A stretch of 64,000 nt of DNA from Candidatus Sulfopaludibacter sp. SbA3 (GTDB lineage Bacteria; Acidobacteriota; Terriglobia; Bryobacterales; Bryobacteraceae): NCBI GenBank assembly GCA_945893365.1, contig CAMDED010000010.1, positions 1-64,000 on the forward strand. The letters are read 5' to 3'. This document shows, piece by piece, positions 1 through 64,000 of the stretch; within the stretch, counting starts at the first letter, position 1; each line of letters starts with the position of its first letter. The notes under the pieces were generated by a model. The model was not told the origin of the DNA. It saw only the letters and a program-made list of their open reading frames with translations, and searched no databases. The translations under genes and the position numbers were made by a program.

Positions 1-81
1 GGCGATCGAGGAACCCGTTTCCAGCCGCTGGACTGCGACCGTTTTGACCTCACGTGTGAACTTCCGTCGAGACAATCCCAT
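1..81 (-). CDS. IS3-type transposase OrfA, N-terminal start only (cut by window edge)
   Basis: The reverse complement of bases 1-81 reads as 27 codons starting with ATG at 81. The N-terminus contains SRRKFTREVKTVAVQRLE followed by GSSIA, which matches the first helix of the IS3/IS911-type OrfA helix-turn-helix domain (established family pattern: basic residues, then FK/VK..AV..L..G.S). Only the N-terminus is visible and the rest lies left of the window. Bases 82-315 would then include the upstream end of the insertion sequence, but with one end visible I cannot define inverted repeats. It could also be a solo remnant. Confidence 0.7.
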   Translation of the reverse strand, partial: MGLSRRKFTREVKTVAVQRLETGSSIA

Positions 82-315
82 GACTCATTTTCTCCATTCA
101 ATGAATTTTGAGTCTTAACTGTTTGTCTCAAACCATGAGGCAACTCCACACAGATTCCGGCGATTTTCAGCGGAACTGGAATCGCTGAGTCCCTCTGAGC
201 CGCAGGTTGTCAACAAAGGCATTCCACGCGACAGTCCCCAACACCCCCAACACGGCGGGCGAGACATCCGCCCGCGAACTGCGGTAGAATCCTGAATCGA
301 AGAGGAAACGCTACT
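82..315. other. Intergenic region between transposase start and dehydrogenase gene
   Basis: No gene is visible in this 234-base stretch. It must hold the outer end of the insertion sequence if that element is complete, and the promoter of the following plus-strand gene. A purine-rich ribosome binding site (AGAGGAAA) lies about 10 bases before the ATG at 316. No convincing -35/-10 pair was found. Confidence 0.5.
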
Positions 316-1323
316 ATGCGCCGTCTTGCCCTATGTCTCCCACTCTGCGCTCTCGCGCTATCCGCTCAAACGAAGAAAATTGTCGTCTCGGGCTCCGACC
401 CCGAGACGCTTAAGGAATTGCGAGCCGCCTCCACCAAGGCGAATATCGTTCAAGTCACCGCCGACACCGTGATGAAGGAAATTGCGGATGCCGACGCCTA
501 TATCGGCGCCATCAAGCCGGCGGAGGTGCGCGCCGCCAAGAAACTGAAATGGGTCGCCATCATGAGCGCCGGCGCCGAAACGGTGTTGCACAAGTCCGGC
601 GGAACCGATCTTCGGGACAGCGACATCATCCTCACCAATAACCAAATCGTACAGGGTCCCGAGATCGCCGACCACGCGCTTGCGATGTTGCTGATGCTTT
701 CGCGCGGACTGAACAAATCGTTCCTGAACAAGCAGAAGGAGATATGGCAGGCGCGCCCCTACGGCGGCATTGAGCTTGCCGGAAAAACCGCGGTCATCAT
801 TGGAGTCGGCGGTATCGGACAGCAGATTGCCGTTCGCTCCTGGGCGTTCGGCATGACCGTGATCGGCGTCGACCCGGAAGACATCCCGTTCTCGCCGTTC
901 ATCAAGAAGGTGGTGAAACCGGATCAACTCGATGAAGTGATCCCGGAAGCCGATGTCGTCTTCATCTCCGCGCCGCATACGGAAAAGAGCCACAAGATGA
1001 TGGGCGCGAAGCAGTTCGACATGATGAAGAAGAATTCCTACTTTATCGCCGTCAGCCGCGGCGGAATTTACGACATGGGCGGCCTCGTGAAGGCGCTCGA
1101 CGGCAACAAACTCGCGGGCGCGGGCGTCGACGTGACCGATCCGGAGCCGCTTCCGCAAGGCCATCCCCTGTGGAAGTTCGACAACGCGCTGATCACGCCG
1201 CATATTGCCGGCCGCTCCGACAAGGACCGCGCGCGCATGGTGGGCACGATCCAGGAAAACATCCGCCGATTCTGCGACGGCAGGCCGCTCATCAACCAGG
1301 TCGACAAGCAGAAAGGATACTGA
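316..1323 (+). CDS. D-2-hydroxyacid dehydrogenase family protein with signal peptide
   Basis: This 335-residue protein has the two-domain layout of NAD-dependent D-isomer-specific 2-hydroxyacid dehydrogenases. The nucleotide-binding motif GVGGIGQQIA lies near residue 160. The family catalytic Arg sits in the SRGG segment, an acidic residue in DVTDPEPLP, and the His in TPHIAGRS. The family reduces 2-keto acids to D-2-hydroxy acids; the substrate here is unknown. The N-terminus (RRLALCLPLCALALSAQ) is a plausible Sec signal peptide, which is odd for an NAD enzyme. The next gene begins 6 bases after the stop and is also exported, so the two look like one operon. A ribosome binding site supports the ATG at 316. 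Confidence 0.85.
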   Translation: MRRLALCLPLCALALSAQTKKIVVSGSDPETLKELRAASTKANIVQVTADTVMKEIADADAYIGAIKPAEVRAAKKLKWVAIMSAGAETVLHKSGGTDLRDSDIILTNNQIVQGPEIADHALAMLLMLSRGLNKSFLNKQKEIWQARPYGGIELAGKTAVIIGVGGIGQQIAVRSWAFGMTVIGVDPEDIPFSPFIKKVVKPDQLDEVIPEADVVFISAPHTEKSHKMMGAKQFDMMKKNSYFIAVSRGGIYDMGGLVKALDGNKLAGAGVDVTDPEPLPQGHPLWKFDNALITPHIAGRSDKDRARMVGTIQENIRRFCDGRPLINQVDKQKGY

Positions 1324-1329
1324 TCCGGC

Positions 1330-2397
1330 ATGAAATCCGACGCACTCAACAGACGCGGCTTCCTCGCGGCCGCGGCCGCCGCGTTTCCTCTCGCGGCGGC
1401 GCTCCCTCTTGCGGCCCAGACGCCGCGCGATTGGAGCGGCCAGAATCCGGCGCGCTATCCGGAGCCCGACGTCCTGGTGCTCGATCCGAAATTCAAGAAA
1501 TATAAGATCGGTAACACTCCTATCCAGCGTTTGGCCACCGGGTACATGTGGGCCGAGGGTCCGGCCTGGAACGGGGTGGGCCGCTATCTGGTCTGGAGCG
1601 ACATTCCGAACAACCGGCAGATGCGCTGGCTCGAAGAGGACGGCCACGTCAGCGTCATGCGGCAGCCCGCCGGATACAGCAACGGCAACACGTTCGACTG
1701 GCAGGGCAGGCAGCTTTCCTGCCAGCATGGCGGACGCCAGGTGGTGCGCTACGAGCACACGGGCGCGACGACGGTGATCGCAAAGGAAGCGAACGGCAAG
1801 CCGCTCAACGCGCCGAACGATGCCGTGGTGCATCCCGAGGGCGACATCTGGTTTACCGATCCCGGGTATGGAATTTTGTTGAACTACGAGGGCAACGTGG
1901 CCCCGATGTCGCAGAAGGAAGCCATCTATCGCGTGGATGGCAAGAGCGGACAGATCGCCAAGGTGTCCGACGAGTTGTACAAGCCGAATGGTCTGTGCTT
2001 CTCGCCCGACTATAAGAAACTGTATGCCGCCGATACGGGTTCAACGCATTATCCGCAGGCGAAGAACATCGTGCAGAGCTGGGACGTTGTCGACGGCAAG
2101 AGTCTGCGCAACGGAAAGCAGTACGCGTCCATGGATCTCGGCGGCAAGAGCGGTCTGGCCGACGGCATTCGCGCGGATCGCGACGGCAACGTGTGGGTGG
2201 GCGCCGGGTGGGTAGGCGCGGGATACGACGGTGTGCACATCTTCTCGCCCGAGGGGCAGCGCATCGGACAAATTCTGTTGCCCGAGATCTGCGCGAATCT
2301 GTGCTTCGGAGGCCGGAAACGCAACCGCCTGTTCATGATGGGCAGCCAGTCGTTGTACGCCGTGTATACCGAAGCTCTCGGCGCGGGCTGCGCGTAG
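1330..2397 (+). CDS. SMP-30/gluconolactonase/LRE family protein, Tat-exported
   Basis: This 355-residue protein starts with a twin-arginine-like leader (NRRGFLAAAAAAFPLAAALP), so export is likely. The mature part is a six-bladed propeller of the SMP-30/gluconolactonase type. It shows EGPAW near the start, LNAPNDAVVHPEGDIWFTDP in the middle and KPNGLCFSPDYKKLY later, which carry the family's metal-binding Glu, Asn and Asp residues. The family hydrolyses sugar lactones; the natural substrate cannot be read from sequence. It follows the dehydrogenase gene by 6 bases and is probably co-transcribed, suggesting joint periplasmic sugar-acid metabolism (inference). Confidence 0.85.
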   Translation: MKSDALNRRGFLAAAAAAFPLAAALPLAAQTPRDWSGQNPARYPEPDVLVLDPKFKKYKIGNTPIQRLATGYMWAEGPAWNGVGRYLVWSDIPNNRQMRWLEEDGHVSVMRQPAGYSNGNTFDWQGRQLSCQHGGRQVVRYEHTGATTVIAKEANGKPLNAPNDAVVHPEGDIWFTDPGYGILLNYEGNVAPMSQKEAIYRVDGKSGQIAKVSDELYKPNGLCFSPDYKKLYAADTGSTHYPQAKNIVQSWDVVDGKSLRNGKQYASMDLGGKSGLADGIRADRDGNVWVGAGWVGAGYDGVHIFSPEGQRIGQILLPEICANLCFGGRKRNRLFMMGSQSLYAVYTEALGAGCA

Positions 2398-2581
2398 GGT
2401 TCAGCGGCCGGGCGGCGGCTCCGTTCGGCGCTCACCGCGCGGGATCCGTCCACCCGGTCGCGCAACCCGAGAGAGTAATGGATCTTGTGGCGCGACGCGA
2501 GATTGCCCCCACTTGCTCTGGAGCGTTGTTTCAACTTCGGGATTCAGGCTAAGAGTCGAAGGGTGGTAAGGCGGGTCTACT

Positions 2582-3295
2582 ATGGATTCTTCGGCGAAAG
2601 TGCGTGCCCAACAGATCGCGGTCACCCCAACAAAGGGAAAGGCTGCGCGAGAGTGTGCGTGCGGATGTGGGGAGATGACGAAGGGCGGCAAGTGGCGACC
2701 GGGACACGATGCAAAGTACCAAAGCATGATGAAGGGACCGAAGGCAGGGAAGGCAAATAGGCGCTTGATAACTGTTTCAGATCCTTCGGAAGTCGCGCCG
2801 CTTGTGGAGCGTCTCGGTGAAATGGCTGCGCTCGCGGCTGAGGCACTGGCAAAGGTAACGGCGGGTGGGTTTACTGGGCTGGAGGTGCTTCGCAAGATGA
2901 AATTCGATGCGATAGGATGGCATCCTTTCGACGATCCGGCGAGGCCTCTGAATCTGATCGAGCAAGTCAATCAGACGTGGACCTGCCTGGTGAGCCTCAA
3001 AGCGCTCCCGTTTCTATTTGATTGGCATCCCGATGTGGGCGGATTTCAGCTCAATCTTGCTACTCAGGGTGGTACGGACATTCTGAGCGTGTTTCCGGAT
3101 GCCGTAGCGGCGGAGGGATTCGCGGCGGTGACTTTAGACAACAATCGGAAGTTGGAAAAGGATCTGAAGAAACTGAAGCAGGAGCATCCGAAGGCGAAGG
3201 CGCGTTATGTGTTCTTCGCTGCGCCGGGCGTCAAACACGGGCGCCAGAACGCCCGAGAAAAGTACGGCATCAAAGTATGGAGTGTTGATGTCTGA
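2582..3295 (+). CDS. Unknown protein with N-terminal CxCGCG...GHD motif
   Basis: I do not recognise this 237-residue protein. Residues about 24-45 contain ECACGCGEMTKGGKWRPGHD, a short Cys cluster followed by GHD that resembles small zinc-binding segments seen in phage and plasmid-borne proteins. The middle (residues about 60-95) is predicted helical and Ala-rich. The C-terminal half is mixed and ends with KHGRQNAREKYGIKVWSVDV. The ATG at 2582 follows a purine-rich stretch (GGTAAGGCGGG). It sits immediately before a decayed recombinase tail, so it is probably cargo of a former mobile element. Its reading frame is open and ends cleanly, but expression is unproven. Confidence 0.55.
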   Translation: MDSSAKVRAQQIAVTPTKGKAARECACGCGEMTKGGKWRPGHDAKYQSMMKGPKAGKANRRLITVSDPSEVAPLVERLGEMAALAAEALAKVTAGGFTGLEVLRKMKFDAIGWHPFDDPARPLNLIEQVNQTWTCLVSLKALPFLFDWHPDVGGFQLNLATQGGTDILSVFPDAVAAEGFAAVTLDNNRKLEKDLKKLKQEHPKAKARYVFFAAPGVKHGRQNAREKYGIKVWSVDV

Positions 3296-3334
3296 GTCTG
3301 CTATCGTCTCGTGTGAAATGGCTACCGTGTGCGT

Positions 3335-3472
3335 ACGGACCACCTTACGAATGGTGGGCGCATCGAGGTCGCGCAACGTATGGTAGGGCATTCGAACGCC
3401 AAAACGACCTGGCTTTACGACCGGCGTAACGACGATATCAGTGTGGTCCAAATCGAGCGGATCGGGATTTGA
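3335..3472 (+). pseudogene. Decayed tyrosine recombinase C-terminus, copy 1
   Basis: The frame ending with TGA at 3470-3472 translates to TDHLTNGGRIEVAQRMVGHS, then NAKTTWLYDRR and NDDISVVQIERIGI. This is the C-terminal box of site-specific tyrosine recombinases: a GG.IE.AQ.M.GHS helix, then TT..YDRR with the nucleophile Tyr. A stop codon at 3314-3316 and the lack of any upstream catalytic domain show that only the tail remains. A second tail ending in the same bases lies at 9330-9499, on the other side of the efflux operon. Confidence 0.8.
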
Positions 3473-3611
3473 AAGGCTGGCGAGAAACAATGGGCATGCG
3501 GATTTTGCGTAACGGCGGATTATATTTTCGGAAGTGCTCTTACCGGCGCGGGGTACGATGGCCGGAATGCCCGGCACGGAAGACGGCGTTCAACGCATGC
3601 GGTCGCCCGGC

Positions 3612-6600
3612 TCAAAGGGCGGGCGTGCGCGCTGCATCGCCGCTGGTCTCCTTCCGCGTGAACCACGGATACAGCAGCGGCAGCAGGAACAGCGTCAGGC
3701 CCGTCGAGGTTACGAGGCCGCCGATCACAACCGTCGCGAGCGGCCTCTGAATCTCGGCGCCCGCCGAGGTCGATAACGCCATCGGCACGAATCCGAGGCT
3801 CGCCACCAGCGCTGTCATCAGCACCGGCCGCAGCCGCACTCCCGCTCCTTCCAGGACCGATTGGCTCATCGCCATGCCTTGCATCCTCAGCCGATTCACG
3901 GAACTCACCAACACGATGCCGTTGAGCACCGCCACTCCGAACAGCGCGATGAAGCCGACCGCGGCCGACAGATTCAAATTCATCCCCCGCGCCCACAGCG
4001 CCATGATCCCTCCCACCAGCGCGAACGGCACGTTCAACAATATGAGCAACGCCTGCGGCGCCGAGTCGAACGTCGCGAACAAGATGCCGAAAATGATCAG
4101 GACCGTGAGAGGAATCACGAGCGTCAACCGCTTCATCGCGCGTTCCTGGTTCTCGAACTGCCCGCCCCAATCGAGCCCATAACCCGGCGGCGGCGATACC
4201 TCTTTCGCCATCAACTCCTGCGCCTCCTTGACGAAGCTGCCGAGGTCGCGTCCCCGCACGTTGGCCTGAGCCACGATTCGTCGCTGGCCCTGCTCCCGCG
4301 TGATGATTTCCGGCCCCCGCGCCACTTCGACGCGCGCCACTCTCCCCAGCGGTATCCGCTCACCGGCCGGCGCCGTCAGCATCAATTGGCGGATCGATTC
4401 CACTTCTTCGCGATACCGGTCCGGCAGCCGCAGCACGATCGCAAACCTCCGCTGGCCCTCGATCATCTCGGAGACGGGGATGCCTCCGACCACGGCATCC
4501 ATCACCTCCCGCACGCCGGATACATTCAAGCCGTAGCGCGCGAGCGCCGCCCGGTCGACTTCCACGCGCAGCTCCGCCACGCCCGACACGATCTCCATTT
4601 GAACGTCGGCCGCGCCGCGGATCGAATTCAGCACGTGCGCCGCCCGCGCCGCGAGCCGCTCCAACACGCGCGGGTCTTCACCCGAGATCTTCAGCGCCAC
4701 GTCCGCCTTCACGCCCGACACGGTCTCATCCAGCCGCATCGCCATCGGCTGGGTGAAATTGAAAGCCATCCCCGGCACTTTCTCGAGCGCCAGCGCCAGC
4801 GCGTCGATCAGTTCTTCCTTGCGCTTGAAACGGGTCCACTGCTCGTAGGGCTTCAGCAGCACGTAGATGTCGCCCTGATAGATCCCCATCGCTTCCGTGG
4901 CCAGGTCCGGACGCCCAAGCTTCGTCACCACGCCCGACACTTCCGGAAAAGCGCACACGATTTTCTCGATCCGCGTCGACATCGCCACCGACTCGGTGAG
5001 CGAGATTCCCGGGAGCTTACGGCTCTCAATCAGGATCGAGCCTTCATCCAGCCGCGGCATGAACTCGGTCCCGAGCGACTTGAGCGAGCCGATGGTCGCG
5101 ATGGAGACGGCGATTGCGATTGTGATGGTCGCCTTCGCGTGCCGGAGGTGGAACGCAAGCGTCCGCTCATAGCGGCGCCGCAGCCAGTGGAACCAGTGTT
5201 CCCCGTGTTCCTTGGCGCCCTTGCGCAGCGCGAGCGAGGCCGCCGTCGGGATCACCGTCAGCGCCAGCACCAGCGACCCGAGCAGCGCCGAGCACACCGT
5301 CACCGCCATCGGCCGGAACATCCGGCCTTCCAGTCCTTCCAGGAAGAAAATAGGCAGGTACACGGCCATGATGATGAGGACGCCGAACGTAATGGGCCGC
5401 GCCACCTCGTGCGCCGCCTCGCGGATTTGCCGATGCGCGTCGAACCGGTCCGGCGAGGCTGGGTCCGGATGTAATTGCCGCACCGCGTTCTCCATCATCA
5501 CCACCGCGCCGTCGACGATCATGCCGAAGTCGATCGCCCCCATCGACATGAGGTTCGCCGAGATGCCGAAGACCCGCATGCCGATGAACGCGATCAACAT
5601 CGACAGCGGGATCACAGCCGCGACAATCAGCGCCGCCCGCACATTGCCGAGAAACACAAGCAGCACCACGATCACAAGCGCGCCGCCTTCCACCAGGTTC
5701 CGCTCCACCGTCCGGATGGTCGAATCGATGACCGAGGCCTGATCGTAGAACGGCACGATCTCCACGCCCTTCGGCAGCGTCAGCGACGCGAGGCGCCGCT
5801 TCACCCGCCCGATGACCTCCTTGCCGTTTTCGCCCTTCAGCATGATCGTCATTCCCGACACGGTTTCGCCCTTGCCGTCGCGCGTCACCGCGCCTTGCCG
5901 CGGCATCGGCCGGACAACCACGCTCGCCACGTCCCGCAGCAATACCGGGGTGCCGGCTTGGGCCAGAACGACGATCTGTCCCAACTCGTCCATATTTTTC
6001 GTGCGCCCCAGACCTCGCACGGTGTATTGCTCGGCGCCGTATTCGATGAATCCGCCGCCGAAATTCGTATTGTTCTCCCGGATGCGTTCGTAGATGCCGC
6101 GCAGCGTCAGGCCATAGCGCTGCAGGGCCTGGGGATCCACTTCCACGTGATACTGCCGGGTCTCGCCGCCCCAGGTGTTCACCTCGTTGATGCCGGGCAC
6201 CGTGCGCAGCTGGTTCTTGATCTGCCACTCGTGCAGCGTTTTCAGGTCCATCGCGGACAACCCGCCGCCGCGCAGCGTGTACTGATAAATTTCGCCGAAC
6301 GCCGTAGCCACCGGTCCCAGCCGTGGCTCCACGCCCTCCGGCAGCCGGGTCCGAACTTCCTGCAAACGCTCGTTGATCAGTTGCCTCGCGAAGTACGTGT
6401 TCACCGAGTCGTCGAAAATCACCGTCACCATCGACAAGCCCAGCTTCGACACCGAACGAACCTGCTCCATTTTCGGCAGGCCCATCATGGCCGTCTCAAT
6501 CGGATGGGTAACCAGCATCTCCATCTCGGACGGCGCCATGGCCGGACTCTCGGTGGTGATCACGACCTGATTGTTCGTCAGGTCCGGAAACGCATCCACT

Positions 6601-6704
6601 GGAATGCTCAACATCGCCACGATGCCGGCGGCCGCGACGGCGGCGAGTCCGATCATGACGAACAACCGGTGCCGCAAGTGGAAATCGACGATCCGGGCGA
6701 GCAC
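3612..6704 (-). CDS. czcA: Heavy-metal efflux RND transporter, CzcA/HME type
   Basis: This 1030-residue protein has the length and segment order of CzcA/CusA inner-membrane RND pumps. The first transmembrane helix is followed by IPVDAFPDLTNNQV, a hallmark of the heavy-metal family. The TM4 proton-relay segment, near residue 390, reads GAIDFGMIVDGAVVMMEN, with the two Asp and one Glu typical of the Czc-type (Zn/Co/Cd/Ni) subgroup rather than the Cu/Ag subgroup. Translation starts at GTG 6704, one base after the stop of the adaptor gene, so the genes are translationally coupled. It is the last gene of the operon and ends close to a decayed recombinase tail. Metal specificity is inferred. Confidence 0.92.
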   Translation of the reverse strand: MLARIVDFHLRHRLFVMIGLAAVAAAGIVAMLSIPVDAFPDLTNNQVVITTESPAMAPSEMEMLVTHPIETAMMGLPKMEQVRSVSKLGLSMVTVIFDDSVNTYFARQLINERLQEVRTRLPEGVEPRLGPVATAFGEIYQYTLRGGGLSAMDLKTLHEWQIKNQLRTVPGINEVNTWGGETRQYHVEVDPQALQRYGLTLRGIYERIRENNTNFGGGFIEYGAEQYTVRGLGRTKNMDELGQIVVLAQAGTPVLLRDVASVVVRPMPRQGAVTRDGKGETVSGMTIMLKGENGKEVIGRVKRRLASLTLPKGVEIVPFYDQASVIDSTIRTVERNLVEGGALVIVVLLVFLGNVRAALIVAAVIPLSMLIAFIGMRVFGISANLMSMGAIDFGMIVDGAVVMMENAVRQLHPDPASPDRFDAHRQIREAAHEVARPITFGVLIIMAVYLPIFFLEGLEGRMFRPMAVTVCSALLGSLVLALTVIPTAASLALRKGAKEHGEHWFHWLRRRYERTLAFHLRHAKATITIAIAVSIATIGSLKSLGTEFMPRLDEGSILIESRKLPGISLTESVAMSTRIEKIVCAFPEVSGVVTKLGRPDLATEAMGIYQGDIYVLLKPYEQWTRFKRKEELIDALALALEKVPGMAFNFTQPMAMRLDETVSGVKADVALKISGEDPRVLERLAARAAHVLNSIRGAADVQMEIVSGVAELRVEVDRAALARYGLNVSGVREVMDAVVGGIPVSEMIEGQRRFAIVLRLPDRYREEVESIRQLMLTAPAGERIPLGRVARVEVARGPEIITREQGQRRIVAQANVRGRDLGSFVKEAQELMAKEVSPPPGYGLDWGGQFENQERAMKRLTLVIPLTVLIIFGILFATFDSAPQALLILLNVPFALVGGIMALWARGMNLNLSAAVGFIALFGVAVLNGIVLVSSVNRLRMQGMAMSQSVLEGAGVRLRPVLMTALVASLGFVPMALSTSAGAEIQRPLATVVIGGLVTSTGLTLFLLPLLYPWFTRKETSGDAARTPAL

Positions 6705-6705
6705 C

Positions 6706-7923
6706 CTATTCCTCCGCCATCGACGATTTCATCAGTTGCGACTTCAGGATGAAGCTGCCCCGGGTTGCCACACGTTCTCCCGCTCGAAGGCCACTGAGCA
6801 CCTCGCGCGCGCCATCGAGCGGACGCCCCAGATCCACTGCTCGCGCCTCGAACAAATCTGCCGCCTTCCGCACGAAGACGACGTTCTGGCCTTTCACTTC
6901 CTGAATCGCAGCTTCTTTGACGAACAGCGCGGGGTGCGTTGCGCCGAGCGACAACTCCGCGGTCGCATACATCTCCGGCTTCAACAGCCCCGCGGCATTC
7001 GGCAGATCGACGCGGACCTTCACCGTGCGCGTGGTCTCGTCGAGCTGCTCTCCGATGCGCGTCACTCGTCCAAGAAATCCGCGTTTCGGATAGGCCTGCA
7101 CGGTTACCCGCACGGGCATCCCCGGCCGCACGTCCTTCAGGTGATCTTCCGGCACCGCCGCCATCAGCCACAGCACGCTCAGATCGGTAACCACGAACGC
7201 ATCGGCGCCGGGTTGCGTCACCGTCCCCGCCGTCACTTTGCGCTCAAGCAACACTCCGTCGGCAGGCGACTTGATCGGAATCAGGTCGTCATCCTCCTCG
7301 TGCTGTCCGTCCAGGTGCTCCGCTTCATCGGCCGGGATGCCCAGGAATTCCACCAGGTGCGTTCGCGAGCGTTCCACCTCGATCTGCGCATTGGAAATTT
7401 CGGTCTGCAGGTTGCGCAGCGCGGTCTCGGCGTGTTCCGCCTGTTCGAGGGAACCCGCTTTGATCTCAAACAGCCGCTTCGCCCGGTCCCGCTGGCGGAC
7501 TGCGTACGCCTCGGCGCTCTTGAGACGGCTGAGCTCCGCCGTCGCTTTCCGGTACAGAGCGCGCGATTCGTGGATATCGTGCGAGTGCATCCGCGCCAAT
7601 ACCTGCCCTCGTTTCACGTGGTCTCCGGCATTGACCAGCACCCTCACCACGCGCCCGTCGGTAACCGCGCCGACGCGCCAGCTTTGGTTCTCGTTCAGCG
7701 TGACACGGCCCGGCGCCAGCAGTACTTCCGGCAGCGCCTGCCGCTCCACCACTCCGGTCTCGATGCCCGCCTCCCGCTGCGCGGCCGCATCGAGGCGCAC
7801 CTCGTTACTCTGATCCGGGTGCGGAGCTTTCGGCTCCACGGCCGTCTTCACTTCCGGGGTCTCCGGCCTGCTGCCGCACGCGGACATCGCGATGACGAAT
7901 ACCACGATCATGGCGGACCTCAT
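6706..7923 (-). CDS. czcB: RND efflux periplasmic adaptor, CzcB type
   Basis: This 405-residue membrane fusion protein begins with a lipoprotein-like leader ending in MSAC, so it is probably lipid-anchored. The lipoyl/barrel-sandwich halves are visible around WRVGAVTDGRVVRVLVNAGD and the later SPADGVLLERKVTAGT. A long alpha-helical hairpin rich in Arg, Glu and Ala lies between them. A His/acid-rich insert (DGQHEEDDD) lies near residue 210 and could contact metal (inference). The adaptor links the inner-membrane pump to the TolC-type outer membrane channel. It lies 10 bases after the channel gene and one base before the pump gene. Confidence 0.9.
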   Translation of the reverse strand: MRSAMIVVFVIAMSACGSRPETPEVKTAVEPKAPHPDQSNEVRLDAAAQREAGIETGVVERQALPEVLLAPGRVTLNENQSWRVGAVTDGRVVRVLVNAGDHVKRGQVLARMHSHDIHESRALYRKATAELSRLKSAEAYAVRQRDRAKRLFEIKAGSLEQAEHAETALRNLQTEISNAQIEVERSRTHLVEFLGIPADEAEHLDGQHEEDDDLIPIKSPADGVLLERKVTAGTVTQPGADAFVVTDLSVLWLMAAVPEDHLKDVRPGMPVRVTVQAYPKRGFLGRVTRIGEQLDETTRTVKVRVDLPNAAGLLKPEMYATAELSLGATHPALFVKEAAIQEVKGQNVVFVRKAADLFEARAVDLGRPLDGAREVLSGLRAGERVATRGSFILKSQLMKSSMAEE

Positions 7924-7933
7924 GGTATAACCT

Positions 7934-9166
7934 TCATGGCATAATCCCCATTGCCGCCTCCACCGCCGCCAGGCTCTGCCGATATTCGGCCAAGGTCCTC
8001 ACGTAGAGGATCTCCGTCTCCAATCTCACTCGCTCGGCGTCAAGCAGCCGCAGCAGGTCGGCTCCGCCTTCGAGGTACGCGGCGCGCGCGATCTCGCCCG
8101 ACTGGCGAGCTTGCCCGAGCATCGGAATCAGGACACTCGTGATTTGCCGCTGCCGGATCTCAGTCTCGCGCCGGGCCGACGTCACCTCCGCGCGGACCAC
8201 GGCGGACGCCGCCGCCAGGTTCGCCTCGGCCACCTTGATCTCCGCGGCCGCTGTCTCGATGTTGCCCTGATTTCGATTCGAGAGAGGCAGATCGAACTGA
8301 ATTCCTCCGATCAGCGTGTTCAGTCCGAGCGTCCGCTTGTAGCCGAACAGGGCGTCCACGTTCGGCCGTGCCTGCGCCTGTTGCAGCCGCAACGCCGCCC
8401 GCGCCCGCTCGATGTCCGCGCGCCCGAGCTTCAACTCGGTCCGCTCTTCAAGCGCACGGTCCGGGTCGGCAACCACGGGCGGCGCGGCGGCGCCGTCGAG
8501 CGGATCGCCCATTGTCACTTCTGGGAATTCGGTCCGGCCCATTTCGCGGAACAACTCGATGCGGAATCTCTGAAAGTCCAGCAGCGCGGCGTTGATTGCG
8601 ACGTTCAGGCGCTCGCCCTCCAGCCGAACTCGCAGCAGATCGGCTTCCGCCATCGCTCCTTCGCGGACGCGCGCTTCGTGATATTCGATGATCTTGCCGA
8701 AGTTCCCGCGGCTCTCTCCGAGCAGCCGCTCGACCGCCTGCGCCCCGGCCGCGATCCAGTAGGCACGCTTCACGCGAGCGGCGATCTGTTTGGCGGTCAG
8801 CTCCCGTTCGAGTTCCGCCCGCTTTACCTGCTGCGACGCGACACCGGTTCGGAGATCCCGTCGGTTGGCCGTTTCCACGGTCTGCTGCAGGTAGACGAAC
8901 GAATCGGTGTCTTTCCAATACGGAAACGGCGGAGGCGCGGTAAATCGCGTATTCTCGTTCTGCAACACCAGCCTGGGGTTGTACCGCAGCGCCGCCTGCC
9001 GCTGCTGTCCCTGCGCCGCGTTGATCCGCTGCTCTCCGACCATGAGCATCGGGTGATTTTGCAGCGCTTGCGCCAACGCCTCCTGCAAACTCAGGGTGGA
9101 TTGTGCGAACGCCCCGCCGGGGGCGCCGATTACCAACAGAGCTGCCCGCAACCAACCGTTTTTCAT
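7934..9166 (-). CDS. czcC: TolC-family outer membrane efflux protein, CzcC type
   Basis: This 410-residue protein has a Sec signal peptide ending at GAFAQ, then two repeats of the outer membrane efflux protein fold. The first starts at LSLQEALAQALQNHPML, and the second has long coiled-coil helices such as DIERARAALRLQQAQARPNVDALFGY. It is the outer membrane channel of the tripartite metal efflux complex. It is the first gene of the minus-strand operon czcC-czcB-czcA. The upstream 160 bases contain a decayed recombinase tail on the opposite strand and no recognisable metal-responsive regulator gene. Confidence 0.9.
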   Translation of the reverse strand: MKNGWLRAALLVIGAPGGAFAQSTLSLQEALAQALQNHPMLMVGEQRINAAQGQQRQAALRYNPRLVLQNENTRFTAPPPFPYWKDTDSFVYLQQTVETANRRDLRTGVASQQVKRAELERELTAKQIAARVKRAYWIAAGAQAVERLLGESRGNFGKIIEYHEARVREGAMAEADLLRVRLEGERLNVAINAALLDFQRFRIELFREMGRTEFPEVTMGDPLDGAAAPPVVADPDRALEERTELKLGRADIERARAALRLQQAQARPNVDALFGYKRTLGLNTLIGGIQFDLPLSNRNQGNIETAAAEIKVAEANLAAASAVVRAEVTSARRETEIRQRQITSVLIPMLGQARQSGEIARAAYLEGGADLLRLLDAERVRLETEILYVRTLAEYRQSLAAVEAAMGIMP

Positions 9167-9329
9167 AGATCGTGTGGAGTGCTCCGACCCTCTATCTTAG
9201 CCGGATTCGGCGTTACCGGTCCTCGGAAGCCGCCGCCCCTGCGGGCGGCGCCTGTCGCTGCGGCGATCCGAAGTCTGCCCGCACACGAGAGCTCGCGCCG
9301 CTACAAAATACAAATAACAGGCCGGGAGG

Positions 9330-9499
9330 CTCGGCTGCCATACCTTCCGCGCAACGGGATAACGGACTACGTCACGACCGGGGGAGTATCGAGGTCGAGC
9401 AGCGCTTGGCCGGACACTCGAAACGCGAAGACGACCGCGCTCCACGACCTGCGCAGCGATGACATCGGCGTGGGAAGTGTCGAGCGGATCGGGATTTGA
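9330..9499 (+). pseudogene. Decayed tyrosine recombinase C-terminus, copy 2 (three frameshifts)
   Basis: Reading across frames gives CHTFRATG at 9336-9356, then ITDYVTTGG, then SIEVEQRLAGHS, then NAKTTALHDLRSDDIGVG and SVERIGI with TGA at 9497-9499. HTFR is the catalytic His-x-x-Arg box of tyrosine recombinases. The tail aligns with copy 1 at 3335-3472 and shares the identical last bases CGAGCGGATCGGGATTTGA. At least three frame changes are needed (near 9353, 9384 and 9420), and the Tyr nucleophile position appears as His in TTALHD. It is clearly non-functional. Confidence 0.8.
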
Positions 9500-10055
9500 G
9501 GTAGCACTGTACACCGGACCTCACAGTTGAAACGCACCGCGGCTTCCCCGCGCCAACCCTCGGCCGGACGCGCCTTCCCGCCTCAATTTCCGCGCAGCTA
9601 AAACGGACCTTAACTTACTCATTGCGAGACACGAAATCCCCGCGCCGCTCTGTTGGCGATCCCGGGATTCCCCTCGAACGATTTCCTTTGGGAGGAGCCG
9701 AAATGGGAGGAGCCGCAAAAACGAGGAGATCGCAAGCTTCCGCGAGCGAAATTACTGGGTGACGTTCTCGCAATATTCGAAGATCGAAGTGCGAGGCAAA
9801 CGCAGGAGCCGCTCCGTGGATTTCTTACGCCGGGCGGAGCAAATCCGCAGACTTGGCGGCGTCATCGGCTGGAAGTTCTCCAGGTTCCCGGCTGACCGGA
9901 ACGGTAAGGCGAACGCGCGCTTTGGTCCTCGAACAAGACCCGGCGCGCCGGAAGTCGTCCAGACGATTGAAAAGATGCTTCAGTATTCCACTGCCCCCTC
10001 ACTTTACCCTCAAGGTAATGGCCGATTCTGTCGATGAGTCTCACGGAGGAAGATT
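9500..10055. other. Non-coding stretch upstream of the motility genes
   Basis: No gene with recognisable homology is visible in these 556 bases. A 15-base micro-repeat is present: TGGGAGGAGCCG occurs at 9689-9700 and again at 9704-9715. One frame around 9722-9900 stays open and reads EEIASFRERNYWVTFSQYSK and on, which looks protein-like but has no clear start, so it may be a gene remnant. Just before flbD the palindrome TTACC-CTCAA-GGTAA (10004-10018) is followed by GCCGAT (10021-10026), which resembles the -10 of a FliA promoter without a good -35. Confidence 0.4.
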
Positions 10056-10283
10056 GTGATTCACTTAACCCGGTTGAACCACACGCCCTTGGTTCTGAAT
10101 GCGGACCTGATTGAGTTCATCGAGGCGACGCCCGACACGGTGGTTACCCTGACCACGGGGCAGAAACTGATGTTGCTCGAATCCGCCGATGAGATCATCG
10201 CCAAAGTGATCGACTTCCGCCGCTCGATTCTGGCGGGGCCGGCCGAGCCGCTTCGTCTCGCGAGAAAGGCCGATGAGCGATAG
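10056..10283 (+). CDS. flbD: Flagellar FlbD family protein
   Basis: This 75-residue protein matches the small FlbD family: it begins IHLTRLNHTPLVLNADLIEF and has PDTVVTLTTGQKLMLLES in the middle. It starts with GTG at 10056 behind an AGGA ribosome binding site. FlbD-family proteins are encoded next to flagellar motor genes, and this one overlaps motA by 11 bases. Its molecular role is not firmly established; it should not be confused with the Caulobacter response regulator of the same name. Confidence 0.88.
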   Translation: MIHLTRLNHTPLVLNADLIEFIEATPDTVVTLTTGQKLMLLESADEIIAKVIDFRRSILAGPAEPLRLARKADER

Positions 10284-11130
10284 GAGGAGCGACAAGGGGC
10301 CAAGGAACGTGCGGTCCAAGCTCGATTTCGCAACCGTCTTGGGAATCATTCTCGCGCTCGGCGGAATCCTGGGCGGACTCGTGCTTGAGGGAGGGAATCT
10401 TTCCGAGATTCTGGCGCCGACGGCTCTGCTAATCGTTCTCGGCGGAACGGTGGGCGCCGTGCTGGTCACAACTCCTCAAGACGTATTGGGCCGGGCCTGC
10501 CGGCGTATCTTCGAGGTCTTTATCGAGAAGAGCGTTTCCACTCCGGATATGATCGAGGAGTTGATTGGGTATGCCGCCAAGGCGCGAAGGACGGGCATCG
10601 TCTCTCTGGAATTCGACGCTCCCAACGCCAGCGATCCTTTTCTGAGTAAAGCCCTCACACTTGCGATTGACGGCACCGACATTGATGAAGTACGCAGGAT
10701 GATGGAGTTGGATATCACGATTGCGGAGCAGCGCGGCGAGGCCGAGGCCCGGGTGTTCGAGGCGGCTGGCGGCTATTCGCCGACCATCGGCATCATCGGC
10801 GCCGTGCTCGGCCTCATTCAAGTGATGAAAAACCTCGCCAATATCGATGAGGTGGGCCACGGAATCGCCACGGCATTCGTCGCCACGATATACGGCGTGG
10901 GGTTTGCGAACGTTTTCTTTCTACCCGCCGCGGCAAAAATCCGGGCCCGGCTGGAGACGGCCGCGCAACTCAAGGAGATGATGCTCGAAGGCGTTGTAGC
11001 CATGGTCGAGGGCCTCAATCCCAAGTTGGTTCGCGCAAAGCTGGAAGCCTATCATCACCGTCCGGAGCAGCCCCGGCTTAAGGACAGGGACAGGGACGAA
11101 ACAGGAGTGAAGGAGACGTCGCGTGCGTAA
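10273..11130 (+). CDS. motA: Flagellar motor stator protein MotA
   Basis: This 285-residue membrane protein has the MotA/TolQ/ExbB channel layout: TM1 (TVLGIILALGGILGGLVLEG), TM2 near residues 55-75, a cytoplasmic domain, and paired TM3/TM4. The latter pair contains the conserved GGYSPTIGIIGAVLGLIQVM and IATAFVATIYGVGFAN. It forms the proton- or sodium-conducting stator with MotB. The reading frames flbD, motA and motB overlap by 11 and 8 bases, which indicates one operon with coupled translation. Confidence 0.93.
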   Translation: MSDRRSDKGPRNVRSKLDFATVLGIILALGGILGGLVLEGGNLSEILAPTALLIVLGGTVGAVLVTTPQDVLGRACRRIFEVFIEKSVSTPDMIEELIGYAAKARRTGIVSLEFDAPNASDPFLSKALTLAIDGTDIDEVRRMMELDITIAEQRGEAEARVFEAAGGYSPTIGIIGAVLGLIQVMKNLANIDEVGHGIATAFVATIYGVGFANVFFLPAAAKIRARLETAAQLKEMMLEGVVAMVEGLNPKLVRAKLEAYHHRPEQPRLKDRDRDETGVKETSRA

Positions 11131-11866
11131 GAAGACCCACCCTTCCCACGCTAACCACGAACGCTGGCTGGTGTCGTACGCCGACTTCATCACCTTGCTT
11201 TTTGCCTTCTTCGTCGTGATGTTCGCCTCTTCAAACGCGGATCGCGGCCGCGCCGAACAGGTGTCGGAATCCGTAAAGAAAGCCTTCGGTCCGGATAAGA
11301 TCAAACACGCCATGGCCGGCGCGGCCCAGGCGGCAAAGAAAGCGCCGGCAAAGGAAGCGCCGGTCCCCGGTATGCCGACCCTCGACGCGTTACGCCGCGC
11401 ACTCCAGATGGAGATCGACACCGGCATGATTCAGGTTACCCTTGAAGCCCGAGGCTTGGTGATCAGCCTCAAACAGGCGAGCTTTTTTCCGTCCGGCCAG
11501 GATCTGATCGATGTAAACACCTACCCGGCCATGGAGAAGATTGCCGCCCAGGTTCGCGCCCTGCCGAACAAGATCCGTCTTGAAGGGCACACCGATGGCG
11601 ACCGGATCCGAAACGGCCGTTTCCCATCAAACTGGGAACTCTCGGCGGCGCGCAGCGTGGCCGTTCTCAACCTGTTCGGAGATCGCTACACGATTCCAAC
11701 GGGGCGATTCTCCGTTGCCGGCTATGCCGACACCATCCCCATTGCCGAGAACGACACGCCGGAGAACAAAGCCCGCAACCGGCGCGTCGATATCGTAATC
11801 CTCAGCGATTCGGGAGAGAAGGAAGAACCCCGCGCGCGAGTCTCGCCAAAGCCGGGTGGCCATTAG
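11123..11866 (+). CDS. motB: Flagellar motor stator protein MotB (OmpA-like C-terminus)
   Basis: This 247-residue protein has the single N-terminal transmembrane helix with the essential ion-binding Asp at residue 21 (VSYADFITLLFAFFVVMFA). A plug/linker region follows, then an OmpA-like peptidoglycan-binding domain with LEGHTDGDRI, NWELSAARS and NRRVDIVI. It anchors the stator to the cell wall. It starts at GTG 11123, overlapping motA. No other flagellar structural genes are in the window, apart from the distant fliA-type sigma factor gene at 21688. Confidence 0.93.
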   Translation: MRKKTHPSHANHERWLVSYADFITLLFAFFVVMFASSNADRGRAEQVSESVKKAFGPDKIKHAMAGAAQAAKKAPAKEAPVPGMPTLDALRRALQMEIDTGMIQVTLEARGLVISLKQASFFPSGQDLIDVNTYPAMEKIAAQVRALPNKIRLEGHTDGDRIRNGRFPSNWELSAARSVAVLNLFGDRYTIPTGRFSVAGYADTIPIAENDTPENKARNRRVDIVILSDSGEKEEPRARVSPKPGGH

Positions 11867-11958
11867 GCGGCGCACCCGCACATTCATCCCTTGAACGCCG
11901 GCGGCGCCCGGGAGAGGGGGAGGGGGTAGCCGAGTCCGCGCCGACCTCCCCCCCTGTC

Positions 11959-14337
11959 CTATTGCACGGCTATCGTCACGGTGTTGGACGTGACGCTCCC
12001 GACAGTGATGATGACCGGCACGGCGCTCCCAGGAGAAACGCTCGCCGGCACCTGCGCATTCACCTGGTACAGGCCCGCAAAGCCGGGCGCCAACCCGGAG
12101 TAGTTCAACGTCGCCGTAACGCCGCCGATGGTTACGGTGGGCGTCGCCGTCGTGAGCGACAACGGATCGGCTTGAGCGGCAATCCCCGTCACAGGCTGGT
12201 TGGTCACCGGTCCGAGGCCGGTGCAGAAGATTGAGACGTATCCGCCGCGCGGGGCCGGCGTGCCAGGCGCGGCAAGCTGAGACGTCGGTGCGATCAGAAT
12301 CGCTCCCTGACCCGTTCCCAACGCGTTCGTCGAAAAGATACCGGGAGCGAAGGGCGCAAGAGGCACGGTCTGCGTGTTTGAAGCTACGCCGTTAACCGTT
12401 GCAATGATCGAAGTTTGTGTCTGGCCCGCCAACTCCCAAGGGATCTGCAGAATCACCTGGGCCGGTATGGCGAAAAAGAGGGGCGCCGCCCGGCCACCGA
12501 TCGTAAAACTGCCTTGGGCGAGGGTGGTGGGCAAGGGAGAAGGCGCCATCGAGGACGCCTGCCCAATGGCGAGGTTGCTTCCGAAGACAGCCGCGATGCT
12601 GCCGGGGGCGACTGGAGCCGCGTAGCTCGCGACGTTCACGGTGCCGGACAGACTGATCACGGGGGGAGGCGTGGGCGTCGCCGCCGTCGTAAAGCTCCAT
12701 ACATAGTTACCGGCCAGTGCATTGCCCGCGAGGTCCCTGACGCCCGTTGTAATGGTGGCGGTATATACAGTGCTTGGGGCCAGACTGCTTAGCGGCGCAA
12801 AGGCCGCCGCCGTTCCACTATAGGTCACATTGCCTGAAACAGGCGTTGCCCCTTGCTGTAAGGTGACGGTTGCGGTGGTGATGGTTAAAGGATCCATCGG
12901 CTCACTGAAGGTTGCGGTGACGGCGCTCCCAATGGTTACCCCCTGTGCGGCGTTACTCGGGACTGTGGAGCTCACCGTGGGCGCCGTGAGGTCCGCGCTC
13001 GAACCCGTGGTGAAATTCCAGACATAGTTGCCCGCCAGCGCATTGCCCGCCAGATCCCTGGCGCCGGTTGTCACGGTGGCGGTATAGGCGGCTCCGGAGG
13101 TCAGAATGTTTTGCGGTGCGAAGGTCGCCGTCGCGCCGGCGTAGGTCACAAGGCCCGGCACGGACGTTGTCCCTTGCGTCAAGGTAAACGTCGAAGTGGT
13201 GATGGTGGATGGATCCATCGCCTCGGAGAAGGTCGCGGTGAGTTTGTTGCCGATAGGCACGCCGGTGGCTCCGCTGGCAGGGACGGTCGAAATCACAGTG
13301 GGTGGAGTGGTGTCCGCGATCGAACCTGTTATAAAGCTCCAGACATAGTTCCCGGCCAGCGCATTGCCCGCCGCATCCCTCGCGCCGGTCGTAATCGTCG
13401 CGGTGTACGGGACGCCCGGGGCCAGATTGCTTACCGGCGAAAAGGTCGCGGTTATTCCGGCGTAGGTCACGGCGCCCGGAACAGGCGTTGTCCCTTGCGT
13501 CAAGGTAAAGGTCGCTGAAGTGAGCGTGGCTGGATTCATCGCCGTACTAAAGGCCGCGGTGAGCTTGTTCCCGACAGGCACGCCAAGGGCCCCACTCAAG
13601 GGGACCGTGGAAGTGACCGTGGGCAATGTCGCGGCTACCGGAATCGTGGCGCTGGTGCCGCCGCCGGTGTCCAGGGTAACCGCGCCGCCCATTGCCAGCG
13701 CTCTGCCCGCGAGGGTCGAGCCGGTGAGCATCGAGATGGATACGGCGGCCAGGATGTTTCCCTGAAAGACGGAGGTCGTTCCAATGGTCGCCGAGCTTCC
13801 GACCTGCCAGAAGATGTTGGCGGCTTTAGCTCCGCCGGCCAGGATAACCTGACGGCCGGATGTCGTCGTGAGCGTCGAGGCAATCTGGAATATCCAGACG
13901 GCGTTTGCGTTGCCCTGGGCGTCGAGAGTGAGGTCCCCCGACGATATCGCCAGCGAGGAGGTGGATTTGTAGAGGCCGGGGGCGAGGGTCTGCCCGCCTA
14001 TGTTTCCCGCCACGGTGATAGCGTTTACGGTTCGTCCGGCGGCGTCGTTGAAGGCAGTAGTCAAGTCAAGTTGGGCTTGTGCCGCGACCGGACCACCGGC
14101 GTATAGCGTTCCGTTGACCGTCACGGCCGGGTTTCCAGCGATATAAGCAGTACCTGGAAATATCCCGATATTCCCCGTAATCGTGCCGCCACCCGTAACG
14201 GTGACCGTTGTGCCGGCCAGGATCGCGAAGGTCGAGTTCGATCCGAGGTTTACGGGGGCTTGTTGCGCCCTGGCGGTTATGGCCGTCAGGCAAAGGCCAG
14301 ACGCAAGAGAAAGTACGAACGCGTTGAACTTATTCAT
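11959..14337 (-). CDS. Secreted ice-binding-like (DUF3494) protein with three Ig-like repeats and TIGR03437 C-terminus
   Basis: This 792-residue protein begins with a Sec signal peptide ending near ITARAQQ. Residues about 28-225 form a DUF3494 ice-binding domain (VNLGSNSTFAILAGTTVTV, then GNIGIFPGTA and GTLYAGGPVAAQAQLDLTTA). Three bacterial Ig-like (Big_5/SbsA type) repeats of about 100 residues follow. Each opens with a P(T/P)V.STVP.sGA.GV sequence and closes with GNALAGNYVW.F(T/I)TG. The C-terminal 220 residues match TIGR03437, with SYAAPVAPGSIAAVFGSNLA and an FCTGLGPV motif. DUF3494 proteins bind ice or act as surface adhesins; which applies here is not known. It stands alone on the minus strand. 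Confidence 0.88.
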   Translation of the reverse strand: MNKFNAFVLSLASGLCLTAITARAQQAPVNLGSNSTFAILAGTTVTVTGGGTITGNIGIFPGTAYIAGNPAVTVNGTLYAGGPVAAQAQLDLTTAFNDAAGRTVNAITVAGNIGGQTLAPGLYKSTSSLAISSGDLTLDAQGNANAVWIFQIASTLTTTSGRQVILAGGAKAANIFWQVGSSATIGTTSVFQGNILAAVSISMLTGSTLAGRALAMGGAVTLDTGGGTSATIPVAATLPTVTSTVPLSGALGVPVGNKLTAAFSTAMNPATLTSATFTLTQGTTPVPGAVTYAGITATFSPVSNLAPGVPYTATITTGARDAAGNALAGNYVWSFITGSIADTTPPTVISTVPASGATGVPIGNKLTATFSEAMDPSTITTSTFTLTQGTTSVPGLVTYAGATATFAPQNILTSGAAYTATVTTGARDLAGNALAGNYVWNFTTGSSADLTAPTVSSTVPSNAAQGVTIGSAVTATFSEPMDPLTITTATVTLQQGATPVSGNVTYSGTAAAFAPLSSLAPSTVYTATITTGVRDLAGNALAGNYVWSFTTAATPTPPPVISLSGTVNVASYAAPVAPGSIAAVFGSNLAIGQASSMAPSPLPTTLAQGSFTIGGRAAPLFFAIPAQVILQIPWELAGQTQTSIIATVNGVASNTQTVPLAPFAPGIFSTNALGTGQGAILIAPTSQLAAPGTPAPRGGYVSIFCTGLGPVTNQPVTGIAAQADPLSLTTATPTVTIGGVTATLNYSGLAPGFAGLYQVNAQVPASVSPGSAVPVIITVGSVTSNTVTIAVQ

Positions 14338-14589
14338 GAACTCACCTTTTCAATCGAGGAGGGACAACACCCTGGGATTCGGCGACACCTTCCTTCAGCA
14401 CGAGTCTTGCCAAGTTCAGTATCTGCTTGAGCCTATTGGCTCGCCGATGAGTTAAGGCGACGAACCAGTGACCGCATACGGTCACGTGACCAAAGATGAT
14501 CAACAATCCACCCCAGCGCATGGCGGCGCAACTTCGAAATCGCCGGGACCGGAGGCGTCGCGCGATACGAATCACATCCTTCCTCTCGG
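14338..14589. other. Upstream region of the ice-binding-like gene
   Basis: About 250 bases with no recognisable intact gene. It contains the leader of the minus-strand ice-binding-like gene, with an AAGGTGA ribosome binding site just before its ATG at 14337. A small palindrome, GTGACCG-CATA-CGGTCAC, lies at 14468-14485 and could be an operator. No riboswitch consensus was found. Confidence 0.4.
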
Positions 14590-15408
14590 CTCTCTTCCAC
14601 TACAGCAAGTCATCGTTATCGGCGTGGACGGACTAAGTCCGGCGGGCATCGCGAAAGCCGACGCGCCCAATCCGGCGAGCCTTCGGGCGCGGGGCGCTAC
14701 CACCATGCACGCCCGCGGGGTTATACCTGCATCGAGCAGTCCCAACTGGGCTTCGATGATCATGGGCGCCGGTCCCGAACGGCACGGCGTCACGGCGAAC
14801 GACGGGGAACCGGACAAGTTCGACGTCCCGCCGTCCGTACGGGCGCCGACGGCATCTTCCCCACAGTCTTCGGGCAACTGGGTCCCCAGCGGCCGAAGGC
14901 TGCCATTGCCGTCTTCCGGGACTGGAAGGGCTTCGGCCGCCTGATCGAACCGGGCGTTCCGAACCCGATCAAGCACGTCAAGGGCTCGCCCGAGACCGCG
15001 GATTTGGCGGTGAACTACCTGCGGCGGAACAAGCCGGACTTGCTGTTCATCCACTTCGACGAGGTCGATCACGCCAGCCAGAGATCGGGCACGGAACTCC
15101 GGTATATCGCCGCGATTGAGGGAATCGACCGTCCGACCGTCCGCGTGATCGAGGCGCTGAAGTCGAACGGCATGCTTCAGACCGCGCGGCGGTGCTCGTG
15201 ACCGGATCACGGTGGCGTAGGGACTAAACGCGGCGGCGCGACCTTGGCGGAGATTGAGATCCCGTGGATACCGGCGGGACCGGGAGTGGCGAAGGAACGC
15301 GAGATCGCGTCCGCGGCGAACACCTTCGAGACGGCGCCGCCGATCGCCTACCTGCTCGGTATCAAGCCACGAACATTCCGTGCCGGGAGATCGCATAGCG
15401 GAAATTGA
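14590..15408 (+). pseudogene. Broken type I phosphodiesterase/nucleotide pyrophosphatase gene
   Basis: Three frames must be joined to recover the protein. Frame one gives VIVIGVDGLSPAGIAKADAP and SSSPNWASMIMGAGPERHGV, with the metal-binding Asp and the Ser/Thr nucleophile region of alkaline-phosphatase-fold phosphodiesterases. After a shift near 14840 comes TGADGIFPTVFGQLGPQRPK and LLFIHFDEVDHASQ. After another shift near 15202 comes DHGGVGTKRGGATLAEIEIP, ending at 15408. The order DxDxxDH then DHGG is that of an almost complete enzyme, so this is a recently broken gene rather than a chance match. If sequencing errors explain the shifts it would be intact. Confidence 0.82.
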
Positions 15409-15772
15409 ATGTCGTGGCGCGCCAGAAGGTTCGCGAATCCAAGGCGGCCGTGGGCGAGGAGTCGATTGACCTGCCGGCTTCACGATGTGATTCGGCGGGA
15501 TTACGATAGGAGGGCCGACGTCCGGAACCGGACCGTCGAGTTGAAGAATATTTTGGCGGCGGATTACAGTTTGCCGCTCTTGAACCCGCTGAGTGAATTC
15601 AAGGCCCAGCCTCACCGGCAGCGCCGGGAGCGCGGCGCCGAGGGTTCGCGGATACCGCCCTACGGCGCCTTGACCCTTGGGGTCGTAAACGGGGTGGGCC
15701 TGCCGCGCGTCCCGATTCGTGTGAGAAGATGTTCCCTTGCCCGTCCTAATTTGGGCGAACGGAGAACAACGA
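15409..15772. other. Intergenic region before galM
   Basis: No recognisable gene in these 364 bases. Frames are open over part of it, as is common in GC-rich DNA, but none has protein-like conserved motifs. The ribosome binding site GGAG of the next gene lies at its right end. Confidence 0.4.
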
Positions 15773-16924
15773 ATGTCTTGGTCCGGGAAACTTGTCCTTG
15801 CCGCCTGCGGCCTGGCAGCTTCGATCGCATGCGCGCCAAATCACGCGTCGAGGAATGAAGTGAGCGCCCCAGGATTGAAAAAGCAATTGTTCGGAAGAAC
15901 CGCCGCCGGCGAGAGCGTGGATCTCTACACTCTCGCGAATTCGCATGGAATGGAAGTCGGCGTCATGACGTATGGCGCGACCGTCACTTCGCTGAAGGTT
16001 CCGGATGCGAAAGGAAATATCGCCGATGTCGTGCTCGGGTTCGACACGCTCGAGGGATACCTCGGCGCGCATCCATACTTGGGCGTGGTCGTTGGACGGT
16101 ACGGCAACCGCATCGCCAAGGGACGGTTCTCGCTCGGCGGCGTGGAATACAGACTCGCGGTCAACAATGGCGCGAATGCGCTGCACGGCGGGTTGAAGGG
16201 TTTCGACAAGCAGGTCTGGAGAGCGAAAGAGGCCGGGCCCTCGCTCGAGTTGACATACGTTAGCAAGGACGGCGAGGAAGGCTATCCGGGCACCCTCACG
16301 GCCACCGTCACCTATACCGTCACGGAGCGGAACGAACTGAGGATCGAATATTCCGCCGTCACCGACAAGGACACGGTGCTGAATTTGACGAATCACTCCT
16401 ACTTCAACCTGGGGGGACAGGGAGAGGGTGACATTCTGAGCCACATCGTGACGATCAATGCGGACCGGTTCACCCCGGTCGACTCCGGTCTTATTCCGAC
16501 GGGAGAGCTAAGGAGCGTGCAGGGAACCGCCTTCGATTTCCGAAAGCCAACTGCGATCGGCGAACGGATCGACGCCGCGGAAGAACAGATCAAGTTGGGC
16601 AGAGGCTACGACCACAACTACGTTCTGAACGGGGCGGGAGGCGGACTCGCTTTGGCCGTGACCGTGACCGAGCCGAAGTCCGGGCGCGTGATGCTGGTTT
16701 CTACGACGGAACCAGGTGTTCAGTTCTATACCGCTAACTTCCTCGATGGAACGCTGAAAGGAAAAGGCGGCAAGGTCTACCAGCGGCGGTACGGCTTTTG
16801 CACGGAGACGCAGCACTTTCCGGATTCGCCGAACAGGCCGGATTTCCCGTCCGCGGCGCTGAAGGCCGGCGCGAGGCATCAGTCGGCCACGGTATTTAAG
16901 TTCCCGGCCGCACCCGGCTCGTAG
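15773..16924 (+). CDS. galM: Aldose 1-epimerase (galactose mutarotase), exported
   Basis: This enzyme interconverts alpha and beta anomers of aldoses. The galactose-mutarotase pattern is visible: GVVVGRYGNRIAKGRF, then NGANALHGGLKGFDK with the substrate-binding His. NHSYFNLGG carries the catalytic acid His, YDHNYVL follows, and a C-terminal TTEPGVQFYTANFLDG segment holds the region before the catalytic base. I chose ATG 15773 because GGAG lies 11 bases upstream; an in-frame ATG at 15737 lacks this. The leader LVLAACGLAASIAC suggests a lipoprotein or secreted form. It converges with mutY and their 3' ends overlap by 29 bases. Confidence 0.9.
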   Translation: MSWSGKLVLAACGLAASIACAPNHASRNEVSAPGLKKQLFGRTAAGESVDLYTLANSHGMEVGVMTYGATVTSLKVPDAKGNIADVVLGFDTLEGYLGAHPYLGVVVGRYGNRIAKGRFSLGGVEYRLAVNNGANALHGGLKGFDKQVWRAKEAGPSLELTYVSKDGEEGYPGTLTATVTYTVTERNELRIEYSAVTDKDTVLNLTNHSYFNLGGQGEGDILSHIVTINADRFTPVDSGLIPTGELRSVQGTAFDFRKPTAIGERIDAAEEQIKLGRGYDHNYVLNGAGGGLALAVTVTEPKSGRVMLVSTTEPGVQFYTANFLDGTLKGKGGKVYQRRYGFCTETQHFPDSPNRPDFPSAALKAGARHQSATVFKFPAAPGS

Positions 16925-17927
16925 ACGTTCCCGGCGGCGCGAGGGCCAGCGCCTTGCGTGCGATGGTGCTCACCGGCATTTCGGACATTTCTTTCCTGGC
17001 GATCCATTGGAACTTGGGGGAGTCGAGCCCGGCGGGCACTTTCGTAAGACGGCCGGCGACTACCTGAATCCTGTAACGCCGGTTCATGATGGTGTGAGTG
17101 AACACGCCGGCCGGGCGCCGGACCTTCAGCGACGGCAGCAGGCTCGCGTCGGGCAACTCCCAAAAACCGGCCATCATGCCCGCCGCTTCGCGCTTCCACA
17201 GCAGAATCCGGCCCGGGCGCTCAACAATTACCAGCGTCATCTCCACCTCGGTAGTGGCCGTCTTGCGTCGCTTAACGGGGAGTTCGTTTGCCGTGCCCTG
17301 TTTGCGCGCCTCGCAGAATGCACTCACGGGACAAAGCAAGCAGCGCGGCGCGCGGGGCAGGCAGACGGTCGCGCCCAGTTCCATCATCGCCTGGTTGAAG
17401 GTTGCGGGATCGTTGCGGTCGATCAGCGCATCCGCTTGCGTCTGAAATCGCGCTCTCGCCGCCTGCGACCCGATGTCTGAAGGATCGTTCCCGATTCGGG
17501 AGAGCACACGAAGCACGTTGCCGTCCACGGCGGCGCGAGGTTCGTCAAACGCGATGCTTGCAACAGCAGCCGCTGTGTAGGCGCCGACGCCGGGCAGCGC
17601 GAGAATCGATTCGAAATCGCGGGGAAAGGAGCCCGCCTCGGCGATTTTCCGAGCCGCACGCCGCAAGTTTCGGGCGCGTGAGTAGTATCCGAGACCGCTC
17701 CATGCCGAAAGTACGTCCACCTCGGAAGCGCGAGCGAGCGCCGGGACATCCGGGAACCGCGCGAGAAAGCGCTCGTAGTAAGGGATGACGGCTTCCACGC
17801 GAGTCTGCTGGAGCATAATCTCGGAAACCCAGATGGCGTAGGGATCGCGCGTGCGCCGCCAAGGCAGATCGCGCCGGTGGTGTATGTACCAGAGCTTTAA
17901 AGCGCCGACAAGCCGGGAACCGCCCAT
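16896..17927 (-). CDS. mutY: A/G-specific adenine DNA glycosylase MutY
   Basis: MutY removes adenine mispaired with 8-oxoguanine. The helix-hairpin-helix ALPGVGAYTAAAVASIAF is followed by the catalytic Asp region AVDGNVLRVLSRIG. The catalytic Glu region is LQQTRVEAVIPYYERF. Four Cys of the iron-sulfur cluster lie in CLPRAPRCLLCPVSAFC with the C-x6-C-x2-C-x5-C spacing. The C-terminal third is the NUDIX-like lesion recognition domain. I start at the ATG at 17927 (MGGSRLVGALKLWYI). A longer frame to 18047 exists, but its extra 40 codons read through the receptor gene's terminator hairpin at 17962-18003. Length is then 343 residues. Confidence 0.92.
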   Translation of the reverse strand: MGGSRLVGALKLWYIHHRRDLPWRRTRDPYAIWVSEIMLQQTRVEAVIPYYERFLARFPDVPALARASEVDVLSAWSGLGYYSRARNLRRAARKIAEAGSFPRDFESILALPGVGAYTAAAVASIAFDEPRAAVDGNVLRVLSRIGNDPSDIGSQAARARFQTQADALIDRNDPATFNQAMMELGATVCLPRAPRCLLCPVSAFCEARKQGTANELPVKRRKTATTEVEMTLVIVERPGRILLWKREAAGMMAGFWELPDASLLPSLKVRRPAGVFTHTIMNRRYRIQVVAGRLTKVPAGLDSPKFQWIARKEMSEMPVSTIARKALALAPPGTSTSRVRPGT

Positions 17928-17954
17928 CCGATCAGCATAGCGAATAACTATAGC

Positions 17955-18003
17955 AAGAAAACAGCCCCGAGACGACCGGAACCACCGGGCCGTCTCGGGG
18001 CTG
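17955..18003 (-). terminator. Rho-independent terminator of the TonB-dependent receptor gene
   Basis: On the minus strand, perfect 13-base arms (CAGCCCCGAGACG and its complement, 17962-18003) enclose a 16-base GC-rich loop. They are followed by TTTTCTTG. The hairpin lies 58 bases after the receptor stop codon and just before the chosen mutY start. Confidence 0.88.
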
Positions 18004-18060
18004 CCGAGAGGTGAAACTCCGCCATGCGGCGGGCCGCCTTCCTGCAAACGCCTCCGGCGT

Positions 18061-21000
18061 CTAGAATTGGTAGCGTAGGCCGAACTGAATCTGCCGCGCC
18101 GATGTGGCCGAAGTTACCTTGCCGAATGCCGAAGAAGCGAAGCTCCCCTGCGGGTTGCCCATGTTCACGTGATTCGGCAGGTTGAACAACTCCGTCCGGA
18201 ACTGGAGGAAGTGCGCCTCCTTCCAGACACGGAAGTCCTTCTGCATCGCGAAGTCCCACGTGGTCCGCCCATCCGCCTGAGTGATGAAGGACGCGGCGTT
18301 GCCGTAGGTGTAGATGGGTTGAAGTTGGAATGCCGTGGTATCGAACCAGGGAATATCCACGTTGCGGTTTCCGCCGTTGTTCGGATTGCGCACTACGTTC
18401 GGCCTCTGTTGGCTTCGGCCGACGTTAGCTCGATCCTGGCCCACCGTCACGTTGAACGGCGCGCCGGTCTGAATGCGCGTGATTCCCTCGACGGACCAGC
18501 CGCCGAGAAGGAGATCGGTTCCCTTCGACCAGCCGCCGCCGTACTTCTTCTTGAGACCGAACGGCAGCTCGTATACGTAAGCGGCCTGGAAGATATGGCG
18601 CAAGTCGATCGAAGACCTGCCCCAGTCGGCGCGCCGGTCGTACTGGTTCTGACCGCGAGTCTCAGCCAGCGACGACTGATCGTCGAGCGCCTTGCCCCAT
18701 GTGTAGTTGACCTGGAACTGCAATCCCTTGGAAAACCTCTTTACGGCGTTTGCCCGGAACGAATGATATTCCGAATTGAACTGATTGTAGCCGGCGTCCA
18801 GTTCGCCGAACTGCGGCATCAACCGGCGCGGATTTACCGGACCAGGTCCGGGAATCGGGGCCGTGTTAAGCGAGGCATATCCGATCTGCTTCTTGTTGTT
18901 GTTGCCGACGTAGCCGATGTCGACTGTAAGGTCGTCCAGGACTTGGCGCTGGATGGTCAGGTTCCACTGCTGCGAATAGGGGGTGCGGTTCTCGGGATTC
19001 TGCGACCAGCCGCCGATCGACACCGTACCTGTGCGGGCGGCGTCGGTGATCAGCAGATCCGGAGTTGTGCCGCTGTTCGATGTAAATAGCTCCTGCGGCG
19101 TATACGGCCAGAACTTGCGCAGATCCTGCAATTCCTGAACGAACGTGGAATTGTAGAAAATACCGTAGGCGGAGCGAACTACCGTCTTGGTGTTCAGCTG
19201 ATACGCCAAGCCGATGCGAGGCGCGAAGTCGTGGTAGTTCGACCGCTTGAGCGACCGGCCGTACTTCAGCCGGTTAGGGGGATCGTTCGCCTTGCCCGTA
19301 GCGGGGTTGACGGCCGGATTCGTCGTCGCCCACATGAGGATGCCATCGTACTTGCCCGATTGCGGATCGCGCGTGACCAACAGGTTGCCCAGTCGGTCCG
19401 TGCTGTCGTAGGGCGGATTGGCGAACTCCCATCGCACTCCGAGATTCACGGTCAGCTTATTGGTGACGCGCCAGTCGTCCTGAACGTAGGTCTGCCAGGC
19501 GGCGACGCGCGCATCGGTGAGCGTGTTGCCGGAGCTGCGGCGAATCTCCGTCGGGGTTCCGAGCAGCATGGTGGCGAAGCTGTGCCCGGAATTGTTGTCT
19601 GAAAACAGCGAAGTCAGCCGGCGGTCGAAGTCGCCGTTGCCGTTCATGGGATTGGACGTGTTGGTTTCAAAGATACGGTAGGTATAGTTGAGACCTGTCT
19701 TTACACTATGGCGGCCCACGGATTTCGAGAGGTTAGCGAGCCCCTGATAAATTCTGTCGCCTGTGATTCCACCGCCGCCACCGACGCTGAATTCTCCCAC
19801 TGCGTTCAGCGTGGGTATGGGATCGAAGAGCACCTCGCGCTGATACATCTTGATGCCGGTCTTGTCGAAAAACTCGCCGCGAGTGATCTTACTGTTCAGC
19901 GTAGCGCTGGGAATCAGGGGACGGTTATATCCGAACTTGACGTCGAGCACAGTGGTCGCGTTGAAGATGTGATTCCATGCGCCAGCCAGGTTTTCCACGT
20001 CGAAGCGGTTGTTCGAGTACAGGTAGGGGTTGGCGTTCGGAACATTCTCGCCCACGCGCTGGCGCAGGAAACGGACATTGACATTATCCTTGGCGGACAG
20101 ATTGTGATCTCCGCGCAACACGACGGCGTCGCGGTTGTTACCCCGCCCCGCGGTGTTGATGTAGTTATTGTTCAACGCTCCGCCGGCGATATTCGGCAGG
20201 GGGGCCAGGGTATCGACAAAGAACCTGATCGCGGGGCTGATGAGCGAGGCCGGGATCCGCCGGTTGGGGAAAGGCTGCCGCAGAATGTTGCCTTGCGCGT
20301 CAAGCGTTCCCGTGAACGGGTCGTAAATATTACGGGTCTGCTGAGAGAAGTCGCCGTTGCGCTGTGCCTCCACCGGAAAAGTGGTAATGGCCGTTCCGCC
20401 GCGGCGCAGCCGGAACCCCTCCCAACTGGCGAACCAGAAAGTCTTCTGGCGGCCATCGTAGATTTTGGGAATGAACACGGGGCCGCCGATGGCCACGCCA
20501 TACTGGTTCTGGCGGAATGGAACTTTGCCCGTATTCTGTCGATTCGCGAAAAAGTCGTTTGCGTCAAAGACGTTGTTCCGGAGATATTCGTAAGCGGAGC
20601 CGTGGATGTCGCGGGTGCCGGACTTGACGGCGATGTTGACGTTCGCGCCGGAGGAGCGGCCAAACTCGGCGGAGGTATTGTTCAGAACCCGGAACTCCTG
20701 GATGGCGTCCATCGGCGGGGAGCCGCCGGGGGAGTTCATCATTTGAAAATTGTTATCCACGCCATCGAGAGTAAAGTTGTTGTCCTGGCGGCGCTGTCCG
20801 TTGACCGAGATCATCTGCGTGCCGGAAAACGTCCCTTGGCTCTGAGAACCGCCCTGGTCGCTTGTCCCGGGCATCAAGAGCATCAGGCGCGTATAATTGC
20901 GCCCGTTGACAGGCAGACGGGCGAGCTCCGTACCCGTGACTGTGCCGCCCACCGAGGCCTCCTGAGTCTGCAGCGCCGCCGTCGTAGCGGTGACTTCAAC

Positions 21001-21354
21001 GGTTTCCGCAATCTGGCCGACTTCCAATTGAAAATCGAGCTTCACGTTCGACGCGATTTCAACGATCACCTCCGGCGTGACCTTCGTCTTAAAGCCGGCT
21101 ATCTGCGCCGAGACTTCGTAGCGGCCGGGATTGAGCGGGAATACGCGGTAGTTGCCTACGGCGTCGGTTGTGGTCTTGCGGATCAAGCCGGTGCCGAGAT
21201 CCTTGACCGTAATGCTCACACCGGCGATGGCGGCCGCCTGAGGATCGAGCACCGAACCTACAAGTGTCGCGTTTGTGGTTTGCGAGAGCGCCGTCGTGGA
21301 GAGCAAGCTCAACGTGGCAACGAGGCCGAGTCCAAGTCGTGTGGACAGATTCAT
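18061..21354 (-). CDS. Oar-like TonB-dependent receptor with carboxypeptidase-regulatory domain
   Basis: This outer membrane protein of 1097 residues starts with a signal peptide ending near ALSQ. A carboxypeptidase-regulatory/transthyretin-like domain follows (VGSVLDPQAAAIAGVSITVK, residues about 30-115). Next are a TonB plug (QTQEASVGGTVTGTELARLP and VNGRRQDNNFTLDGVDNN) and a large beta barrel ending in the aromatic FGLRYQF. This layout is typical of the expanded receptor families of Acidobacteriota. I prefer ATG 21354 because GGAG lies 7 bases before it; the upstream in-frame start is TTG. It has its own promoter and terminator. The ligand is unknown, but oligosaccharides are common for such receptors. 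Confidence 0.9.
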   Translation of the reverse strand: MNLSTRLGLGLVATLSLLSTTALSQTTNATLVGSVLDPQAAAIAGVSITVKDLGTGLIRKTTTDAVGNYRVFPLNPGRYEVSAQIAGFKTKVTPEVIVEIASNVKLDFQLEVGQIAETVEVTATTAALQTQEASVGGTVTGTELARLPVNGRNYTRLMLLMPGTSDQGGSQSQGTFSGTQMISVNGQRRQDNNFTLDGVDNNFQMMNSPGGSPPMDAIQEFRVLNNTSAEFGRSSGANVNIAVKSGTRDIHGSAYEYLRNNVFDANDFFANRQNTGKVPFRQNQYGVAIGGPVFIPKIYDGRQKTFWFASWEGFRLRRGGTAITTFPVEAQRNGDFSQQTRNIYDPFTGTLDAQGNILRQPFPNRRIPASLISPAIRFFVDTLAPLPNIAGGALNNNYINTAGRGNNRDAVVLRGDHNLSAKDNVNVRFLRQRVGENVPNANPYLYSNNRFDVENLAGAWNHIFNATTVLDVKFGYNRPLIPSATLNSKITRGEFFDKTGIKMYQREVLFDPIPTLNAVGEFSVGGGGGITGDRIYQGLANLSKSVGRHSVKTGLNYTYRIFETNTSNPMNGNGDFDRRLTSLFSDNNSGHSFATMLLGTPTEIRRSSGNTLTDARVAAWQTYVQDDWRVTNKLTVNLGVRWEFANPPYDSTDRLGNLLVTRDPQSGKYDGILMWATTNPAVNPATGKANDPPNRLKYGRSLKRSNYHDFAPRIGLAYQLNTKTVVRSAYGIFYNSTFVQELQDLRKFWPYTPQELFTSNSGTTPDLLITDAARTGTVSIGGWSQNPENRTPYSQQWNLTIQRQVLDDLTVDIGYVGNNNKKQIGYASLNTAPIPGPGPVNPRRLMPQFGELDAGYNQFNSEYHSFRANAVKRFSKGLQFQVNYTWGKALDDQSSLAETRGQNQYDRRADWGRSSIDLRHIFQAAYVYELPFGLKKKYGGGWSKGTDLLLGGWSVEGITRIQTGAPFNVTVGQDRANVGRSQQRPNVVRNPNNGGNRNVDIPWFDTTAFQLQPIYTYGNAASFITQADGRTTWDFAMQKDFRVWKEAHFLQFRTELFNLPNHVNMGNPQGSFASSAFGKVTSATSARQIQFGLRYQF

Positions 21355-21421
21355 TTCATTCTCCAAAGCTAGTGGATAAAAGACAACCCTGCGAAACGCG
21401 ATCGGGAACTGATTTAGTGAA

Positions 21422-21451
21422 AGTGTATGCCGGGTCGTGACCGAATGTCAA
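21422..21451 (-). promoter_or_regulatory. Sigma-70-like promoter of the receptor gene
   Basis: On the minus strand TTGACA (21451-21446) and TACACT (21427-21422) are separated by 18 bases, 68 bases before the chosen ATG. Confidence 0.65.
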
Positions 21452-21687
21452 GAAATTTATCCGGCGCCTTCCAGCGCGTCGAACGCAGGATGGGCCTGAA
21501 AGGAGGTTGAGCCAGTAGAGGATCCGGGCGCTTTTTGGATGCCGGCGGGGAGGTCCGCTTCGAGGCAGAACGCAGGCTGAGGTGTACGCGCCGCGCCCGT
21601 TTCACGTGGAACGAATTCTCGCCGCGAATCTATCCGCCGTCAGTGCCGGCAGTTCGGAAGCAGTGGCGGCACAAAGGAGTCCTGCGG
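21452..21687. other. Intergenic region between receptor promoter and fliA-type gene
   Basis: About 236 bases without a recognisable gene. With the receptor leader, the gene-free gap is about 330 bases. Several overlapping frames are open on the plus strand but show no conserved motif. No terminator with a T-run was found for the fliA-type gene that ends at 21688. Confidence 0.4.
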
Positions 21688-22464
21688 CTAAAACGCTTCC
21701 ACGGAGTGGATACCGGCTATGTGCAGTGCCGCGGCCATTTTCTCCAAGGCTGTTTTGTGGATCTGAGAAACCCGGCTCTCGTTAATACCAAGGATGCTGC
21801 CGATCTCTTTCATCGTCTTGTCTTGGTTATAGTAGAGAACTACAACCTTGCGATAGCGGTCCGGCAGAACCCGCATGGCCTTCTCCAGCATCCCCTCAAG
21901 TTGCCACTTTCCGCAGATGGTATCGGGCTGCGAATCCGGCTTCGCGGGGAAATCCATCTCCGCGCCAGCCTCCTGCTGCGGACCGGCCCGCGTCGCCGAC
22001 ACGAGCCCCACCGTCCTTAGCTCGAGCAGCATCAGCCGCCACCGGTCCAGTCCCACGCCGAGCTTTTCCGCAATCTCCGCTTCCGAGGGCTCCCTTTCGA
22101 GCTTTGTTGAAAGATCTCTGGTTGCCGCTTCCACCTGTTTGTGCCGCTTTCGCAGGTCGCGCGACGCCCAATCCAACTGACGAAGGCTGTCTAGAATCGC
22201 GCCCTTGATACGATGCTTCGCGTAACTATGAAACACCACTTTCATCTCAGGCTTGTACTTGGACGCCGCATCGAAGAGTCCGAGTATTCCCGCGTGCTCC
22301 AAGTCGCCAAGATCTACGTGAACGGGTAGAGTCTCATGTATCCGGATAGCTATCGCCTTTACCAGGGATAGGTGGGCTAGAACGATCCGGTCACGGACCT
22401 CGTTTAGCGCCTTCGCAATTTTGGTTCTTACGATGCGTTTAGGAGTGGCTTGCGCGGATGGCAT
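21688..22464 (-). CDS. fliA: Sigma-28 family RNA polymerase sigma factor (FliA/WhiG type)
   Basis: This 258-residue sigma factor lacks region 1 and has region 2 (LAHLSLVKAIAIRIHETLP, then LGDLEHAGILGLFDAASKY), a region 3 helix pair (REPSEAEIAEKLGVGLDRWR), and region 4 (LPDRYRKVVVLYYNQDKTMK, then EIGSILGINESRVSQIHKTA). The FHSYAKHRIKGAILDSLRQL segment is characteristic of FliA/WhiG factors, which direct late flagellar or motility genes. I chose ATG 22464 because AAGGAAAGG lies 4-5 bases before it. It stands alone here, but flbD-motA-motB are 10 kb away and could be targets (inference). Confidence 0.88.
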   Translation of the reverse strand: MPSAQATPKRIVRTKIAKALNEVRDRIVLAHLSLVKAIAIRIHETLPVHVDLGDLEHAGILGLFDAASKYKPEMKVVFHSYAKHRIKGAILDSLRQLDWASRDLRKRHKQVEAATRDLSTKLEREPSEAEIAEKLGVGLDRWRLMLLELRTVGLVSATRAGPQQEAGAEMDFPAKPDSQPDTICGKWQLEGMLEKAMRVLPDRYRKVVVLYYNQDKTMKEIGSILGINESRVSQIHKTALEKMAAALHIAGIHSVEAF

Positions 22465-22631
22465 ACGCCTTTCCTTGTGCAACCGTAAGCCCCCTCGTAT
22501 CTAGTTGACAAGACAGTAAGTTGGCTGCGGTCGAGCAATGCCGGAATGGGAATCGAACCAAAACGGGAGAGAAAGTGGGACGCGCGGGGTTTTCGGGGTT
22601 TTTGCGGCCGACGATATTAGTCGGTCCAAGT

Positions 22632-22799
22632 TCAGTTGTCTTCCGGTTTGTAATGAGCAATAAGCGTCTTGACCGCTAAGCCGCCGAGAAAGATCCATAA
22701 GCCGAGCCGCATCTTGCCATCCACGAATAAGCCGGCGCCGGCGCCGAGAAGTAAGTACAAGGAAAGAGCTACCCCGAGCCTGTTGCTGCTGCGGGACAT
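22632..22799 (-). CDS. Small two-helix membrane protein, 55 residues
   Basis: The minus strand from ATG 22799 reads 55 codons. It has a basic start (MSRSSNR), a hydrophobic segment (LGVALSLYLLLGAGAGLFV), a short charged loop (DGKMR), a second hydrophobic segment (LGLWIFLGGLAVKTLIAHY) and the tail KPEDN. The pattern is that of a small double-spanning membrane protein. The start lies 8 bases after the stop of the TonB-like gene, with the same strand and codon use, so it is probably the last gene of that operon. I do not recognise a family. Confidence 0.65.
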   Translation of the reverse strand: MSRSSNRLGVALSLYLLLGAGAGLFVDGKMRLGLWIFLGGLAVKTLIAHYKPEDN

Positions 22800-22807
22800 G
22801 GGAATGC

Positions 22808-23905
22808 CTATCTCACGGCCGCGTTGTACTGGAACACGAACTGGAGACGGATCTGGCCGCCTTTGAACTCGGGCGGCAGCGCCGGGAAGGGGTTCGAAGC
22901 GCTGATTCCCGCGACGGCCGCGCGGTCGAGCGATTCGACGCCGGACGATCCGGCAATCACTAACTTCGGCACATGGCCGTCCTTGGCGATCGCGAATTGA
23001 ATCGCCACGGTCCCCTTCTGTCCCAGACGTACGCCTTCGGGAATCACCGCAAACCAGTTGCGGCGCACGGTCGCGAGAATTCGTAACAGGTAAGGCCGGA
23101 AATCGACGCCCATGGGGTCGCTCAACAGCTCCAGCTTACTCGCCGACTTGCCGGGCGAGGGCGGCAGGTTGAAGCCTTCTCCAATTCCACCGATGCTGTT
23201 GCTGCCCGCATCTCCCACGGTGAGGCCGCCCGCCGAGCCCCCGCGGGCGAGGTTCCGAACCGCCTCCTGAATTGGGCTGCCGCTCGGCCCCGAGACCGCG
23301 CCCGGAGCCCGCCCGAGCCCTTGCGGCCTTGCCTCGGGCATTCCGCCCGGCGTCTCAAACGCCAGTTTAGGCGGTTCTTTTTGGGGTTGGGGTGGTGGCG
23401 CGACCACCGGATTCGGCTGCAAGGGCCCAGGGGGCGGGGGAGCTTTCAATTCCGCCACTTCTATCCTGGGCGGTTCCGGAACCGGCGGCGGGGTAAACAC
23501 CTTCGGTGACGGAGGCGCGACGACCGGGGGAGCGTCCCGCGGCGCGGCCGCCCGCGTCGTAGAGAGCGGAGATGCCGGTATCTGAATATTCGGCCGCGGA
23601 ATCACGAATTTCGAGTCGAATTCCTTGCTGATCTTACCTTGATTCGGGTCTTTCTGCGTGGGTTCGAGCGCCGGCGCGATCAGGGGCGTTATTTGGCGGT
23701 ATTGCGGCCGTTTGGGCGGAGGAGCCGCCGGAATCAGAGGCAGGAGCGCCAGGACAGCAAGGTGGGCCAGTACAGAGCCGGCGCCGGCCTTGCCGAAACG
23801 CCGCCGGTCCTGCGGCGTTTCCCATTCGATGAGTAGACGCAGACCGGCATCGGGCGTCGCTTCGACACCCTTACCTTCTTCGCCATTTACATCGTGGGTT
23901 TCCAT
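22808..23905 (-). CDS. TonB-like energy transducer protein
   Basis: This 365-residue protein has an N-terminal cytoplasmic part and one transmembrane helix near residues 45-60 (GSVLAHLAVLALLPLIP). A long Pro-rich periplasmic spacer follows (VAELKAPPPPGPLQPNPVV). The C-terminal TonB-type domain reads YLLRILATVRRNWFAVIPEG, then GTVAIQFAIAKDGHVPKLVI and FPALPPEFKGGQIRLQFVFQ. TonB couples inner-membrane proton force to outer membrane receptors. No exbB or exbD is adjacent. It overlaps the preceding oxidoreductase gene by 19 bases. Some family members act in other trans-envelope roles, so a direct link to the receptor at 18061 is inference. Confidence 0.82.
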   Translation of the reverse strand: METHDVNGEEGKGVEATPDAGLRLLIEWETPQDRRRFGKAGAGSVLAHLAVLALLPLIPAAPPPKRPQYRQITPLIAPALEPTQKDPNQGKISKEFDSKFVIPRPNIQIPASPLSTTRAAAPRDAPPVVAPPSPKVFTPPPVPEPPRIEVAELKAPPPPGPLQPNPVVAPPPQPQKEPPKLAFETPGGMPEARPQGLGRAPGAVSGPSGSPIQEAVRNLARGGSAGGLTVGDAGSNSIGGIGEGFNLPPSPGKSASKLELLSDPMGVDFRPYLLRILATVRRNWFAVIPEGVRLGQKGTVAIQFAIAKDGHVPKLVIAGSSGVESLDRAAVAGISASNPFPALPPEFKGGQIRLQFVFQYNAAVR

Positions 23906-24858
23906 CCTTCGGCCAGCGAGCGGGCGACAATCCGCCCATGCTCCTCGATATTAACAAGAATCGCGAGTGCGGCCTGAAGCGTACGGCGGGCGCGAACTCC
24001 ATCCACCTTCGGAACCGTGCGCTCGCGGACGCTCGCGAGGAACGCGGCAAACTGCAGGCCGAGCGGTTCACCGGCGGATGACGGCAGCCGCGAAAAGGAA
24101 ATCTGGCGGCCGGCGCCCACGCTGAACGATACGGCTTCCTGCTTCCCGTAGTCGAGCGAGATGTACTGGTGGGGCTGAAACAGGCGCAGTTTCCTGACGC
24201 GTTCCGTGGAGACCCGGCTGGCCGTAAGATTCGCGACGCATCCGCTGGTGAATTGAAGCCGCACGTTCGCGATATCCACTTTCTCCGAAAGAATCTTAAT
24301 GCCTGCCGCTCGGATCTCCTCCAGTTCCCCGGGAGCGAGCGCGAGGACAATGTCGATGTCGTGAATCATCAGGTCGAGCACCACGTCGACGTCGAGACTG
24401 CGCGGGCTGAACAGGTTCATGCGGTGAATTTCGAAGAACAGCGGCATCGCGGCATGCGCTTCGAGCGCGATGACTGCCGGGTTGAACCGCTCCAGGTGAC
24501 CGACTTGGAGTATGCGTCCCGCGGCGTCCGCCGCAGCGATCAGACGGTCCGCCTCCGCCAGATCGGCGGCCATGGGTTTTTCGATGAGCAGATCGATTCC
24601 CGCTTCGAGCAGGGCACAGCCTGTCGAGGCGTGCGCCGTCGTGGGAACGGCAACCACCGCGGCGCCGGCCAGCCCCACGATCCGGCTTGCCTCCGTGAAC
24701 GCGGGGCAACCGCCGTGCTCGGCCGCGACTTCTTTCGCGCGCGCAAGATCCACGTCCACGACCGCGGCCAACTCCGCCTCGTCCGACTGATGGATCACCC
24801 GCGCATGGTTGCGGCCGAACTGGCCGGCCCCGACAAGCGCTACCTGAACCTTGCTCAA
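23887..24858 (-). CDS. Gfo/Idh/MocA family oxidoreductase
   Basis: This 323-residue protein has the N-terminal Rossmann fold (VALVGAGQFGRNHARVIH), the EKP motif of the family (LLIEKPMAADLAEADRLI) and the downstream VGHLERFNPAV segment. The C-terminal alpha/beta domain carries the HDIDIVLAL region with the conserved Asp and His. The family oxidises or reduces sugars and polyols with NAD(P). It starts at 24858 and overlaps the end of the kinase gene by 4 bases, so the two are translationally coupled. The substrate is unknown. The HLERFNP pattern is close to UDP-sugar 3-dehydrogenase-type members. Confidence 0.85.
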   Translation of the reverse strand: MSKVQVALVGAGQFGRNHARVIHQSDEAELAAVVDVDLARAKEVAAEHGGCPAFTEASRIVGLAGAAVVAVPTTAHASTGCALLEAGIDLLIEKPMAADLAEADRLIAAADAAGRILQVGHLERFNPAVIALEAHAAMPLFFEIHRMNLFSPRSLDVDVVLDLMIHDIDIVLALAPGELEEIRAAGIKILSEKVDIANVRLQFTSGCVANLTASRVSTERVRKLRLFQPHQYISLDYGKQEAVSFSVGAGRQISFSRLPSSAGEPLGLQFAAFLASVRERTVPKVDGVRARRTLQAALAILVNIEEHGRIVARSLAEGWKPTM

Positions 24859-27014
24859 CTGGCATCCCTTGGCAAAAAAACCTCAACCGGGAAGGAGCGG
24901 CGCACCACTTCGCGCGCCTCCGCCAGGTTCGCCACCTGTCCCGACGCGATCGCCTGGATCAGAATATTTCCCGCCGCCGTAGCTTCCGCCGGACCCGCCA
25001 CCACCCTTCTGCCGGTAATATCCGCGACAAGCCGATTGAGAAACTTGTTCCGCGAGCCTCCGCCCACAATATGAATCGTGCCGAGCCTGCGCCCCAGCAG
25101 CCGCTCCAAACTTTCCAGCACATCAAGGTAGCGAAACGCAAGACTCTCGAGAATCGTGCGCGTAATCTCGCCCGGTGTTTCCGGGACTCTCTGACCCGAC
25201 GCCGCGCACCACGCCTGGATTTTCGCGGGCATGCCGCCCGGGTCCGGAAACGCATCCGGATCGATGCGCGCCACGAACGGCTGCGCAACGGCGGCCATGC
25301 GTGTGAGGTCTTCATAAAGGAAGTCCGTTCCGGCTGCGGACCACGCCCGGCGGCATTCCTGCACAAGCCACAGGCCGGCGATATTCTTCAACAGCCGCGT
25401 CGTGCCGCCGAATCCACGCTCGTTCGTGAGGTTCAACGCGAGCGACATCTCGTTGATGACGGGAGCGTCGAGTTCCACTCCCATCAGGGACCATGTGCCG
25501 GAGCTGATATAGCACCAGTCGCGCGATTCGGCTGGAATCGCCGCCACCGCGGACGCCGTGTCGTGCGAACCTGCCGTGAAGACGGGTATGTTGCGCCATT
25601 CCCCGAGTCTCTCGCCGGGTCTGATGATTTCGGGTAGAATCGACTCCGGCAAACCCATCTGGCCGAACAGCTTCGTGGCCCACCGGCCGGTTCGCGGATC
25701 GCAGAACTGCGAAGTGCTCGCGATGGTCAGTTCCGATCGTGCGATGCCGGTGAGCCAGTAATTGAACAGGTCCGGCATCATCAGCAAAGTGCGGGCGCGA
25801 TCGAGCGCGGGCGACCCCGCAAGTTTCATGGCATACAACTGGCAGAGCGTGTTGATCTCCATGAACTGAACGCCGGCCTGTTGGAAGATCTCTTCCCGCG
25901 GCACGCGGGCGAACATCTTGTCGACGATTCCGTGGTTGCGCGGGTCGCGGTAGTGGCGCGGATTGTCGATCAGGGCTCCGTCCTCGCCGAGGAGAGCAAA
26001 GTCCACTCCCCAGGTATCGACGGCAATTCCGTCAAGCTCCCGTCCGCGAGTCGCGATCGCGATGCCTTGCTGGATTTCGTGCCAGAGCCGCAGGGTGTCC
26101 CAATAGAGCGCCGAGAATACCCGGACCGGAATGTTGGGGAACCGGTGCAGCTCCTCCAGAGTAAGCGTCCCTCCGGCGAGCGTGCCGGCGATCGCGCGCC
26201 CGCTCTCCGCGCCAAGGTCCACAGCGAGATAATTCCGGGCTTGACGCGGCGTGCTTTTGGCCGCCGTCTGGAGCGCCTCGTTAGATGACGCCTGGCGGGT
26301 ATTGGATCGTACAGGGTTCACGATGTAACCTTCCCGCCAGTATCCGTCCTCGAGTATCGGGGGAAAACCTGCAGCGGCGCAGGCTTCCCAATTGTTACTC
26401 TCAAGCGCCAGCCCGGCAAGACCTGAAACGAGTGCCTGCAACTGATCGTGCGTTGGGGTACCCGGCACGCGAAGCTGAAACAGTTCTCGTAGGGCAGCCA
26501 GTCTGGAGTCTAAGTCCACCGGCTGGGTCTTCGCCTTTGCCGGCAAGGGAGGTATGCAAAGTGAACGCCAAGCTGACCGCGGGAACGATTCGATGAGTAC
26601 CCGGCGCGTCGGTCCAAGTGGGGAGCCGATTGTGGGGAGTCGCTCCCAGCCACGTTTTCCTAAGGCGTCGTAAACGGCGACCGAGAACCTCACGAACGCG
26701 CCATAGTTCTTAGGTTTCACCGACATTGGCACTCCGCTCTTCGCCGGTGTATTCAATTCCCGCTCGCAGCGCCGGGAGTGCGTCAGGCCGTTGTCTATCC
26801 CCTTCCAACCCTGTGGTCCGTCGAGCAAGAGTAGAGAGATCCTCTCTCGACGGCAGAACCTGTCCAGGTGCTCGGCAAGGGCCTCGGGAGACGGCACACC
26901 GCATAACGGGAGGCAAAGCAGTTCGCAACGAATGACGCCGTCGGCTTGCTCCAAGACTACGGCCCCAACATCCGAATAGTTCTTGTACGCCAAATCTATA
27001 GAAAGAACTGCCAC
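24855..27014 (-). CDS. rhaB: DUF429 (predicted RNase H-fold) domain fused to rhamnulokinase
   Basis: One frame of 719 residues covers two unrelated proteins. Residues 1-234 look like DUF429, a predicted RNase H-like fold: AVLSIDLAYKN at the start, LLLDGPQGWKG, then LTHSRRCERELNTPAKSG and VLIESFPRSAW. Residues 261-719 are an almost complete FGGY rhamnulokinase: YLAVDLGAESGRAIAG, GIAVDTWGVDFALLG, TAGSHDTASAVAAIP, YISSGTWSLMGVE, and a C-terminal HIVGGGSRNKFLNRL ATP site. Rhamnulokinase phosphorylates L-rhamnulose. The 26-residue linker (bases about 26235-26312) has no stop; an in-frame GTG at its start could allow separate kinase translation. The neighbouring dehydrogenase and oxidoreductase fit sugar catabolism. 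Confidence 0.83.
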   Translation of the reverse strand: MAVLSIDLAYKNYSDVGAVVLEQADGVIRCELLCLPLCGVPSPEALAEHLDRFCRRERISLLLLDGPQGWKGIDNGLTHSRRCERELNTPAKSGVPMSVKPKNYGAFVRFSVAVYDALGKRGWERLPTIGSPLGPTRRVLIESFPRSAWRSLCIPPLPAKAKTQPVDLDSRLAALRELFQLRVPGTPTHDQLQALVSGLAGLALESNNWEACAAAGFPPILEDGYWREGYIVNPVRSNTRQASSNEALQTAAKSTPRQARNYLAVDLGAESGRAIAGTLAGGTLTLEELHRFPNIPVRVFSALYWDTLRLWHEIQQGIAIATRGRELDGIAVDTWGVDFALLGEDGALIDNPRHYRDPRNHGIVDKMFARVPREEIFQQAGVQFMEINTLCQLYAMKLAGSPALDRARTLLMMPDLFNYWLTGIARSELTIASTSQFCDPRTGRWATKLFGQMGLPESILPEIIRPGERLGEWRNIPVFTAGSHDTASAVAAIPAESRDWCYISSGTWSLMGVELDAPVINEMSLALNLTNERGFGGTTRLLKNIAGLWLVQECRRAWSAAGTDFLYEDLTRMAAVAQPFVARIDPDAFPDPGGMPAKIQAWCAASGQRVPETPGEITRTILESLAFRYLDVLESLERLLGRRLGTIHIVGGGSRNKFLNRLVADITGRRVVAGPAEATAAGNILIQAIASGQVANLAEAREVVRRSFPVEVFLPRDAS

Positions 27015-27158
27015 GCTCCCTCTCGGTGCTTTCTATCTCTTGCCTGGGCTGACTTCGACAGGACCGGTTCCGGTCGTCCTGGGACGCCCGACACTAAGCT
27101 TGGCTGAAGCACTTGTCTCCGCCCTGGCCATACGTTGGTGAGCTTCCGAAACGGCATC

Positions 27159-28187
27159 TTACGGAATCCGAATGACGATCTTACCCACGCCGTCGGCATA
27201 CGCGGCAAGCGTCTCGAAGGCCTGCGGCGTTTGGTCAAGGCAGGGCTCGTGTGTCACCAATCCGGCGGGAAGACGCCCGGACTGCAACAGATCGATCGCG
27301 CCGTGAGCGTTGTGATTCGAGCGCTTGATGGTCTGGAGATTGAGCTCCTTCGCCATCGCTATGTTCAGATCCAAGGGCAAGTGCGGCTCGCTCGGAATGC
27401 CGATCAGGACTACGCGCCCGCTTAGCCGCGCCGCGGCGAACGCACCATGAATCGTCTCCAGTTTCGCGGCGGCGTCGAATACGATATCCACGCCGCGGCC
27501 TCGTGTGTGATCCATGATCGCCTGTTGAAGCCTCGGCGTTTCGACAGCCACGTCGACGCCCATCGATTCCGCCATTCGCAGCCGGTGCGCGACCGGGTCC
27601 GCGATGAACACTTTGGACGCGCCCGCGATCCGCGCCATCGACGCCACGAGCAATCCGATCGGACCCGCCCCCATCACGGCGACGGTTTCGCCAAGGCGCA
27701 CGGGAGCAAGCTCGAAAACGTGGAGTATCACGGCCACGGGCTCGATGATGGTAGCTTCGGTAAAGCTCATCGAGTCCGGAATGAGAACGGCGTTGCTTAC
27801 CGGTATCACGGCATATTCCCGAAACAGACCGAACATCTGCGGCGAGCCCATGAACACGCTCGAAACGCAATTATTGTGTTTGCCGGCGCGGCAGAATTCA
27901 CAGCGGCCGCAGGTGATGCTGGGCTCGAGAGCGACGCGGCCGCCAACGCTGAAGCTGCTTACTCCCGCTCCAACCGCCACAACCTCGCCGGCGGGCTCGT
28001 GCCCCAGCACCTGCGGATAAACGGCCCTTGAGGACCCAATCCCGCCTTCAAGGTACCAGTGCATGTCGCTGCCGCAGATACCGACCGCGCGCAACCGTAC
28101 AAGCAGCTCGCCCCGTCCGGGATCGGGCGGCATCGGCAACTCACGGGGTTCTAGAACTCGCTGGGCGACCAGTTGAACGGATCTCAT
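27159..28187 (-). CDS. Zinc-dependent medium-chain alcohol/sorbitol-type dehydrogenase
   Basis: This 342-residue enzyme belongs to the zinc MDR family. The catalytic zinc ligands are in AVGICGSDMHWYLEGG and LGHEPAGEVV. The structural zinc Cys cluster is CGRCEFCRAGKHNNC, and the nucleotide motif is VMGAGPIGLLVASMARIAGA. The pattern SDMHWYLEGG...GHEPAG resembles L-iditol/sorbitol or xylitol dehydrogenases. It is followed after 144 bases by the DUF429-kinase gene on the same strand, and preceded by the CRTAC1 gene by 45 bases. Sugar or polyol oxidation is the likely role; the exact substrate is unknown. Confidence 0.87.
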   Translation of the reverse strand: MRSVQLVAQRVLEPRELPMPPDPGRGELLVRLRAVGICGSDMHWYLEGGIGSSRAVYPQVLGHEPAGEVVAVGAGVSSFSVGGRVALEPSITCGRCEFCRAGKHNNCVSSVFMGSPQMFGLFREYAVIPVSNAVLIPDSMSFTEATIIEPVAVILHVFELAPVRLGETVAVMGAGPIGLLVASMARIAGASKVFIADPVAHRLRMAESMGVDVAVETPRLQQAIMDHTRGRGVDIVFDAAAKLETIHGAFAAARLSGRVVLIGIPSEPHLPLDLNIAMAKELNLQTIKRSNHNAHGAIDLLQSGRLPAGLVTHEPCLDQTPQAFETLAAYADGVGKIVIRIP

Positions 28188-28232
28188 GGGCGTAAGGTGC
28201 CAGTATAATACGGTGGTCCAGCGACGCTTGCC

Positions 28233-29906
28233 TCACCCCGGCTTCGACGCCGTAATGCCCTTGCCTTCCACGCATTCATACCGGCCCGCTTTCAGGTCCT
28301 TGAACTCTTCCGTACGGCCGCTTGGCCAGCGGATGACCGCGCGTTCCACCGTATCCCGCCTGCCCAGCCCGAACGTAACCGGCATCTCCGATTGCGACAG
28401 ATAACTCGATCCGCTGCGCACCATTCGCGAGCTCGATTCCGCGCCCTGATAAATCCGCACGGTTGCGCCGATCCCGTCGCGGTTGGATTTCGTGCCGATC
28501 AGACGGAAACGGATCGAGCGATTCCCGCTCAGCTGATCGTTTCGATAGAGACGCGCCGGACCGTTGTTAGTCGTGATGAGAACGTCGAGATCGCCGTCGT
28601 TGTCGAAATCGCCAAATGCCGCCCCGCGGCCCACCTTCGGTTCGGCGAATCCACCGCCCAGCTCTGCTGCTACGTCGAAGAACCCTTTCGCACCGCGGTT
28701 GATAAACAGGTTCGGCGGTTGCGCATAATGCGCGTCGGCGCTGGTCTTGCCTACCGCGTCGTCAATGTGGCCATTGACCACGAGCAGATCCAGGCGCCCG
28801 TCGAGATCCGCGTCGAAAAAGAAACAGCCGAATCCAAGTCTGCGCCGCGTCAGACGCCCGACCTCGGACCTCGGCGCCTGGTCGATATACGTTCCGCCCC
28901 CGCTGCTGCGGTAGAGGCCGAGCATTTCGTTGTCGAAGTTCGTTATCACAAGGCCCGGAATACCCGAGTTATCGTAGTCCGCCGCGTCGACTCCCATGCC
29001 CGCGCGGGCCTTCCCGTCTTCGCTGAACGCGAGACCGGCGCGTACCGCAACCTCTTCGAACGTGCCGTCGCGTGCGTTGCGGTAAAGCTTGTTCGGTTGC
29101 GTGTCGTTCGCGACGAACAGATCCGGCCAGCCGTCCAGGTCGTAGTCGAGCATGGTCACGCCGAGCGACTTCGAACTGCTGTCGAACAGGCCGGCCTTTG
29201 CCGTGACGTCCTCGAACACGCCGTCGCCGGCGTTGCGAAATAGCCAGCAGGTGGAGCCGCGGTAAGCCTCAGGCGTGCAATAGGACTTCCGTTTGCCGTC
29301 AAGACTGCAAAAGACATCCTGCGCGGGCGACCATTTCACGTAGTTGCACACGAAGAGATCGAGCCGCCCATCGCCGTCGTAATCGAACCAAAGCGCGGAA
29401 CTGCTGAAGCCTTCCCGTTTCCCCAGCCCGCAGCGATCCGTCACGTCGATGAAGCTTCCCGCGCCCGTATTGCGAAAGAGCCTGCTTTGGCCGACGCAGG
29501 ACACGAAAATATCGGGGAAGCCGTCGTTGTTGTAATCGCCCACGGCGACTCCCATGCCGTACATCTCGACGTCCAGGCCGGCGCGGCGAGTGACGTCTGT
29601 AAACGTGCCGTTACGGTTGTTGCGGTAGAGTCTCAGCGTCCCGCGCGACCGCCTGTGTCCCGGCCAATCGCGGCCGTTGACAAGCAGGATGTCCTGCCAT
29701 CCGTCGCCGTCGTAGTCGAGAAAGGCGCAGCCCGCACCGAGCGTTTCGGGAAGGTACTTTTCGCCGAATGCGCCCGAGTTATGCCGGAAATCGATTCCCG
29801 CCGCGGAGGTGACGTCGGTAAATCTGAAACCTGGCGATGGCGCCCCCGGCGAAAGTTGCGCCGCGAGCCCGCGTGCAGCGCCGGACAGCAGATCCCGCCG
29901 CGTCAT
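28233..29906 (-). CDS. CRTAC1 family protein (FG-GAP/VCBS repeats plus ASPIC/UnbV)
   Basis: This 557-residue exported protein opens with a Tat-like leader (TRRDLLSGAARGLAAQ). Several FG-GAP/VCBS repeats follow, each with a calcium-loop-like D.DGDG or D.NNDG motif: FLDYDGDGWQDILLVNG, VGDYNNDGFPDIFVSC, WFDYDGDGRLDLFVCN and FGDFDNDGDLDVLITT. The C-terminal 70 residues are an ASPIC/UnbV domain (GATVRIYQGAESSSRMVRSG, then VIRWPSGRTEEF). Such proteins are abundant in Acidobacteriota and are probably secreted propeller proteins of unknown ligand. Its start codon overlaps the response regulator stop by one base, so it is co-translated with a signalling pair. Confidence 0.9.
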   Translation of the reverse strand: MTRRDLLSGAARGLAAQLSPGAPSPGFRFTDVTSAAGIDFRHNSGAFGEKYLPETLGAGCAFLDYDGDGWQDILLVNGRDWPGHRRSRGTLRLYRNNRNGTFTDVTRRAGLDVEMYGMGVAVGDYNNDGFPDIFVSCVGQSRLFRNTGAGSFIDVTDRCGLGKREGFSSSALWFDYDGDGRLDLFVCNYVKWSPAQDVFCSLDGKRKSYCTPEAYRGSTCWLFRNAGDGVFEDVTAKAGLFDSSSKSLGVTMLDYDLDGWPDLFVANDTQPNKLYRNARDGTFEEVAVRAGLAFSEDGKARAGMGVDAADYDNSGIPGLVITNFDNEMLGLYRSSGGGTYIDQAPRSEVGRLTRRRLGFGCFFFDADLDGRLDLLVVNGHIDDAVGKTSADAHYAQPPNLFINRGAKGFFDVAAELGGGFAEPKVGRGAAFGDFDNDGDLDVLITTNNGPARLYRNDQLSGNRSIRFRLIGTKSNRDGIGATVRIYQGAESSSRMVRSGSSYLSQSEMPVTFGLGRRDTVERAVIRWPSGRTEEFKDLKAGRYECVEGKGITASKPG

Positions 29907-30580
29907 CAGGACAGTCCGACAAGGCCCTTCTTGACGGCGAAGAGAACCAGCTCCGCGGTGCGATGGATGTTAAGCGCTTCCATCAGGTTCGCCCTGTGAA
30001 CGGAAACCGTGTTTACGCTCAGGCCGAGAAGCCAGGCGATTTCCTTGTTGGATTTGCCTTCCGCGATCATCCGCAGCACCTGCTTCTCCCGCTGCGTGAG
30101 ACGCTCAAAACCATCGGTGGGCGCGGGACCTTCACGGAGTCCGGGTCCGCGATACTCGCGGCCCGCCGCAACCGCCTTGACGGCCGCGGTGAGATCCAAC
30201 TCAATCGCGTTCTTTAACAGATAGCCTCTCGCGCCGGCCTGGAATGCGTTGCGCACATAGTTGTCCTCGGCATGCATGCTGAGGATCAGGATAGCCGTAT
30301 TCGGCAGCTTCTTGAGTATTTCAACGCTCGCCTGTACGCCGTCGAGATCGGGCATGGCTAAGTCCATTACGATCACGGCGGGTTCAAGCCTCAGCGCCAG
30401 TTCGAGGGCCTCGCGGCCGTTGCCGGCTTCGCCCACGACGCGAAGTTCGGGATCGTCGTCGAGGATGCGGCGGAACCCTGTGCGGACCAGGCGGTGATCG
30501 TCGGCGAGCAAAACCGTGATCCCGGGTTTCACCGCGATCTCGAGCTTCGGACCTTCCGATTTCGTCGGGTCCTGTTTCAA
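29906..30580 (-). CDS. LuxR/NarL-type response regulator
   Basis: This 224-residue protein has a receiver domain with the acidic pair in LLADDHRLVRTGFRRIL, the phosphoacceptor Asp73 in VIVMDLAMPDLDG and the conserved Lys in YLLKNAIE. A LuxR-type helix-turn-helix follows (LTQREKQVLRMIAEGKSNKE, then WLLGLSVNTVSVHRANLM). It binds DNA after phosphorylation by the histidine kinase encoded just upstream, whose stop overlaps this start by 4 bases. The first 20 residues are an extra, low-complexity N-terminus, so a shorter start is possible. Target genes may include the co-transcribed CRTAC1 gene. Confidence 0.92.
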   Translation of the reverse strand: MKQDPTKSEGPKLEIAVKPGITVLLADDHRLVRTGFRRILDDDPELRVVGEAGNGREALELALRLEPAVIVMDLAMPDLDGVQASVEILKKLPNTAILILSMHAEDNYVRNAFQAGARGYLLKNAIELDLTAAVKAVAAGREYRGPGLREGPAPTDGFERLTQREKQVLRMIAEGKSNKEIAWLLGLSVNTVSVHRANLMEALNIHRTAELVLFAVKKGLVGLS

Positions 30581-31920
30581 AGCGCGGCTGCCTTTTCCGA
30601 AAGTGGAACGTCGAGCGTAACCAGCGTCCCCCCTTCCGGAGGCCGGGAGAAAATCACCGAACCGCGCAGAATCTCAGCGCGCTCACGCATGGCGATCAAG
30701 CCGATGCCGGAGACCGGACCGGGACGGAATCCGACGCCGCGGTCCTCGACTTCCATAAGCAGGCGCCCGCCGCCCATGCAGACGCGCACCGATGCTTCCG
30801 CCGATCCTGAGTGCCGGGCCACGTTGTTTAGAGCCTCCTGAAGAATCCGGTACACGTGAATTGCCGTCTCGTCGCCGGCGAAGGGACCACCGCCCCGCTT
30901 CTCATATCGTATAACGATGCCCGTCTGTTTGCCGAATTGCTGCACGTACCATTCGAGAGTTTTTTCAAGACCGTAGTCGTCGAGCATGGCGGGATGAAAA
31001 ATCTGAGACAGGCTCCGCATCTTGTCGAGCGTCTCCTGGGCGATGGCGTGCACTTCAGCCAGGTCGGCGCAAAAGGGGGAGTTCGGGGGCAAGCCACGGC
31101 GCTCGGCCCGGCTGAGCATGGCTCCTACCGCCGTGAGGATTTGACCGAACTCGTCGTGCAATTCGCGCGAGACGGAGTGCAGGATCTCCTCCTGAACCGT
31201 GATCAGCTTGCGCGCCAGGATGCGATGCTGATCGGACAGGCCTGCAATTCGTTCGAAGATCCGGCGGTTGGCCTGAATGAGATAGAGGCTGGTTGCGGAG
31301 ATGGCCGCCAGCATGGCTGCGATAAAGACGTAGACGTTTCGCTCGACGCGGTCGTATATTCGCTGAATCTCTATAACGGCTTGCTGCTCGGCTTCGTTGT
31401 TCAGGACGAGCAAGCGCGCAACGGTCGAGGTAAGAGCGGCCTGCTGGGCTTCGAGCGACGTGCGGATGAGGCGGCGCGCGGCTTCTTCGCGGCCTTCGCG
31501 AGCCATGTCGAACATCCGGTCGGTGGAACTCCAGAACTGGAAAAGCGCATCCGCGAGGCGGCGCTCGCGCTCCGGGTCCTGCCCCGCCGTCTGCCCGGAA
31601 GCCGCGAGTTGATTCTCGATGCGCAGTGCGTCCTCCAAATCGAAGCGAATGCGGTCGAACTGGCCTTTCCAGGCGACCAGGGGATAGGGCTCGCCGCCTT
31701 CCACCATGTCCCGCATGGCGAGCGCAAGGGAATGCAAATTGTTCTGGATTCGCAGCAACTGGAGCGAATCCTTGCGGTTTCGCTCGACCGTTTCCGCTTG
31801 CAGGGCCCGGACCCCGTTGATCTGGTGCAACGCATACCAGGAAAAGACCGCGACCAGGATCAGCGTGATGGCGAATCCGATCAACAGCCGGCCGGTAGGG
31901 GAGTTCGGGCGCATGTGCAT
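30577..31920 (-). CDS. Membrane sensor histidine kinase (HisKA_3 type)
   Basis: This 447-residue kinase has a first transmembrane helix (LLIGFAITLILVAVFSWYAL). A periplasmic four-helix sensor of about 165 residues resembling CHASE3-type domains follows, then a second transmembrane helix (VYVFIAAMLAAISATSLYLI). The dimerisation domain carries the phosphoacceptor His in SVSRELHDEFGQILTAVG (near residue 255). The HATPase domain shows RILQEALNNVARHSGS and EVEDRGVGFRPG. It is the first gene of a minus-strand operon: kinase, response regulator, CRTAC1 protein. The signal is unknown. Its promoter should lie in 31921-32100, where I see no clear box. Confidence 0.9.
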   Translation of the reverse strand: MHMRPNSPTGRLLIGFAITLILVAVFSWYALHQINGVRALQAETVERNRKDSLQLLRIQNNLHSLALAMRDMVEGGEPYPLVAWKGQFDRIRFDLEDALRIENQLAASGQTAGQDPERERRLADALFQFWSSTDRMFDMAREGREEAARRLIRTSLEAQQAALTSTVARLLVLNNEAEQQAVIEIQRIYDRVERNVYVFIAAMLAAISATSLYLIQANRRIFERIAGLSDQHRILARKLITVQEEILHSVSRELHDEFGQILTAVGAMLSRAERRGLPPNSPFCADLAEVHAIAQETLDKMRSLSQIFHPAMLDDYGLEKTLEWYVQQFGKQTGIVIRYEKRGGGPFAGDETAIHVYRILQEALNNVARHSGSAEASVRVCMGGGRLLMEVEDRGVGFRPGPVSGIGLIAMRERAEILRGSVIFSRPPEGGTLVTLDVPLSEKAAAL

Positions 31921-32105
31921 TCGCTGAAGGCGAGCGGCTGCAACTCATTATAGCCGCGCGAGCCTGCTTTACCGGCGCCGCTGCCGGGCAAGCGCCGATC
32001 GCAACGGTTCTCAGACTGAGGCTCCACCGCCAAAGCCGGAAGCATCGGCAACCCCTATACTTGAATGGCGGCTCCTGCCCCTCATCTCGGACGCCCTTCT
32101 CGGGA

Positions 32106-32283
32106 TTTCCAATCCAGGAACGATTGTGAAACCGATCGCCCAAACCCCTTCACCGCGTGAATCATACCGAACGCCATGGGTCTGCCGAGGCATTCGGCTC
32201 GTAGCCTTCCTTTCCTCAGTTTTTTCTCCGCTTTGCCGAATGCCGTCTCTGCCGCGAAGCCAAGAAGCAGGAAAAAGGATCTG
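32106..32283 (+). pseudogene. Partial broken copy of the HIT-like gene's 5' region
   Basis: This segment is an imperfect direct repeat of bases 32886-33113. Shared stretches include AATCCA.GAACG, CGATCGCCCAAACCCC, ATGGGTCTGCCG and TCTCTGCCGCGA. Relative to the full copy it has a one-base insertion soon after the ATG at 32176, which shifts the frame, and an internal deletion of about 55 bases covering the Cys-rich segment. It stops just before the toxin-antitoxin genes. It represents a duplicated and decayed upstream and N-terminal part of the gene at 32945. Confidence 0.78.
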
Positions 32284-32324
32284 ATAGCATTAGTTAAAGA
32301 TGCTTTTGAGATGCGAGGGACGCC

Positions 32325-32615
32325 ATGGTCAATTTGAGTCGGGACATTCACCCGCTCACCGACTTCAAGCGAAACACGGACGACTTCATGAACCGGATGA
32401 AGAAAACCCGGAGGCCCGTCGTTCTTACCGTGAATGACAAAGCCGAACTCGTGGTCCAGGACGCGGAGAGCTACCAGCAAGTTCTCGACCGGCTTGAGCG
32501 GTTCGAGGCTGTGGAGGCGATTCGGCTCGGCATCGCGGCTGCGGAGGAAGGCCGGGTCAAGCCCGCGCGGCAGGCGCTAGCCGAACTTCAGGACAAGCTT
32601 GGCATTTCAGGTTGA
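32325..32615 (+). CDS. Phd/YefM-type antitoxin
   Basis: This 96-residue protein matches the Phd/YefM fold: MVNLSRDIHPLTDFKRNTDD, then RRPVVLTVNDKAELVVQDAE. The N-terminal part binds operator DNA and the C-terminal helix (LDRLERFEAVEAIRLGIAAA) wraps the toxin. A GAGGGA ribosome binding site lies 5-6 bases before the ATG. It overlaps the toxin gene by 17 bases, the usual antitoxin-first order, and would repress its own operon. Confidence 0.88.
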   Translation: MVNLSRDIHPLTDFKRNTDDFMNRMKKTRRPVVLTVNDKAELVVQDAESYQQVLDRLERFEAVEAIRLGIAAAEEGRVKPARQALAELQDKLGISG

Positions 32616-32814
32616 TATCACGGAACCGGCGCTGGCCGATGCAGAGGACTATGTTCGGTTCATCCGTCATGTGAGACAGGAACCTGAAATCCGCCATCTG
32701 ATTTATTTCTCCCATCGGATCATTTTTCGAGTTGAGCGCGAGAAGAGGCGCGTTGTCATCCACTGCGTCCATCACACCTCCAGACAGGGTCTTGCTGAAG
32801 GCGACCTTCCTTAG
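32599..32814 (+). CDS. RelE/ParE-type toxin, internally shortened (71 residues)
   Basis: The frame starts at TTG 32599 and gives FQVDITEPALADAEDYVRFI, then EIRHLIYFSHRIIFRVE and RRVVIHCVHHTSRQGL. These are the first helix and last strands of RelE/ParE toxins. At 71 residues it is about 25-30 shorter than usual: the second helix and following loop between VRFIRHVRQ and EPEIRHL are missing. Such a protein is probably inactive as a nuclease or gyrase poison (inference), although the antitoxin remains intact. TTG as start and the overlap with the antitoxin are normal for such pairs. Confidence 0.72.
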   Translation: MAFQVDITEPALADAEDYVRFIRHVRQEPEIRHLIYFSHRIIFRVEREKRRVVIHCVHHTSRQGLAEGDLP

Positions 32815-32944
32815 CGCCCTTGGTCGATGGGTCAATCGGGAAAATGTCGACGGACAGAACAGAACTGCGAGACAATCGGCACTTTTCAATCCAAGAACGC
32901 TCGCGAAACCGCGATCGCCCAAACCCCGCGGCGCGTGAATTATA

Positions 32945-33508
32945 ATGAACACTATGGGTCTGCCGGGGATTCGGCTCGCCGCCTTCCTATTCCTTTCCTT
33001 CCTGCCCGCTTTGCCGGATGTCCGGCAGTGTGCGTGCGATCCCGCCCGCCCGGAAACCATGGAAGCGCGCGAATGCGGTCTCTGCCGCGAGGCCGAGAAG
33101 CAAGAAAAAGATCAACCCGTCTTCTTCCTGAAGGATATAAACCCTCGTAAGCCGAACCGGTGGCTCGCCCTTCCCAGGGTGCATGGCAAGGTGCAGCACA
33201 GCCTGCATCTGGCTTCACCAGCGGAGCGGAAACGGCTCTGGACCGCCGCCGTCGCCAAGGCTCGCGAGCTGTGGGGCGACGAATGGGGCCTGGCCATGAA
33301 CGGCGACGAGTCGCGAACTCAGTGTCACGCTCATATCCATATCGGCAAACTGCTTAAGGGCGTCGAAACGGCGAATTTCGTTGTTGTCCGCGGTCCTGAG
33401 CAAATTCCCGCGCCGACCGAGGGTAGCGGCATTTGGGTTCATCCCGAGGGCGCGCGCCTGCACGTCCATACGGCGGAGCAGATTACGGAAACGGTGCTGT
33501 TACGCTAA
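32945..33508 (+). CDS. Secreted HIT-like (histidine-triad) protein
   Basis: This 187-residue protein has a signal peptide (GIRLAAFLFLSFLPALPDV) and a Cys cluster (QCACD, then ECGLCREAEK) whose function is unclear. A HIT-like fold follows, with HGKVQHSLHLASPAERKRLW and the histidine triad QCHAHIHIGKLL. HIT-family enzymes are nucleotidyl hydrolases or transferases; CDP-diacylglycerol pyrophosphatases share this pattern and are also envelope proteins. The exact substrate is unknown. Bases before and inside its 5' end are duplicated at 32106-32283. An in-frame second ATG lies at 32954; both follow a weak ribosome binding site. Confidence 0.72.
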   Translation: MNTMGLPGIRLAAFLFLSFLPALPDVRQCACDPARPETMEARECGLCREAEKQEKDQPVFFLKDINPRKPNRWLALPRVHGKVQHSLHLASPAERKRLWTAAVAKARELWGDEWGLAMNGDESRTQCHAHIHIGKLLKGVETANFVVVRGPEQIPAPTEGSGIWVHPEGARLHVHTAEQITETVLLR

Positions 33509-33550
33509 GATCGCTACGTTAGGGTTCGCACAATAAGGAAAGTCAAAGCC

Positions 33551-35086
33551 ATGCTGCTCGATATCGCAAAGCTTCCCACAGCGGAGAATTCCGCCATTCA
33601 CCTCCATCCGTCCGACAACATCGCTGTTGCGCGCGTACCGCTCGCCGCCGGCGACGAGCTTCGCATCGATGGCACTGCCGTCACCGTCCGGAACGCGGTC
33701 CCGGCGGGACATAAAATCGCCGTGGCCAATATTGCGGCAGGCGAGACGGTACACCGCTACGGCCAGTCCATCGGGAGGACCAAGCGAGCGATTGCGGCCG
33801 GTGAGCACGTGCACACGCACAACCTGTCGTTCGAGGAGCTGCAATTCGCATACGAGTACCCCACCGGTGAAATCGCTTTTCCGCCAGCTCCAGCCTACAT
33901 GCCGACGTTCATGGGCTATCCTCGTGAAGACGGCAGGGCCGGCACGCGCAATTATGTCGCCGTGGTGGCCGCGAGCAATTGCGCCGCGCATACCGCCGAG
34001 CTGATCGCCTCGAGCTTCACGCGGGAGGAAATGCCCGCGAACATCGACGGCGTCGTCGCCTTCCCTCACGGGGAAGGCTGCGGGCACTCGATCGGACCCG
34101 ATACCGAACAATTGCGCCGGACGCTCGCCGGCGTGCTGTCCCACCCCAACGTCTGCGCCGCCATCATTCTCGGCCTTGGGTGCGAGGTTAATCAGATCGA
34201 TCACTACCTGGGGCCGAACGCGCCGCGCACCAGCCGCCTGGTTGGCATGACGCTGCAGGAAAGCGGCGGAACTCGCGCCACGGTCGAAGCCGCGCGGCGC
34301 AACATCTTCGGACTCATGGAGCAGGCCGCATCCGAAAAGCGCGTTCCCGTTCCCGCGTCCAAAATCATTCTCGGCCTGAATTGTGGAGGGTCCGATTCCT
34401 TTTCGGGCATTACGGCGAATCCCGCGCTCGGCGTCTGCTCCGACATGCTTGCGGATCTCGGCGCAAGCGCAGTGCTTGCCGAAACCACCGAGATCTTCGG
34501 AGCCGAACACCTTCTGGTCAAGCGCGCCCGCAATCGCGAAGTAGCCGACAGGCTCCTCGGTTTCGTCAAATGGTACAAGGAATACCTGGTGCGGATGGGC
34601 GGCAGCTTCGACGACAACCCTTCTCCGGGCAACAAGGAGGGCGGTCTTTCGAACATTCTCGAGAAGTCTCTCGGCGCCGTCGCCAAAGCGGGCACTTCGC
34701 CGTTAACCGCCGCCATCGATTACGGGGAACGCGTCGTGACTCCCGGTTTCGTGTTCATGAACACGCCCGGCTACGATCCGGTCTCGCTCACCGGCCTCGC
34801 CGCCGGCGGCTGCAATCTCATTTGCTTCACGACGGGCCGCGGCAGCGCCATCGGTTTCCCGTCCATTCCGGTGGTCAAGATTGCAACCAATTCGCACACC
34901 TACAAGCGCATGCGGGACAACATGGACGTGAACGCGGGCGCCATCGCCGACGGGGAACGGTCCATCCCGGAAGTTGGAAAGGAAATCTTCGACCTGCTTC
35001 TTCGCGTCGCCTCCGGAGAGAAGACCTGCGCGGAACGGCTCGGCCATCAGGAATTCGTGCCGTGGCGAATCGGCCCCGTGATGTAA
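33551..35086 (+). CDS. uxaA: UxaA family altronate/galactarate-type dehydratase
   Basis: This 511-residue enzyme has an N-terminal SAF domain (VARVPLAAGDELRIDGTAVT, residues about 25-95). The large dehydratase part follows: DGRAGTRNYVAVVAASNCAA, VVAFPHGEGCGHSIG, LGLGCEVNQIDHYLG and LNCGGSDSFSGITANPALG, with the Cys and His residues used for metal binding in the family. It dehydrates altronate or a related sugar acid to a 2-keto-3-deoxy acid. An AAGGAAAG ribosome binding site supports ATG 33551. No UxaB or UxaC gene is adjacent, so the exact sugar acid is not settled. Confidence 0.88.
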   Translation: MLLDIAKLPTAENSAIHLHPSDNIAVARVPLAAGDELRIDGTAVTVRNAVPAGHKIAVANIAAGETVHRYGQSIGRTKRAIAAGEHVHTHNLSFEELQFAYEYPTGEIAFPPAPAYMPTFMGYPREDGRAGTRNYVAVVAASNCAAHTAELIASSFTREEMPANIDGVVAFPHGEGCGHSIGPDTEQLRRTLAGVLSHPNVCAAIILGLGCEVNQIDHYLGPNAPRTSRLVGMTLQESGGTRATVEAARRNIFGLMEQAASEKRVPVPASKIILGLNCGGSDSFSGITANPALGVCSDMLADLGASAVLAETTEIFGAEHLLVKRARNREVADRLLGFVKWYKEYLVRMGGSFDDNPSPGNKEGGLSNILEKSLGAVAKAGTSPLTAAIDYGERVVTPGFVFMNTPGYDPVSLTGLAAGGCNLICFTTGRGSAIGFPSIPVVKIATNSHTYKRMRDNMDVNAGAIADGERSIPEVGKEIFDLLLRVASGEKTCAERLGHQEFVPWRIGPVM

Positions 35087-35136
35087 AGCCAAGGTATGCG
35101 AAACGCCGTTACGCACAGCCTCGTCATGTAAAGGCA
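35077..35136 (+). repeat. Degenerate 15-base tandem repeat, four units, in the uxaA-dsbA spacer
   Basis: Four consecutive 15-base units can be aligned: CGTGATGTAAAGCCA, AGGTATGCGAAACGC, CGTTACGCACAGCCT and CGTCATGTAAAGGCA. Units 1 and 4 are nearly identical. The first unit spans the stop codon of the dehydratase gene, and the array ends 6 bases before the next ATG. Confidence 0.62.
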
Positions 35137-35142
35137 GCGATC

Positions 35143-36060
35143 ATGTCTCGACTTTCAAAAACGCTTGTTTTCGCCGCGCTGTGCGCCGCCGCTTCGGCCC
35201 AGACGAAGAAGCCGTCCGCGCTCGACAAGGCTTCGCTTGAGGCCTACGTGCGGCACCTTTTCGTCTGGGGACCGCAGATCAAAGTCGACATAAAGGATCC
35301 CGTCCCGTCCGCGCTTGCCGGCCTGATGGAGGTGCGTCTCCGCGCCTCGTCCGGCGCCGCAAGCCAGGACGAGTTGTTCTACGTTTCAAGGGACGGCCGG
35401 CACTTTGTGCGCGGCGCGATTTTCAACGTCGCGCAAAATCCGTTCAAAGCCGATATCGAAAAGCTGAAAACTCAATCTCAGCCGAGCATCGGCACGCCGG
35501 GCGCGCCGGCCGTCGTCGTGGTCTTCAGCGATTTTCAATGCAGCTATTGCAGGGAAGAGGCGAAGATGCTTCGTGCGAACCTCATCAGCTCCTATCCGAA
35601 AGAGGTGCGCCTGTACTTCAAGGATTTTCCGCTCGAGCAGATTCATCCCTGGGCCAAGCCGGCCGCGATGGCGGGCCGCTGCATCTTCAAACTCAACCCC
35701 GAGGCCTTCTGGGACTACCACGATTGGATCTTCGAGCATCAGGCCGAAATCAAGCCGGAGAACCTAAAGGATAAGATTCTGGAATTCGCCAAGACGAAGA
35801 CGATCGACGCCCTTCAGCTCTCGCGCTGCATCGACACGAAAGCCACCGAAGCGGAGGTGAACCAATCGATCGAAGAAGCGCGATCTCTAAACGTCGCCTC
35901 AACCCCCACGCTTTTCGTCAACGGGAGGCGGCTCGAAGGCCAGCGGAGTTGGCCGGACCTCCGCCGCGTGATCGATTTCGAGATCGAATACCAGAAGACC
36001 GCCAAGAACGCCGGCGAAGACTGTGGTTGCGCCGTGGAACTGCCATCCCTGGTTAAATAA
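35143..36060 (+). CDS. DsbA-like thioredoxin-fold exported protein
   Basis: This 305-residue protein starts at ATG 35143 with a signal peptide ending near AAASAQ. An N-terminal extension of about 90 residues precedes a DsbA-like thioredoxin domain. The redox motif is C133-S-Y-C136 in VVVFSDFQCSYCREEA, and the cis-Pro loop is SLNVASTPTLFVNGRRLEG. An alpha-helical insertion (KPAAMAGRCIFKLNPEAFW) is typical of DsbA/DsbG and BdbD relatives. It probably makes or repairs disulfides in the periplasm. A final Cys pair (DCGCAVELPSLVK) is unusual. The longer frame to 34381 is only antisense-frame noise inside uxaA. Confidence 0.87.
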   Translation: MSRLSKTLVFAALCAAASAQTKKPSALDKASLEAYVRHLFVWGPQIKVDIKDPVPSALAGLMEVRLRASSGAASQDELFYVSRDGRHFVRGAIFNVAQNPFKADIEKLKTQSQPSIGTPGAPAVVVVFSDFQCSYCREEAKMLRANLISSYPKEVRLYFKDFPLEQIHPWAKPAAMAGRCIFKLNPEAFWDYHDWIFEHQAEIKPENLKDKILEFAKTKTIDALQLSRCIDTKATEAEVNQSIEEARSLNVASTPTLFVNGRRLEGQRSWPDLRRVIDFEIEYQKTAKNAGEDCGCAVELPSLVK

Positions 36061-36098
36061 GAGAACGGTCAAATAAGAGAACGGTTAAATAGGCTAAC
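36051..36098 (+). repeat. 16-base tandem repeat, three units, in the dsbA-M28 spacer
   Basis: Three adjacent units read GGTTAAATAAGAGAAC, GGTCAAATAAGAGAAC and GGTTAAATAGGCTAAC. The first unit contains the stop codon of the DsbA-like gene and the last ends one base before the ATG of the peptidase gene. Confidence 0.85.
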
Positions 36099-36099
36099 A

Positions 36100-37938
36100 A
36101 TGCGCATCTGGTTCGTACTCCTTTCCGCCCTCGCCGCGTTCGCGGCGACGGTCCCCACTCCCGCGCTCGATCCGCATCGTTTTCTCGAGGACGTCAAGTT
36201 TCTTGCGTCCGAGAATATGAAAGGCCGCGCCACCGGAAGTCCCGAGTTGGAGAAAGCAGCCGCCTACATCGCGAAGCAGTTCAAGGCCGCGGGCCTCCAC
36301 CCGATCGACGGGAAGAGTTTTTACCAGCCATTCTCCGTTACCACGAATGCGAAGCTGGGCCCTTCGAACCGCTTCGAGTACGTGGAGGCCGGCAAGACCT
36401 CGACGCTCAAGTTCGAAGAGGATTTTCTTCCATTCAACTTCTCCGCGCATGCCAAACTTACCGGAGGCGTAGTCTTTGCCGGCTACGGCATCACAGCAAA
36501 GGAATATAGCTACGACGACTACGAAGGCCTCGACGTCAAGGACAAAATCGTCCTGATCCTCCGGCACGAGCCACAAGAATACGACGAAAAGAGCGTTTTT
36601 GCCGGTAAGGTCTATACCGAGCACGCTCAGTTCTCGAGCAAAGCCACCAACGCCAAGCAGCATGGCGCGCGAGGCGTGATCCTTATCAACGACCGCGCGA
36701 ATCATCGCGGCGACACCGACACGATGGAGAAATTCGGCCGCGCCGCCGGCCCCGGAGACGCCGGAATTCCCTTCGTTCAGATCAAAGCCGATACCGCCGA
36801 ACGCTGGATCGCCGAAGCCGGCAGGAATCTCGAGGAAGTCCAGGCGGCAATCGACAAGGACCTTCGCCCTCAGTCCTTCCCTCTTCCAGCTTCCATTCAG
36901 ATCCACGCCAATATCGACGTCGAACGCGCCGTGAGAACCGTGCACAATGTTGCCGGATACATTCCCGGCGAGACGAAGGAGTACATCGTCATCGGCGCGC
37001 ACTACGATCACCTCGGGCTCGGCGAACAGTTTTCCATGGCGCCCTCGATGTCCGGAACCATTCACCCCGGAGCCGACGACAACGCATCCGGAGCCTCCGG
37101 CGTCATCGAGCTGGCGCGCTACCTGGCCCGCCAGCCGAAACAGAAACGCGGCATTTTGTTCATGACTTTCGCCGGCGAGGAGTTGGGCCTGCTCGGTTCG
37201 AGTTATTTCGTCAATCACCCCACGTTTCCTCTCGATCAAGCCGCGGCCATGCTGAACATGGACATGATCGGCCGGATCCGCGACGGCAAGGTCTACGTGG
37301 GCGGCGTTGGCACGGGCGCGAGTTTCAGGTCGATGCTCGGGCCCATCATGGCCCGGCACGCGCTCAAGGTCGACTTCTCGGACACCACCGGCTACGGGTC
37401 GAGCGACCATACTTCCTTCACGACGCGCCAGGTCCCCGTGCTGTTCTTTTTCTCGGGCCTCCACGGCGACTACCACAAGCCGACCGATACCTGGGACAAG
37501 ATCGACGCGCCCGAATCCGCCAAGCTCCTGGGTTTTATCGCCGACATCGCACTGAACCTCACTTCCAGCGCGACGGAAAAGCCGCTCTTCGTGCGGGTCA
37601 AGCCTCCGGCGGGAGCGCATAACGCGAACGTAGCCGGTTCCTCCGCGGCTGGAACTTCAAGCGGCTCGGGCTATGGACCTTATTTCGGCAGCATCCCGGA
37701 TTTCGGGGAAATCCCAAATGGGGTGAAGTTCGCCGATGTTCGCGAAGGATCGCCTGCCGCGATCGCCGGTCTCCGCGCCGGGGACATCATGACTGAGTTC
37801 GACTCAAAAAAGATCCAAAATCTCTACGACTTCACCTATGCCCTGCGGCAGAAAAAGCCGGGGGACGAAGTCGAAGTGAAAGTGATTCGCGGCTCCGAAA
37901 CGATTACCGCAAAAGTGACGCTGACTCAAAGGAAATGA
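36100..37938 (+). CDS. Exported M28 family zinc peptidase with PA insert and C-terminal PDZ domain
   Basis: This 612-residue protein has a signal peptide (RIWFVLLSALAAFAATV) and a PA-type insert near residues 115-260. The M28 di-zinc centre follows: VIGAHYDHLGLG (His near residue 301), GADDNASGASGV (bridging Asp), FAGEELGLLGS (catalytic Glu), MLNMDMIG (Asp) and SGLHGDYHKPTD (His). Residues about 530-612 form a PDZ domain with VREGSPAAIAGLRAGDI. The family are aminopeptidases or carboxypeptidases. It precedes an oligopeptide transporter gene, so degradation of external peptides followed by uptake is plausible (inference). Confidence 0.9.
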   Translation: MRIWFVLLSALAAFAATVPTPALDPHRFLEDVKFLASENMKGRATGSPELEKAAAYIAKQFKAAGLHPIDGKSFYQPFSVTTNAKLGPSNRFEYVEAGKTSTLKFEEDFLPFNFSAHAKLTGGVVFAGYGITAKEYSYDDYEGLDVKDKIVLILRHEPQEYDEKSVFAGKVYTEHAQFSSKATNAKQHGARGVILINDRANHRGDTDTMEKFGRAAGPGDAGIPFVQIKADTAERWIAEAGRNLEEVQAAIDKDLRPQSFPLPASIQIHANIDVERAVRTVHNVAGYIPGETKEYIVIGAHYDHLGLGEQFSMAPSMSGTIHPGADDNASGASGVIELARYLARQPKQKRGILFMTFAGEELGLLGSSYFVNHPTFPLDQAAAMLNMDMIGRIRDGKVYVGGVGTGASFRSMLGPIMARHALKVDFSDTTGYGSSDHTSFTTRQVPVLFFFSGLHGDYHKPTDTWDKIDAPESAKLLGFIADIALNLTSSATEKPLFVRVKPPAGAHNANVAGSSAAGTSSGSGYGPYFGSIPDFGEIPNGVKFADVREGSPAAIAGLRAGDIMTEFDSKKIQNLYDFTYALRQKKPGDEVEVKVIRGSETITAKVTLTQRK

Positions 37939-38053
37939 CGTCCACCGCGGCAACTCGGGCGCGCGAGGGCCTCACCTGCCCGTCTCTCCCAACGAACCTG
38001 GCCGTCTCCTCGCGGTGCTTCGAAGCCTGATCCGGTAAGCCGGTTTCCCCTGA

Positions 38054-40054
38054 ATGCCCGCCAAATCGCCCCCTGAGATGACCGTGAAGGCCGTGGCTCT
38101 CGGCCTTCTTCTTGCTCTTGTTTTCGGAGCGGCGAATGCATACCTTGGCATGAAAGCCGGTCAAACCGTAGCCGCGACGATTCCCGCGGCAGTCATCGCG
38201 ATCGCCCTGTTCCGTCTTCCCGCGATGCGTGGCGGAGTCCTTGAACAGAATATCGCGCGCACCGCGGCATCGGTTGGCGAAGCTCTCGTTTCGGGGGCCA
38301 TCTTCACGATTCCCGCGTTCGTGATGGTTGAAATTAACGGCGTGCGCCTCTGGACCGGACTCCGCGAGCATTACTGGCAAGCCTGCCTGATTCTTCTCGT
38401 CGGCGGCTTGCTCGGAATCTTTTACATCATTGTTCTTCGCCGTCCACTCGTCACCGAACCCGGTCTTCCGTGGCCCGAAAGCGTGGCAAGCGCGGAAATC
38501 GTCAAAGCCGGAGAACAAGGCAGCGATGCCCCTAAATACGTTTTCGGGGCCATGGCGTTCGGCGGCCTTATCCAGGTTCTCAAGAGCGATAAGGGGATTC
38601 AGATATTCCGGGAGTACATCGACGGCTTTCTCCCATTTCCGCGATCCGTCATACAGCACTTCAACCTGCGGCGCGAGCCGACCGCCGCTATCTCGCACCT
38701 CGGCGGCGTCGCCTGGTCCACGCCCGCATTGTCGCCTGCGCTAATGGGGATCGGCTATATTATCGGTCCCCGTCTTGCTTCGATCAACGTGGCCGGCGGG
38801 ATCGTCGCATGGTGGATGCTGATTCCTTTGCTGCTCTTCTTCGATCCGGATCTTCCCGTCCGGCTGGGCGGACCGGCAGTGGCCACGCCGGACGTCCTCG
38901 CCTTTACCGTCTGGTACAACGTCGTTCGTCCGATCGCGGTCGGAGCCATGCTCGTCGCCGCCTGCCATACGCTTTTCTCCATGCGCCACTCGATTGCGAA
39001 GTCGCTCAAGGGCGCAATGGCCGCCTCGGCCTCAGCCTCAGCTTCATCCGGCGGTCCAGTCGAAACGCCCCGCACCGAGCGGGACATCCCCATCCGTTGG
39101 TGGATCTTCGGAACGGCTTCGCTCACCGCCGCTACGCTCGCGCTCTACTTCGCCTTCACGGGAAACTGGACGGCGGCCATCGTCGCCACCATCGTCATGA
39201 CCATCACCGGATTTCTGCTCTCAGCCGTGGGCGGCTATCTGGTTGGATTGGTGGGAAGCTCGAACCAGCCGCTTTCCGGCCTCACGGTATCCGCGCTTGT
39301 CATCTCCGCGCTAGTCATGGTCGCCATCGGAGCCACCGGCCCGTCCGGTGTGATGGCGGTGCTCGGCGTCGCTTCCATCGTCTCGCTCGCCTGCTCCGTT
39401 TCCGGTTCTCTCATCCAGGATCTCAAGGCGGGACACCTCCTTGGCGGCACGCCGTGGAAGATGCAGATCGTTGAAATGCTCGCCGTCGTCGTGCTTTCGC
39501 TTTTCCTGATGCTGCCGATCATCGCGCTCGATGAAGCCAATCGCGCCACCGGCGGCATTGGCGGCCGCGCGCTTCCGGCTCCCCAGGCCGGCTTGATGGC
39601 CCAGCTCGCCAAAGGGATCGTCGGCGGCCAGATGGCATGGGGCCTTATCGGGGCTGGAGCCGCCTTCGCCGTCGCGCTCCTGCTCTGCGGCGCCCGCGCC
39701 CCCATGCTGATCGCCGTCGGAATGTATCTCCCCTTTGACACCACGTCTTCCATCTTTATCGGCGGCGTGCTGAAATGGCTCGTCGATCTTCGCTCGGCGC
39801 GGCTCAGTCCGGAGCGTAAGATCGCGGTCGAAGAGAAAGGAACCCTCCTCGCCTCCGGCCTCATCGCGGGCGAGGCTGTTGTGGGGATTCTCCTCGCCGT
39901 CACTTTCGTCGCCGGGCTCAGCTCCATCACGCACCTTTTCACGGGTTCGGACGAATTCAGCTTCTTCGCCCAGTGGGGCGGATGGCTTTCGCTCGTTGCC
40001 TTCGCCGCAATCGGTTGGATCCTTGTGCGAATTCCCACCGGAAGTGAGCTATAA
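38054..40054 (+). CDS. OPT family oligopeptide transporter
   Basis: This 666-residue membrane protein has about 14-16 hydrophobic segments and the OPT family signatures. The N-terminal VFGAANAYLGMKAGQTVAAT is followed by PAAVIAIALFRLPAMRGGVL and NIARTAASVGEALVSGAIFT. It imports oligopeptides or metal-chelate complexes using the proton gradient. It follows the M28 peptidase gene after 115 bases on the same strand. The sugar isomerase gene after it starts 9 bases downstream, so the genes are likely co-transcribed. Confidence 0.9.
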   Translation: MPAKSPPEMTVKAVALGLLLALVFGAANAYLGMKAGQTVAATIPAAVIAIALFRLPAMRGGVLEQNIARTAASVGEALVSGAIFTIPAFVMVEINGVRLWTGLREHYWQACLILLVGGLLGIFYIIVLRRPLVTEPGLPWPESVASAEIVKAGEQGSDAPKYVFGAMAFGGLIQVLKSDKGIQIFREYIDGFLPFPRSVIQHFNLRREPTAAISHLGGVAWSTPALSPALMGIGYIIGPRLASINVAGGIVAWWMLIPLLLFFDPDLPVRLGGPAVATPDVLAFTVWYNVVRPIAVGAMLVAACHTLFSMRHSIAKSLKGAMAASASASASSGGPVETPRTERDIPIRWWIFGTASLTAATLALYFAFTGNWTAAIVATIVMTITGFLLSAVGGYLVGLVGSSNQPLSGLTVSALVISALVMVAIGATGPSGVMAVLGVASIVSLACSVSGSLIQDLKAGHLLGGTPWKMQIVEMLAVVVLSLFLMLPIIALDEANRATGGIGGRALPAPQAGLMAQLAKGIVGGQMAWGLIGAGAAFAVALLLCGARAPMLIAVGMYLPFDTTSSIFIGGVLKWLVDLRSARLSPERKIAVEEKGTLLASGLIAGEAVVGILLAVTFVAGLSSITHLFTGSDEFSFFAQWGGWLSLVAFAAIGWILVRIPTGSEL

Positions 40055-40063
40055 CAATCGTTG

Positions 40064-41143
40064 ATGCCAATCTCCCGACGGAACTTCATGCTTTCAACCG
40101 CCGCCCTCGCCGCACCCGCTGCCGCACCGGCCCAGATCCGCCTCGGCTTCGACTCCTATTCCATCCGCGCCTTCAAGTGGAAGGCCATCCAACTCCTCGA
40201 CTACACGGCTTCGCAGAAGCTCGACACGATCCAGCTTTCGAGCCTCGACGATTACGAAAGCTTCGAGCCCGCCTACCTGCAACAAGTAAAGGATCGCGCC
40301 GCGCGCCTTGGCATCTCGATCGACGGTGGGATCGGCTGCATCTGCCCCACGGCGAATCAATGGAACAACCGCAACGGATCGCCGGAAGAGTACATCCTCA
40401 AAGGGCTACGCGTCGCGAAGGCCGTGGGAGCCTCCTCCATGCGCTGTTTCCTCGGCAACTCGAACGACCGCACGGTCAACGGTCCCATCGAGAAGCATAT
40501 GGAAAAGACAATCGCGGTTTTCCGCTCGGTGCGTACTCGCGCCCTTGAAACCGGAGTCGCGATCGCTCTTGAGAACCACTCGGGCGACATGCAGGCGCGC
40601 GAGGTTCGAACCATTATCGAAGAGTCCGGCAAAGAGTTCGTCGGCTCCTGTCTCGATACCGGCAATCCCATGCAGGTGATGGAAGACCCTCTGGTGACGC
40701 TCGAAGTCCTCGCGCCCTACGTCGTCACGACGCACATCCGCGATTCCGCTATCTTCGAACATCCGCGTGGAGCGGCCTACCAGTGGGTCGCGCTCGGCGA
40801 CGGCTCGGTCGATTTCAAACGTTTCGTCTCACTCTATCGCCAGCTTTGCCCAAGCGCCGCCATGCAACTCGAAATCATCACCGGCCGTCCGCCACAGGTG
40901 TTGCCGTACCTCGAAGCCGGTCACTGGAAGGCCTTCAAGAATGCGAACGCAGCCGAGTTCGCCCGTTTCGTCGCGCTCGCGAAGAACGGCCACCCGTTCA
41001 TGGGAACCATGGTCATCGGCGGCGCCGGCAAACAGCCGCCTCAAGTGGAAGCAGCGCTTCAGGAGCAGCAGCGAACCGATCTGGAGCGCAGCTTCGAATA
41101 CGCCAAGAAGCACCTGGACGTAGGCGTGCGCTGGAGAGCCTAA
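40064..41143 (+). CDS. Tat-exported sugar phosphate isomerase/epimerase family protein (TIM barrel)
   Basis: This 359-residue protein begins with a twin-arginine leader (SRRNFMLSTAALAAPAAAPA). An AP-endonuclease-2/xylose isomerase-like TIM barrel follows: IRLGFDSYSIRAFKWKAIQL, DTIQLSSLDDYE, VAIALENHSGDMQAREVR (metal Glu), GSCLDTGNPM (Asp) and VTTHIRDSAIF (His). The metal-binding pattern fits sugar isomerases or epimerases and inosose dehydratases. I start at ATG 40064 rather than TTG 40061. Such exported TIM-barrel proteins are frequent in Acidobacteriota and Planctomycetota, where the substrate usually remains unknown. Confidence 0.85.
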   Translation: MPISRRNFMLSTAALAAPAAAPAQIRLGFDSYSIRAFKWKAIQLLDYTASQKLDTIQLSSLDDYESFEPAYLQQVKDRAARLGISIDGGIGCICPTANQWNNRNGSPEEYILKGLRVAKAVGASSMRCFLGNSNDRTVNGPIEKHMEKTIAVFRSVRTRALETGVAIALENHSGDMQAREVRTIIEESGKEFVGSCLDTGNPMQVMEDPLVTLEVLAPYVVTTHIRDSAIFEHPRGAAYQWVALGDGSVDFKRFVSLYRQLCPSAAMQLEIITGRPPQVLPYLEAGHWKAFKNANAAEFARFVALAKNGHPFMGTMVIGGAGKQPPQVEAALQEQQRTDLERSFEYAKKHLDVGVRWRA

Positions 41144-41146
41144 CCC

Positions 41147-41291
41147 GAGAGCTAAGGACTGAAATGAAACAACTGTTGCAATCGCCAGCCGGTGGGGCAG
41201 CCGATCGTCTTTCGTCGCCTGCCTTCTGCCGCGCCTGTAGCGGGCCGCGAACGACGATGGCCTGCCCGGTTATTTCCTGACGAGAGCTAAG
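41147..41291. repeat. Direct repeat GAGAGCTAAG flanking the palindromic element
   Basis: The 10 bases GAGAGCTAAG occur at 41147-41156 and again at 41282-41291. They bound a 125-base segment that contains the palindromic element at 41191-41270. This looks like a target-site duplication or a micro-duplication around an inserted segment. Confidence 0.5.
41191..41270. repeat. Palindromic repeat element, copy 1
   Basis: An imperfect inverted repeat of about 80 bases starts GGTGGGGCAGCCGATCGTC and ends ACGACGATGGCCTGCCCGGT; the arms are about 30 bases long. The copy at 60957-61033 has the same start, arms and length. It could act as a terminator-like or REP-like transcript hairpin. Confidence 0.7.
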
Positions 41292-41308
41292 ATCGAGAGA
41301 ATGACACG

Positions 41309-42565
41309 ATGACCCCGAAACCCACACCCAACCGCTGGCGCTACGCCGTTGCAGGCTTAATCATGCAACTCTGCCTCGGCGTGATCTACTCCTGGTCTGT
41401 CTTCAGGGGTCCTCTAGCAACGCTCCACGGCTGGTCGAAGTCGGATACGATCGCGCCCTATCGTTACTCGCTCCTCTTCTTCACGTTCGGCATGATCGCC
41501 GCCGGCCTCTGGCAGGACCGCAAAGGCCCGAGGCTGGTCGGGAGCGTCGGCGGCATTCTGCTTGGCGCCGGTTGCCTGCTCGCCGCGTTCATCGGCGATA
41601 CCAAAACCGGGCTCATCTTTTCCTACGGCGTCGTCGCGGGCGTGGGCGTCGGATTCGCCTACGTCACACCCATCGCCACATGTATCAAATGGTTCCCGGA
41701 TAAGCGTGGCTTCATCGTCGGCCTCTCCGTCATGGGCTTTGGAGTCGGCTCGCTCATTTTCGCTCCTCTTCTCGAAGCCCTGATGGGGCACGACCCCTCC
41801 CAACTGTCCGTAACCATTCCGCGCACCTTTCTCATCATGTCGGGGATTTTCTTCGTCTGTGTCGTGGGAGCCGCTCAGTTCTACGAGATTCCGCCGCCGG
41901 GGTGGAAACCAGCCGGATGGAATCCGCCGGCGGGCACGGTGGGGGCAAAGGTGGAATACCCTCCCGCCGAGATGCTACGCACGCCGCAGTTCTATATGCT
42001 ATGGCTCACCTTCTTCTTCGGCACATCGGTCGGGCTCACGGCCATCGGCGAAGCCACTCCGATCATCCAGGAGTTGGCAAAGCGCGATGCGGTCATGAGT
42101 GGTGGCGCGGCGCTTGGCATCATGTCGGTCTGCAACGGACTCGGCCGCCTCGGATGGGGTAGCCTGTCCGACAAAACCGGCCGGAATATCGCCACGGTGC
42201 TGATGTGTTGCGTCTCCATGGTCGCCTGCGTCTTTTTCCTTCGCGGACCGGAAACCTTCTGGCAGGCGCTTATCGGTCTCTGCCTCGCCGGCTTCGGTTA
42301 CGGCGGCTATCTCGCGCTCATGCCGTCCTTCACGGCCGACTACTTCGGACCGAAGAACGTAGGCGCTAACTATGGAATCGTCTTCTCCGCCTGGGGCCTC
42401 TGCGGCTTTATCGTTCCCGGCTATTTCGCCGGTATCATGGACAAAGCGAAGCAAGCCGGTAGTCTGGCGGCGGGCTACAACGAAGTCTATTTCACGCTGG
42501 CCGGTCTTGCGGCGATCGGTGCGATCCTCGCGTACGCCGCGCGGCGGCCGCGCGCGTTCCTGTGA
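41309..42565 (+). CDS. OFA (oxalate/formate antiporter-type) MFS transporter
   Basis: This 418-residue protein has about 12 transmembrane segments and the OFA subfamily signature near the start: AGLIMQLCLGVIYSWSVFR. It also has a KGPRLVGSVGGILLGAGCLL loop and GWGSLSDKTGRNIATVLMCC in the second half. OFA members exchange or import small carboxylates such as oxalate, formate or lactate. The exact substrate cannot be inferred. It follows the sugar isomerase gene at 165 bases, with a palindromic element in the spacer. The PPK2 gene starts 24 bases after its stop. Confidence 0.88.
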   Translation: MTPKPTPNRWRYAVAGLIMQLCLGVIYSWSVFRGPLATLHGWSKSDTIAPYRYSLLFFTFGMIAAGLWQDRKGPRLVGSVGGILLGAGCLLAAFIGDTKTGLIFSYGVVAGVGVGFAYVTPIATCIKWFPDKRGFIVGLSVMGFGVGSLIFAPLLEALMGHDPSQLSVTIPRTFLIMSGIFFVCVVGAAQFYEIPPPGWKPAGWNPPAGTVGAKVEYPPAEMLRTPQFYMLWLTFFFGTSVGLTAIGEATPIIQELAKRDAVMSGGAALGIMSVCNGLGRLGWGSLSDKTGRNIATVLMCCVSMVACVFFLRGPETFWQALIGLCLAGFGYGGYLALMPSFTADYFGPKNVGANYGIVFSAWGLCGFIVPGYFAGIMDKAKQAGSLAAGYNEVYFTLAGLAAIGAILAYAARRPRAFL

Positions 42566-42588
42566 AGTAGCCGCGGGTTTGGGATTCA

Positions 42589-43383
42589 GTGCTCGAAAAA
42601 GTCAATCTCGACAAGAAGCTCTCGCACAAGAATTACAAGCTTGTGCTGCGCGACCTGCAACGCCGCCTTTCGGAGCTTGAGAAAACATGCTGGGACCGCA
42701 AAATCGCTTCGATCGTCGTTTTCGAGGGCTGGGACGCCGCCGGCAAGGGCACGTCGATCGCGACGCTCACCGCACGCCTCGATCCGCGCGGATTCAAGCT
42801 TCATCCCATACACCCGCCCGGTCCCCACGAGCTGAACCGCCCTTGGCTCTATCGCTTCTGGCTGCGGACGCCGAACTACGGCGAGATGGCGATCTTCGAC
42901 CGAAGCTGGTACGGCCGCGTGCTCGCGGACCGCGTGGAAGGTCTCGTCTCCGAGCCGGAATGGCGCGCCGCCTACCGCGATATTCTTGAGTTTGAACGCA
43001 TGCTGGCCGACGATGGCGTCGTCATTGTGAAATTCTGGCTTCACATCGACAAGAAAGAGCAGAAGAAGCGATTCAAGGAGCTCTCCTCCGATCCGCTGAG
43101 AAACTGGCAAGTCACTCCCGAAGACTGGACGCGTCATCGCAAGTACGACCAATACCTTCTTGCCGCCGAAGAGATGCTGGAGCTTAGCGACTCCGACTAC
43201 GGCCCTTGGACCGTGATCGAAGCTACGTCGCGCTGGTACGCGCGAAGGAAGATTTTCGAAGTCCTGATTCGCGCCCTCGAAGCGCGCCTGGGCGGACTTG
43301 CGCCGCCGCACGTTCCGGCTAGCGTCGAAGACGAGCAGGAAGCCGAGCTGCGCGCCGCGATAGACGAGAACGAGGAAAAATAA
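42589..43383 (+). CDS. Polyphosphate kinase 2 family protein, first of a tandem pair
   Basis: This 264-residue protein starts at GTG 42589. It has the PPK2 P-loop VVFEGWDAAGKGTSIATL, the lid region RLDPRGFKLHPIHPP and the Walker B-like AIFDRSWYGRVLADRVE. PPK2 enzymes transfer phosphate between polyphosphate and nucleotides. It is followed after one base by a second, paralogous PPK2 gene. In class II PPK2 (polyphosphate:AMP phosphotransferase) two such domains are fused in one protein. The N-terminal domain of fused enzymes often lacks some catalytic residues, but here the P-loop Lys and Arg are present. Confidence 0.87.
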   Translation: MLEKVNLDKKLSHKNYKLVLRDLQRRLSELEKTCWDRKIASIVVFEGWDAAGKGTSIATLTARLDPRGFKLHPIHPPGPHELNRPWLYRFWLRTPNYGEMAIFDRSWYGRVLADRVEGLVSEPEWRAAYRDILEFERMLADDGVVIVKFWLHIDKKEQKKRFKELSSDPLRNWQVTPEDWTRHRKYDQYLLAAEEMLELSDSDYGPWTVIEATSRWYARRKIFEVLIRALEARLGGLAPPHVPASVEDEQEAELRAAIDENEEK

Positions 43384-43384
43384 A

Positions 43385-44152
43385 GTGCTGGACGCCATCG
43401 ACCTCTCGCTTTCACTCGACCGGAAAACCTACATCACCGAGCTCACCCGCCGCCAGGTCCAGCTTCGCGAGCTGTGCCATGAGGTCTACATGCAGAAGCG
43501 GTCGGTTGTGATCGTCTTCGAAGGGTGGGACGCGGCGGGGAAAGGGGGCAGCATCAAGCGCGCCACGGAGAAGATGGACCCGCGCGGCTACGTCGTCTAT
43601 CCGATCACCGCCCCGGCGGGCGAAGACAAGACTCACCATTATCTTTATCGCTTCTGGCGCCGTCTTCCCGAGGGCGGCCAGATCGCTTTATTCGACCGGA
43701 GTTGGTACGGCCGGATGCTGGTTGAGCGTGTCGAGGAGTTTTGCACGCCGGCGGAATGGAAGCGCAGTTTCAGGGAAATCAATTCCTTCGAACGCCAGTT
43801 GCGCGATGCCGGCGTCATCGTGATGAAGTTCTGGATTCACATCAGCCGCGACGAACAACTCCGCCGCTTCGAAGAGCGTCAGAGAGTTGGGTACAAGGCG
43901 TGGAAGCTTACGGACGAGGACTGGCGCAACCGTGAAAAGTGGAGCCTGTACGAGCAAGCCGTCGGCGACATGCTGCTAAAGACCAGCACGCTGACGGCTC
44001 CTTGGACGATCGTGGAAGGTAACGACAAGTATTGGGCGCGCGTAAAGGCGTTGAAGACGATGGTCGATGTCATATCGCGGGAAATGGACTACGAACCAGC
44101 CGACCCCGCATTAAAGTCCGGGAAGAAGAGGCGCGCAGCGAAGAAGCGTTAG
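43385..44152 (+). CDS. Polyphosphate kinase 2 family protein, second of a tandem pair
   Basis: This 255-residue protein starts at GTG 43385, one base after the stop of the first PPK2 gene. It has the P-loop IVFEGWDAAGKGGSIKRA, the lid segment KMDPRGYVVYPITAPAGEDK and Walker B ALFDRSWYGRMLVERVE. The C-terminus is strongly basic (GKKRRAAKKR). The two proteins align along their whole length, so they arose by duplication. Together they correspond to the two halves of a fused polyphosphate:AMP phosphotransferase and may form a heteromer (inference). It converges with the gene at 44221. Confidence 0.87.
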   Translation: MLDAIDLSLSLDRKTYITELTRRQVQLRELCHEVYMQKRSVVIVFEGWDAAGKGGSIKRATEKMDPRGYVVYPITAPAGEDKTHHYLYRFWRRLPEGGQIALFDRSWYGRMLVERVEEFCTPAEWKRSFREINSFERQLRDAGVIVMKFWIHISRDEQLRRFEERQRVGYKAWKLTDEDWRNREKWSLYEQAVGDMLLKTSTLTAPWTIVEGNDKYWARVKALKTMVDVISREMDYEPADPALKSGKKRRAAKKR

Positions 44153-44220
44153 ACGGTTCGCCCGGCTACGCATCATGGGCCGGGCGCGGCGAGCGACCTC
44201 GCGATCATTACCGTTCCTCG

Positions 44221-45885
44221 TTAGGAAAATACAATCTCGAAGGTATGGTCGAACGGCGTGAAGCCGCAAAGATAAACCGCCGGTCCCGCGTGCTTCGCCT
44301 CCGCGCCGCGAACTTGCGTGTACCTGTGTTCGCCGAGGCCCGGTCCGATGCGTACCGTATTCGCGCCCATCCTGTACTCGGCATGTCCGTTTGCCAGGAG
44401 CCAGGCATCCGGCGTGTTTGGAGCAGCCGCGCAGTTTTCGATCTTGCCGCCCTCGCGCAAAGTTACTTCAATTGCCACCGGAACGTTGTCGGTGCCCCCC
44501 GACCGCACCCGCAGACGAAATCCGTTCGCGACCTCTCTTACTTCAGCCGACTGAACCAGCCTGCAAACTTCCGTGGCCTTGCGCTCCTTGCGGATTCGAT
44601 ACCACTCGTCCTCATCCGCGGGGACGGGACGCGCCTTCTCCAGCGGCTGGTAGTACGCGGCCACAAGCTCGGGTTGCTCGAAAACGTACGCGCCATCTTT
44701 CTTCTCCGCGCGCGTTGGAACGAACTGACCTTTTCCGAAGAAGGCGCTCGCGAATCGAACCGCGGATACAACCGCTTCGCCGCCGCGCGCATTCAGGAAA
44801 CGGCTGTTCCCGCTTAAGAACAGGGTTGCGCTTAGCGAGCGGCGCCGGATACGCGCGATTCCCAGCTTCCGGAACTCGCGCTCGTAGTCGTCGGGCAGAG
44901 GCGCGGCTGGCGGCGGGGGCGCGGAGAGCTCGGGGTACTCCATCAACATCGCCAGGCTCGCGTACCGGTTTTGAAATTTTTGTGCCAGCGTGGCGAACTG
45001 TCCGTTGCGATCCCGCCATGCAAGGTAACGCAGCGGGAACCAGTACCCTGCCATGGAACCGCGTTGATTGCGGTCCTGGCGCCGCGAGATTTCCGTAACA
45101 GGTTCGAGATCGCCGTGCATCAGGTAAAGCATCGAGTTGAGATTGCGCCGCGCCGCGTCGAGCAGCTCCGGTCTCTTTAGTTTCGCTGCCATCACCACCA
45201 GCGCGCTGTCGACGATCGGATTGTATTGAGCCGTGCTGCGCTCGGCAAACTGGCCGTCCTCGTCGATGTCGACGCCCTCGGCAAGCCACTTGTCGATTCG
45301 CCCGGTATAGGCCCGCGATGGAAACAGTTCGTTCAATTGTGCAAGAGCCGCGCACAGGACCCAGCGATGGTTCGGCGTGTGCACTCCGCCCTCCGCGAGA
45401 GCCCCGCCCGCCTTGCGCAGAAACGGCTCCATGATGGCGCTCAACTCGCGATCGCCCGCCCGGGACGCCAGTACCGCCGCCGTGGCCGCGCCGCGCACCG
45501 CGAAGGACAAGTCCGCGGGCGAGTTGAAATTCGTGATCGGATTGTCGATATTTCCCTGCGCGTTCTGCATCCTCGACAAGTGCTGAGCCGAGAGCCGCAG
45601 ACGGCCGATCATCAGGGAGTTCTTGTGAAAGTTCGATCCCGGATGTAGAAACGCAGGCACGAAGATCGTCCAGCTTCCCGCGGCCGTGCCTGCGTAGCAG
45701 AGGCCGTATTCGTCGGGAAAGCCGCCATACCAGCGGCTGGCAGGGTCGGTGATCTGGAGTTTGAGGTAGGCTTCGACGGCGGCGTCGTGGCGCGTCACGG
45801 CGGTTGAATCGATTGCCGAAGCGTTTGCCGGAGTTTGCCCGGCCAATGCGGGTGCGGCAGCGGCCAGCAGGTTCCTGCGCGTCAT
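44221..45885 (-). CDS. Exported protein of unknown function with helical-toroid-like region
   Basis: I do not recognise a named family. The start at ATG 45885 gives 554 residues with a Tat-like leader (TRRNLLAAAAPALAGQTPAN). Residues about 25-300 have repeated amphipathic helices with Trp, Tyr and Asn-rich loops (RWYGGFPDEYGLCYAGTAAG, HTPNHRWVLCAALAQL), as in alpha/alpha-toroid polysaccharide lyases and hydrolases. The C-terminal 200 residues are beta-rich (FRLRVRSGGTDNVPVAIEVT). A heparinase- or lyase-like role is possible but unproven. The start overlaps the APC permease stop by 4 bases, so they are coupled. A longer frame to 46224 is only noise in the permease gene. Confidence 0.72.
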   Translation of the reverse strand: MTRRNLLAAAAPALAGQTPANASAIDSTAVTRHDAAVEAYLKLQITDPASRWYGGFPDEYGLCYAGTAAGSWTIFVPAFLHPGSNFHKNSLMIGRLRLSAQHLSRMQNAQGNIDNPITNFNSPADLSFAVRGAATAAVLASRAGDRELSAIMEPFLRKAGGALAEGGVHTPNHRWVLCAALAQLNELFPSRAYTGRIDKWLAEGVDIDEDGQFAERSTAQYNPIVDSALVVMAAKLKRPELLDAARRNLNSMLYLMHGDLEPVTEISRRQDRNQRGSMAGYWFPLRYLAWRDRNGQFATLAQKFQNRYASLAMLMEYPELSAPPPPAAPLPDDYEREFRKLGIARIRRRSLSATLFLSGNSRFLNARGGEAVVSAVRFASAFFGKGQFVPTRAEKKDGAYVFEQPELVAAYYQPLEKARPVPADEDEWYRIRKERKATEVCRLVQSAEVREVANGFRLRVRSGGTDNVPVAIEVTLREGGKIENCAAAPNTPDAWLLANGHAEYRMGANTVRIGPGLGEHRYTQVRGAEAKHAGPAVYLCGFTPFDHTFEIVFS

Positions 45886-47267
45886 GCCTTCCGGTCGCGA
45901 AGCCACAACCGGTAGATCGCGGCGCCGGCGGCGATATTCGCGAGCGCAATGAAGCTGGCTTTGGGCTGCCAGATAATGCCGTAGATTGTCATGCAGCCCC
46001 CAACAAGAATGTATGCCGCGGGAATGGCCGGAAAACAGAAGCTCACCGGTTTCAGCGTTTGCCATCCTTCGCGGCGCCGGAAGACAAACAGCGAAGCGAC
46101 CGAGAGCACCGTGAAGAAAGTCAGGCTCATGCCGATGAAAAACACCAGTTGGGGGAATGGCGTGAGAGTCATGAGGACGGCGCACGCTCCCTGAGCCAGG
46201 ATCGCATTCGTCGGCGTTCGCCACTTTGGATGCACCACCGCCGCCTTCCGGAAGAACGCGCCGTTCTGCGCCATGGCGTAATAGACGCGCGGCCCGATGG
46301 TCACCATCGCGCTGACTGTCGAGACGATGGACAGCGCCATTGCGGCGGCGAACACTCCGGCCACTTCAGGCCCAAACAGATTCGAAGCGGCGAGCGACCC
46401 CACCGCGATCTGATCCTTCATCTGCTCAAGCGGCATTGCGTAGAAGAAAACCAGATTGAGACCAAGATACAGGGCCGTTACCAACGCCGTGCCCGCGGCC
46501 AGCGCCGCCGGCAGCGTGCGCTCGGGCCGCTTCAACTCTTCGGCCACGTACGTGGCGGCGTTCCATCCGCTGTAAGACACCATGACCCACAACAGCGTCA
46601 CGACAAACTGCGCGGGCAGGGCGGTCGTGGAAGTTCGCACGGCCGGTTCGGACAAATGGCTCCAGCTTCCGTTGCCATAAAGGAAGCCGCCGAAGACGAA
46701 CAGTATGATCACCACGATCTTCCCGCCCGTCAGTACGTTTTGGATCTTCGCGACGCGCTCGACGCCGAAGCAGTTGAGCGCGGTGAAAACCAGAATAAGC
46801 AAAGACGCCATCCACTGCGCGCCGCCGAACTTTAACGTCAGCGCGCCGGCGCCGATCGTGAAACCGCTTTCCTGGCGAAGCACGGGGAAGAAATGCCCAA
46901 GGTAGTCGGAGAAGGTGAGCGCGGCGGCGGCGATAGGGGCGGAGAAGCCGGCAAAAAACGAGGTCCAGCCGGTCATGAAGCCCCAAGTCGGTCCGAATGC
47001 CCGCGTGAGGTAAACGTACTCCCCGCCGGAGCTGGGGAAGTTAATTCCAAGCTCGGAATAGCTGAATGCCCCGGCAAGGGCGAAGAGCGAGCCTACGGCC
47101 CACGCCGCGAGAATAATCTTGGCGTCGCCAAGCTGTCCCACCATGAAGCCGGTGGTGCCGAAGATGCCGGTTCCCACCATGTTCGAGACCACGAGCGCCG
47201 TTGCCGAGACAAATCCGAGCTGTCTGAGAAGCGTGGTGGCCTTGCCGGGCTGGAGTTGCGTTGCCAA
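45882..47267 (-). CDS. APC family amino acid permease
   Basis: This 461-residue membrane protein has about 12 hydrophobic segments and the APC signature in the first helix, SATALVVSNMVGTGIFGTTG. The SGGEYVYLTRAFGPTWGFM loop and the ELKRPERTLPAAL cytoplasmic segment are also diagnostic. It imports or exchanges amino acids or polyamines. Its start is TTG 47267; no ribosome binding site is strong, so the exact start is uncertain. Its stop codon is overlapped by the ATG of an exported protein of unknown function. Confidence 0.87.
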   Translation of the reverse strand: MATQLQPGKATTLLRQLGFVSATALVVSNMVGTGIFGTTGFMVGQLGDAKIILAAWAVGSLFALAGAFSYSELGINFPSSGGEYVYLTRAFGPTWGFMTGWTSFFAGFSAPIAAAALTFSDYLGHFFPVLRQESGFTIGAGALTLKFGGAQWMASLLILVFTALNCFGVERVAKIQNVLTGGKIVVIILFVFGGFLYGNGSWSHLSEPAVRTSTTALPAQFVVTLLWVMVSYSGWNAATYVAEELKRPERTLPAALAAGTALVTALYLGLNLVFFYAMPLEQMKDQIAVGSLAASNLFGPEVAGVFAAAMALSIVSTVSAMVTIGPRVYYAMAQNGAFFRKAAVVHPKWRTPTNAILAQGACAVLMTLTPFPQLVFFIGMSLTFFTVLSVASLFVFRRREGWQTLKPVSFCFPAIPAAYILVGGCMTIYGIIWQPKASFIALANIAAGAAIYRLWLRDRKA

Positions 47268-47780
47268 CTCACTATTCTACGGCAAGTTCGAAAACTCCGG
47301 GTGACGCGTAGACCCTGCACTTCCGTTTGAGTAGTTGCCGATGCCCTCTTGATGGCCCCCGAAGCCCTTATTCATACGGGTTTCAAGAGGATGAAGACGC
47401 GCCGGAGGTCACCGCCCAACGGGTAAGAAACAAGACCAACCATTCAGGAGTTCCTCGGATTTCCGGTCCCTACCCGGGTTCGGACGGGTCTGGGAGAGGA
47501 TGTTCTTGATTCCGTCGGCCGGCGCATGGAACCGGAATGGCGGAATACCAAAGAACCGCTGCAAGACGACGGCAACTTCCCGCAAAGGATGCGAAGTTTC
47601 ATCTTCCGTCCCGGAAAGACCGCTGCAAAGAACGCCGCCGCAGTTACCGGCACGACCAGGTTCTTCAATCGTCGCTACTTCATGACGCGGATGTCTTCCA
47701 GGTTGTAGCTCTGTTTAATGAAGCGAAAAGTCTCCTGTCGGGAAACTCCCGGAGCAACGTGGGCGCGATACGGAGACGTC
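47268..47780. other. Gene-free stretch between APC permease and tRNA-Leu
   Basis: No gene or known element is visible in these 513 bases. Short open frames occur on both strands but lack family motifs, and none has a good ribosome binding site. A former gene or integrated element next to the tRNA could have decayed here, but I see no recombinase or attachment-site repeat of the tRNA end. Confidence 0.4.
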
Positions 47781-47867
47781 TGGTGCGGATGAGAGGACTT
47801 GAACCTCCACTCCCTTGCGAGAACTGAGACCTGAACCCAGCGCGTCTGCCAATTCCGCCACATCCGC
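47781..47867 (-). tRNA. tRNA-Leu (anticodon CAG)
   Basis: On the minus strand, 87 bases run from GCGGATGTGGCGGAATTGG to CATCCGCACCA. The 7-base acceptor arms GCGGATG and CATCCGC pair perfectly, with discriminator A and an encoded CCA end. The anticodon arm is CTGGG-TTCAGGT-CTCAG, giving anticodon CAG. A long variable arm and GGTTCAAGTCC T-arm sequence match class II leucine tRNAs. Confidence 0.95.
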
Positions 47868-47926
47868 ACGCTTTCGACGAATTCATGCTAGCACAGCCGC
47901 GGGTCGAGCGGCAAACACCGCGTGCA

Positions 47927-47964
47927 GGACCTGGACCATTGTCGGGGTAGGTCCGTTTTTTTTT
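47927..47964 (+). terminator. Possible Rho-independent terminator
   Basis: GGACCT (47927-47932) pairs with AGGTCC (47949-47954), followed by G and nine T. No plus-strand gene lies immediately upstream, so it may end antisense transcription or be a leader attenuator of the gene at 48035. Confidence 0.45.
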
Positions 47965-48034
47965 CGGTACCGGTACGGCTTCGACGACTGATTGCTCTCG
48001 TTCTACGGTAAGCTACGATGTAGTTGGCGTCGAT

Positions 48035-49090
48035 ATGATTCTACCGCAAACCTTTTTCGGTGCACTGCTGCTCCTGCTTCTGACCCTATTCTGCTGGGGA
48101 TCCTGGGCAAACACGTTCAAACTCGCCGGGAAATGGCGATTTGAATTGTATTATTTCGATTTTGCCTTCGGAGTGCTTCTGGCTGCCGTTGTCTGCGCCT
48201 TCACTCTCGGTTCGCAGCCCACGGCCGACGGGCTCGAGTTCCTTGACGATATCGCTCATACCGGCCGCCGCCAGGCCGTCTACGGGTTCGCCGCCGGGGC
48301 CATCTTCAACTTGGCCAACATGCTGTTCATGGCGGCGATTTCGGTGGCGGGCCTGGCCGTCGCGTTCCCTGTGGGTTTGGGCACTGCGCTCTTCGTCGGC
48401 ACTCTCGTGAACTACGCGGTTCAGCCCAAGGGGAACACGGTGCTTCTTTTTTCCGGCGTCGCCATTGTCGCCGCCTCCATTGTTGCGGACGCGCTCGCGT
48501 ACAGGTCGCACGCGCGCGCGAAGCTTGAAGAGGAGATCGGCAAGGCCGGAAGGACCAAATCTAAGAAGAAGAAGGACGGAAGCCTGAAGGCGATCATCCT
48601 ATGCGTTGCCAGCGGCGTCCTGATGGGTTCATACTTTCCGCTTATCGACTTGGCGAAGGCAGGCGACAACGGCATGGGTCCCTACTCGGTTGGACTGGTT
48701 TTCGCCGCGGGCGTTTTCGCGAGCACTTTCCTACTTAACTTATTCCTGATGAATCTGCCCGTGCAGGGACAAGCGGTCGAGATCCTCGATTACTTCAAGG
48801 GTCGCGCGACGCAGCACCTTCTGGGCCTTCTCGGTGGCGCCCTTTGGTTTTCCGGGATGATATCCAGCCTTGTTGTCGCCGCGGCTGTGGCTAAGGACGC
48901 GCAAATCGGCCCCGCAGCCGGTCTCGCCCTGCGCCAGGGCGCGACCATGATTGGCGCACTCTGGGGACTGCTGGTTTGGAAGGAATTCCAGAATGCGGAC
49001 GTCCGCGTTAAGACATTGATTATATTGACTTTGGTTCTTTTTGTCTCGGGACTTGGCATGATTTCGATCGCTCCCCTTTACTCGCGCTAA
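48035..49090 (+). CDS. GRP/ureide-permease-like membrane transporter (DMT superfamily)
   Basis: This 351-residue membrane protein has about 10 transmembrane segments. The N-terminal LFCWGSWANTFKLAGKWRFE is close to a pattern of plant ureide permeases and related bacterial transporters in the drug/metabolite superfamily. It also has GAIFNLANMLFMAAISVAGL and FPVGLGTALFVGTLVNY. A cytoplasmic Lys-rich loop (KAGRTKSKKKKDGSLK) splits the two halves. The substrate could be a sugar or a nucleobase derivative. A possible promoter TTGCTC-16-TACGAT lies at 47991-48018. A strong terminator follows the stop. Confidence 0.75.
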   Translation: MILPQTFFGALLLLLLTLFCWGSWANTFKLAGKWRFELYYFDFAFGVLLAAVVCAFTLGSQPTADGLEFLDDIAHTGRRQAVYGFAAGAIFNLANMLFMAAISVAGLAVAFPVGLGTALFVGTLVNYAVQPKGNTVLLFSGVAIVAASIVADALAYRSHARAKLEEEIGKAGRTKSKKKKDGSLKAIILCVASGVLMGSYFPLIDLAKAGDNGMGPYSVGLVFAAGVFASTFLLNLFLMNLPVQGQAVEILDYFKGRATQHLLGLLGGALWFSGMISSLVVAAAVAKDAQIGPAAGLALRQGATMIGALWGLLVWKEFQNADVRVKTLIILTLVLFVSGLGMISIAPLYSR

Positions 49091-49117
49091 GCTTTTTCGC
49101 CCATCGGCCCCGCACCA

Positions 49118-49154
49118 GCCCTCACCCCTCTTTAACGGGGGTGCGGGCTTTTTT
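49118..49154 (+). terminator. Rho-independent terminator after the permease gene
   Basis: The hairpin GCCC-T-CACCCC / GGGGTG-C-GGGC (49118-49148) is followed by six T. It ends transcription 28 bases after the permease stop codon. Confidence 0.9.
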
Positions 49155-49269
49155 GGGGCGCGCCGGGCGAAGGAGCTTCTCGCATCGTCCGGGAACATCC
49201 CTTCCCGCTCCCGCGCGCCACTCCCAGCGTCCCTCCAAATAAGAGCCTGAAGTTTTTTTGCGGTGTATA

Positions 49270-49298
49270 TTGACAATGAGACGCTCATATTATATACT
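49270..49298 (+). promoter_or_regulatory. Hsp20 promoter with a palindrome in the spacer
   Basis: A perfect -35 box TTGACA (49270-49275) and a good -10 box TATACT (49293-49298) are separated by 17 bases. The spacer opens with the perfect palindrome ATGAG-ACG-CTCAT (49276-49288), a plausible repressor site. It is not a CIRCE (TTAGCACTC) element. Confidence 0.7.
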
Positions 49299-49320
49299 CC
49301 TTAATGAGGAAGATAAACTT

Positions 49321-49746
49321 ATGTCGATTACACACTACGACCCACTCAGCACCAGCCTTCGCATGTTCGAAGACGCTGTTTCCCATCTCATGAGCGAGCC
49401 CCGCTCTGCACGCCCTTGGTCGCCGGCGGTAGACATCTTCGAAACCGACAATGAGATCGTTCTCCGCGCGGACCTGCCGGACGTGGATCTTAGCGACATC
49501 GACGTTCGAATCGAGAATCAGACTCTCACCCTGAAGGGAGAGCGGAAATTCGAGAAAACCGAGGGCAACAAGGGCTTCCACCGCATCGAGCGCAGTTTCG
49601 GCAGCTTTGTCCGGAGCTTCGCCGTGCCGGCCACGCTCGAAACGGAAAAGGTCAGCGCCGAGTTCAAGAACGGCGTCCTCACCATCCGTCTGCCCATCAA
49701 AGAGGCGGCCAAGCCGAAACAAGTGAAAGTGGAGGTGAAGGCCTAA
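49321..49746 (+). CDS. Small heat shock protein Hsp20 (alpha-crystallin family)
   Basis: This 141-residue protein starts at ATG 49321 with a GAGGAAG ribosome binding site; a longer in-frame start at 49258 would sit upstream of the promoter. The alpha-crystallin domain spans about residues 38-135: WSPAVDIFETDNEIVLRADL, the E.qtLtlkGER segment, SFVRSFAVPATL and the AEFKNGVLTIRLP signature. The final motif (KPKQVKVEV) is the IxI/VxV-type tail used for oligomer assembly. It is an ATP-independent holdase. It is a single-gene unit with its own promoter and terminator. Confidence 0.95.
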   Translation: MSITHYDPLSTSLRMFEDAVSHLMSEPRSARPWSPAVDIFETDNEIVLRADLPDVDLSDIDVRIENQTLTLKGERKFEKTEGNKGFHRIERSFGSFVRSFAVPATLETEKVSAEFKNGVLTIRLPIKEAAKPKQVKVEVKA

Positions 49747-49762
49747 CCGAGGCCTTGTCAAC

Positions 49763-49901
49763 TCGGCACGCAGGCTCCTCGACGGGCCTGCCATGTCGGC
49801 CGGCAGGCGCCTTGAAGGGCTGCCCAAGTCAAGGGGCGGGTTCTTCGAAGCGTTTGCTCCAGGTCGGCTGGCAGGCTCCCTTTGGAGGGCCTGCCTTTTT
49901 T
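49763..49901 (+). repeat. Four degenerate tandem units of a terminator-like hairpin
   Basis: Units begin at 49763, 49795, 49829 and 49864 with TCGGC or TCAAGG, followed by an arm rich in GCAGG, a short loop and an arm rich in GCCTGCC. The spacing is 32, 34 and 35 bases. Only the last unit is a proper terminator. Confidence 0.62.
49870..49901 (+). terminator. Rho-independent terminator after hsp20
   Basis: GGCAGGC (49870-49876) pairs with GCCTGCC (49889-49895), followed by six T (49896-49901). It is the last and best-formed of four related hairpin units. Confidence 0.88.
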
Positions 49902-49923
49902 CGTTTGTGGGAGAATGGATCAA

Positions 49924-50775
49924 ATGAGCACAGCCAATACGCTGAAGACGGTCTTCCTGCTTGGACTTCTGAGCGCCCTTCTCCTCGTGGGGGGGCAGGC
50001 CATGGGCGGGCGGCGCGGGCTATACCTAGGCCTCACGCTGGCCGTGGTCATGAACTTCGCGAGCTACTTCTTCTCGGACAAGATCGCATTGTCCATGTAC
50101 TCGGCGCAGCCCGTCACGGAAACCGAAAATGTGGATGTGTACCGGCGTGTAGCTCCGATGGTGCGCCAGCTTTGCCATCGCATGGAAATCCCTCTCCCCA
50201 GACTTTGGCTCATTCCGGAGGATTCGCCTAACGCTTTCGCCACGGGCCGGAATCCCGCCCACGCGTCGGTTGCGCTCACCGCGGGCGTTTTGCAATTGAT
50301 GGACGACCGGGAACTCGAAGGCGTTATCGCGCATGAGCTTGGACACGTGCTAAACCGCGACATCCTGACCAGTTCTATCGCCGCCACCATCGCTGCCGCT
50401 ATCACCTCGATCGCCCAGATGGCCTTTTTCTTCGGCGGACGGCGCGACGACGAGGAGGAAGGCGGAGGAATGGTGGGCGGAATCGCGATGCTCATTCTGG
50501 GCCCCATAGCCGCGACGCTCATCCAGATGGCGATCTCCCGCACGCGCGAGTTTGCCGCCGATGCCGCCGCGGCGAAATACACGGGCACTCCCTACGGACT
50601 GGTCTCGGCGCTCGGCAAGCTCGAGAATTGGTCGCAGCGCATACCGATGGCGGCCAATCCGGCCACGGCCCATATGTTCATCATCAAGCCGTTTAGCGGG
50701 CAGTCCCTCATGCGCCTGTTCTCAACGCACCCCTCGACGGAGGCGCGCATCGCCGCATTGCAGGCGATTCGTTGA
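49924..50775 (+). CDS. htpX: Membrane zinc metalloprotease HtpX (M48)
   Basis: This 283-residue protein has two N-terminal transmembrane helices (FLLGLLSALLLVGGQAM, then LYLGLTLAVVMNFASYFF). The zinc-protease motif is HELGH (H137-E138-H141 in VIAHELGHVLNRD). Two further membrane segments follow, and the third ligand Glu is in SRTREFAADAAAAK. HtpX degrades damaged membrane proteins together with FtsH. I chose ATG 49924 because GGGAG lies about 9 bases upstream. Position after hsp20 fits protein quality control, but a terminator separates them. It overlaps the methyltransferase gene by 4 bases (TTGA). Confidence 0.95.
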   Translation: MSTANTLKTVFLLGLLSALLLVGGQAMGGRRGLYLGLTLAVVMNFASYFFSDKIALSMYSAQPVTETENVDVYRRVAPMVRQLCHRMEIPLPRLWLIPEDSPNAFATGRNPAHASVALTAGVLQLMDDRELEGVIAHELGHVLNRDILTSSIAATIAAAITSIAQMAFFFGGRRDDEEEGGGMVGGIAMLILGPIAATLIQMAISRTREFAADAAAAKYTGTPYGLVSALGKLENWSQRIPMAANPATAHMFIIKPFSGQSLMRLFSTHPSTEARIAALQAIR

Positions 50776-51962
50776 GTGATCGGGCCACGGTCCGGGTTAC
50801 CCGCAAGGGTGCCGACCGCGCGGCTTCCGGGCACCCCTGGATATTTCGGAGCGATGTTGCCGAGACCGGAAATGCCGCGCCTGGTTCCGCCGTAACCGTC
50901 GCCGATCCAAGAGGCCGTGTTCTCGGTACCGCGCATTACAGTTCCACGTCCCAAATTGCCATTCGTTTCCTTTCGGACCGCGTCGAGCCCATTGACGCCG
51001 CGTTTTTCCGCCGCCGGATCGAGGCCGCCGCCGGGTATCGCACGCGCGTGGTTCGTGGCTCGGATGCGTACCGGATGGTGCATGCCGAGGCCGACCTCCT
51101 GCCAGCCCTCATCGTCGACCGCTACGGCGATTACCTTGTCGTCCAGACGCTCGACCAAGGCATGGACGGAGCAAAGGCCGTGATTGTCGACTGCCTCACT
51201 GCCTTGTTCGCGCCTGCCGCGGTCGTCGAGCGCAACGATGCCGCCGTGCGAAGTCTCGAGTCTCTGCCGCTCCGGAAGGGCGTGCTGTATGGAGAATTGC
51301 CCGGCGAGATTCCGGTCCTCATGAACGGTCTCCGCTTCCACGCCAATCTAATCGAAGGTCAAAAAACCGGCATTTTCCTCGACCAGCGCGAGAACTATAG
51401 CGCGGCGGCCGCGGCGTGTTCGGCAGGCTCCGCGGCTCGAGGAGGCCACGCGCTCGACTGTTTCACCTGCACCGCCGGCTTCGCCATGCATCTGGCGGCC
51501 GGCGCCGAATCGGTCGAAGCCGTGGACAGCTCGGCCGCGGCGCTCGCACTCGCCCGCCGTAACTGCGAATCGAACGGCATCGCGAACGTCTCCTTCCGGG
51601 AAGCGGACGTCTTCGACCTGCTCGGCGGCTACGTTTCGGCGCGGCGCAAGTTTTCGACGGTGGTCCTCGATCCGCCGGCATTCGCCAAGTCCCGCCATAA
51701 CCTTGAGCCGGCCCTCAAAGCTTACAAGGAGATCAACCTGCGCGCGTTACGACTGCTCGAGCCGGGCGGCATTCTCGTTACCTGCTCCTGCTCGCACCAC
51801 GTATCGGAGAGTGCGTTGCTCGAAACCGTGGCCGCGGCATCGCTCGATTCCGGCCGCCGCCTCCGGGTAATCGAGCGCCGCACCCAGTCCGCCGATCACC
51901 CGATTCTCCTCACCGTGGCTGAAACCTGTTACCTGAAGTGCTTGATTTTACAAGTTTTGTGA
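50772..51962 (+). CDS. rlmI: 23S rRNA (cytosine) methyltransferase, RlmI type
   Basis: This 396-residue protein has an N-terminal PUA domain (RVTRKGADRAASGHPWIFRS, residues about 8-80) and an EEHEA-like middle (DLLPALIVDRYGDYLVVQTL). The SAM-dependent methyltransferase domain shows KTGIFLDQRENY, ALDCFTCTAGFAMHLA, VVLDPPAFAKSRH and LVTCSCSHH, the latter carrying the catalytic Cys typical of m5C enzymes of the RlmI class. It modifies 23S rRNA. Its TTG start lies inside the stop codon context of htpX, so translation is coupled. Confidence 0.9.
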   Translation: MSDRATVRVTRKGADRAASGHPWIFRSDVAETGNAAPGSAVTVADPRGRVLGTAHYSSTSQIAIRFLSDRVEPIDAAFFRRRIEAAAGYRTRVVRGSDAYRMVHAEADLLPALIVDRYGDYLVVQTLDQGMDGAKAVIVDCLTALFAPAAVVERNDAAVRSLESLPLRKGVLYGELPGEIPVLMNGLRFHANLIEGQKTGIFLDQRENYSAAAAACSAGSAARGGHALDCFTCTAGFAMHLAAGAESVEAVDSSAAALALARRNCESNGIANVSFREADVFDLLGGYVSARRKFSTVVLDPPAFAKSRHNLEPALKAYKEINLRALRLLEPGGILVTCSCSHHVSESALLETVAAASLDSGRRLRVIERRTQSADHPILLTVAETCYLKCLILQVL

Positions 51963-52025
51963 CATAGTCTAGTAGGTGGCTTTTCCCACTTTTCCCCTCT
52001 TTAGGCTAGAAGGAGTTTTCGGACC

Positions 52026-54209
52026 ATGCAGTCTTTCAACCCAGCGATCGCTCTCTTGTTACAGGCGGGCGTCGCATCCGGGGACGGCCGGATGTACCTG
52101 ATTGCCGTTCTCGGAATCAGTCTTCTTTCGCTCGTCGTCGCCGTTGGCTTGGCCAGGTACGTCATCTCGCAGGACGCGGGGACTCCGGAGATGCAAAAGA
52201 TCTCCAATGCCATCAAACAAGGCGCGGAAGCGTTCATGCGCAGGCAAAATAAGACGATCATGGCTCTATCCCTCGTCCTGAGCGTCGTGATCTATGTTGG
52301 TTATACCGTTGGCAAACCGGATCAGCCGGAGCTCGCTTCCCGCATGACCCTCTCATTTGTATTGGGCGCGGTCTGCTCGTCGCTCGCCGGCGTCAGCGGG
52401 ATGTGGGTTTCCATCCGCGCCAACATTCGCACGGCCTCCGCCGCCCGCGGCAGCTTGAACGGCGCGCTGCAAATCGCGCTACGCGGCGGCGCGGTCACCG
52501 GGCTTAGCGTGGTCGCGCTTTCTCTGCTGGGCGTCGGCTGCCTGTTCTGGTTCTTCGGCGGCCTGGAGCATCCACAGGACGTGCCGACCCAGATTGTCGC
52601 ATTCGGTTTCGGCGCGAGTTTCGTCGCCCTGTTCGCGCAGCTCGGCGGAGGCATCTACACCAAAGCCGCAGACGTCGGCGCGGACCTTGTCGGAAAAGTG
52701 GAAGCGGGAATTCCGGAAGACGATCCGCGGAATCCCGCCGTCATTGCCGACCTGGTTGGGGACAATGTGGGCGACTGCGCGGGCCGCGGCGCGGATTTGT
52801 TCGAATCGACAGCCGCCGAGAACGTCGGCGCCATGATCCTGGGAGCCGGGTTGTACAGCGTGTTCGGCATCGGCGGCATTCTCTTCCCGCTGGTGGCGCG
52901 CGCCTTCGGCATCATCGCATCCACCATCGGCATCTTCGCCGTGAAGACGAAAGAGGACGCCGACCCGATGGAAGCGTTGAACCGCGGCTACTACGTCACG
53001 ACGGTGCTGGCGCTGGCCGGTTTCTATGTCGCGGTGCGGCTGCTGCTGAAGGGCAACATGATGCTGTTCGGGGCGGGGGTTATCGGAATCGTGACCAGCT
53101 TCGCGTTCGTCTACATCACGCAATACTACACGGAATACAAATACAGACCGGTGAAGATGATTGCGGAAAGCTGCGTAACGGGTCCCGCGACCACGATCAT
53201 CGCCGGATTTGCGATCGGTCTCGAGTGCGTCGCGGCTCCCGTCCTGGTGATTTCCGCGGCCATCATGTCGTCGTATTTCCTTGGGGCCAACGCTGGATTG
53301 GAAGGCGTGTCCAAGCAGGCCGCGGGCCTCTACGGGACGGCCATCGCGACCATGGGAATGCTTTCCACCGCCGCCTATATTCTGGCGATGGATACGTTCG
53401 GACCCATCACGGACAACGCGGGCGGGATCATCGAAATGTCGAAACAGCCGAAAGCGATCCGCGACCGCACGGACCGCCTGGACTCGGTGGGCAACACGAC
53501 CAAAGCGCTGACCAAGGGCTACGCGATCGGCAGCGCGGCGCTGGCTGCATTCCTGCTCTTCTCGGCCTACATCGACGAAGTGAAAGCGCTTCTGAAGATG
53601 GACCACAACGCGCCCTTTCCCATCGATATCGGTAACGTGCCCGTATTCACCGGCGCGTTGCTCGGCGCGATGCTCGTCTTCCTGTTCAGCTCGTTCGCGA
53701 TCAAAGCTGTGGGGCGCGCGGCGCAGACCATCATCCAGGAAGTGCGCCGCCAATTCAGGGAGAACCCGGGAATCATGACCGGAGCCTCGGACCCGGACTA
53801 CGGCAGGTGCGTCGATATTGTGACCGTCTCGGCCCTGAAAGCGATGGTGGTTCCAGGCCTTCTCGCGGTCGCCTCGCCGGTCGTCGTAGGTTTAATCTTC
53901 AGGAACTTCGAGAGCGCGCCGGGGGCTCCGCCCATGGGCGCGGTAGCGGTGGCGGCGTTCCTGATGGTGGGCACGATCACGGGTATTCTGCTCGCGACGC
54001 TGATGAACAACGGTGGCGGCGCGTGGGACAACGCCAAGAAGTACATCGAAGCCGGCGCCTACGGAGGCAAGGGCTCCGACGCGCACAAGGCGAGCGTGGT
54101 GGGCGACACCGTGGGCGATCCGTTCAAGGACACAGCCGGCCCGTCGCTTCACGTGCTGATCAAGCTGCTGGCGACGATCACGCTTGTCGCGGCGCCGTTG
54201 TTTGTGTAG
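52026..54209 (+). CDS. hppA: Membrane-bound proton-translocating pyrophosphatase
   Basis: This 727-residue protein has about 16 transmembrane helices. The substrate-binding motif is DVGADLVGKVEAGIPEDD (residues about 216-233), with DNVGDCAGRGADLFES next and the C-terminal GDTVGDPFKDTAGPSLHVLI. It hydrolyses pyrophosphate and pumps ions. The segment GNTTKALTKG (near residue 489) has Lys where potassium-dependent enzymes have Ala, so the enzyme is probably potassium-independent and proton-pumping, as in Rhodospirillum (family knowledge plus inference). An AAGGAG ribosome binding site supports the ATG. It is monocistronic. Confidence 0.94.
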   Translation: MQSFNPAIALLLQAGVASGDGRMYLIAVLGISLLSLVVAVGLARYVISQDAGTPEMQKISNAIKQGAEAFMRRQNKTIMALSLVLSVVIYVGYTVGKPDQPELASRMTLSFVLGAVCSSLAGVSGMWVSIRANIRTASAARGSLNGALQIALRGGAVTGLSVVALSLLGVGCLFWFFGGLEHPQDVPTQIVAFGFGASFVALFAQLGGGIYTKAADVGADLVGKVEAGIPEDDPRNPAVIADLVGDNVGDCAGRGADLFESTAAENVGAMILGAGLYSVFGIGGILFPLVARAFGIIASTIGIFAVKTKEDADPMEALNRGYYVTTVLALAGFYVAVRLLLKGNMMLFGAGVIGIVTSFAFVYITQYYTEYKYRPVKMIAESCVTGPATTIIAGFAIGLECVAAPVLVISAAIMSSYFLGANAGLEGVSKQAAGLYGTAIATMGMLSTAAYILAMDTFGPITDNAGGIIEMSKQPKAIRDRTDRLDSVGNTTKALTKGYAIGSAALAAFLLFSAYIDEVKALLKMDHNAPFPIDIGNVPVFTGALLGAMLVFLFSSFAIKAVGRAAQTIIQEVRRQFRENPGIMTGASDPDYGRCVDIVTVSALKAMVVPGLLAVASPVVVGLIFRNFESAPGAPPMGAVAVAAFLMVGTITGILLATLMNNGGGAWDNAKKYIEAGAYGGKGSDAHKASVVGDTVGDPFKDTAGPSLHVLIKLLATITLVAAPLFV

Positions 54210-54549
54210 GCAGACTCTAACGGGGGCAGGCGCGGCACTCGACACGGCGCCTCCGCCTCCCCGCCTCAAAAACGAAACCCCCGCGGAGGGGAAATCTGTC
54301 CATCCCGGAGTGGAATCGCACCAGGGCCGGAGTAGCCGGCATCGCTGCGATCGCAGCGTCTCTCCAAGACGTTATCTACGGACTGGGCAAGCGGCCAACC
54401 AACAGAATCGAAACACCGGGCAAAGTGGGCAAGATGTCTCGATACTCCCGCGCCAAATCCTCACGCCCCACACGCAGAGGCTGTACAAGGACTTCGAGCA
54501 ACGTCACCATTGACGTTACGATCCGGAACAGTCGAGCCGCGTAACGCGC
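54210..54549. other. Gene-free stretch after hppA
   Basis: No recognisable gene in these 340 bases. A weak hairpin (CCCC-CGCGGA-GGGG near 54278-54291) may end hppA transcription, but it lacks a T-run. A short open frame around 54300-54400 encodes a hydrophobic stretch (AGVAGIAAIAASLQDVIYGL); it has no clear start and may be a decayed gene. Confidence 0.35.
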
Positions 54550-54782
54550 CTATCCATTCCACGAAGAACGTTCCTGGCGCAGGTAGTCATCCGCATCGAC
54601 ACCCTGCGGATTTCCCCACCCAGTCCCTCCAGTTCGAGTAGGCTGCGTGGCTCGCCAATAGGCTGGGCGTTCCACCGAACCATGAGTTCGGCGGCCAGAC
54701 GCAACTGGTCGGCCGGGGCCAGGGCCTCAATGGCTTTCATTGCCCGCTCGTATGCAGTGCCGGGCATGATCGTCAAGTTCAT
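54550..54782 (-). pseudogene. Frameshifted antitoxin-like gene
   Basis: From ATG 54782 the minus strand reads MNLTIMPGTAYERAMKAIEA, then LAPADQLRLAAELMVRW and PRSLLELEGLGGEI. After a one-base shift near 54610 it continues GVDADDYLRQERSSWNG and stops at TAG 54550-54552. The ending DA(D/Q)(D/E)Y(L/V)..ER.SW.G is that of a common small antitoxin-like family found in cyanobacteria and Acidobacteriota, so the frameshift is almost certainly real. Without it the frame runs to 54516 with an unrelated tail. No toxin gene is adjacent. Confidence 0.65.
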
Positions 54783-54946
54783 TCTACCGCTGTCAAGACC
54801 GATGCGCCTGGGCATTTGTGTGACGCCAACCGTCGGGAGCCGGAGAAACGCCGGTAGTGGGACCCCTGGCCCCGGCCGCACTCACGCCCCCGGTTGCTAA
54901 GCCGAATTTAGCGGCACTTCGGTCCCCGGGAACGGAAAAGCGCGCT

Positions 54947-56128
54947 TCATGAGGCCGCCAAATCGAGCTTCCTGGTCAAGTCGACGTTGTACTCATAACT
55001 CCGCATTGCGGCCTTCCGGCCAAACACGATCAGTGGCACGGCTGCTTCGTGGCGCGATCCATGCGAGCGGACCTTCGCCGGCTCGCGCATCGCCTGCAGG
55101 CTTCCCAAGGCAACGTGCTTGGCCGCCAGCACGAAGATGTCGCCGATTCTGTCCGGATGCAAATGGAACGACTTTGCGGCGGTCTTGGCATCGTAGACTT
55201 CCTCAACGCCGGCTGTCGCTTTCAGCGTGTCGATGGCTTTAGGCAGATCCGCGCTGCGGGCGAGATAGACGTAACATGCGCCGCCGAGGTTCTGGTGATG
55301 GGTGACGTGCTTGTCGCGAATGATCGGCACGGCCTCGGCGTCTATCGATTTGGCCTTCAGCGCGAGCGCCGGGTCCAGCGCTTCCGTTTTTGCGTTCATC
55401 CCGTGGTCGGCCGTCAGATACAGTTCGATCTTCGGATGATCGTCGACCAGATCGGCCAGCATTCTGTCGAGGGTTGCGAGATGCCGGAGCGATGGCTCCT
55501 CCGCCGGCGCGTAGGTATGCATCATGTAGTCGGTAGTGGAGAGATACAGCAGGTCGATATTCTCTTTCTTGAGAAGATGGCGCGCCGCGCGGAACGTCCA
55601 GTAGTTCACATCGGCGGAATACATGCTCTCCTGCTTCCCGGCGGCTCCGAGCAGCGCCGGCTCCGGTTTCTCGGCCGAGATCGACAGATCGGCGCCGCGT
55701 GCGCAAAGCGTGCGTACCTTATCCTTCGACGCGACCAGCGCCGTTCGCCGGCCGAGGCGGCGCGCTCGCTCGAAAATAGTAGGGCGCAGTAGGAACTCCG
55801 ACGATTCCATCTCGAACGACTTCCCCGTCGTCCGGTCGAAGTGATAATTGGTCGTGATGCCGTGATCTTTCGGAAACGAACCCGTGACCAGCGACGCGTT
55901 ATTCACGTTGGTGACCGAAGGAATCACCGCCTTCCCCACTTTGAAGCCTCCCTCCCGGCACATGCGCTTAAGGTTCGGCATCTCACTGCGTTCGAGATAG
56001 CCGGGTCCGAAGCCGTCAACCAGGACGATCAGAATCTTGCGGCGGGGCGCGGCGCGCAGGCGGGACGGCAAAACCGTGGCAAGCGTTCCGAACGGGAAGT
56101 ACCGGCGGCGAATGAGGGGACGAGTCAT
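54947..56128 (-). CDS. Alkaline phosphatase-fold phosphoesterase, PhnA (phosphonoacetate hydrolase)-like
   Basis: This 393-residue protein has an N-terminal leader (PFGTLATVLPSRLRAAP) and the nucleotide-pyrophosphatase/alkaline-phosphatase fold. ILIVLVDGFGPGYLERS provides the first metal Asp, and VIPSVTNVNNASLVTGSFP the Thr nucleophile in the TNxNN context seen in phosphonoacetate hydrolases. LLYLSTTDYMMHTYAP provides Asp and His, and LYLTADHGMNAK Asp and His. RSHGSRHEAAVPLIVFG carries the last His. The reaction could be phosphonoacetate cleavage or another phosphodiester hydrolysis. No other phosphonate genes are near, so the substrate is open. Confidence 0.8.
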   Translation of the reverse strand: MTRPLIRRRYFPFGTLATVLPSRLRAAPRRKILIVLVDGFGPGYLERSEMPNLKRMCREGGFKVGKAVIPSVTNVNNASLVTGSFPKDHGITTNYHFDRTTGKSFEMESSEFLLRPTIFERARRLGRRTALVASKDKVRTLCARGADLSISAEKPEPALLGAAGKQESMYSADVNYWTFRAARHLLKKENIDLLYLSTTDYMMHTYAPAEEPSLRHLATLDRMLADLVDDHPKIELYLTADHGMNAKTEALDPALALKAKSIDAEAVPIIRDKHVTHHQNLGGACYVYLARSADLPKAIDTLKATAGVEEVYDAKTAAKSFHLHPDRIGDIFVLAAKHVALGSLQAMREPAKVRSHGSRHEAAVPLIVFGRKAAMRSYEYNVDLTRKLDLAAS

Positions 56129-56300
56129 TCTCTAAAATGTTAACCGAAAAAGTGAGATGGATGAGCCGCGGCGTGCCTGCACGCCACAAAATAACCGTGC
56201 CGCATTTGGCGTTGACCGGGCGAGGGTGGCAGGCCACAGACCGCGATGTGCTCGACAGCCCATCCGTCTTGGAGCGGGGGCAACGGCGGCATGGCGCCTT

Positions 56301-57512
56301 TTAGCGCCGGAGCGCGAGGACGGCGTTCAAGCCGCCGAAGGCGAACGAACTGGATAACGCGTACTCAACCTCGGCCGGGCGGGCTTCGTTCGGGATCACG
56401 TCCAGGTCGCACTCGGGATCGGGTTGATCGTAGTTCGCCGTCGGCGGCAACAAGCCGTGCCGAAGCGCAAGCACTGTCGCCGCGGCTTCAATCGCACCCG
56501 CCGCGCCGAGCGCGTGGCCGTGCATCGATTTTGTGGAGCTGACGGCCAGTCTGTCCGCGTGGCTGCTGAAAACCGCGCGGATCGCCGCCGTCTCCGTCGA
56601 ATCGTTTGCCTGCGTGCCGGTGCCGTGGGCGTTGATGTAGCCTATGCGCTCCGGGTCGAGACTCGCGTCGCGAAGGGCCGCGCGCATCGCCCGCGCCGCG
56701 CCGGCTGCGGATGGCTGCGTGATGTGGCTTGCATCGGCCGACATGCCGAAGCCCACGATTTCGCCGTACACCGCCGCTCCACGGGCACGCGCGCGGTCGA
56801 GCGGCTCAAGCACCAGCATCGCCCCGCCTTCACCGAGTATCATTCCCGAGCGGTTGCGGGAGAACGGACGGCACGTCTCCGCGGACACCACTCGCATCGC
56901 CTCCCAAGCCTTCAGTATCCCCACGCTGAACGTGGCCTCGCTCCCGCCCGCGAGCGCAAGTTCCACCTGACCCGTGCGCACCATCCAGAACGCCTGCCCC
57001 AACGCGTGAGTGGCCGAGGAGCAGGCCGTCGAGATGGTAAAACTCGGGCCGGTAATACCGAATTCCATGGAGAGATGGCTCGCGCCCGCATTCGCCATCA
57101 CTTTGGGAATAGTGAGCGGATGCACGCGGTTGCGGCCGAGCTTGTAGAGTTCCACGAAGCCGGTGTCCTCGGCGGACTGCCCGCCTACACAGGACCCGGT
57201 CACGATGCCCGTGTTCTCGCGCAACTCTTCGGTCCACTCGATGCCGGCCTGGGCGACGGCTTCGCGGCCGGCAATGACGGCGAATTGCGCGAAGCGATCG
57301 AGGAAATCGGCGCGCTTCGCCTCAAAGTATCGCGACGAGTCGTAGCCCTCAACCTCGGCGCCGTTTCGAAACCTGAGAGTGGTGGTATCGACCGACCTGA
57401 GCGGACCGATGCCGGATCTGCCGGCGGCTAGCGACGCCCAGAATTCGGAAACGTCGCGCCCGAGGGCGCAAATTACGCCGATGCCGGTGATGGCCACGCG
57501 ATGATTGGCCAC
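56301..57512 (-). CDS. Beta-ketoacyl-ACP synthase family protein (FabF/NodE-like)
   Basis: This 403-residue protein is a complete ketosynthase. The nucleophile Cys164 is in FTISTACSSATHALGQ, His296 in YINAHGTGTQANDSTE, Lys328 and His333 in STKSMHGHALGAAGA. It condenses acyl-ACP with malonyl-ACP. It starts 3 bases after the stop of an acyl carrier protein gene that in turn overlaps a polysaccharide deacetylase gene. This is therefore probably a dedicated pathway rather than housekeeping fatty acid synthesis (inference). No fabD, fabG or fabZ is adjacent. Confidence 0.9.
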   Translation of the reverse strand: MANHRVAITGIGVICALGRDVSEFWASLAAGRSGIGPLRSVDTTTLRFRNGAEVEGYDSSRYFEAKRADFLDRFAQFAVIAGREAVAQAGIEWTEELRENTGIVTGSCVGGQSAEDTGFVELYKLGRNRVHPLTIPKVMANAGASHLSMEFGITGPSFTISTACSSATHALGQAFWMVRTGQVELALAGGSEATFSVGILKAWEAMRVVSAETCRPFSRNRSGMILGEGGAMLVLEPLDRARARGAAVYGEIVGFGMSADASHITQPSAAGAARAMRAALRDASLDPERIGYINAHGTGTQANDSTETAAIRAVFSSHADRLAVSSTKSMHGHALGAAGAIEAAATVLALRHGLLPPTANYDQPDPECDLDVIPNEARPAEVEYALSSSFAFGGLNAVLALRR

Positions 57513-57515
57513 CGG

Positions 57516-57791
57516 CTAGTTTATGGCGGAGGCCGAATCCGCGGCCGCCTTCTCCAATACAAGTTTCGAAACGCCTTCGACCATTTGACGCACGTCGCGA
57601 ATTTGTTTCGCGGCTTCGTCCGGAATCGTAATGTCGAACTCGTTTTCGAGTCCGAACAGGATGTTGACGCCGTCCATGGAATCGATTCCAAGTTCCTCGA
57701 ACTTACCGTCAATCGTGATCTTTTCCACGGGAATCCGCTGCGTGGCGGCGATGACGGAGAATACACGCTGGGTCAATTGGTCGTCGGACAT
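57516..57791 (-). CDS. Acyl carrier protein
   Basis: This 91-residue acidic protein has the four-helix carrier pattern with the phosphopantetheine site GIDSMDGVNI (Ser38), where housekeeping carriers usually have DSL. Other landmarks are QRIPVEKITIDGKFEELGID and FGLENEFDITIPDEAAKQI. It lies between a polysaccharide deacetylase gene, which it overlaps by 19 bases, and a ketosynthase gene 3 bases downstream. It most likely serves that ketosynthase. Confidence 0.92.
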   Translation of the reverse strand: MSDDQLTQRVFSVIAATQRIPVEKITIDGKFEELGIDSMDGVNILFGLENEFDITIPDEAAKQIRDVRQMVEGVSKLVLEKAAADSASAIN

Positions 57792-58480
57792 ACGATTTGG
57801 CTTACCGTTTCAAAAGCGAAGCCGCGCGATTTGAGGGCGGGGAGCAGGAGGCGCACGGCGTCGAGGGTCGCCCGCACATCGGGGCGCGGGTGAAGTTCGC
57901 GGCCATCGTGCAGGCAGACGATGGCTCCATTTTGGACCAGGCGGAGAATGCGGGCTGCGATCGCGTTGCCGGACAGCTTCCAGTCGCGGCCGAGCACGGT
58001 CCACATCACGCCCAGCAGGTTGCGCTTGCGCTGGGCCTCGCCGAGGCCGAACCACCGCGCGCCGAACGGGGCGCGGAAGAGCGTGGGCGTAACCCCGGCG
58101 GCGTGCAGGATGGCGTCCTGAGTACGGCTGATTTCGAGGTCGATCGCCGCGGCGCGCAATCGGCACAGCAAGGGATGCGACCAGGTGTGATTACCGATTT
58201 CGTGGCCGCCGGCCGCGGCGGCGCGCGCGATTTGAGGCAGACGCTCCACGTTCATCCCGCACTGAAAAAAAGTGGCGTGAGCGCGGTGGCCGTCGAGGAT
58301 CTCGAGAAGTTCCCCGGTCGCGGGACTGGGCCCGTCGTCGAATGTCAGCGCGACAGACCGACGGGCGGATGTTCCGCGATACACCGAGGGCGCGAACAAA
58401 GCCGCGGACCGCCCGCGGACGGCGTATGCCATCAGCGCGGAAGCAGTGCCTGCCGCGACTCCGGTGAACACTCCCAACAT
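57773..58480 (-). CDS. Polysaccharide deacetylase (NodB-like, CE4)
   Basis: This 235-residue protein has an N-terminal hydrophobic segment (residues about 3-20) and the CE4 NodB homology domain. Motif 1 is LTFDDGPSPATG (Asp48 and Asp49), motif 2 is GNHTWSHP (His98 and His102) with the metal-binding His-x3-His, motif 3 is RAPFGARWFG, and the distal catalytic His is in VCLHDGREL. It removes acetyl groups from N-acetylglucosamine-type glycans. It is the first gene of a three-gene cluster with an acyl carrier protein and a ketosynthase, which may mean that the glycan is also acylated (inference). Confidence 0.9.
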   Translation of the reverse strand: MLGVFTGVAAGTASALMAYAVRGRSAALFAPSVYRGTSARRSVALTFDDGPSPATGELLEILDGHRAHATFFQCGMNVERLPQIARAAAAGGHEIGNHTWSHPLLCRLRAAAIDLEISRTQDAILHAAGVTPTLFRAPFGARWFGLGEAQRKRNLLGVMWTVLGRDWKLSGNAIAARILRLVQNGAIVCLHDGRELHPRPDVRATLDAVRLLLPALKSRGFAFETVSQIVCPTTN

Positions 58481-58618
58481 GGGCGAATTGTAGCATAGCC
58501 GCCATTTCCGGCGGGCGAAAATATTACGGTCGTGTATCGAGCCGTAGCGAGCCGCACCGCGCCAGACGGCGGGTACCCTCGCGATCGCCGGGCGGTTTTC
58601 AGGGTTCGCCGTTCCGCT

Positions 58619-60424
58619 TCACGCCTGCGGCGTCTCCGCGTAGTGCGACTTCACCTTTCGGGCTGCCGCGCGCCCGGCCACCGCGGCCAATTGGTCCTCC
58701 GACGCCGCCCGCACCATTTCCGTGCTGCCGAATGCCTTTAGCAGCTTTTGCACCGTGAGCTTGCCTACTCCTGGAATCGCGTCCAACTCCGAAGTGAGCC
58801 GCCGCGAGTTGCGCAAGGTGCGATGGAAGGTGACGGCGAAGCGGTGCGCCTCGTCGCGGATCGTCTGGATCAAATGCAGGATCGGGGAATAGCGGTCGAG
58901 CGCAATAGGCTCGGATTCCTGTCCGAAAACGTAGATGATCTCTTCGCGTTTCGCGATCGAAGCGAGCGGCTGATGGGCGAGCGCCAGCGCCTCGAGAGAT
59001 TCGGCCGCCGCGTGCAACTGCCCCAGGCCGCCGTCGATCAGCACCAACCCGGGCATGGGCTGTTCCTCGTTCAGCAGCCGCGCATAGCGGCGCGTGACGA
59101 CCTCGCGCATGCATGCGAAATCGTCGTTCCCGACCACCGTACGAATGATGAACTTGCGGTAGGCGGACTTCTTCATCCGCCCGTCTTCCCACACCACCAT
59201 GCTCGCGACCTTGTCCGTGCCCTGAGTGTGCGAGATGTCGAAGCACTCGATGCGTGAAGGCGGTTCCGGGAGCCCGAGCGTATCCTGCACGGCTTGCTGG
59301 ATGGCCTTCGATGATGGCTTCAGCACGCGGAACCGCTGCTCGAAGCTGTGCTTCGCGTTCGTGCCGGCAAGAGAGAGCAGCGCTTTTTTCTGCCCGCGCT
59401 GAGGCGTCAGGATCTCCACTTTCCGGTTCCGCTTTTCGCTGAGCAGCTCTTCGAGCGTTTCACGGTCCTCGAAGTCGGTTGGCGTATGGATGGCCGAAGG
59501 CACGTACTGCTGATCGAGATAAATCTGCTGAAGCAGCTCGGAGAAGAACACGGGCTCGTCAAAGTCGAGCTGGTCCTCCCAGAAGAACTCGCGCCGGTCG
59601 ACGATTTGGCCATTGCGGAGATGGAAAAGATTAACGGCGACGAGCGGGGGCTCGGCGTAGCAGGCGAAGATATCGACGTCGTCTCCCTTTGCGGCGGCCA
59701 TCTTCTGGCGCTCGCCCATCTCCTCCACGGTCGCGAGCAGGTCGCGAAGCGCTCCGGCTTCCTCAAATCGCATCTCATTTGACGAGATTTGAATCCGCGC
59801 CCGCAGCGCCGTCGAAAGGTCTCCATGGCGCCCCTCGAGGAATAGGCGGACATCCTTAACCGCGAGGCCGTACGCGTCATCGGCAACGAGGCCTTCGACG
59901 CAAGGCCCGAGACACCGGTGAATATGGTATTGCAGGCACGGCTTCGGATGGAATCGGGTGAGATCGATCTTGCAGGACGGCACCAGAAAATGCCGGTGAA
60001 TAAAGTGCACCAGGCGGTGGGCGAGGTTAGCCGGAAAGTACGGACCGAAATAGGCCGCGCCATCCTTCCTCAACCGGCGGGTCACGTAAACGCGAGGATA
60101 TTTTTCAGCGGTGAGTTTGATGTACGGGTACGTCTTGTCGTCGCGCAGCAGGACGTTGAAGCGCGGCTTCCATTGCTTGATGAGGTTGTTTTCAAGCGCG
60201 AGAGCTTCCTTCTCGTTATCGACCAGAATGAAGTCGATGTCGCGCGCTTCGGAAATCAGAGTTCCCGTCTTCGAGTCGCTGAGCCGCTCGTCGGAAAAGT
60301 AGCTCCGAACACGCGCGCGCAGGCTCTTCGCCTTGCCTACGTAGATCACCCGGCCGGCGCGGTCCTTATAGAGGTACACGCCTGGAGAGAGCGGGAGTTG
60401 TCCAACTTTTTCACGCAGGTCCAT
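58619..60424 (-). CDS. uvrC: Excinuclease ABC subunit C
   Basis: UvrC cuts DNA on both sides of a lesion during nucleotide excision repair. The N-terminal GIY-YIG nuclease (PGVYLYKDRAGRVIYVGKAK) is followed by a Cys-rich region (PCLQYHIHRCLGPCVE) and a UVR helix (ALRARIQISSNEMRFEEAGA). The RNase H-like second nuclease shows PSRIECFDISHTQGTDKVAS and LVLIDGGLGQLHAA, and a C-terminal helix-hairpin-helix (LDAIPGVGKLTVQKLLKAF) ends the protein. Length is 601 residues, normal for the family. Confidence 0.96.
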   Translation of the reverse strand: MDLREKVGQLPLSPGVYLYKDRAGRVIYVGKAKSLRARVRSYFSDERLSDSKTGTLISEARDIDFILVDNEKEALALENNLIKQWKPRFNVLLRDDKTYPYIKLTAEKYPRVYVTRRLRKDGAAYFGPYFPANLAHRLVHFIHRHFLVPSCKIDLTRFHPKPCLQYHIHRCLGPCVEGLVADDAYGLAVKDVRLFLEGRHGDLSTALRARIQISSNEMRFEEAGALRDLLATVEEMGERQKMAAAKGDDVDIFACYAEPPLVAVNLFHLRNGQIVDRREFFWEDQLDFDEPVFFSELLQQIYLDQQYVPSAIHTPTDFEDRETLEELLSEKRNRKVEILTPQRGQKKALLSLAGTNAKHSFEQRFRVLKPSSKAIQQAVQDTLGLPEPPSRIECFDISHTQGTDKVASMVVWEDGRMKKSAYRKFIIRTVVGNDDFACMREVVTRRYARLLNEEQPMPGLVLIDGGLGQLHAAAESLEALALAHQPLASIAKREEIIYVFGQESEPIALDRYSPILHLIQTIRDEAHRFAVTFHRTLRNSRRLTSELDAIPGVGKLTVQKLLKAFGSTEMVRAASEDQLAAVAGRAAARKVKSHYAETPQA

Positions 60425-60488
60425 CGGGAGGCTGTATTTCGATTATGTCATGCGTGACGGCCTCCTCCGGCGGGTTATAATTCGACAT

Positions 60489-60932
60489 ATGGCTCGCTGG
60501 AGGAGCGTCCTCTCGATCTCGCTGCCAGTCTTGGCCTTGGCCCTTGGGCAGGAACGCCAGAAACTTGGACCGCCCAAGGCCGATCCACCAAAAGCCGAGC
60601 AAGCGCAGCAGGAACGGGAGCCTCCCGAAGAGGACGAGGGAACGAAAGAAAAGGAATACTCCTTTAATCCGCTGCAAGCCGCCAAAGAACTCCAGACCGG
60701 GAATTATTACTTCAAGAAGGGTAGTTTCAAGGCCGCGGCTAACCGTTTTCGCGAAGCTTCAAGGTGGGACCCAACCTCGGCCGAAGCCTTCGTTCGGCTC
60801 GGCGACGCGCAGGAAAAGCTTAAGGACAAGAAGGCCGCGCACGAAGCCTACGCCAAATTTCTCGAGCTCGACCCGGATTCGAAACGCGCCGTCGAGATTC
60901 GCAGGAAGATTGGCGGTAAGCCGTCAAAGTAG
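60489..60932 (+). CDS. Exported TPR-repeat protein
   Basis: This 147-residue protein starts at ATG 60489 with a signal peptide (MARWRSVLSISLPVLALALG). A Pro/Lys/Glu-rich spacer follows, then two TPR units: AAKELQTGNYYFKKGSFKAA and SAEAFVRLGDAQEKLKDKKA. TPR proteins mediate protein contacts; this one probably acts in the periplasm. It is divergent from uvrC, and a palindromic element lies between its end and the converging phosphodiesterase gene. Confidence 0.82.
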   Translation: MARWRSVLSISLPVLALALGQERQKLGPPKADPPKAEQAQQEREPPEEDEGTKEKEYSFNPLQAAKELQTGNYYFKKGSFKAAANRFREASRWDPTSAEAFVRLGDAQEKLKDKKAAHEAYAKFLELDPDSKRAVEIRRKIGGKPSK

Positions 60933-60956
60933 CGGCAGGATCCGGATCTGATAGCG

Positions 60957-61033
60957 GTGGGGCAGGCCATCGTCGTTTGTGGCCTGCCGTTTGCGCTGGA
61001 AAGCAGACGGCAAACGAAGACCGCCTGTCCCAC
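60957..61033. repeat. Palindromic repeat element, copy 2
   Basis: An imperfect inverted repeat of 77 bases lies between convergent genes. The left arm begins GTGGGGCAGGCCATCGTCGT and the right arm, reverse-complemented, begins GTGGGACAGGCGGTCTTCGT. The element is related to copy 1 at 41191-41270. Confidence 0.75.
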
Positions 61034-61044
61034 GGGATGCACGG

Positions 61045-61851
61045 CTAACGCAGTCCACGCTTCTTGAGATGAGCGATCAACCCGGCGGGATCGTCGGAAA
61101 TGATAGCGTCCACTCCCGCGTCGATCAGCTTGTCCCATTCCTCCGTTGTATTCGCCGTCCACGGCACAACCTGCAGGCCGGCGGCGTGCGCGGCGCTAAC
61201 CTTCTCCGGCGTGACAAGCCGTTTTTCCGGCGAGACGATGGGCGCGCCCGCCTCGCGAGCCAGCGCGGCGAAATCCAACTTTCCTTTCTCATCGAGCGCG
61301 GAGAGCCGGATCTCCGGCGCAAGCTTCTTCATTGCGTGAAGCGTTCGGAAATCGAATGACTGCACGATCACTCTCTTTTCGACCTGGTGCTTCCGGATGG
61401 CTTCGAGAAGTAACTGCGCGAAGCGCTCCGGGGTTGGCGTGTAGTCCGGATGGTCCGCGAAAATCTTCGTCTCGATATTGAATCCAAAGGACCCGCGAGG
61501 AGCGAGCGCCAGCACCTGCTCGAGCGCCGGAATGCGCGTCCCCGGGACGGGCGTCTGCCTTGGAAATAGCGGATTGCGCAACGCTCCGCAGTCCCACTGC
61601 TGAAGCTCCTCGTAGGTGAGCGTGCGAATGGCGGGGCTGCCGGCTCCAGGGCCTCTACAGATTGTCCGGTTCAGCCTGGGGTCGTGCGAGACGACGAGCA
61701 CATCGTCTTTCGTCACCGCCAGGTCGAGTTCGAGCGTGTCGGCGCCCGCGCCGATCGCGTATTCAAATGCGGGCAGGGTGTTCTCGGGCATCACAGCCCG
61801 CGCACCCCGGTGACCGTGGACCAAAACGGTCAGCAGAAGAGCCATGAACAT
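61045..61851 (-). CDS. Glycerophosphodiester phosphodiesterase family protein
   Basis: This 268-residue protein has a short hydrophobic start (MALLLTVLVHG), then the GDPD TIM-barrel catalytic motifs: HRGARAVMPENTLPAFEYAI (His and the PENT motif), DTLELDLAVTKDDVLVVSHD (Glu, Asp and His) and FNIETKIF. It cleaves glycerophosphodiesters to glycerol 3-phosphate and an alcohol. The leader suggests a periplasmic enzyme, but the segment is short. It is the only gene of its unit and is divergent from padR. Confidence 0.88.
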   Translation of the reverse strand: MFMALLLTVLVHGHRGARAVMPENTLPAFEYAIGAGADTLELDLAVTKDDVLVVSHDPRLNRTICRGPGAGSPAIRTLTYEELQQWDCGALRNPLFPRQTPVPGTRIPALEQVLALAPRGSFGFNIETKIFADHPDYTPTPERFAQLLLEAIRKHQVEKRVIVQSFDFRTLHAMKKLAPEIRLSALDEKGKLDFAALAREAGAPIVSPEKRLVTPEKVSAAHAAGLQVVPWTANTTEEWDKLIDAGVDAIISDDPAGLIAHLKKRGLR

Positions 61852-61916
61852 TCACTAACCTTTAACCTGACAGTATACTCCACGGGGCGGGTGGGGAGAA
61901 TTCACGAACTATACCG

Positions 61917-61947
61917 TTGACAACTATATCGTAAGGAAGTATAGTTG
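61917..61947 (+). promoter_or_regulatory. padR promoter overlapped by a palindromic operator
   Basis: TTGACA (61917-61922) and TATAGT (61940-61945) with a 17-base spacer form a good sigma-70 promoter. A perfect inverted repeat CAACTATA (61921-61928) / TATAGTTG (61940-61947) covers its -35/-10 region. A further AACTATA half-site lies at 61907-61913. PadR proteins usually repress through such A/T-rich palindromes. Confidence 0.72.
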
Positions 61948-61964
61948 AAGCCGATAGAGCAAGC

Positions 61965-62321
61965 ATGCCCAACGTCAACCCCGAATCGCTGCTGCCGCTT
62001 CCCACGGCGGAATTCCATATACTGATCGCCCTTGCCGGAAAAGACCGGCACGGCTACTCCATCATGCAGGACACCGCGGCGCGCACCGGGGGCAAGGTGG
62101 AGCTGAGTCCGGGGACGCTCTATAGTTCGATCCGCCGGATGCTCGAGCAGGGGCTGATACAGGAGCTGAGCGGGAATCCGGAGCCGGAGAACACCGATCA
62201 ACGCCGGCGGTACTACCGGCTCACCAGGTTTGGAAGGCGCGTGGCGGAAGCCGAGGCCGGGCGGCTCCGGAGTTTACTAAACCAGGCGTGGGCGACGGGC
62301 CTGGTTACAGGAAGGCCATGA
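61965..62321 (+). CDS. PadR family transcriptional regulator
   Basis: This 118-residue protein has the PadR winged helix: LPTAEFHILIALAGKDRHGY, then SPGTLYSSIRRMLEQGLIQE and RRRYYRLTRFGRRVAEAEAG. PadR proteins act as repressors that often respond to small phenolics, drugs or stress. The gene is preceded by a promoter carrying a palindrome, so autorepression is likely. Its stop overlaps the ATG of a permease gene by 4 bases. PadR plus ADOP permease pairs are typical of Acidobacteriota. Confidence 0.92.
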   Translation: MPNVNPESLLPLPTAEFHILIALAGKDRHGYSIMQDTAARTGGKVELSPGTLYSSIRRMLEQGLIQELSGNPEPENTDQRRRYYRLTRFGRRVAEAEAGRLRSLLNQAWATGLVTGRP

Positions 62322-64000
62322 AGGCGGAGTCTGTTTACCGGGCGCTGTTGTGGTGTTATCCGGCGGCGTTCCGGCACGAATACGGCGGCGAGATGCGGCT
62401 CTTGTTCGCCGACCAACTCTATGACGCGCGGCGGCGCGGGGCGCGGAAAGCCGAAGCGGCAGTGTGGCTCCGCGCGGCGCGGGACGCCGTAACGATCGCG
62501 CCAAAGGAGCATTCGCACGTGATTTTTCAAGATATACGATACGCGGTAAGAACCATGGCCGGAAGCCCCGCATTCACCGCCGTGGCGATCCTCTCGCTCG
62601 CGCTGGGCATCGGCGCGAATACGGCGATGTTCAGTTTATGGAACGGCGTGCTGCGGTCCGCGCTTCCTTTGGTCCAAGCGCCGGAGCGGCTGGTGATCCT
62701 CTCCAACCCCGCTAGCAGTGGAGTATCCATCGGCTCGCAGAACGGCGAAAGGGCCTTATTAACCTTTGCCGAGTTCGAGCAGCTGCGCGAGAACGCGGAC
62801 GTCTTCTCGGGATTGATGGCGTCGCAGAGCTTGCTCGAGGAATGGCAGATCCGCGTGGAGGGCGGCGATCCGGAAAATGTTCGCGGACGGATGGTATCGG
62901 CGGGCTACTTCGACGTTCTGGGCGTGACGCCCCGGTTCGGCCGCGCCGATCGGAGTACGGACGGAAGGCAAGTGGTGATCAGTCATGAATACTGGCGGCG
63001 GCGGTTTGGCGGGCGGATGGATATCCTTGGGAAGCCGGTTACGATTCGCAAAGCCGTGTTGACGATCGGAGGCGTGGCGCCGGCGGGCTTTGCCGGCGAG
63101 ACCGGCGGGCAGCATCCGGATCTGTGGGCTCCGCTGGGTTTGCAGCGAGAGATCCTGCCGGGCCGCGATTGGCTGCACGACGCTGGCGTCGACAAGGTGA
63201 TGTGGCTTCATGTGTTCGGCCGCCTGCGCGACGGTGTGGGCGTGGAACAAGCTCAACCGAAGGCGAACGCGATATTCAAGGCCGGGCTTGAAACGTATTA
63301 CGGCTCCGTGCAATCGGCCGAGGCGAAGCGGCAGTTCCTCGACCAGAGGCTGAAAGTGCAAGGGGCCGCGATGGGCGCATCGAGTGTGCGGCGGCGATTC
63401 GCGGATCCGATGAAGGCTCTGCTGGCGGCGATGGCGGTGGTTCTGGTGATCGCTTGCACGAATCTGGCGAACTTGTTGCTGGCGCGGGGGGCGGCGCGGC
63501 AACGCGAAATCGCATTGCGGCTGTCGCTGGGCGCGAGCCGGTCGCGGCTGGTTCGCCAATTGCTCACCGAGAGCCTGGTGCTGGCGGCGATCGGCGGCGT
63601 GGCGGGACTGGCGGCTGCGTATGCGGTGCATCGGACGCTTGTGGCGATGATCGGCGAGGTTGACTCAACGTTCAAGATGGCGTTCCGTCTGGAACCGCGA
63701 GTGCTCGCGTTCACATTGGCGGCGACGGTGGCCTCGGCGCTGCTGTTCGGACTGCTGCCGGCATGGCTCGCCACTCGCACGGCGGCGAGCGAGAGTCTGA
63801 AAGTGCAGGGCCGGACGGCAACCGGATCGAGCGGCCAGCTGCGTTGGGGGCGTTTGCTCGTCGCACTGCAACTGGCGCTTTCGCTGCCCCTGCTTGTGGG
63901 GGCCGGACTGCTCTTGCGGACGCTTCATAACCTGCAAGACGCCGACCTCGGCTACGGGAAAGATCGTCTCCTGGTGCTCGACCGCGTGGACGCGCAAACG
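62318..64000 (+). CDS. ADOP/MacB-type ABC transporter permease, cut by the window edge
   Basis: The frame from ATG 62318 stays open to the window end, 561 codons. Residues about 1-65 form the N-terminal soluble segment seen in acidobacterial duplicated permeases (YRALLWCYPAAFRHEYGGEM). A first transmembrane helix follows (FTAVAILSLALGIGANTAMF), then a MacB-like periplasmic domain and a FtsX-type membrane domain (ALLAAMAVVLVIACTNLANL, then RQREIALRLSLGASRSRLVR). A second membrane block starts near residue 510. The stop codon lies right of the window. No ATPase gene is visible here. It is translationally coupled to padR. Confidence 0.9.
   Translation, partial: MKAESVYRALLWCYPAAFRHEYGGEMRLLFADQLYDARRRGARKAEAAVWLRAARDAVTIAPKEHSHVIFQDIRYAVRTMAGSPAFTAVAILSLALGIGANTAMFSLWNGVLRSALPLVQAPERLVILSNPASSGVSIGSQNGERALLTFAEFEQLRENADVFSGLMASQSLLEEWQIRVEGGDPENVRGRMVSAGYFDVLGVTPRFGRADRSTDGRQVVISHEYWRRRFGGRMDILGKPVTIRKAVLTIGGVAPAGFAGETGGQHPDLWAPLGLQREILPGRDWLHDAGVDKVMWLHVFGRLRDGVGVEQAQPKANAIFKAGLETYYGSVQSAEAKRQFLDQRLKVQGAAMGASSVRRRFADPMKALLAAMAVVLVIACTNLANLLLARGAARQREIALRLSLGASRSRLVRQLLTESLVLAAIGGVAGLAAAYAVHRTLVAMIGEVDSTFKMAFRLEPRVLAFTLAATVASALLFGLLPAWLATRTAASESLKVQGRTATGSSGQLRWGRLLVALQLALSLPLLVGAGLLLRTLHNLQDADLGYGKDRLLVLDRVDAQT

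Follow-up and report, generated by a model that had tools for sequence, protein, structure and literature searches.

The 64,000-nucleotide stretch analysed here (the window; positions 1-64000 of contig C10 of Candidatus Sulfopaludibacter sp. SbA3) carries a czcCBA-type operon flanked on both sides by the C-terminal ends of tyrosine recombinase genes. With a probability of about 70%, these two tails are independent pseudogene scars of plasmid recombinases, left in a stretch (about 2400-10000) that has been rearranged within the genus, around a native operon that has changed place. The bracketed arrangement is thereby read as a product of ordinary genome decay.

Identity of the recombinase tails and of their shared end

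Tail 1 (3334-3472, plus strand) corresponds to the last 45 codons and the stop codon of a plasmid-type XerC/D-like tyrosine recombinase; it is a single open frame (codons 3335-3469, stop to 3472) with the translation TDHLTNGGRIEVAQRMVGHSNAKTTWLYDRRNDDISVVQIERIGI, and shares 87% identity with residues 277-321 of its nearest intact relative. Tail 2 (about 9312-9499, plus strand) belongs to the same family; a C-terminal remnant with frameshifts, it retains the sequence CHTFRATG, with the HTFR box at about 9339. Both tails align with the C-terminus of this family through the HTFR box and the conserved protein end, and the residues left to them (277-321 in tail 1 and about 260-321 in tail 2) do not make up a complete catalytic domain. 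Against intact recombinases, E values range from about 1e-9 to 1e-20 for tail 1 and from about 1e-4 to 1e-11 for tail 2, strong enough that the matches are not due to chance; a Pfam search with the bare tail peptides returned zero matches because the peptides are too short. Among the plasmid XerC/XerD-like recombinases compared (PF00589 and PF02899; WP_063501279, WP_285833798 and WP_007682488), WP_063501279 shows 51% identity to tail 1 over its residues 275-317. These proteins have in common with the tails the HTFR box and an end of the form LYDR-x2-D-x-I...VERI, but they are intact, whereas the copies in the window are truncated, with tail 2 frameshifted.

The original prediction, made from the sequence of the window, had described two recombinase tails in the same orientation, about 140 bases beyond czcA and about 160 bases before czcC, the second with an HTFR box and three frame changes. 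Sequence alignment bears out their positions and orientation, the three frameshifts of tail 2 (accompanied by one stop) and the gaps: tail 1 is separated from the czcA stop by 139 bases, and tail 2 from the czcC start by about 145-165. Its view of the tails as remnants of a mobile-type tyrosine recombinase also holds, the type being that of plasmids. In DNA and protein searches of the whole 7,882,498-base assembly (7.88 Mb, 299 contigs, 97% complete), the tail occurs in these two copies only, no intact member of its family turns up at E 1e-20, and the remaining 16 Phage_integrase matches are of other families.

The two tails end in the same bases, as predicted, the identical stretch extending over 20 bases, TCGAGCGGATCGGGATTTGA, at 3453-3472 in tail 1 and at 9480-9499 in tail 2, both on the plus strand. 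The prediction had left it to an alignment with intact recombinases whether these bases are an attachment site or a conserved recombinase end, and the outcome is a conserved protein end. The stretch holds the codons for an ERIGI-stop end, and the ERI-x-I-stop that it encodes fits the conserved protein end of the family (V/I-E-R/K-I/V-x-I or similar). An attachment site located at the 3' end of the recombinase's own gene would account for the homology among all copies ending at the stop codon or within a few bases of it, as it does in pairwise DNA alignments of 13 subfamily loci. However, the intact genes vary synonymously at this end, conserving the amino acids while their codons differ at third positions, and no conserved DNA follows the stop codon in the intact genes compared. 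Since codons vary and homology ends at the stop, the shared 20 bases are, as judged from these alignments, coding sequence for a conserved protein end, and the probability that they serve as an attachment site is close to nil. No attachment-site repeats were found at the two ends of the operon, where the sole shared end sequence is this coding one.

A recombinase family of plasmids

Intact members of the family comprise about 320 residues with Phage_integrase and SAM-like N-terminal domains, and they resemble XerD/XerC yet score far below the XerD/XerC NCBIfam cut-offs. Relatives occur on 147 plasmids of PLSDB with a C-terminal query and on 130 with an N-terminal query, nearly always as one copy per plasmid, while among 50,697 phages they are confined to three near-identical cyanophage records. 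In 12 plasmid neighbourhoods, the gene immediately ahead of the recombinase is mostly a small, variable one, and the two often overlap by 4 bases; toxin-antitoxin-like genes are found nearby in about 7 of the 12, and VapBC, PIN, HigA, RelE/ParE or 'mobile mystery' genes in several. At PLSDB loci L077, L079, L220, L221 and L223-L226, the recombinase starts inside or at the last codons of an upstream gene that differs from plasmid to plasmid, so that recombinases of one family are joined to many small genes of unrelated kinds, mostly by a 4-base overlap. The nearest intact relatives of the tails reside in other genera of the host family, where the recombinase of G164 (321 aa) adjoins a UPF0175-DUF3368 pair and that of G205 (325 aa) adjoins a ParA-like ATPase and an Antitox_RHH antitoxin-like gene. 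The position of the recombinase as the last gene of small plasmid operons in living members and its toxin-antitoxin neighbours suggest, as the most likely role, one in the maintenance of plasmids, by way of multimer resolution or integration.

Decayed copies with the same 3' end are found in several other genera; most are truncated pseudogenes, and their neighbours are unrelated. A different arrangement is seen on contig C456 of G032 (locus L216, 1104-6154, at about 61.1-66.2 kb of the contig), where about six N-terminal recombinase fragments in one orientation alternate with toxin-antitoxin genes (ParE, UPF0175-DUF3368, FitA-like/PIN and others) and the array closes with a single C-terminal recombinase end, in the manner of a cassette. 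The family might form modules, each a variable pair of toxin-antitoxin or other genes followed directly by the recombinase, and these would become stacked when recombination takes place within the recombinase gene; the tails around czcCBA, C-terminal pieces bracketing a cargo, could then be the mirror product of such stacking, an idea to which we attach a very small probability.

Two scars, probably not one event

The original prediction had taken the shared tails for the border marks of an element, or else for the trace of two copies having recombined. A single crossover that integrated a circle carrying czcCBA into a recombinase gene, or a recombination between two copies, would leave direct repeats, and the tails do agree in orientation and in their end; the same operon in the congener G001 also lies between direct repeats, there of a metallo-beta-lactamase-like gene fragment. 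Yet tail 1 and tail 2 are only 75-76% identical in DNA over their common part, which is below the identity of either to copies from other genera (tail 1, 83% to the G112 copy and 81% to the G164 copy; tail 2, 81% and 80%, respectively). Their 5' limits fall at different codons, whereas a crossover product would start identically at a common breakpoint. Recent duplication, conversion or crossover between the two tails is thus not visible in either the identities or the 5' limits, which leaves the direct-repeat explanation highly doubtful and the proposal of element borders unsupported.

A sister relationship of the tails was considered and set aside: the identities oppose a recent duplication, and a tree of the 140-base tails has support of 13-27%; the two could still go back to a very old common origin or ancient duplication. 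A site-specific break at the HTFR box was likewise rejected; several tails start near it (as at G164 5698-5727), but in a base-level alignment the starts scatter over about 100 bases.

Searches of the genome detect no copies besides these two tails, neither of which is more than 170 bases from the operon, and the chance of two copies falling this close under random placement is about 0.0015, which counts against unconnected scars. However, recombinase fragments of the tails' family or of related ones also cluster in G029, G032, G183 and G206, so the figure is no evidence for a link to czc. The low support of the tail tree is a second point against reading the scars as independent.

A probably native operon in a rearranged region

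The operon comprises, all on the minus strand, czcA (3612-6704), an HME-RND permease scoring 1169.6 bits to TIGR00914 CusA/CzcA (cut-off 701) with 87% DNA identity to G001; czcB (6706-7923), a periplasmic adaptor above the TIGR01730 cut-off with a PF16576 match; and czcC (7934-9166), a PF02321 outer-membrane factor with 80% amino acid identity to the G001 copy. A CusA/CzcA permease, an adaptor and an outer-membrane factor in one operon predict a CzcCBA-type system for divalent metal efflux. In comparison with known CzcCBA/HME-RND operons, the C-B-A order and the three components are alike, and the operon in the window differs in that no regulator was identified adjoining it.

Sequences of the czcCBA type are present in 62 of the 150 genomes of the host family, in neighbourhoods that differ between genera. 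The closest is that of G001, at 81-87% DNA identity against about 70% for the next best, a pattern in keeping with descent within the genus. In G001, the operon sits at a different location, without recombinase tails. The block common to the window and G001 (3571-9207) consists of the operon and about 41 bases on each side, beyond which the flanks differ; the operon has thus changed place in one lineage, and to this extent the original prediction of a moved operon stands. This block also counts against two scars unconnected with the operon, since it moved as a unit.

That the recombinases brought czcCBA in, the other half of the prediction, was not borne out. The operon could be cargo of an integrated plasmid or integrative element of the recombinase family, with the tails as what survives of two recombinase genes, either from one such element or from two nested ones; the closeness of both tails to its ends as sole copies in the genome, the plasmid-like gene 2582 described below and the movement of an operon-only block between congeners would all suit such an origin. 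Set against these are the presence of the operon in G001 at ortholog-level identity without tails, the lack of rep/par genes and of defined element ends, and the two surveys: no relative of the recombinase lies near czc at any of 23 further czc loci from Bryobacterales (for 20 of which about 6-7 kb of flank was included wherever the contig was long enough), and czc is near none of 14 other recombinase loci. Although a recombinase remnant stands at each operon end in the window, czcCBA does not travel with the recombinase in these other genomes. We regard the cargo explanation as unlikely, and nothing shows that recombinases moved the operon.

Several observations were made on the czc loci in passing. 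The direct repeats that bracket the G001 operon comprise a metallo-beta-lactamase-like gene together with the region upstream of it, about 91% identical over 327 bp (L032 4989-5411 versus L069 1631-2131), one copy being complete and the other a fragment. The G001 czcB seems to be interrupted by an insertion sequence that, by its look, we take to be of the IS630 type; the two ends of this insertion are contig ends (L032 1-137, L069 1-137). A meaningful proximity of czc and flbD was also rejected, as it recurs in G028 only (about 5.6 kb, in another relative orientation), that is, at one of 20 loci, and is put down to coincidence.

The surroundings of the operon were compared with the congeners. 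On the left, Pfam matches identify a D-2-hydroxyacid dehydrogenase gene (316-1323, plus strand) and an SMP-30/gluconolactonase-like gene (1330-2397, plus strand), and positions 262-2397 share 86% DNA identity with contig C112 of G001, where homology then ends and unrelated genes follow. On the right, flbD, motA and motB (10056-11866, plus strand; Pfam) belong to a flank with about 76% DNA identity to G001 C352 and G002 C29, starting at window positions 10009-10046. The stretch from 2398 to about 10008 is not common to the congeners. A clean empty site, sought in relatives as the prediction had suggested, was not found: in G001 the left and right flanks belong to separate contigs and border on unrelated DNA, and in G002 the right flank alone was found. 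The genes upstream of flbD-motA-motB in G001 and G002 differ from those of the window, and as those upstream of flbD-motA differ in every genus compared, they give no polarity for the ancestral neighbour. Further right, a 300-base repeat occurs three times at 321-base spacing (12684-13625) within a 792-aa gene on the minus strand (11959-14337); a tRNA-Ser call at 12185-12268 falls inside this gene too and may be false.

Gene 2582 (2582-3295, plus strand, 237 aa) was suspected of being foreign and is foreign-looking. Outside G000, it has one weak match in 150 genomes of the host family; its C-terminal part shares 46% identity with a protein encoded close to repA-parA on a plasmid of Sulfitobacter, and its N-terminal part matches the phage families phrog_5477 and phrog_5395, whose function is unassigned. 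The N-terminal part carries a CxCGCG..GHD motif that is present in phage protein families.

The favoured account, that of plasmid-recombinase scars around a native operon, would begin with plasmid DNA, bearing the recombinase and its neighbours, integrating on one or several occasions into an unstable chromosomal stretch. The integrated DNA would then have lost most of its genes through decay from the 5' side and frameshifts, leaving the recombinase 3' ends and gene 2582, which is probably plasmid-derived; the native czcCBA would have moved into the unstable region or have been present there already. The operon would stand between two scars because that unstable region contains both. The comparisons above show what the tails are, that their family is of the plasmid type, that the region is not common to the congeners and that the operon has relocated, whereas the integration of a plasmid as the source and the independence of the two scars are what we infer; counted against this account is that no plasmid backbone genes (rep, par) lie beside the tails in the window.

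Candidatus Solibacter usitatus Ellin6076, which we take to belong to the same Acidobacteriota order as the host, provides a comparison. The part of its published account drawn on here reports 123 mobile-element genes and 32 recombinases of the XerD type, along with degenerate islands in which fragments related to phages and plasmids occur, so that genome decay is known from the host's group; that part contains neither the operon of the window nor its recombinase family (PMC3174227). In Acinetobacter, the metal-resistance islands G08 and G62 hold metal resistance genes near integrase genes; as far as the part of the report used here describes them, these islands have working integrases and undergo excision, whereas the window has no intact recombinase, borders or att site (PMC6070778).

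The case cautions against taking shared gene ends for attachment sites, and it illustrates that a striking bracketed arrangement can come from ordinary remnants of plasmid maintenance genes. The toxin-antitoxin/recombinase array of G032 is the one lead of wider interest and may merit separate study. For the Bryobacterales, the locus adds one case of plasmid-derived DNA and operon relocation in their genomes.
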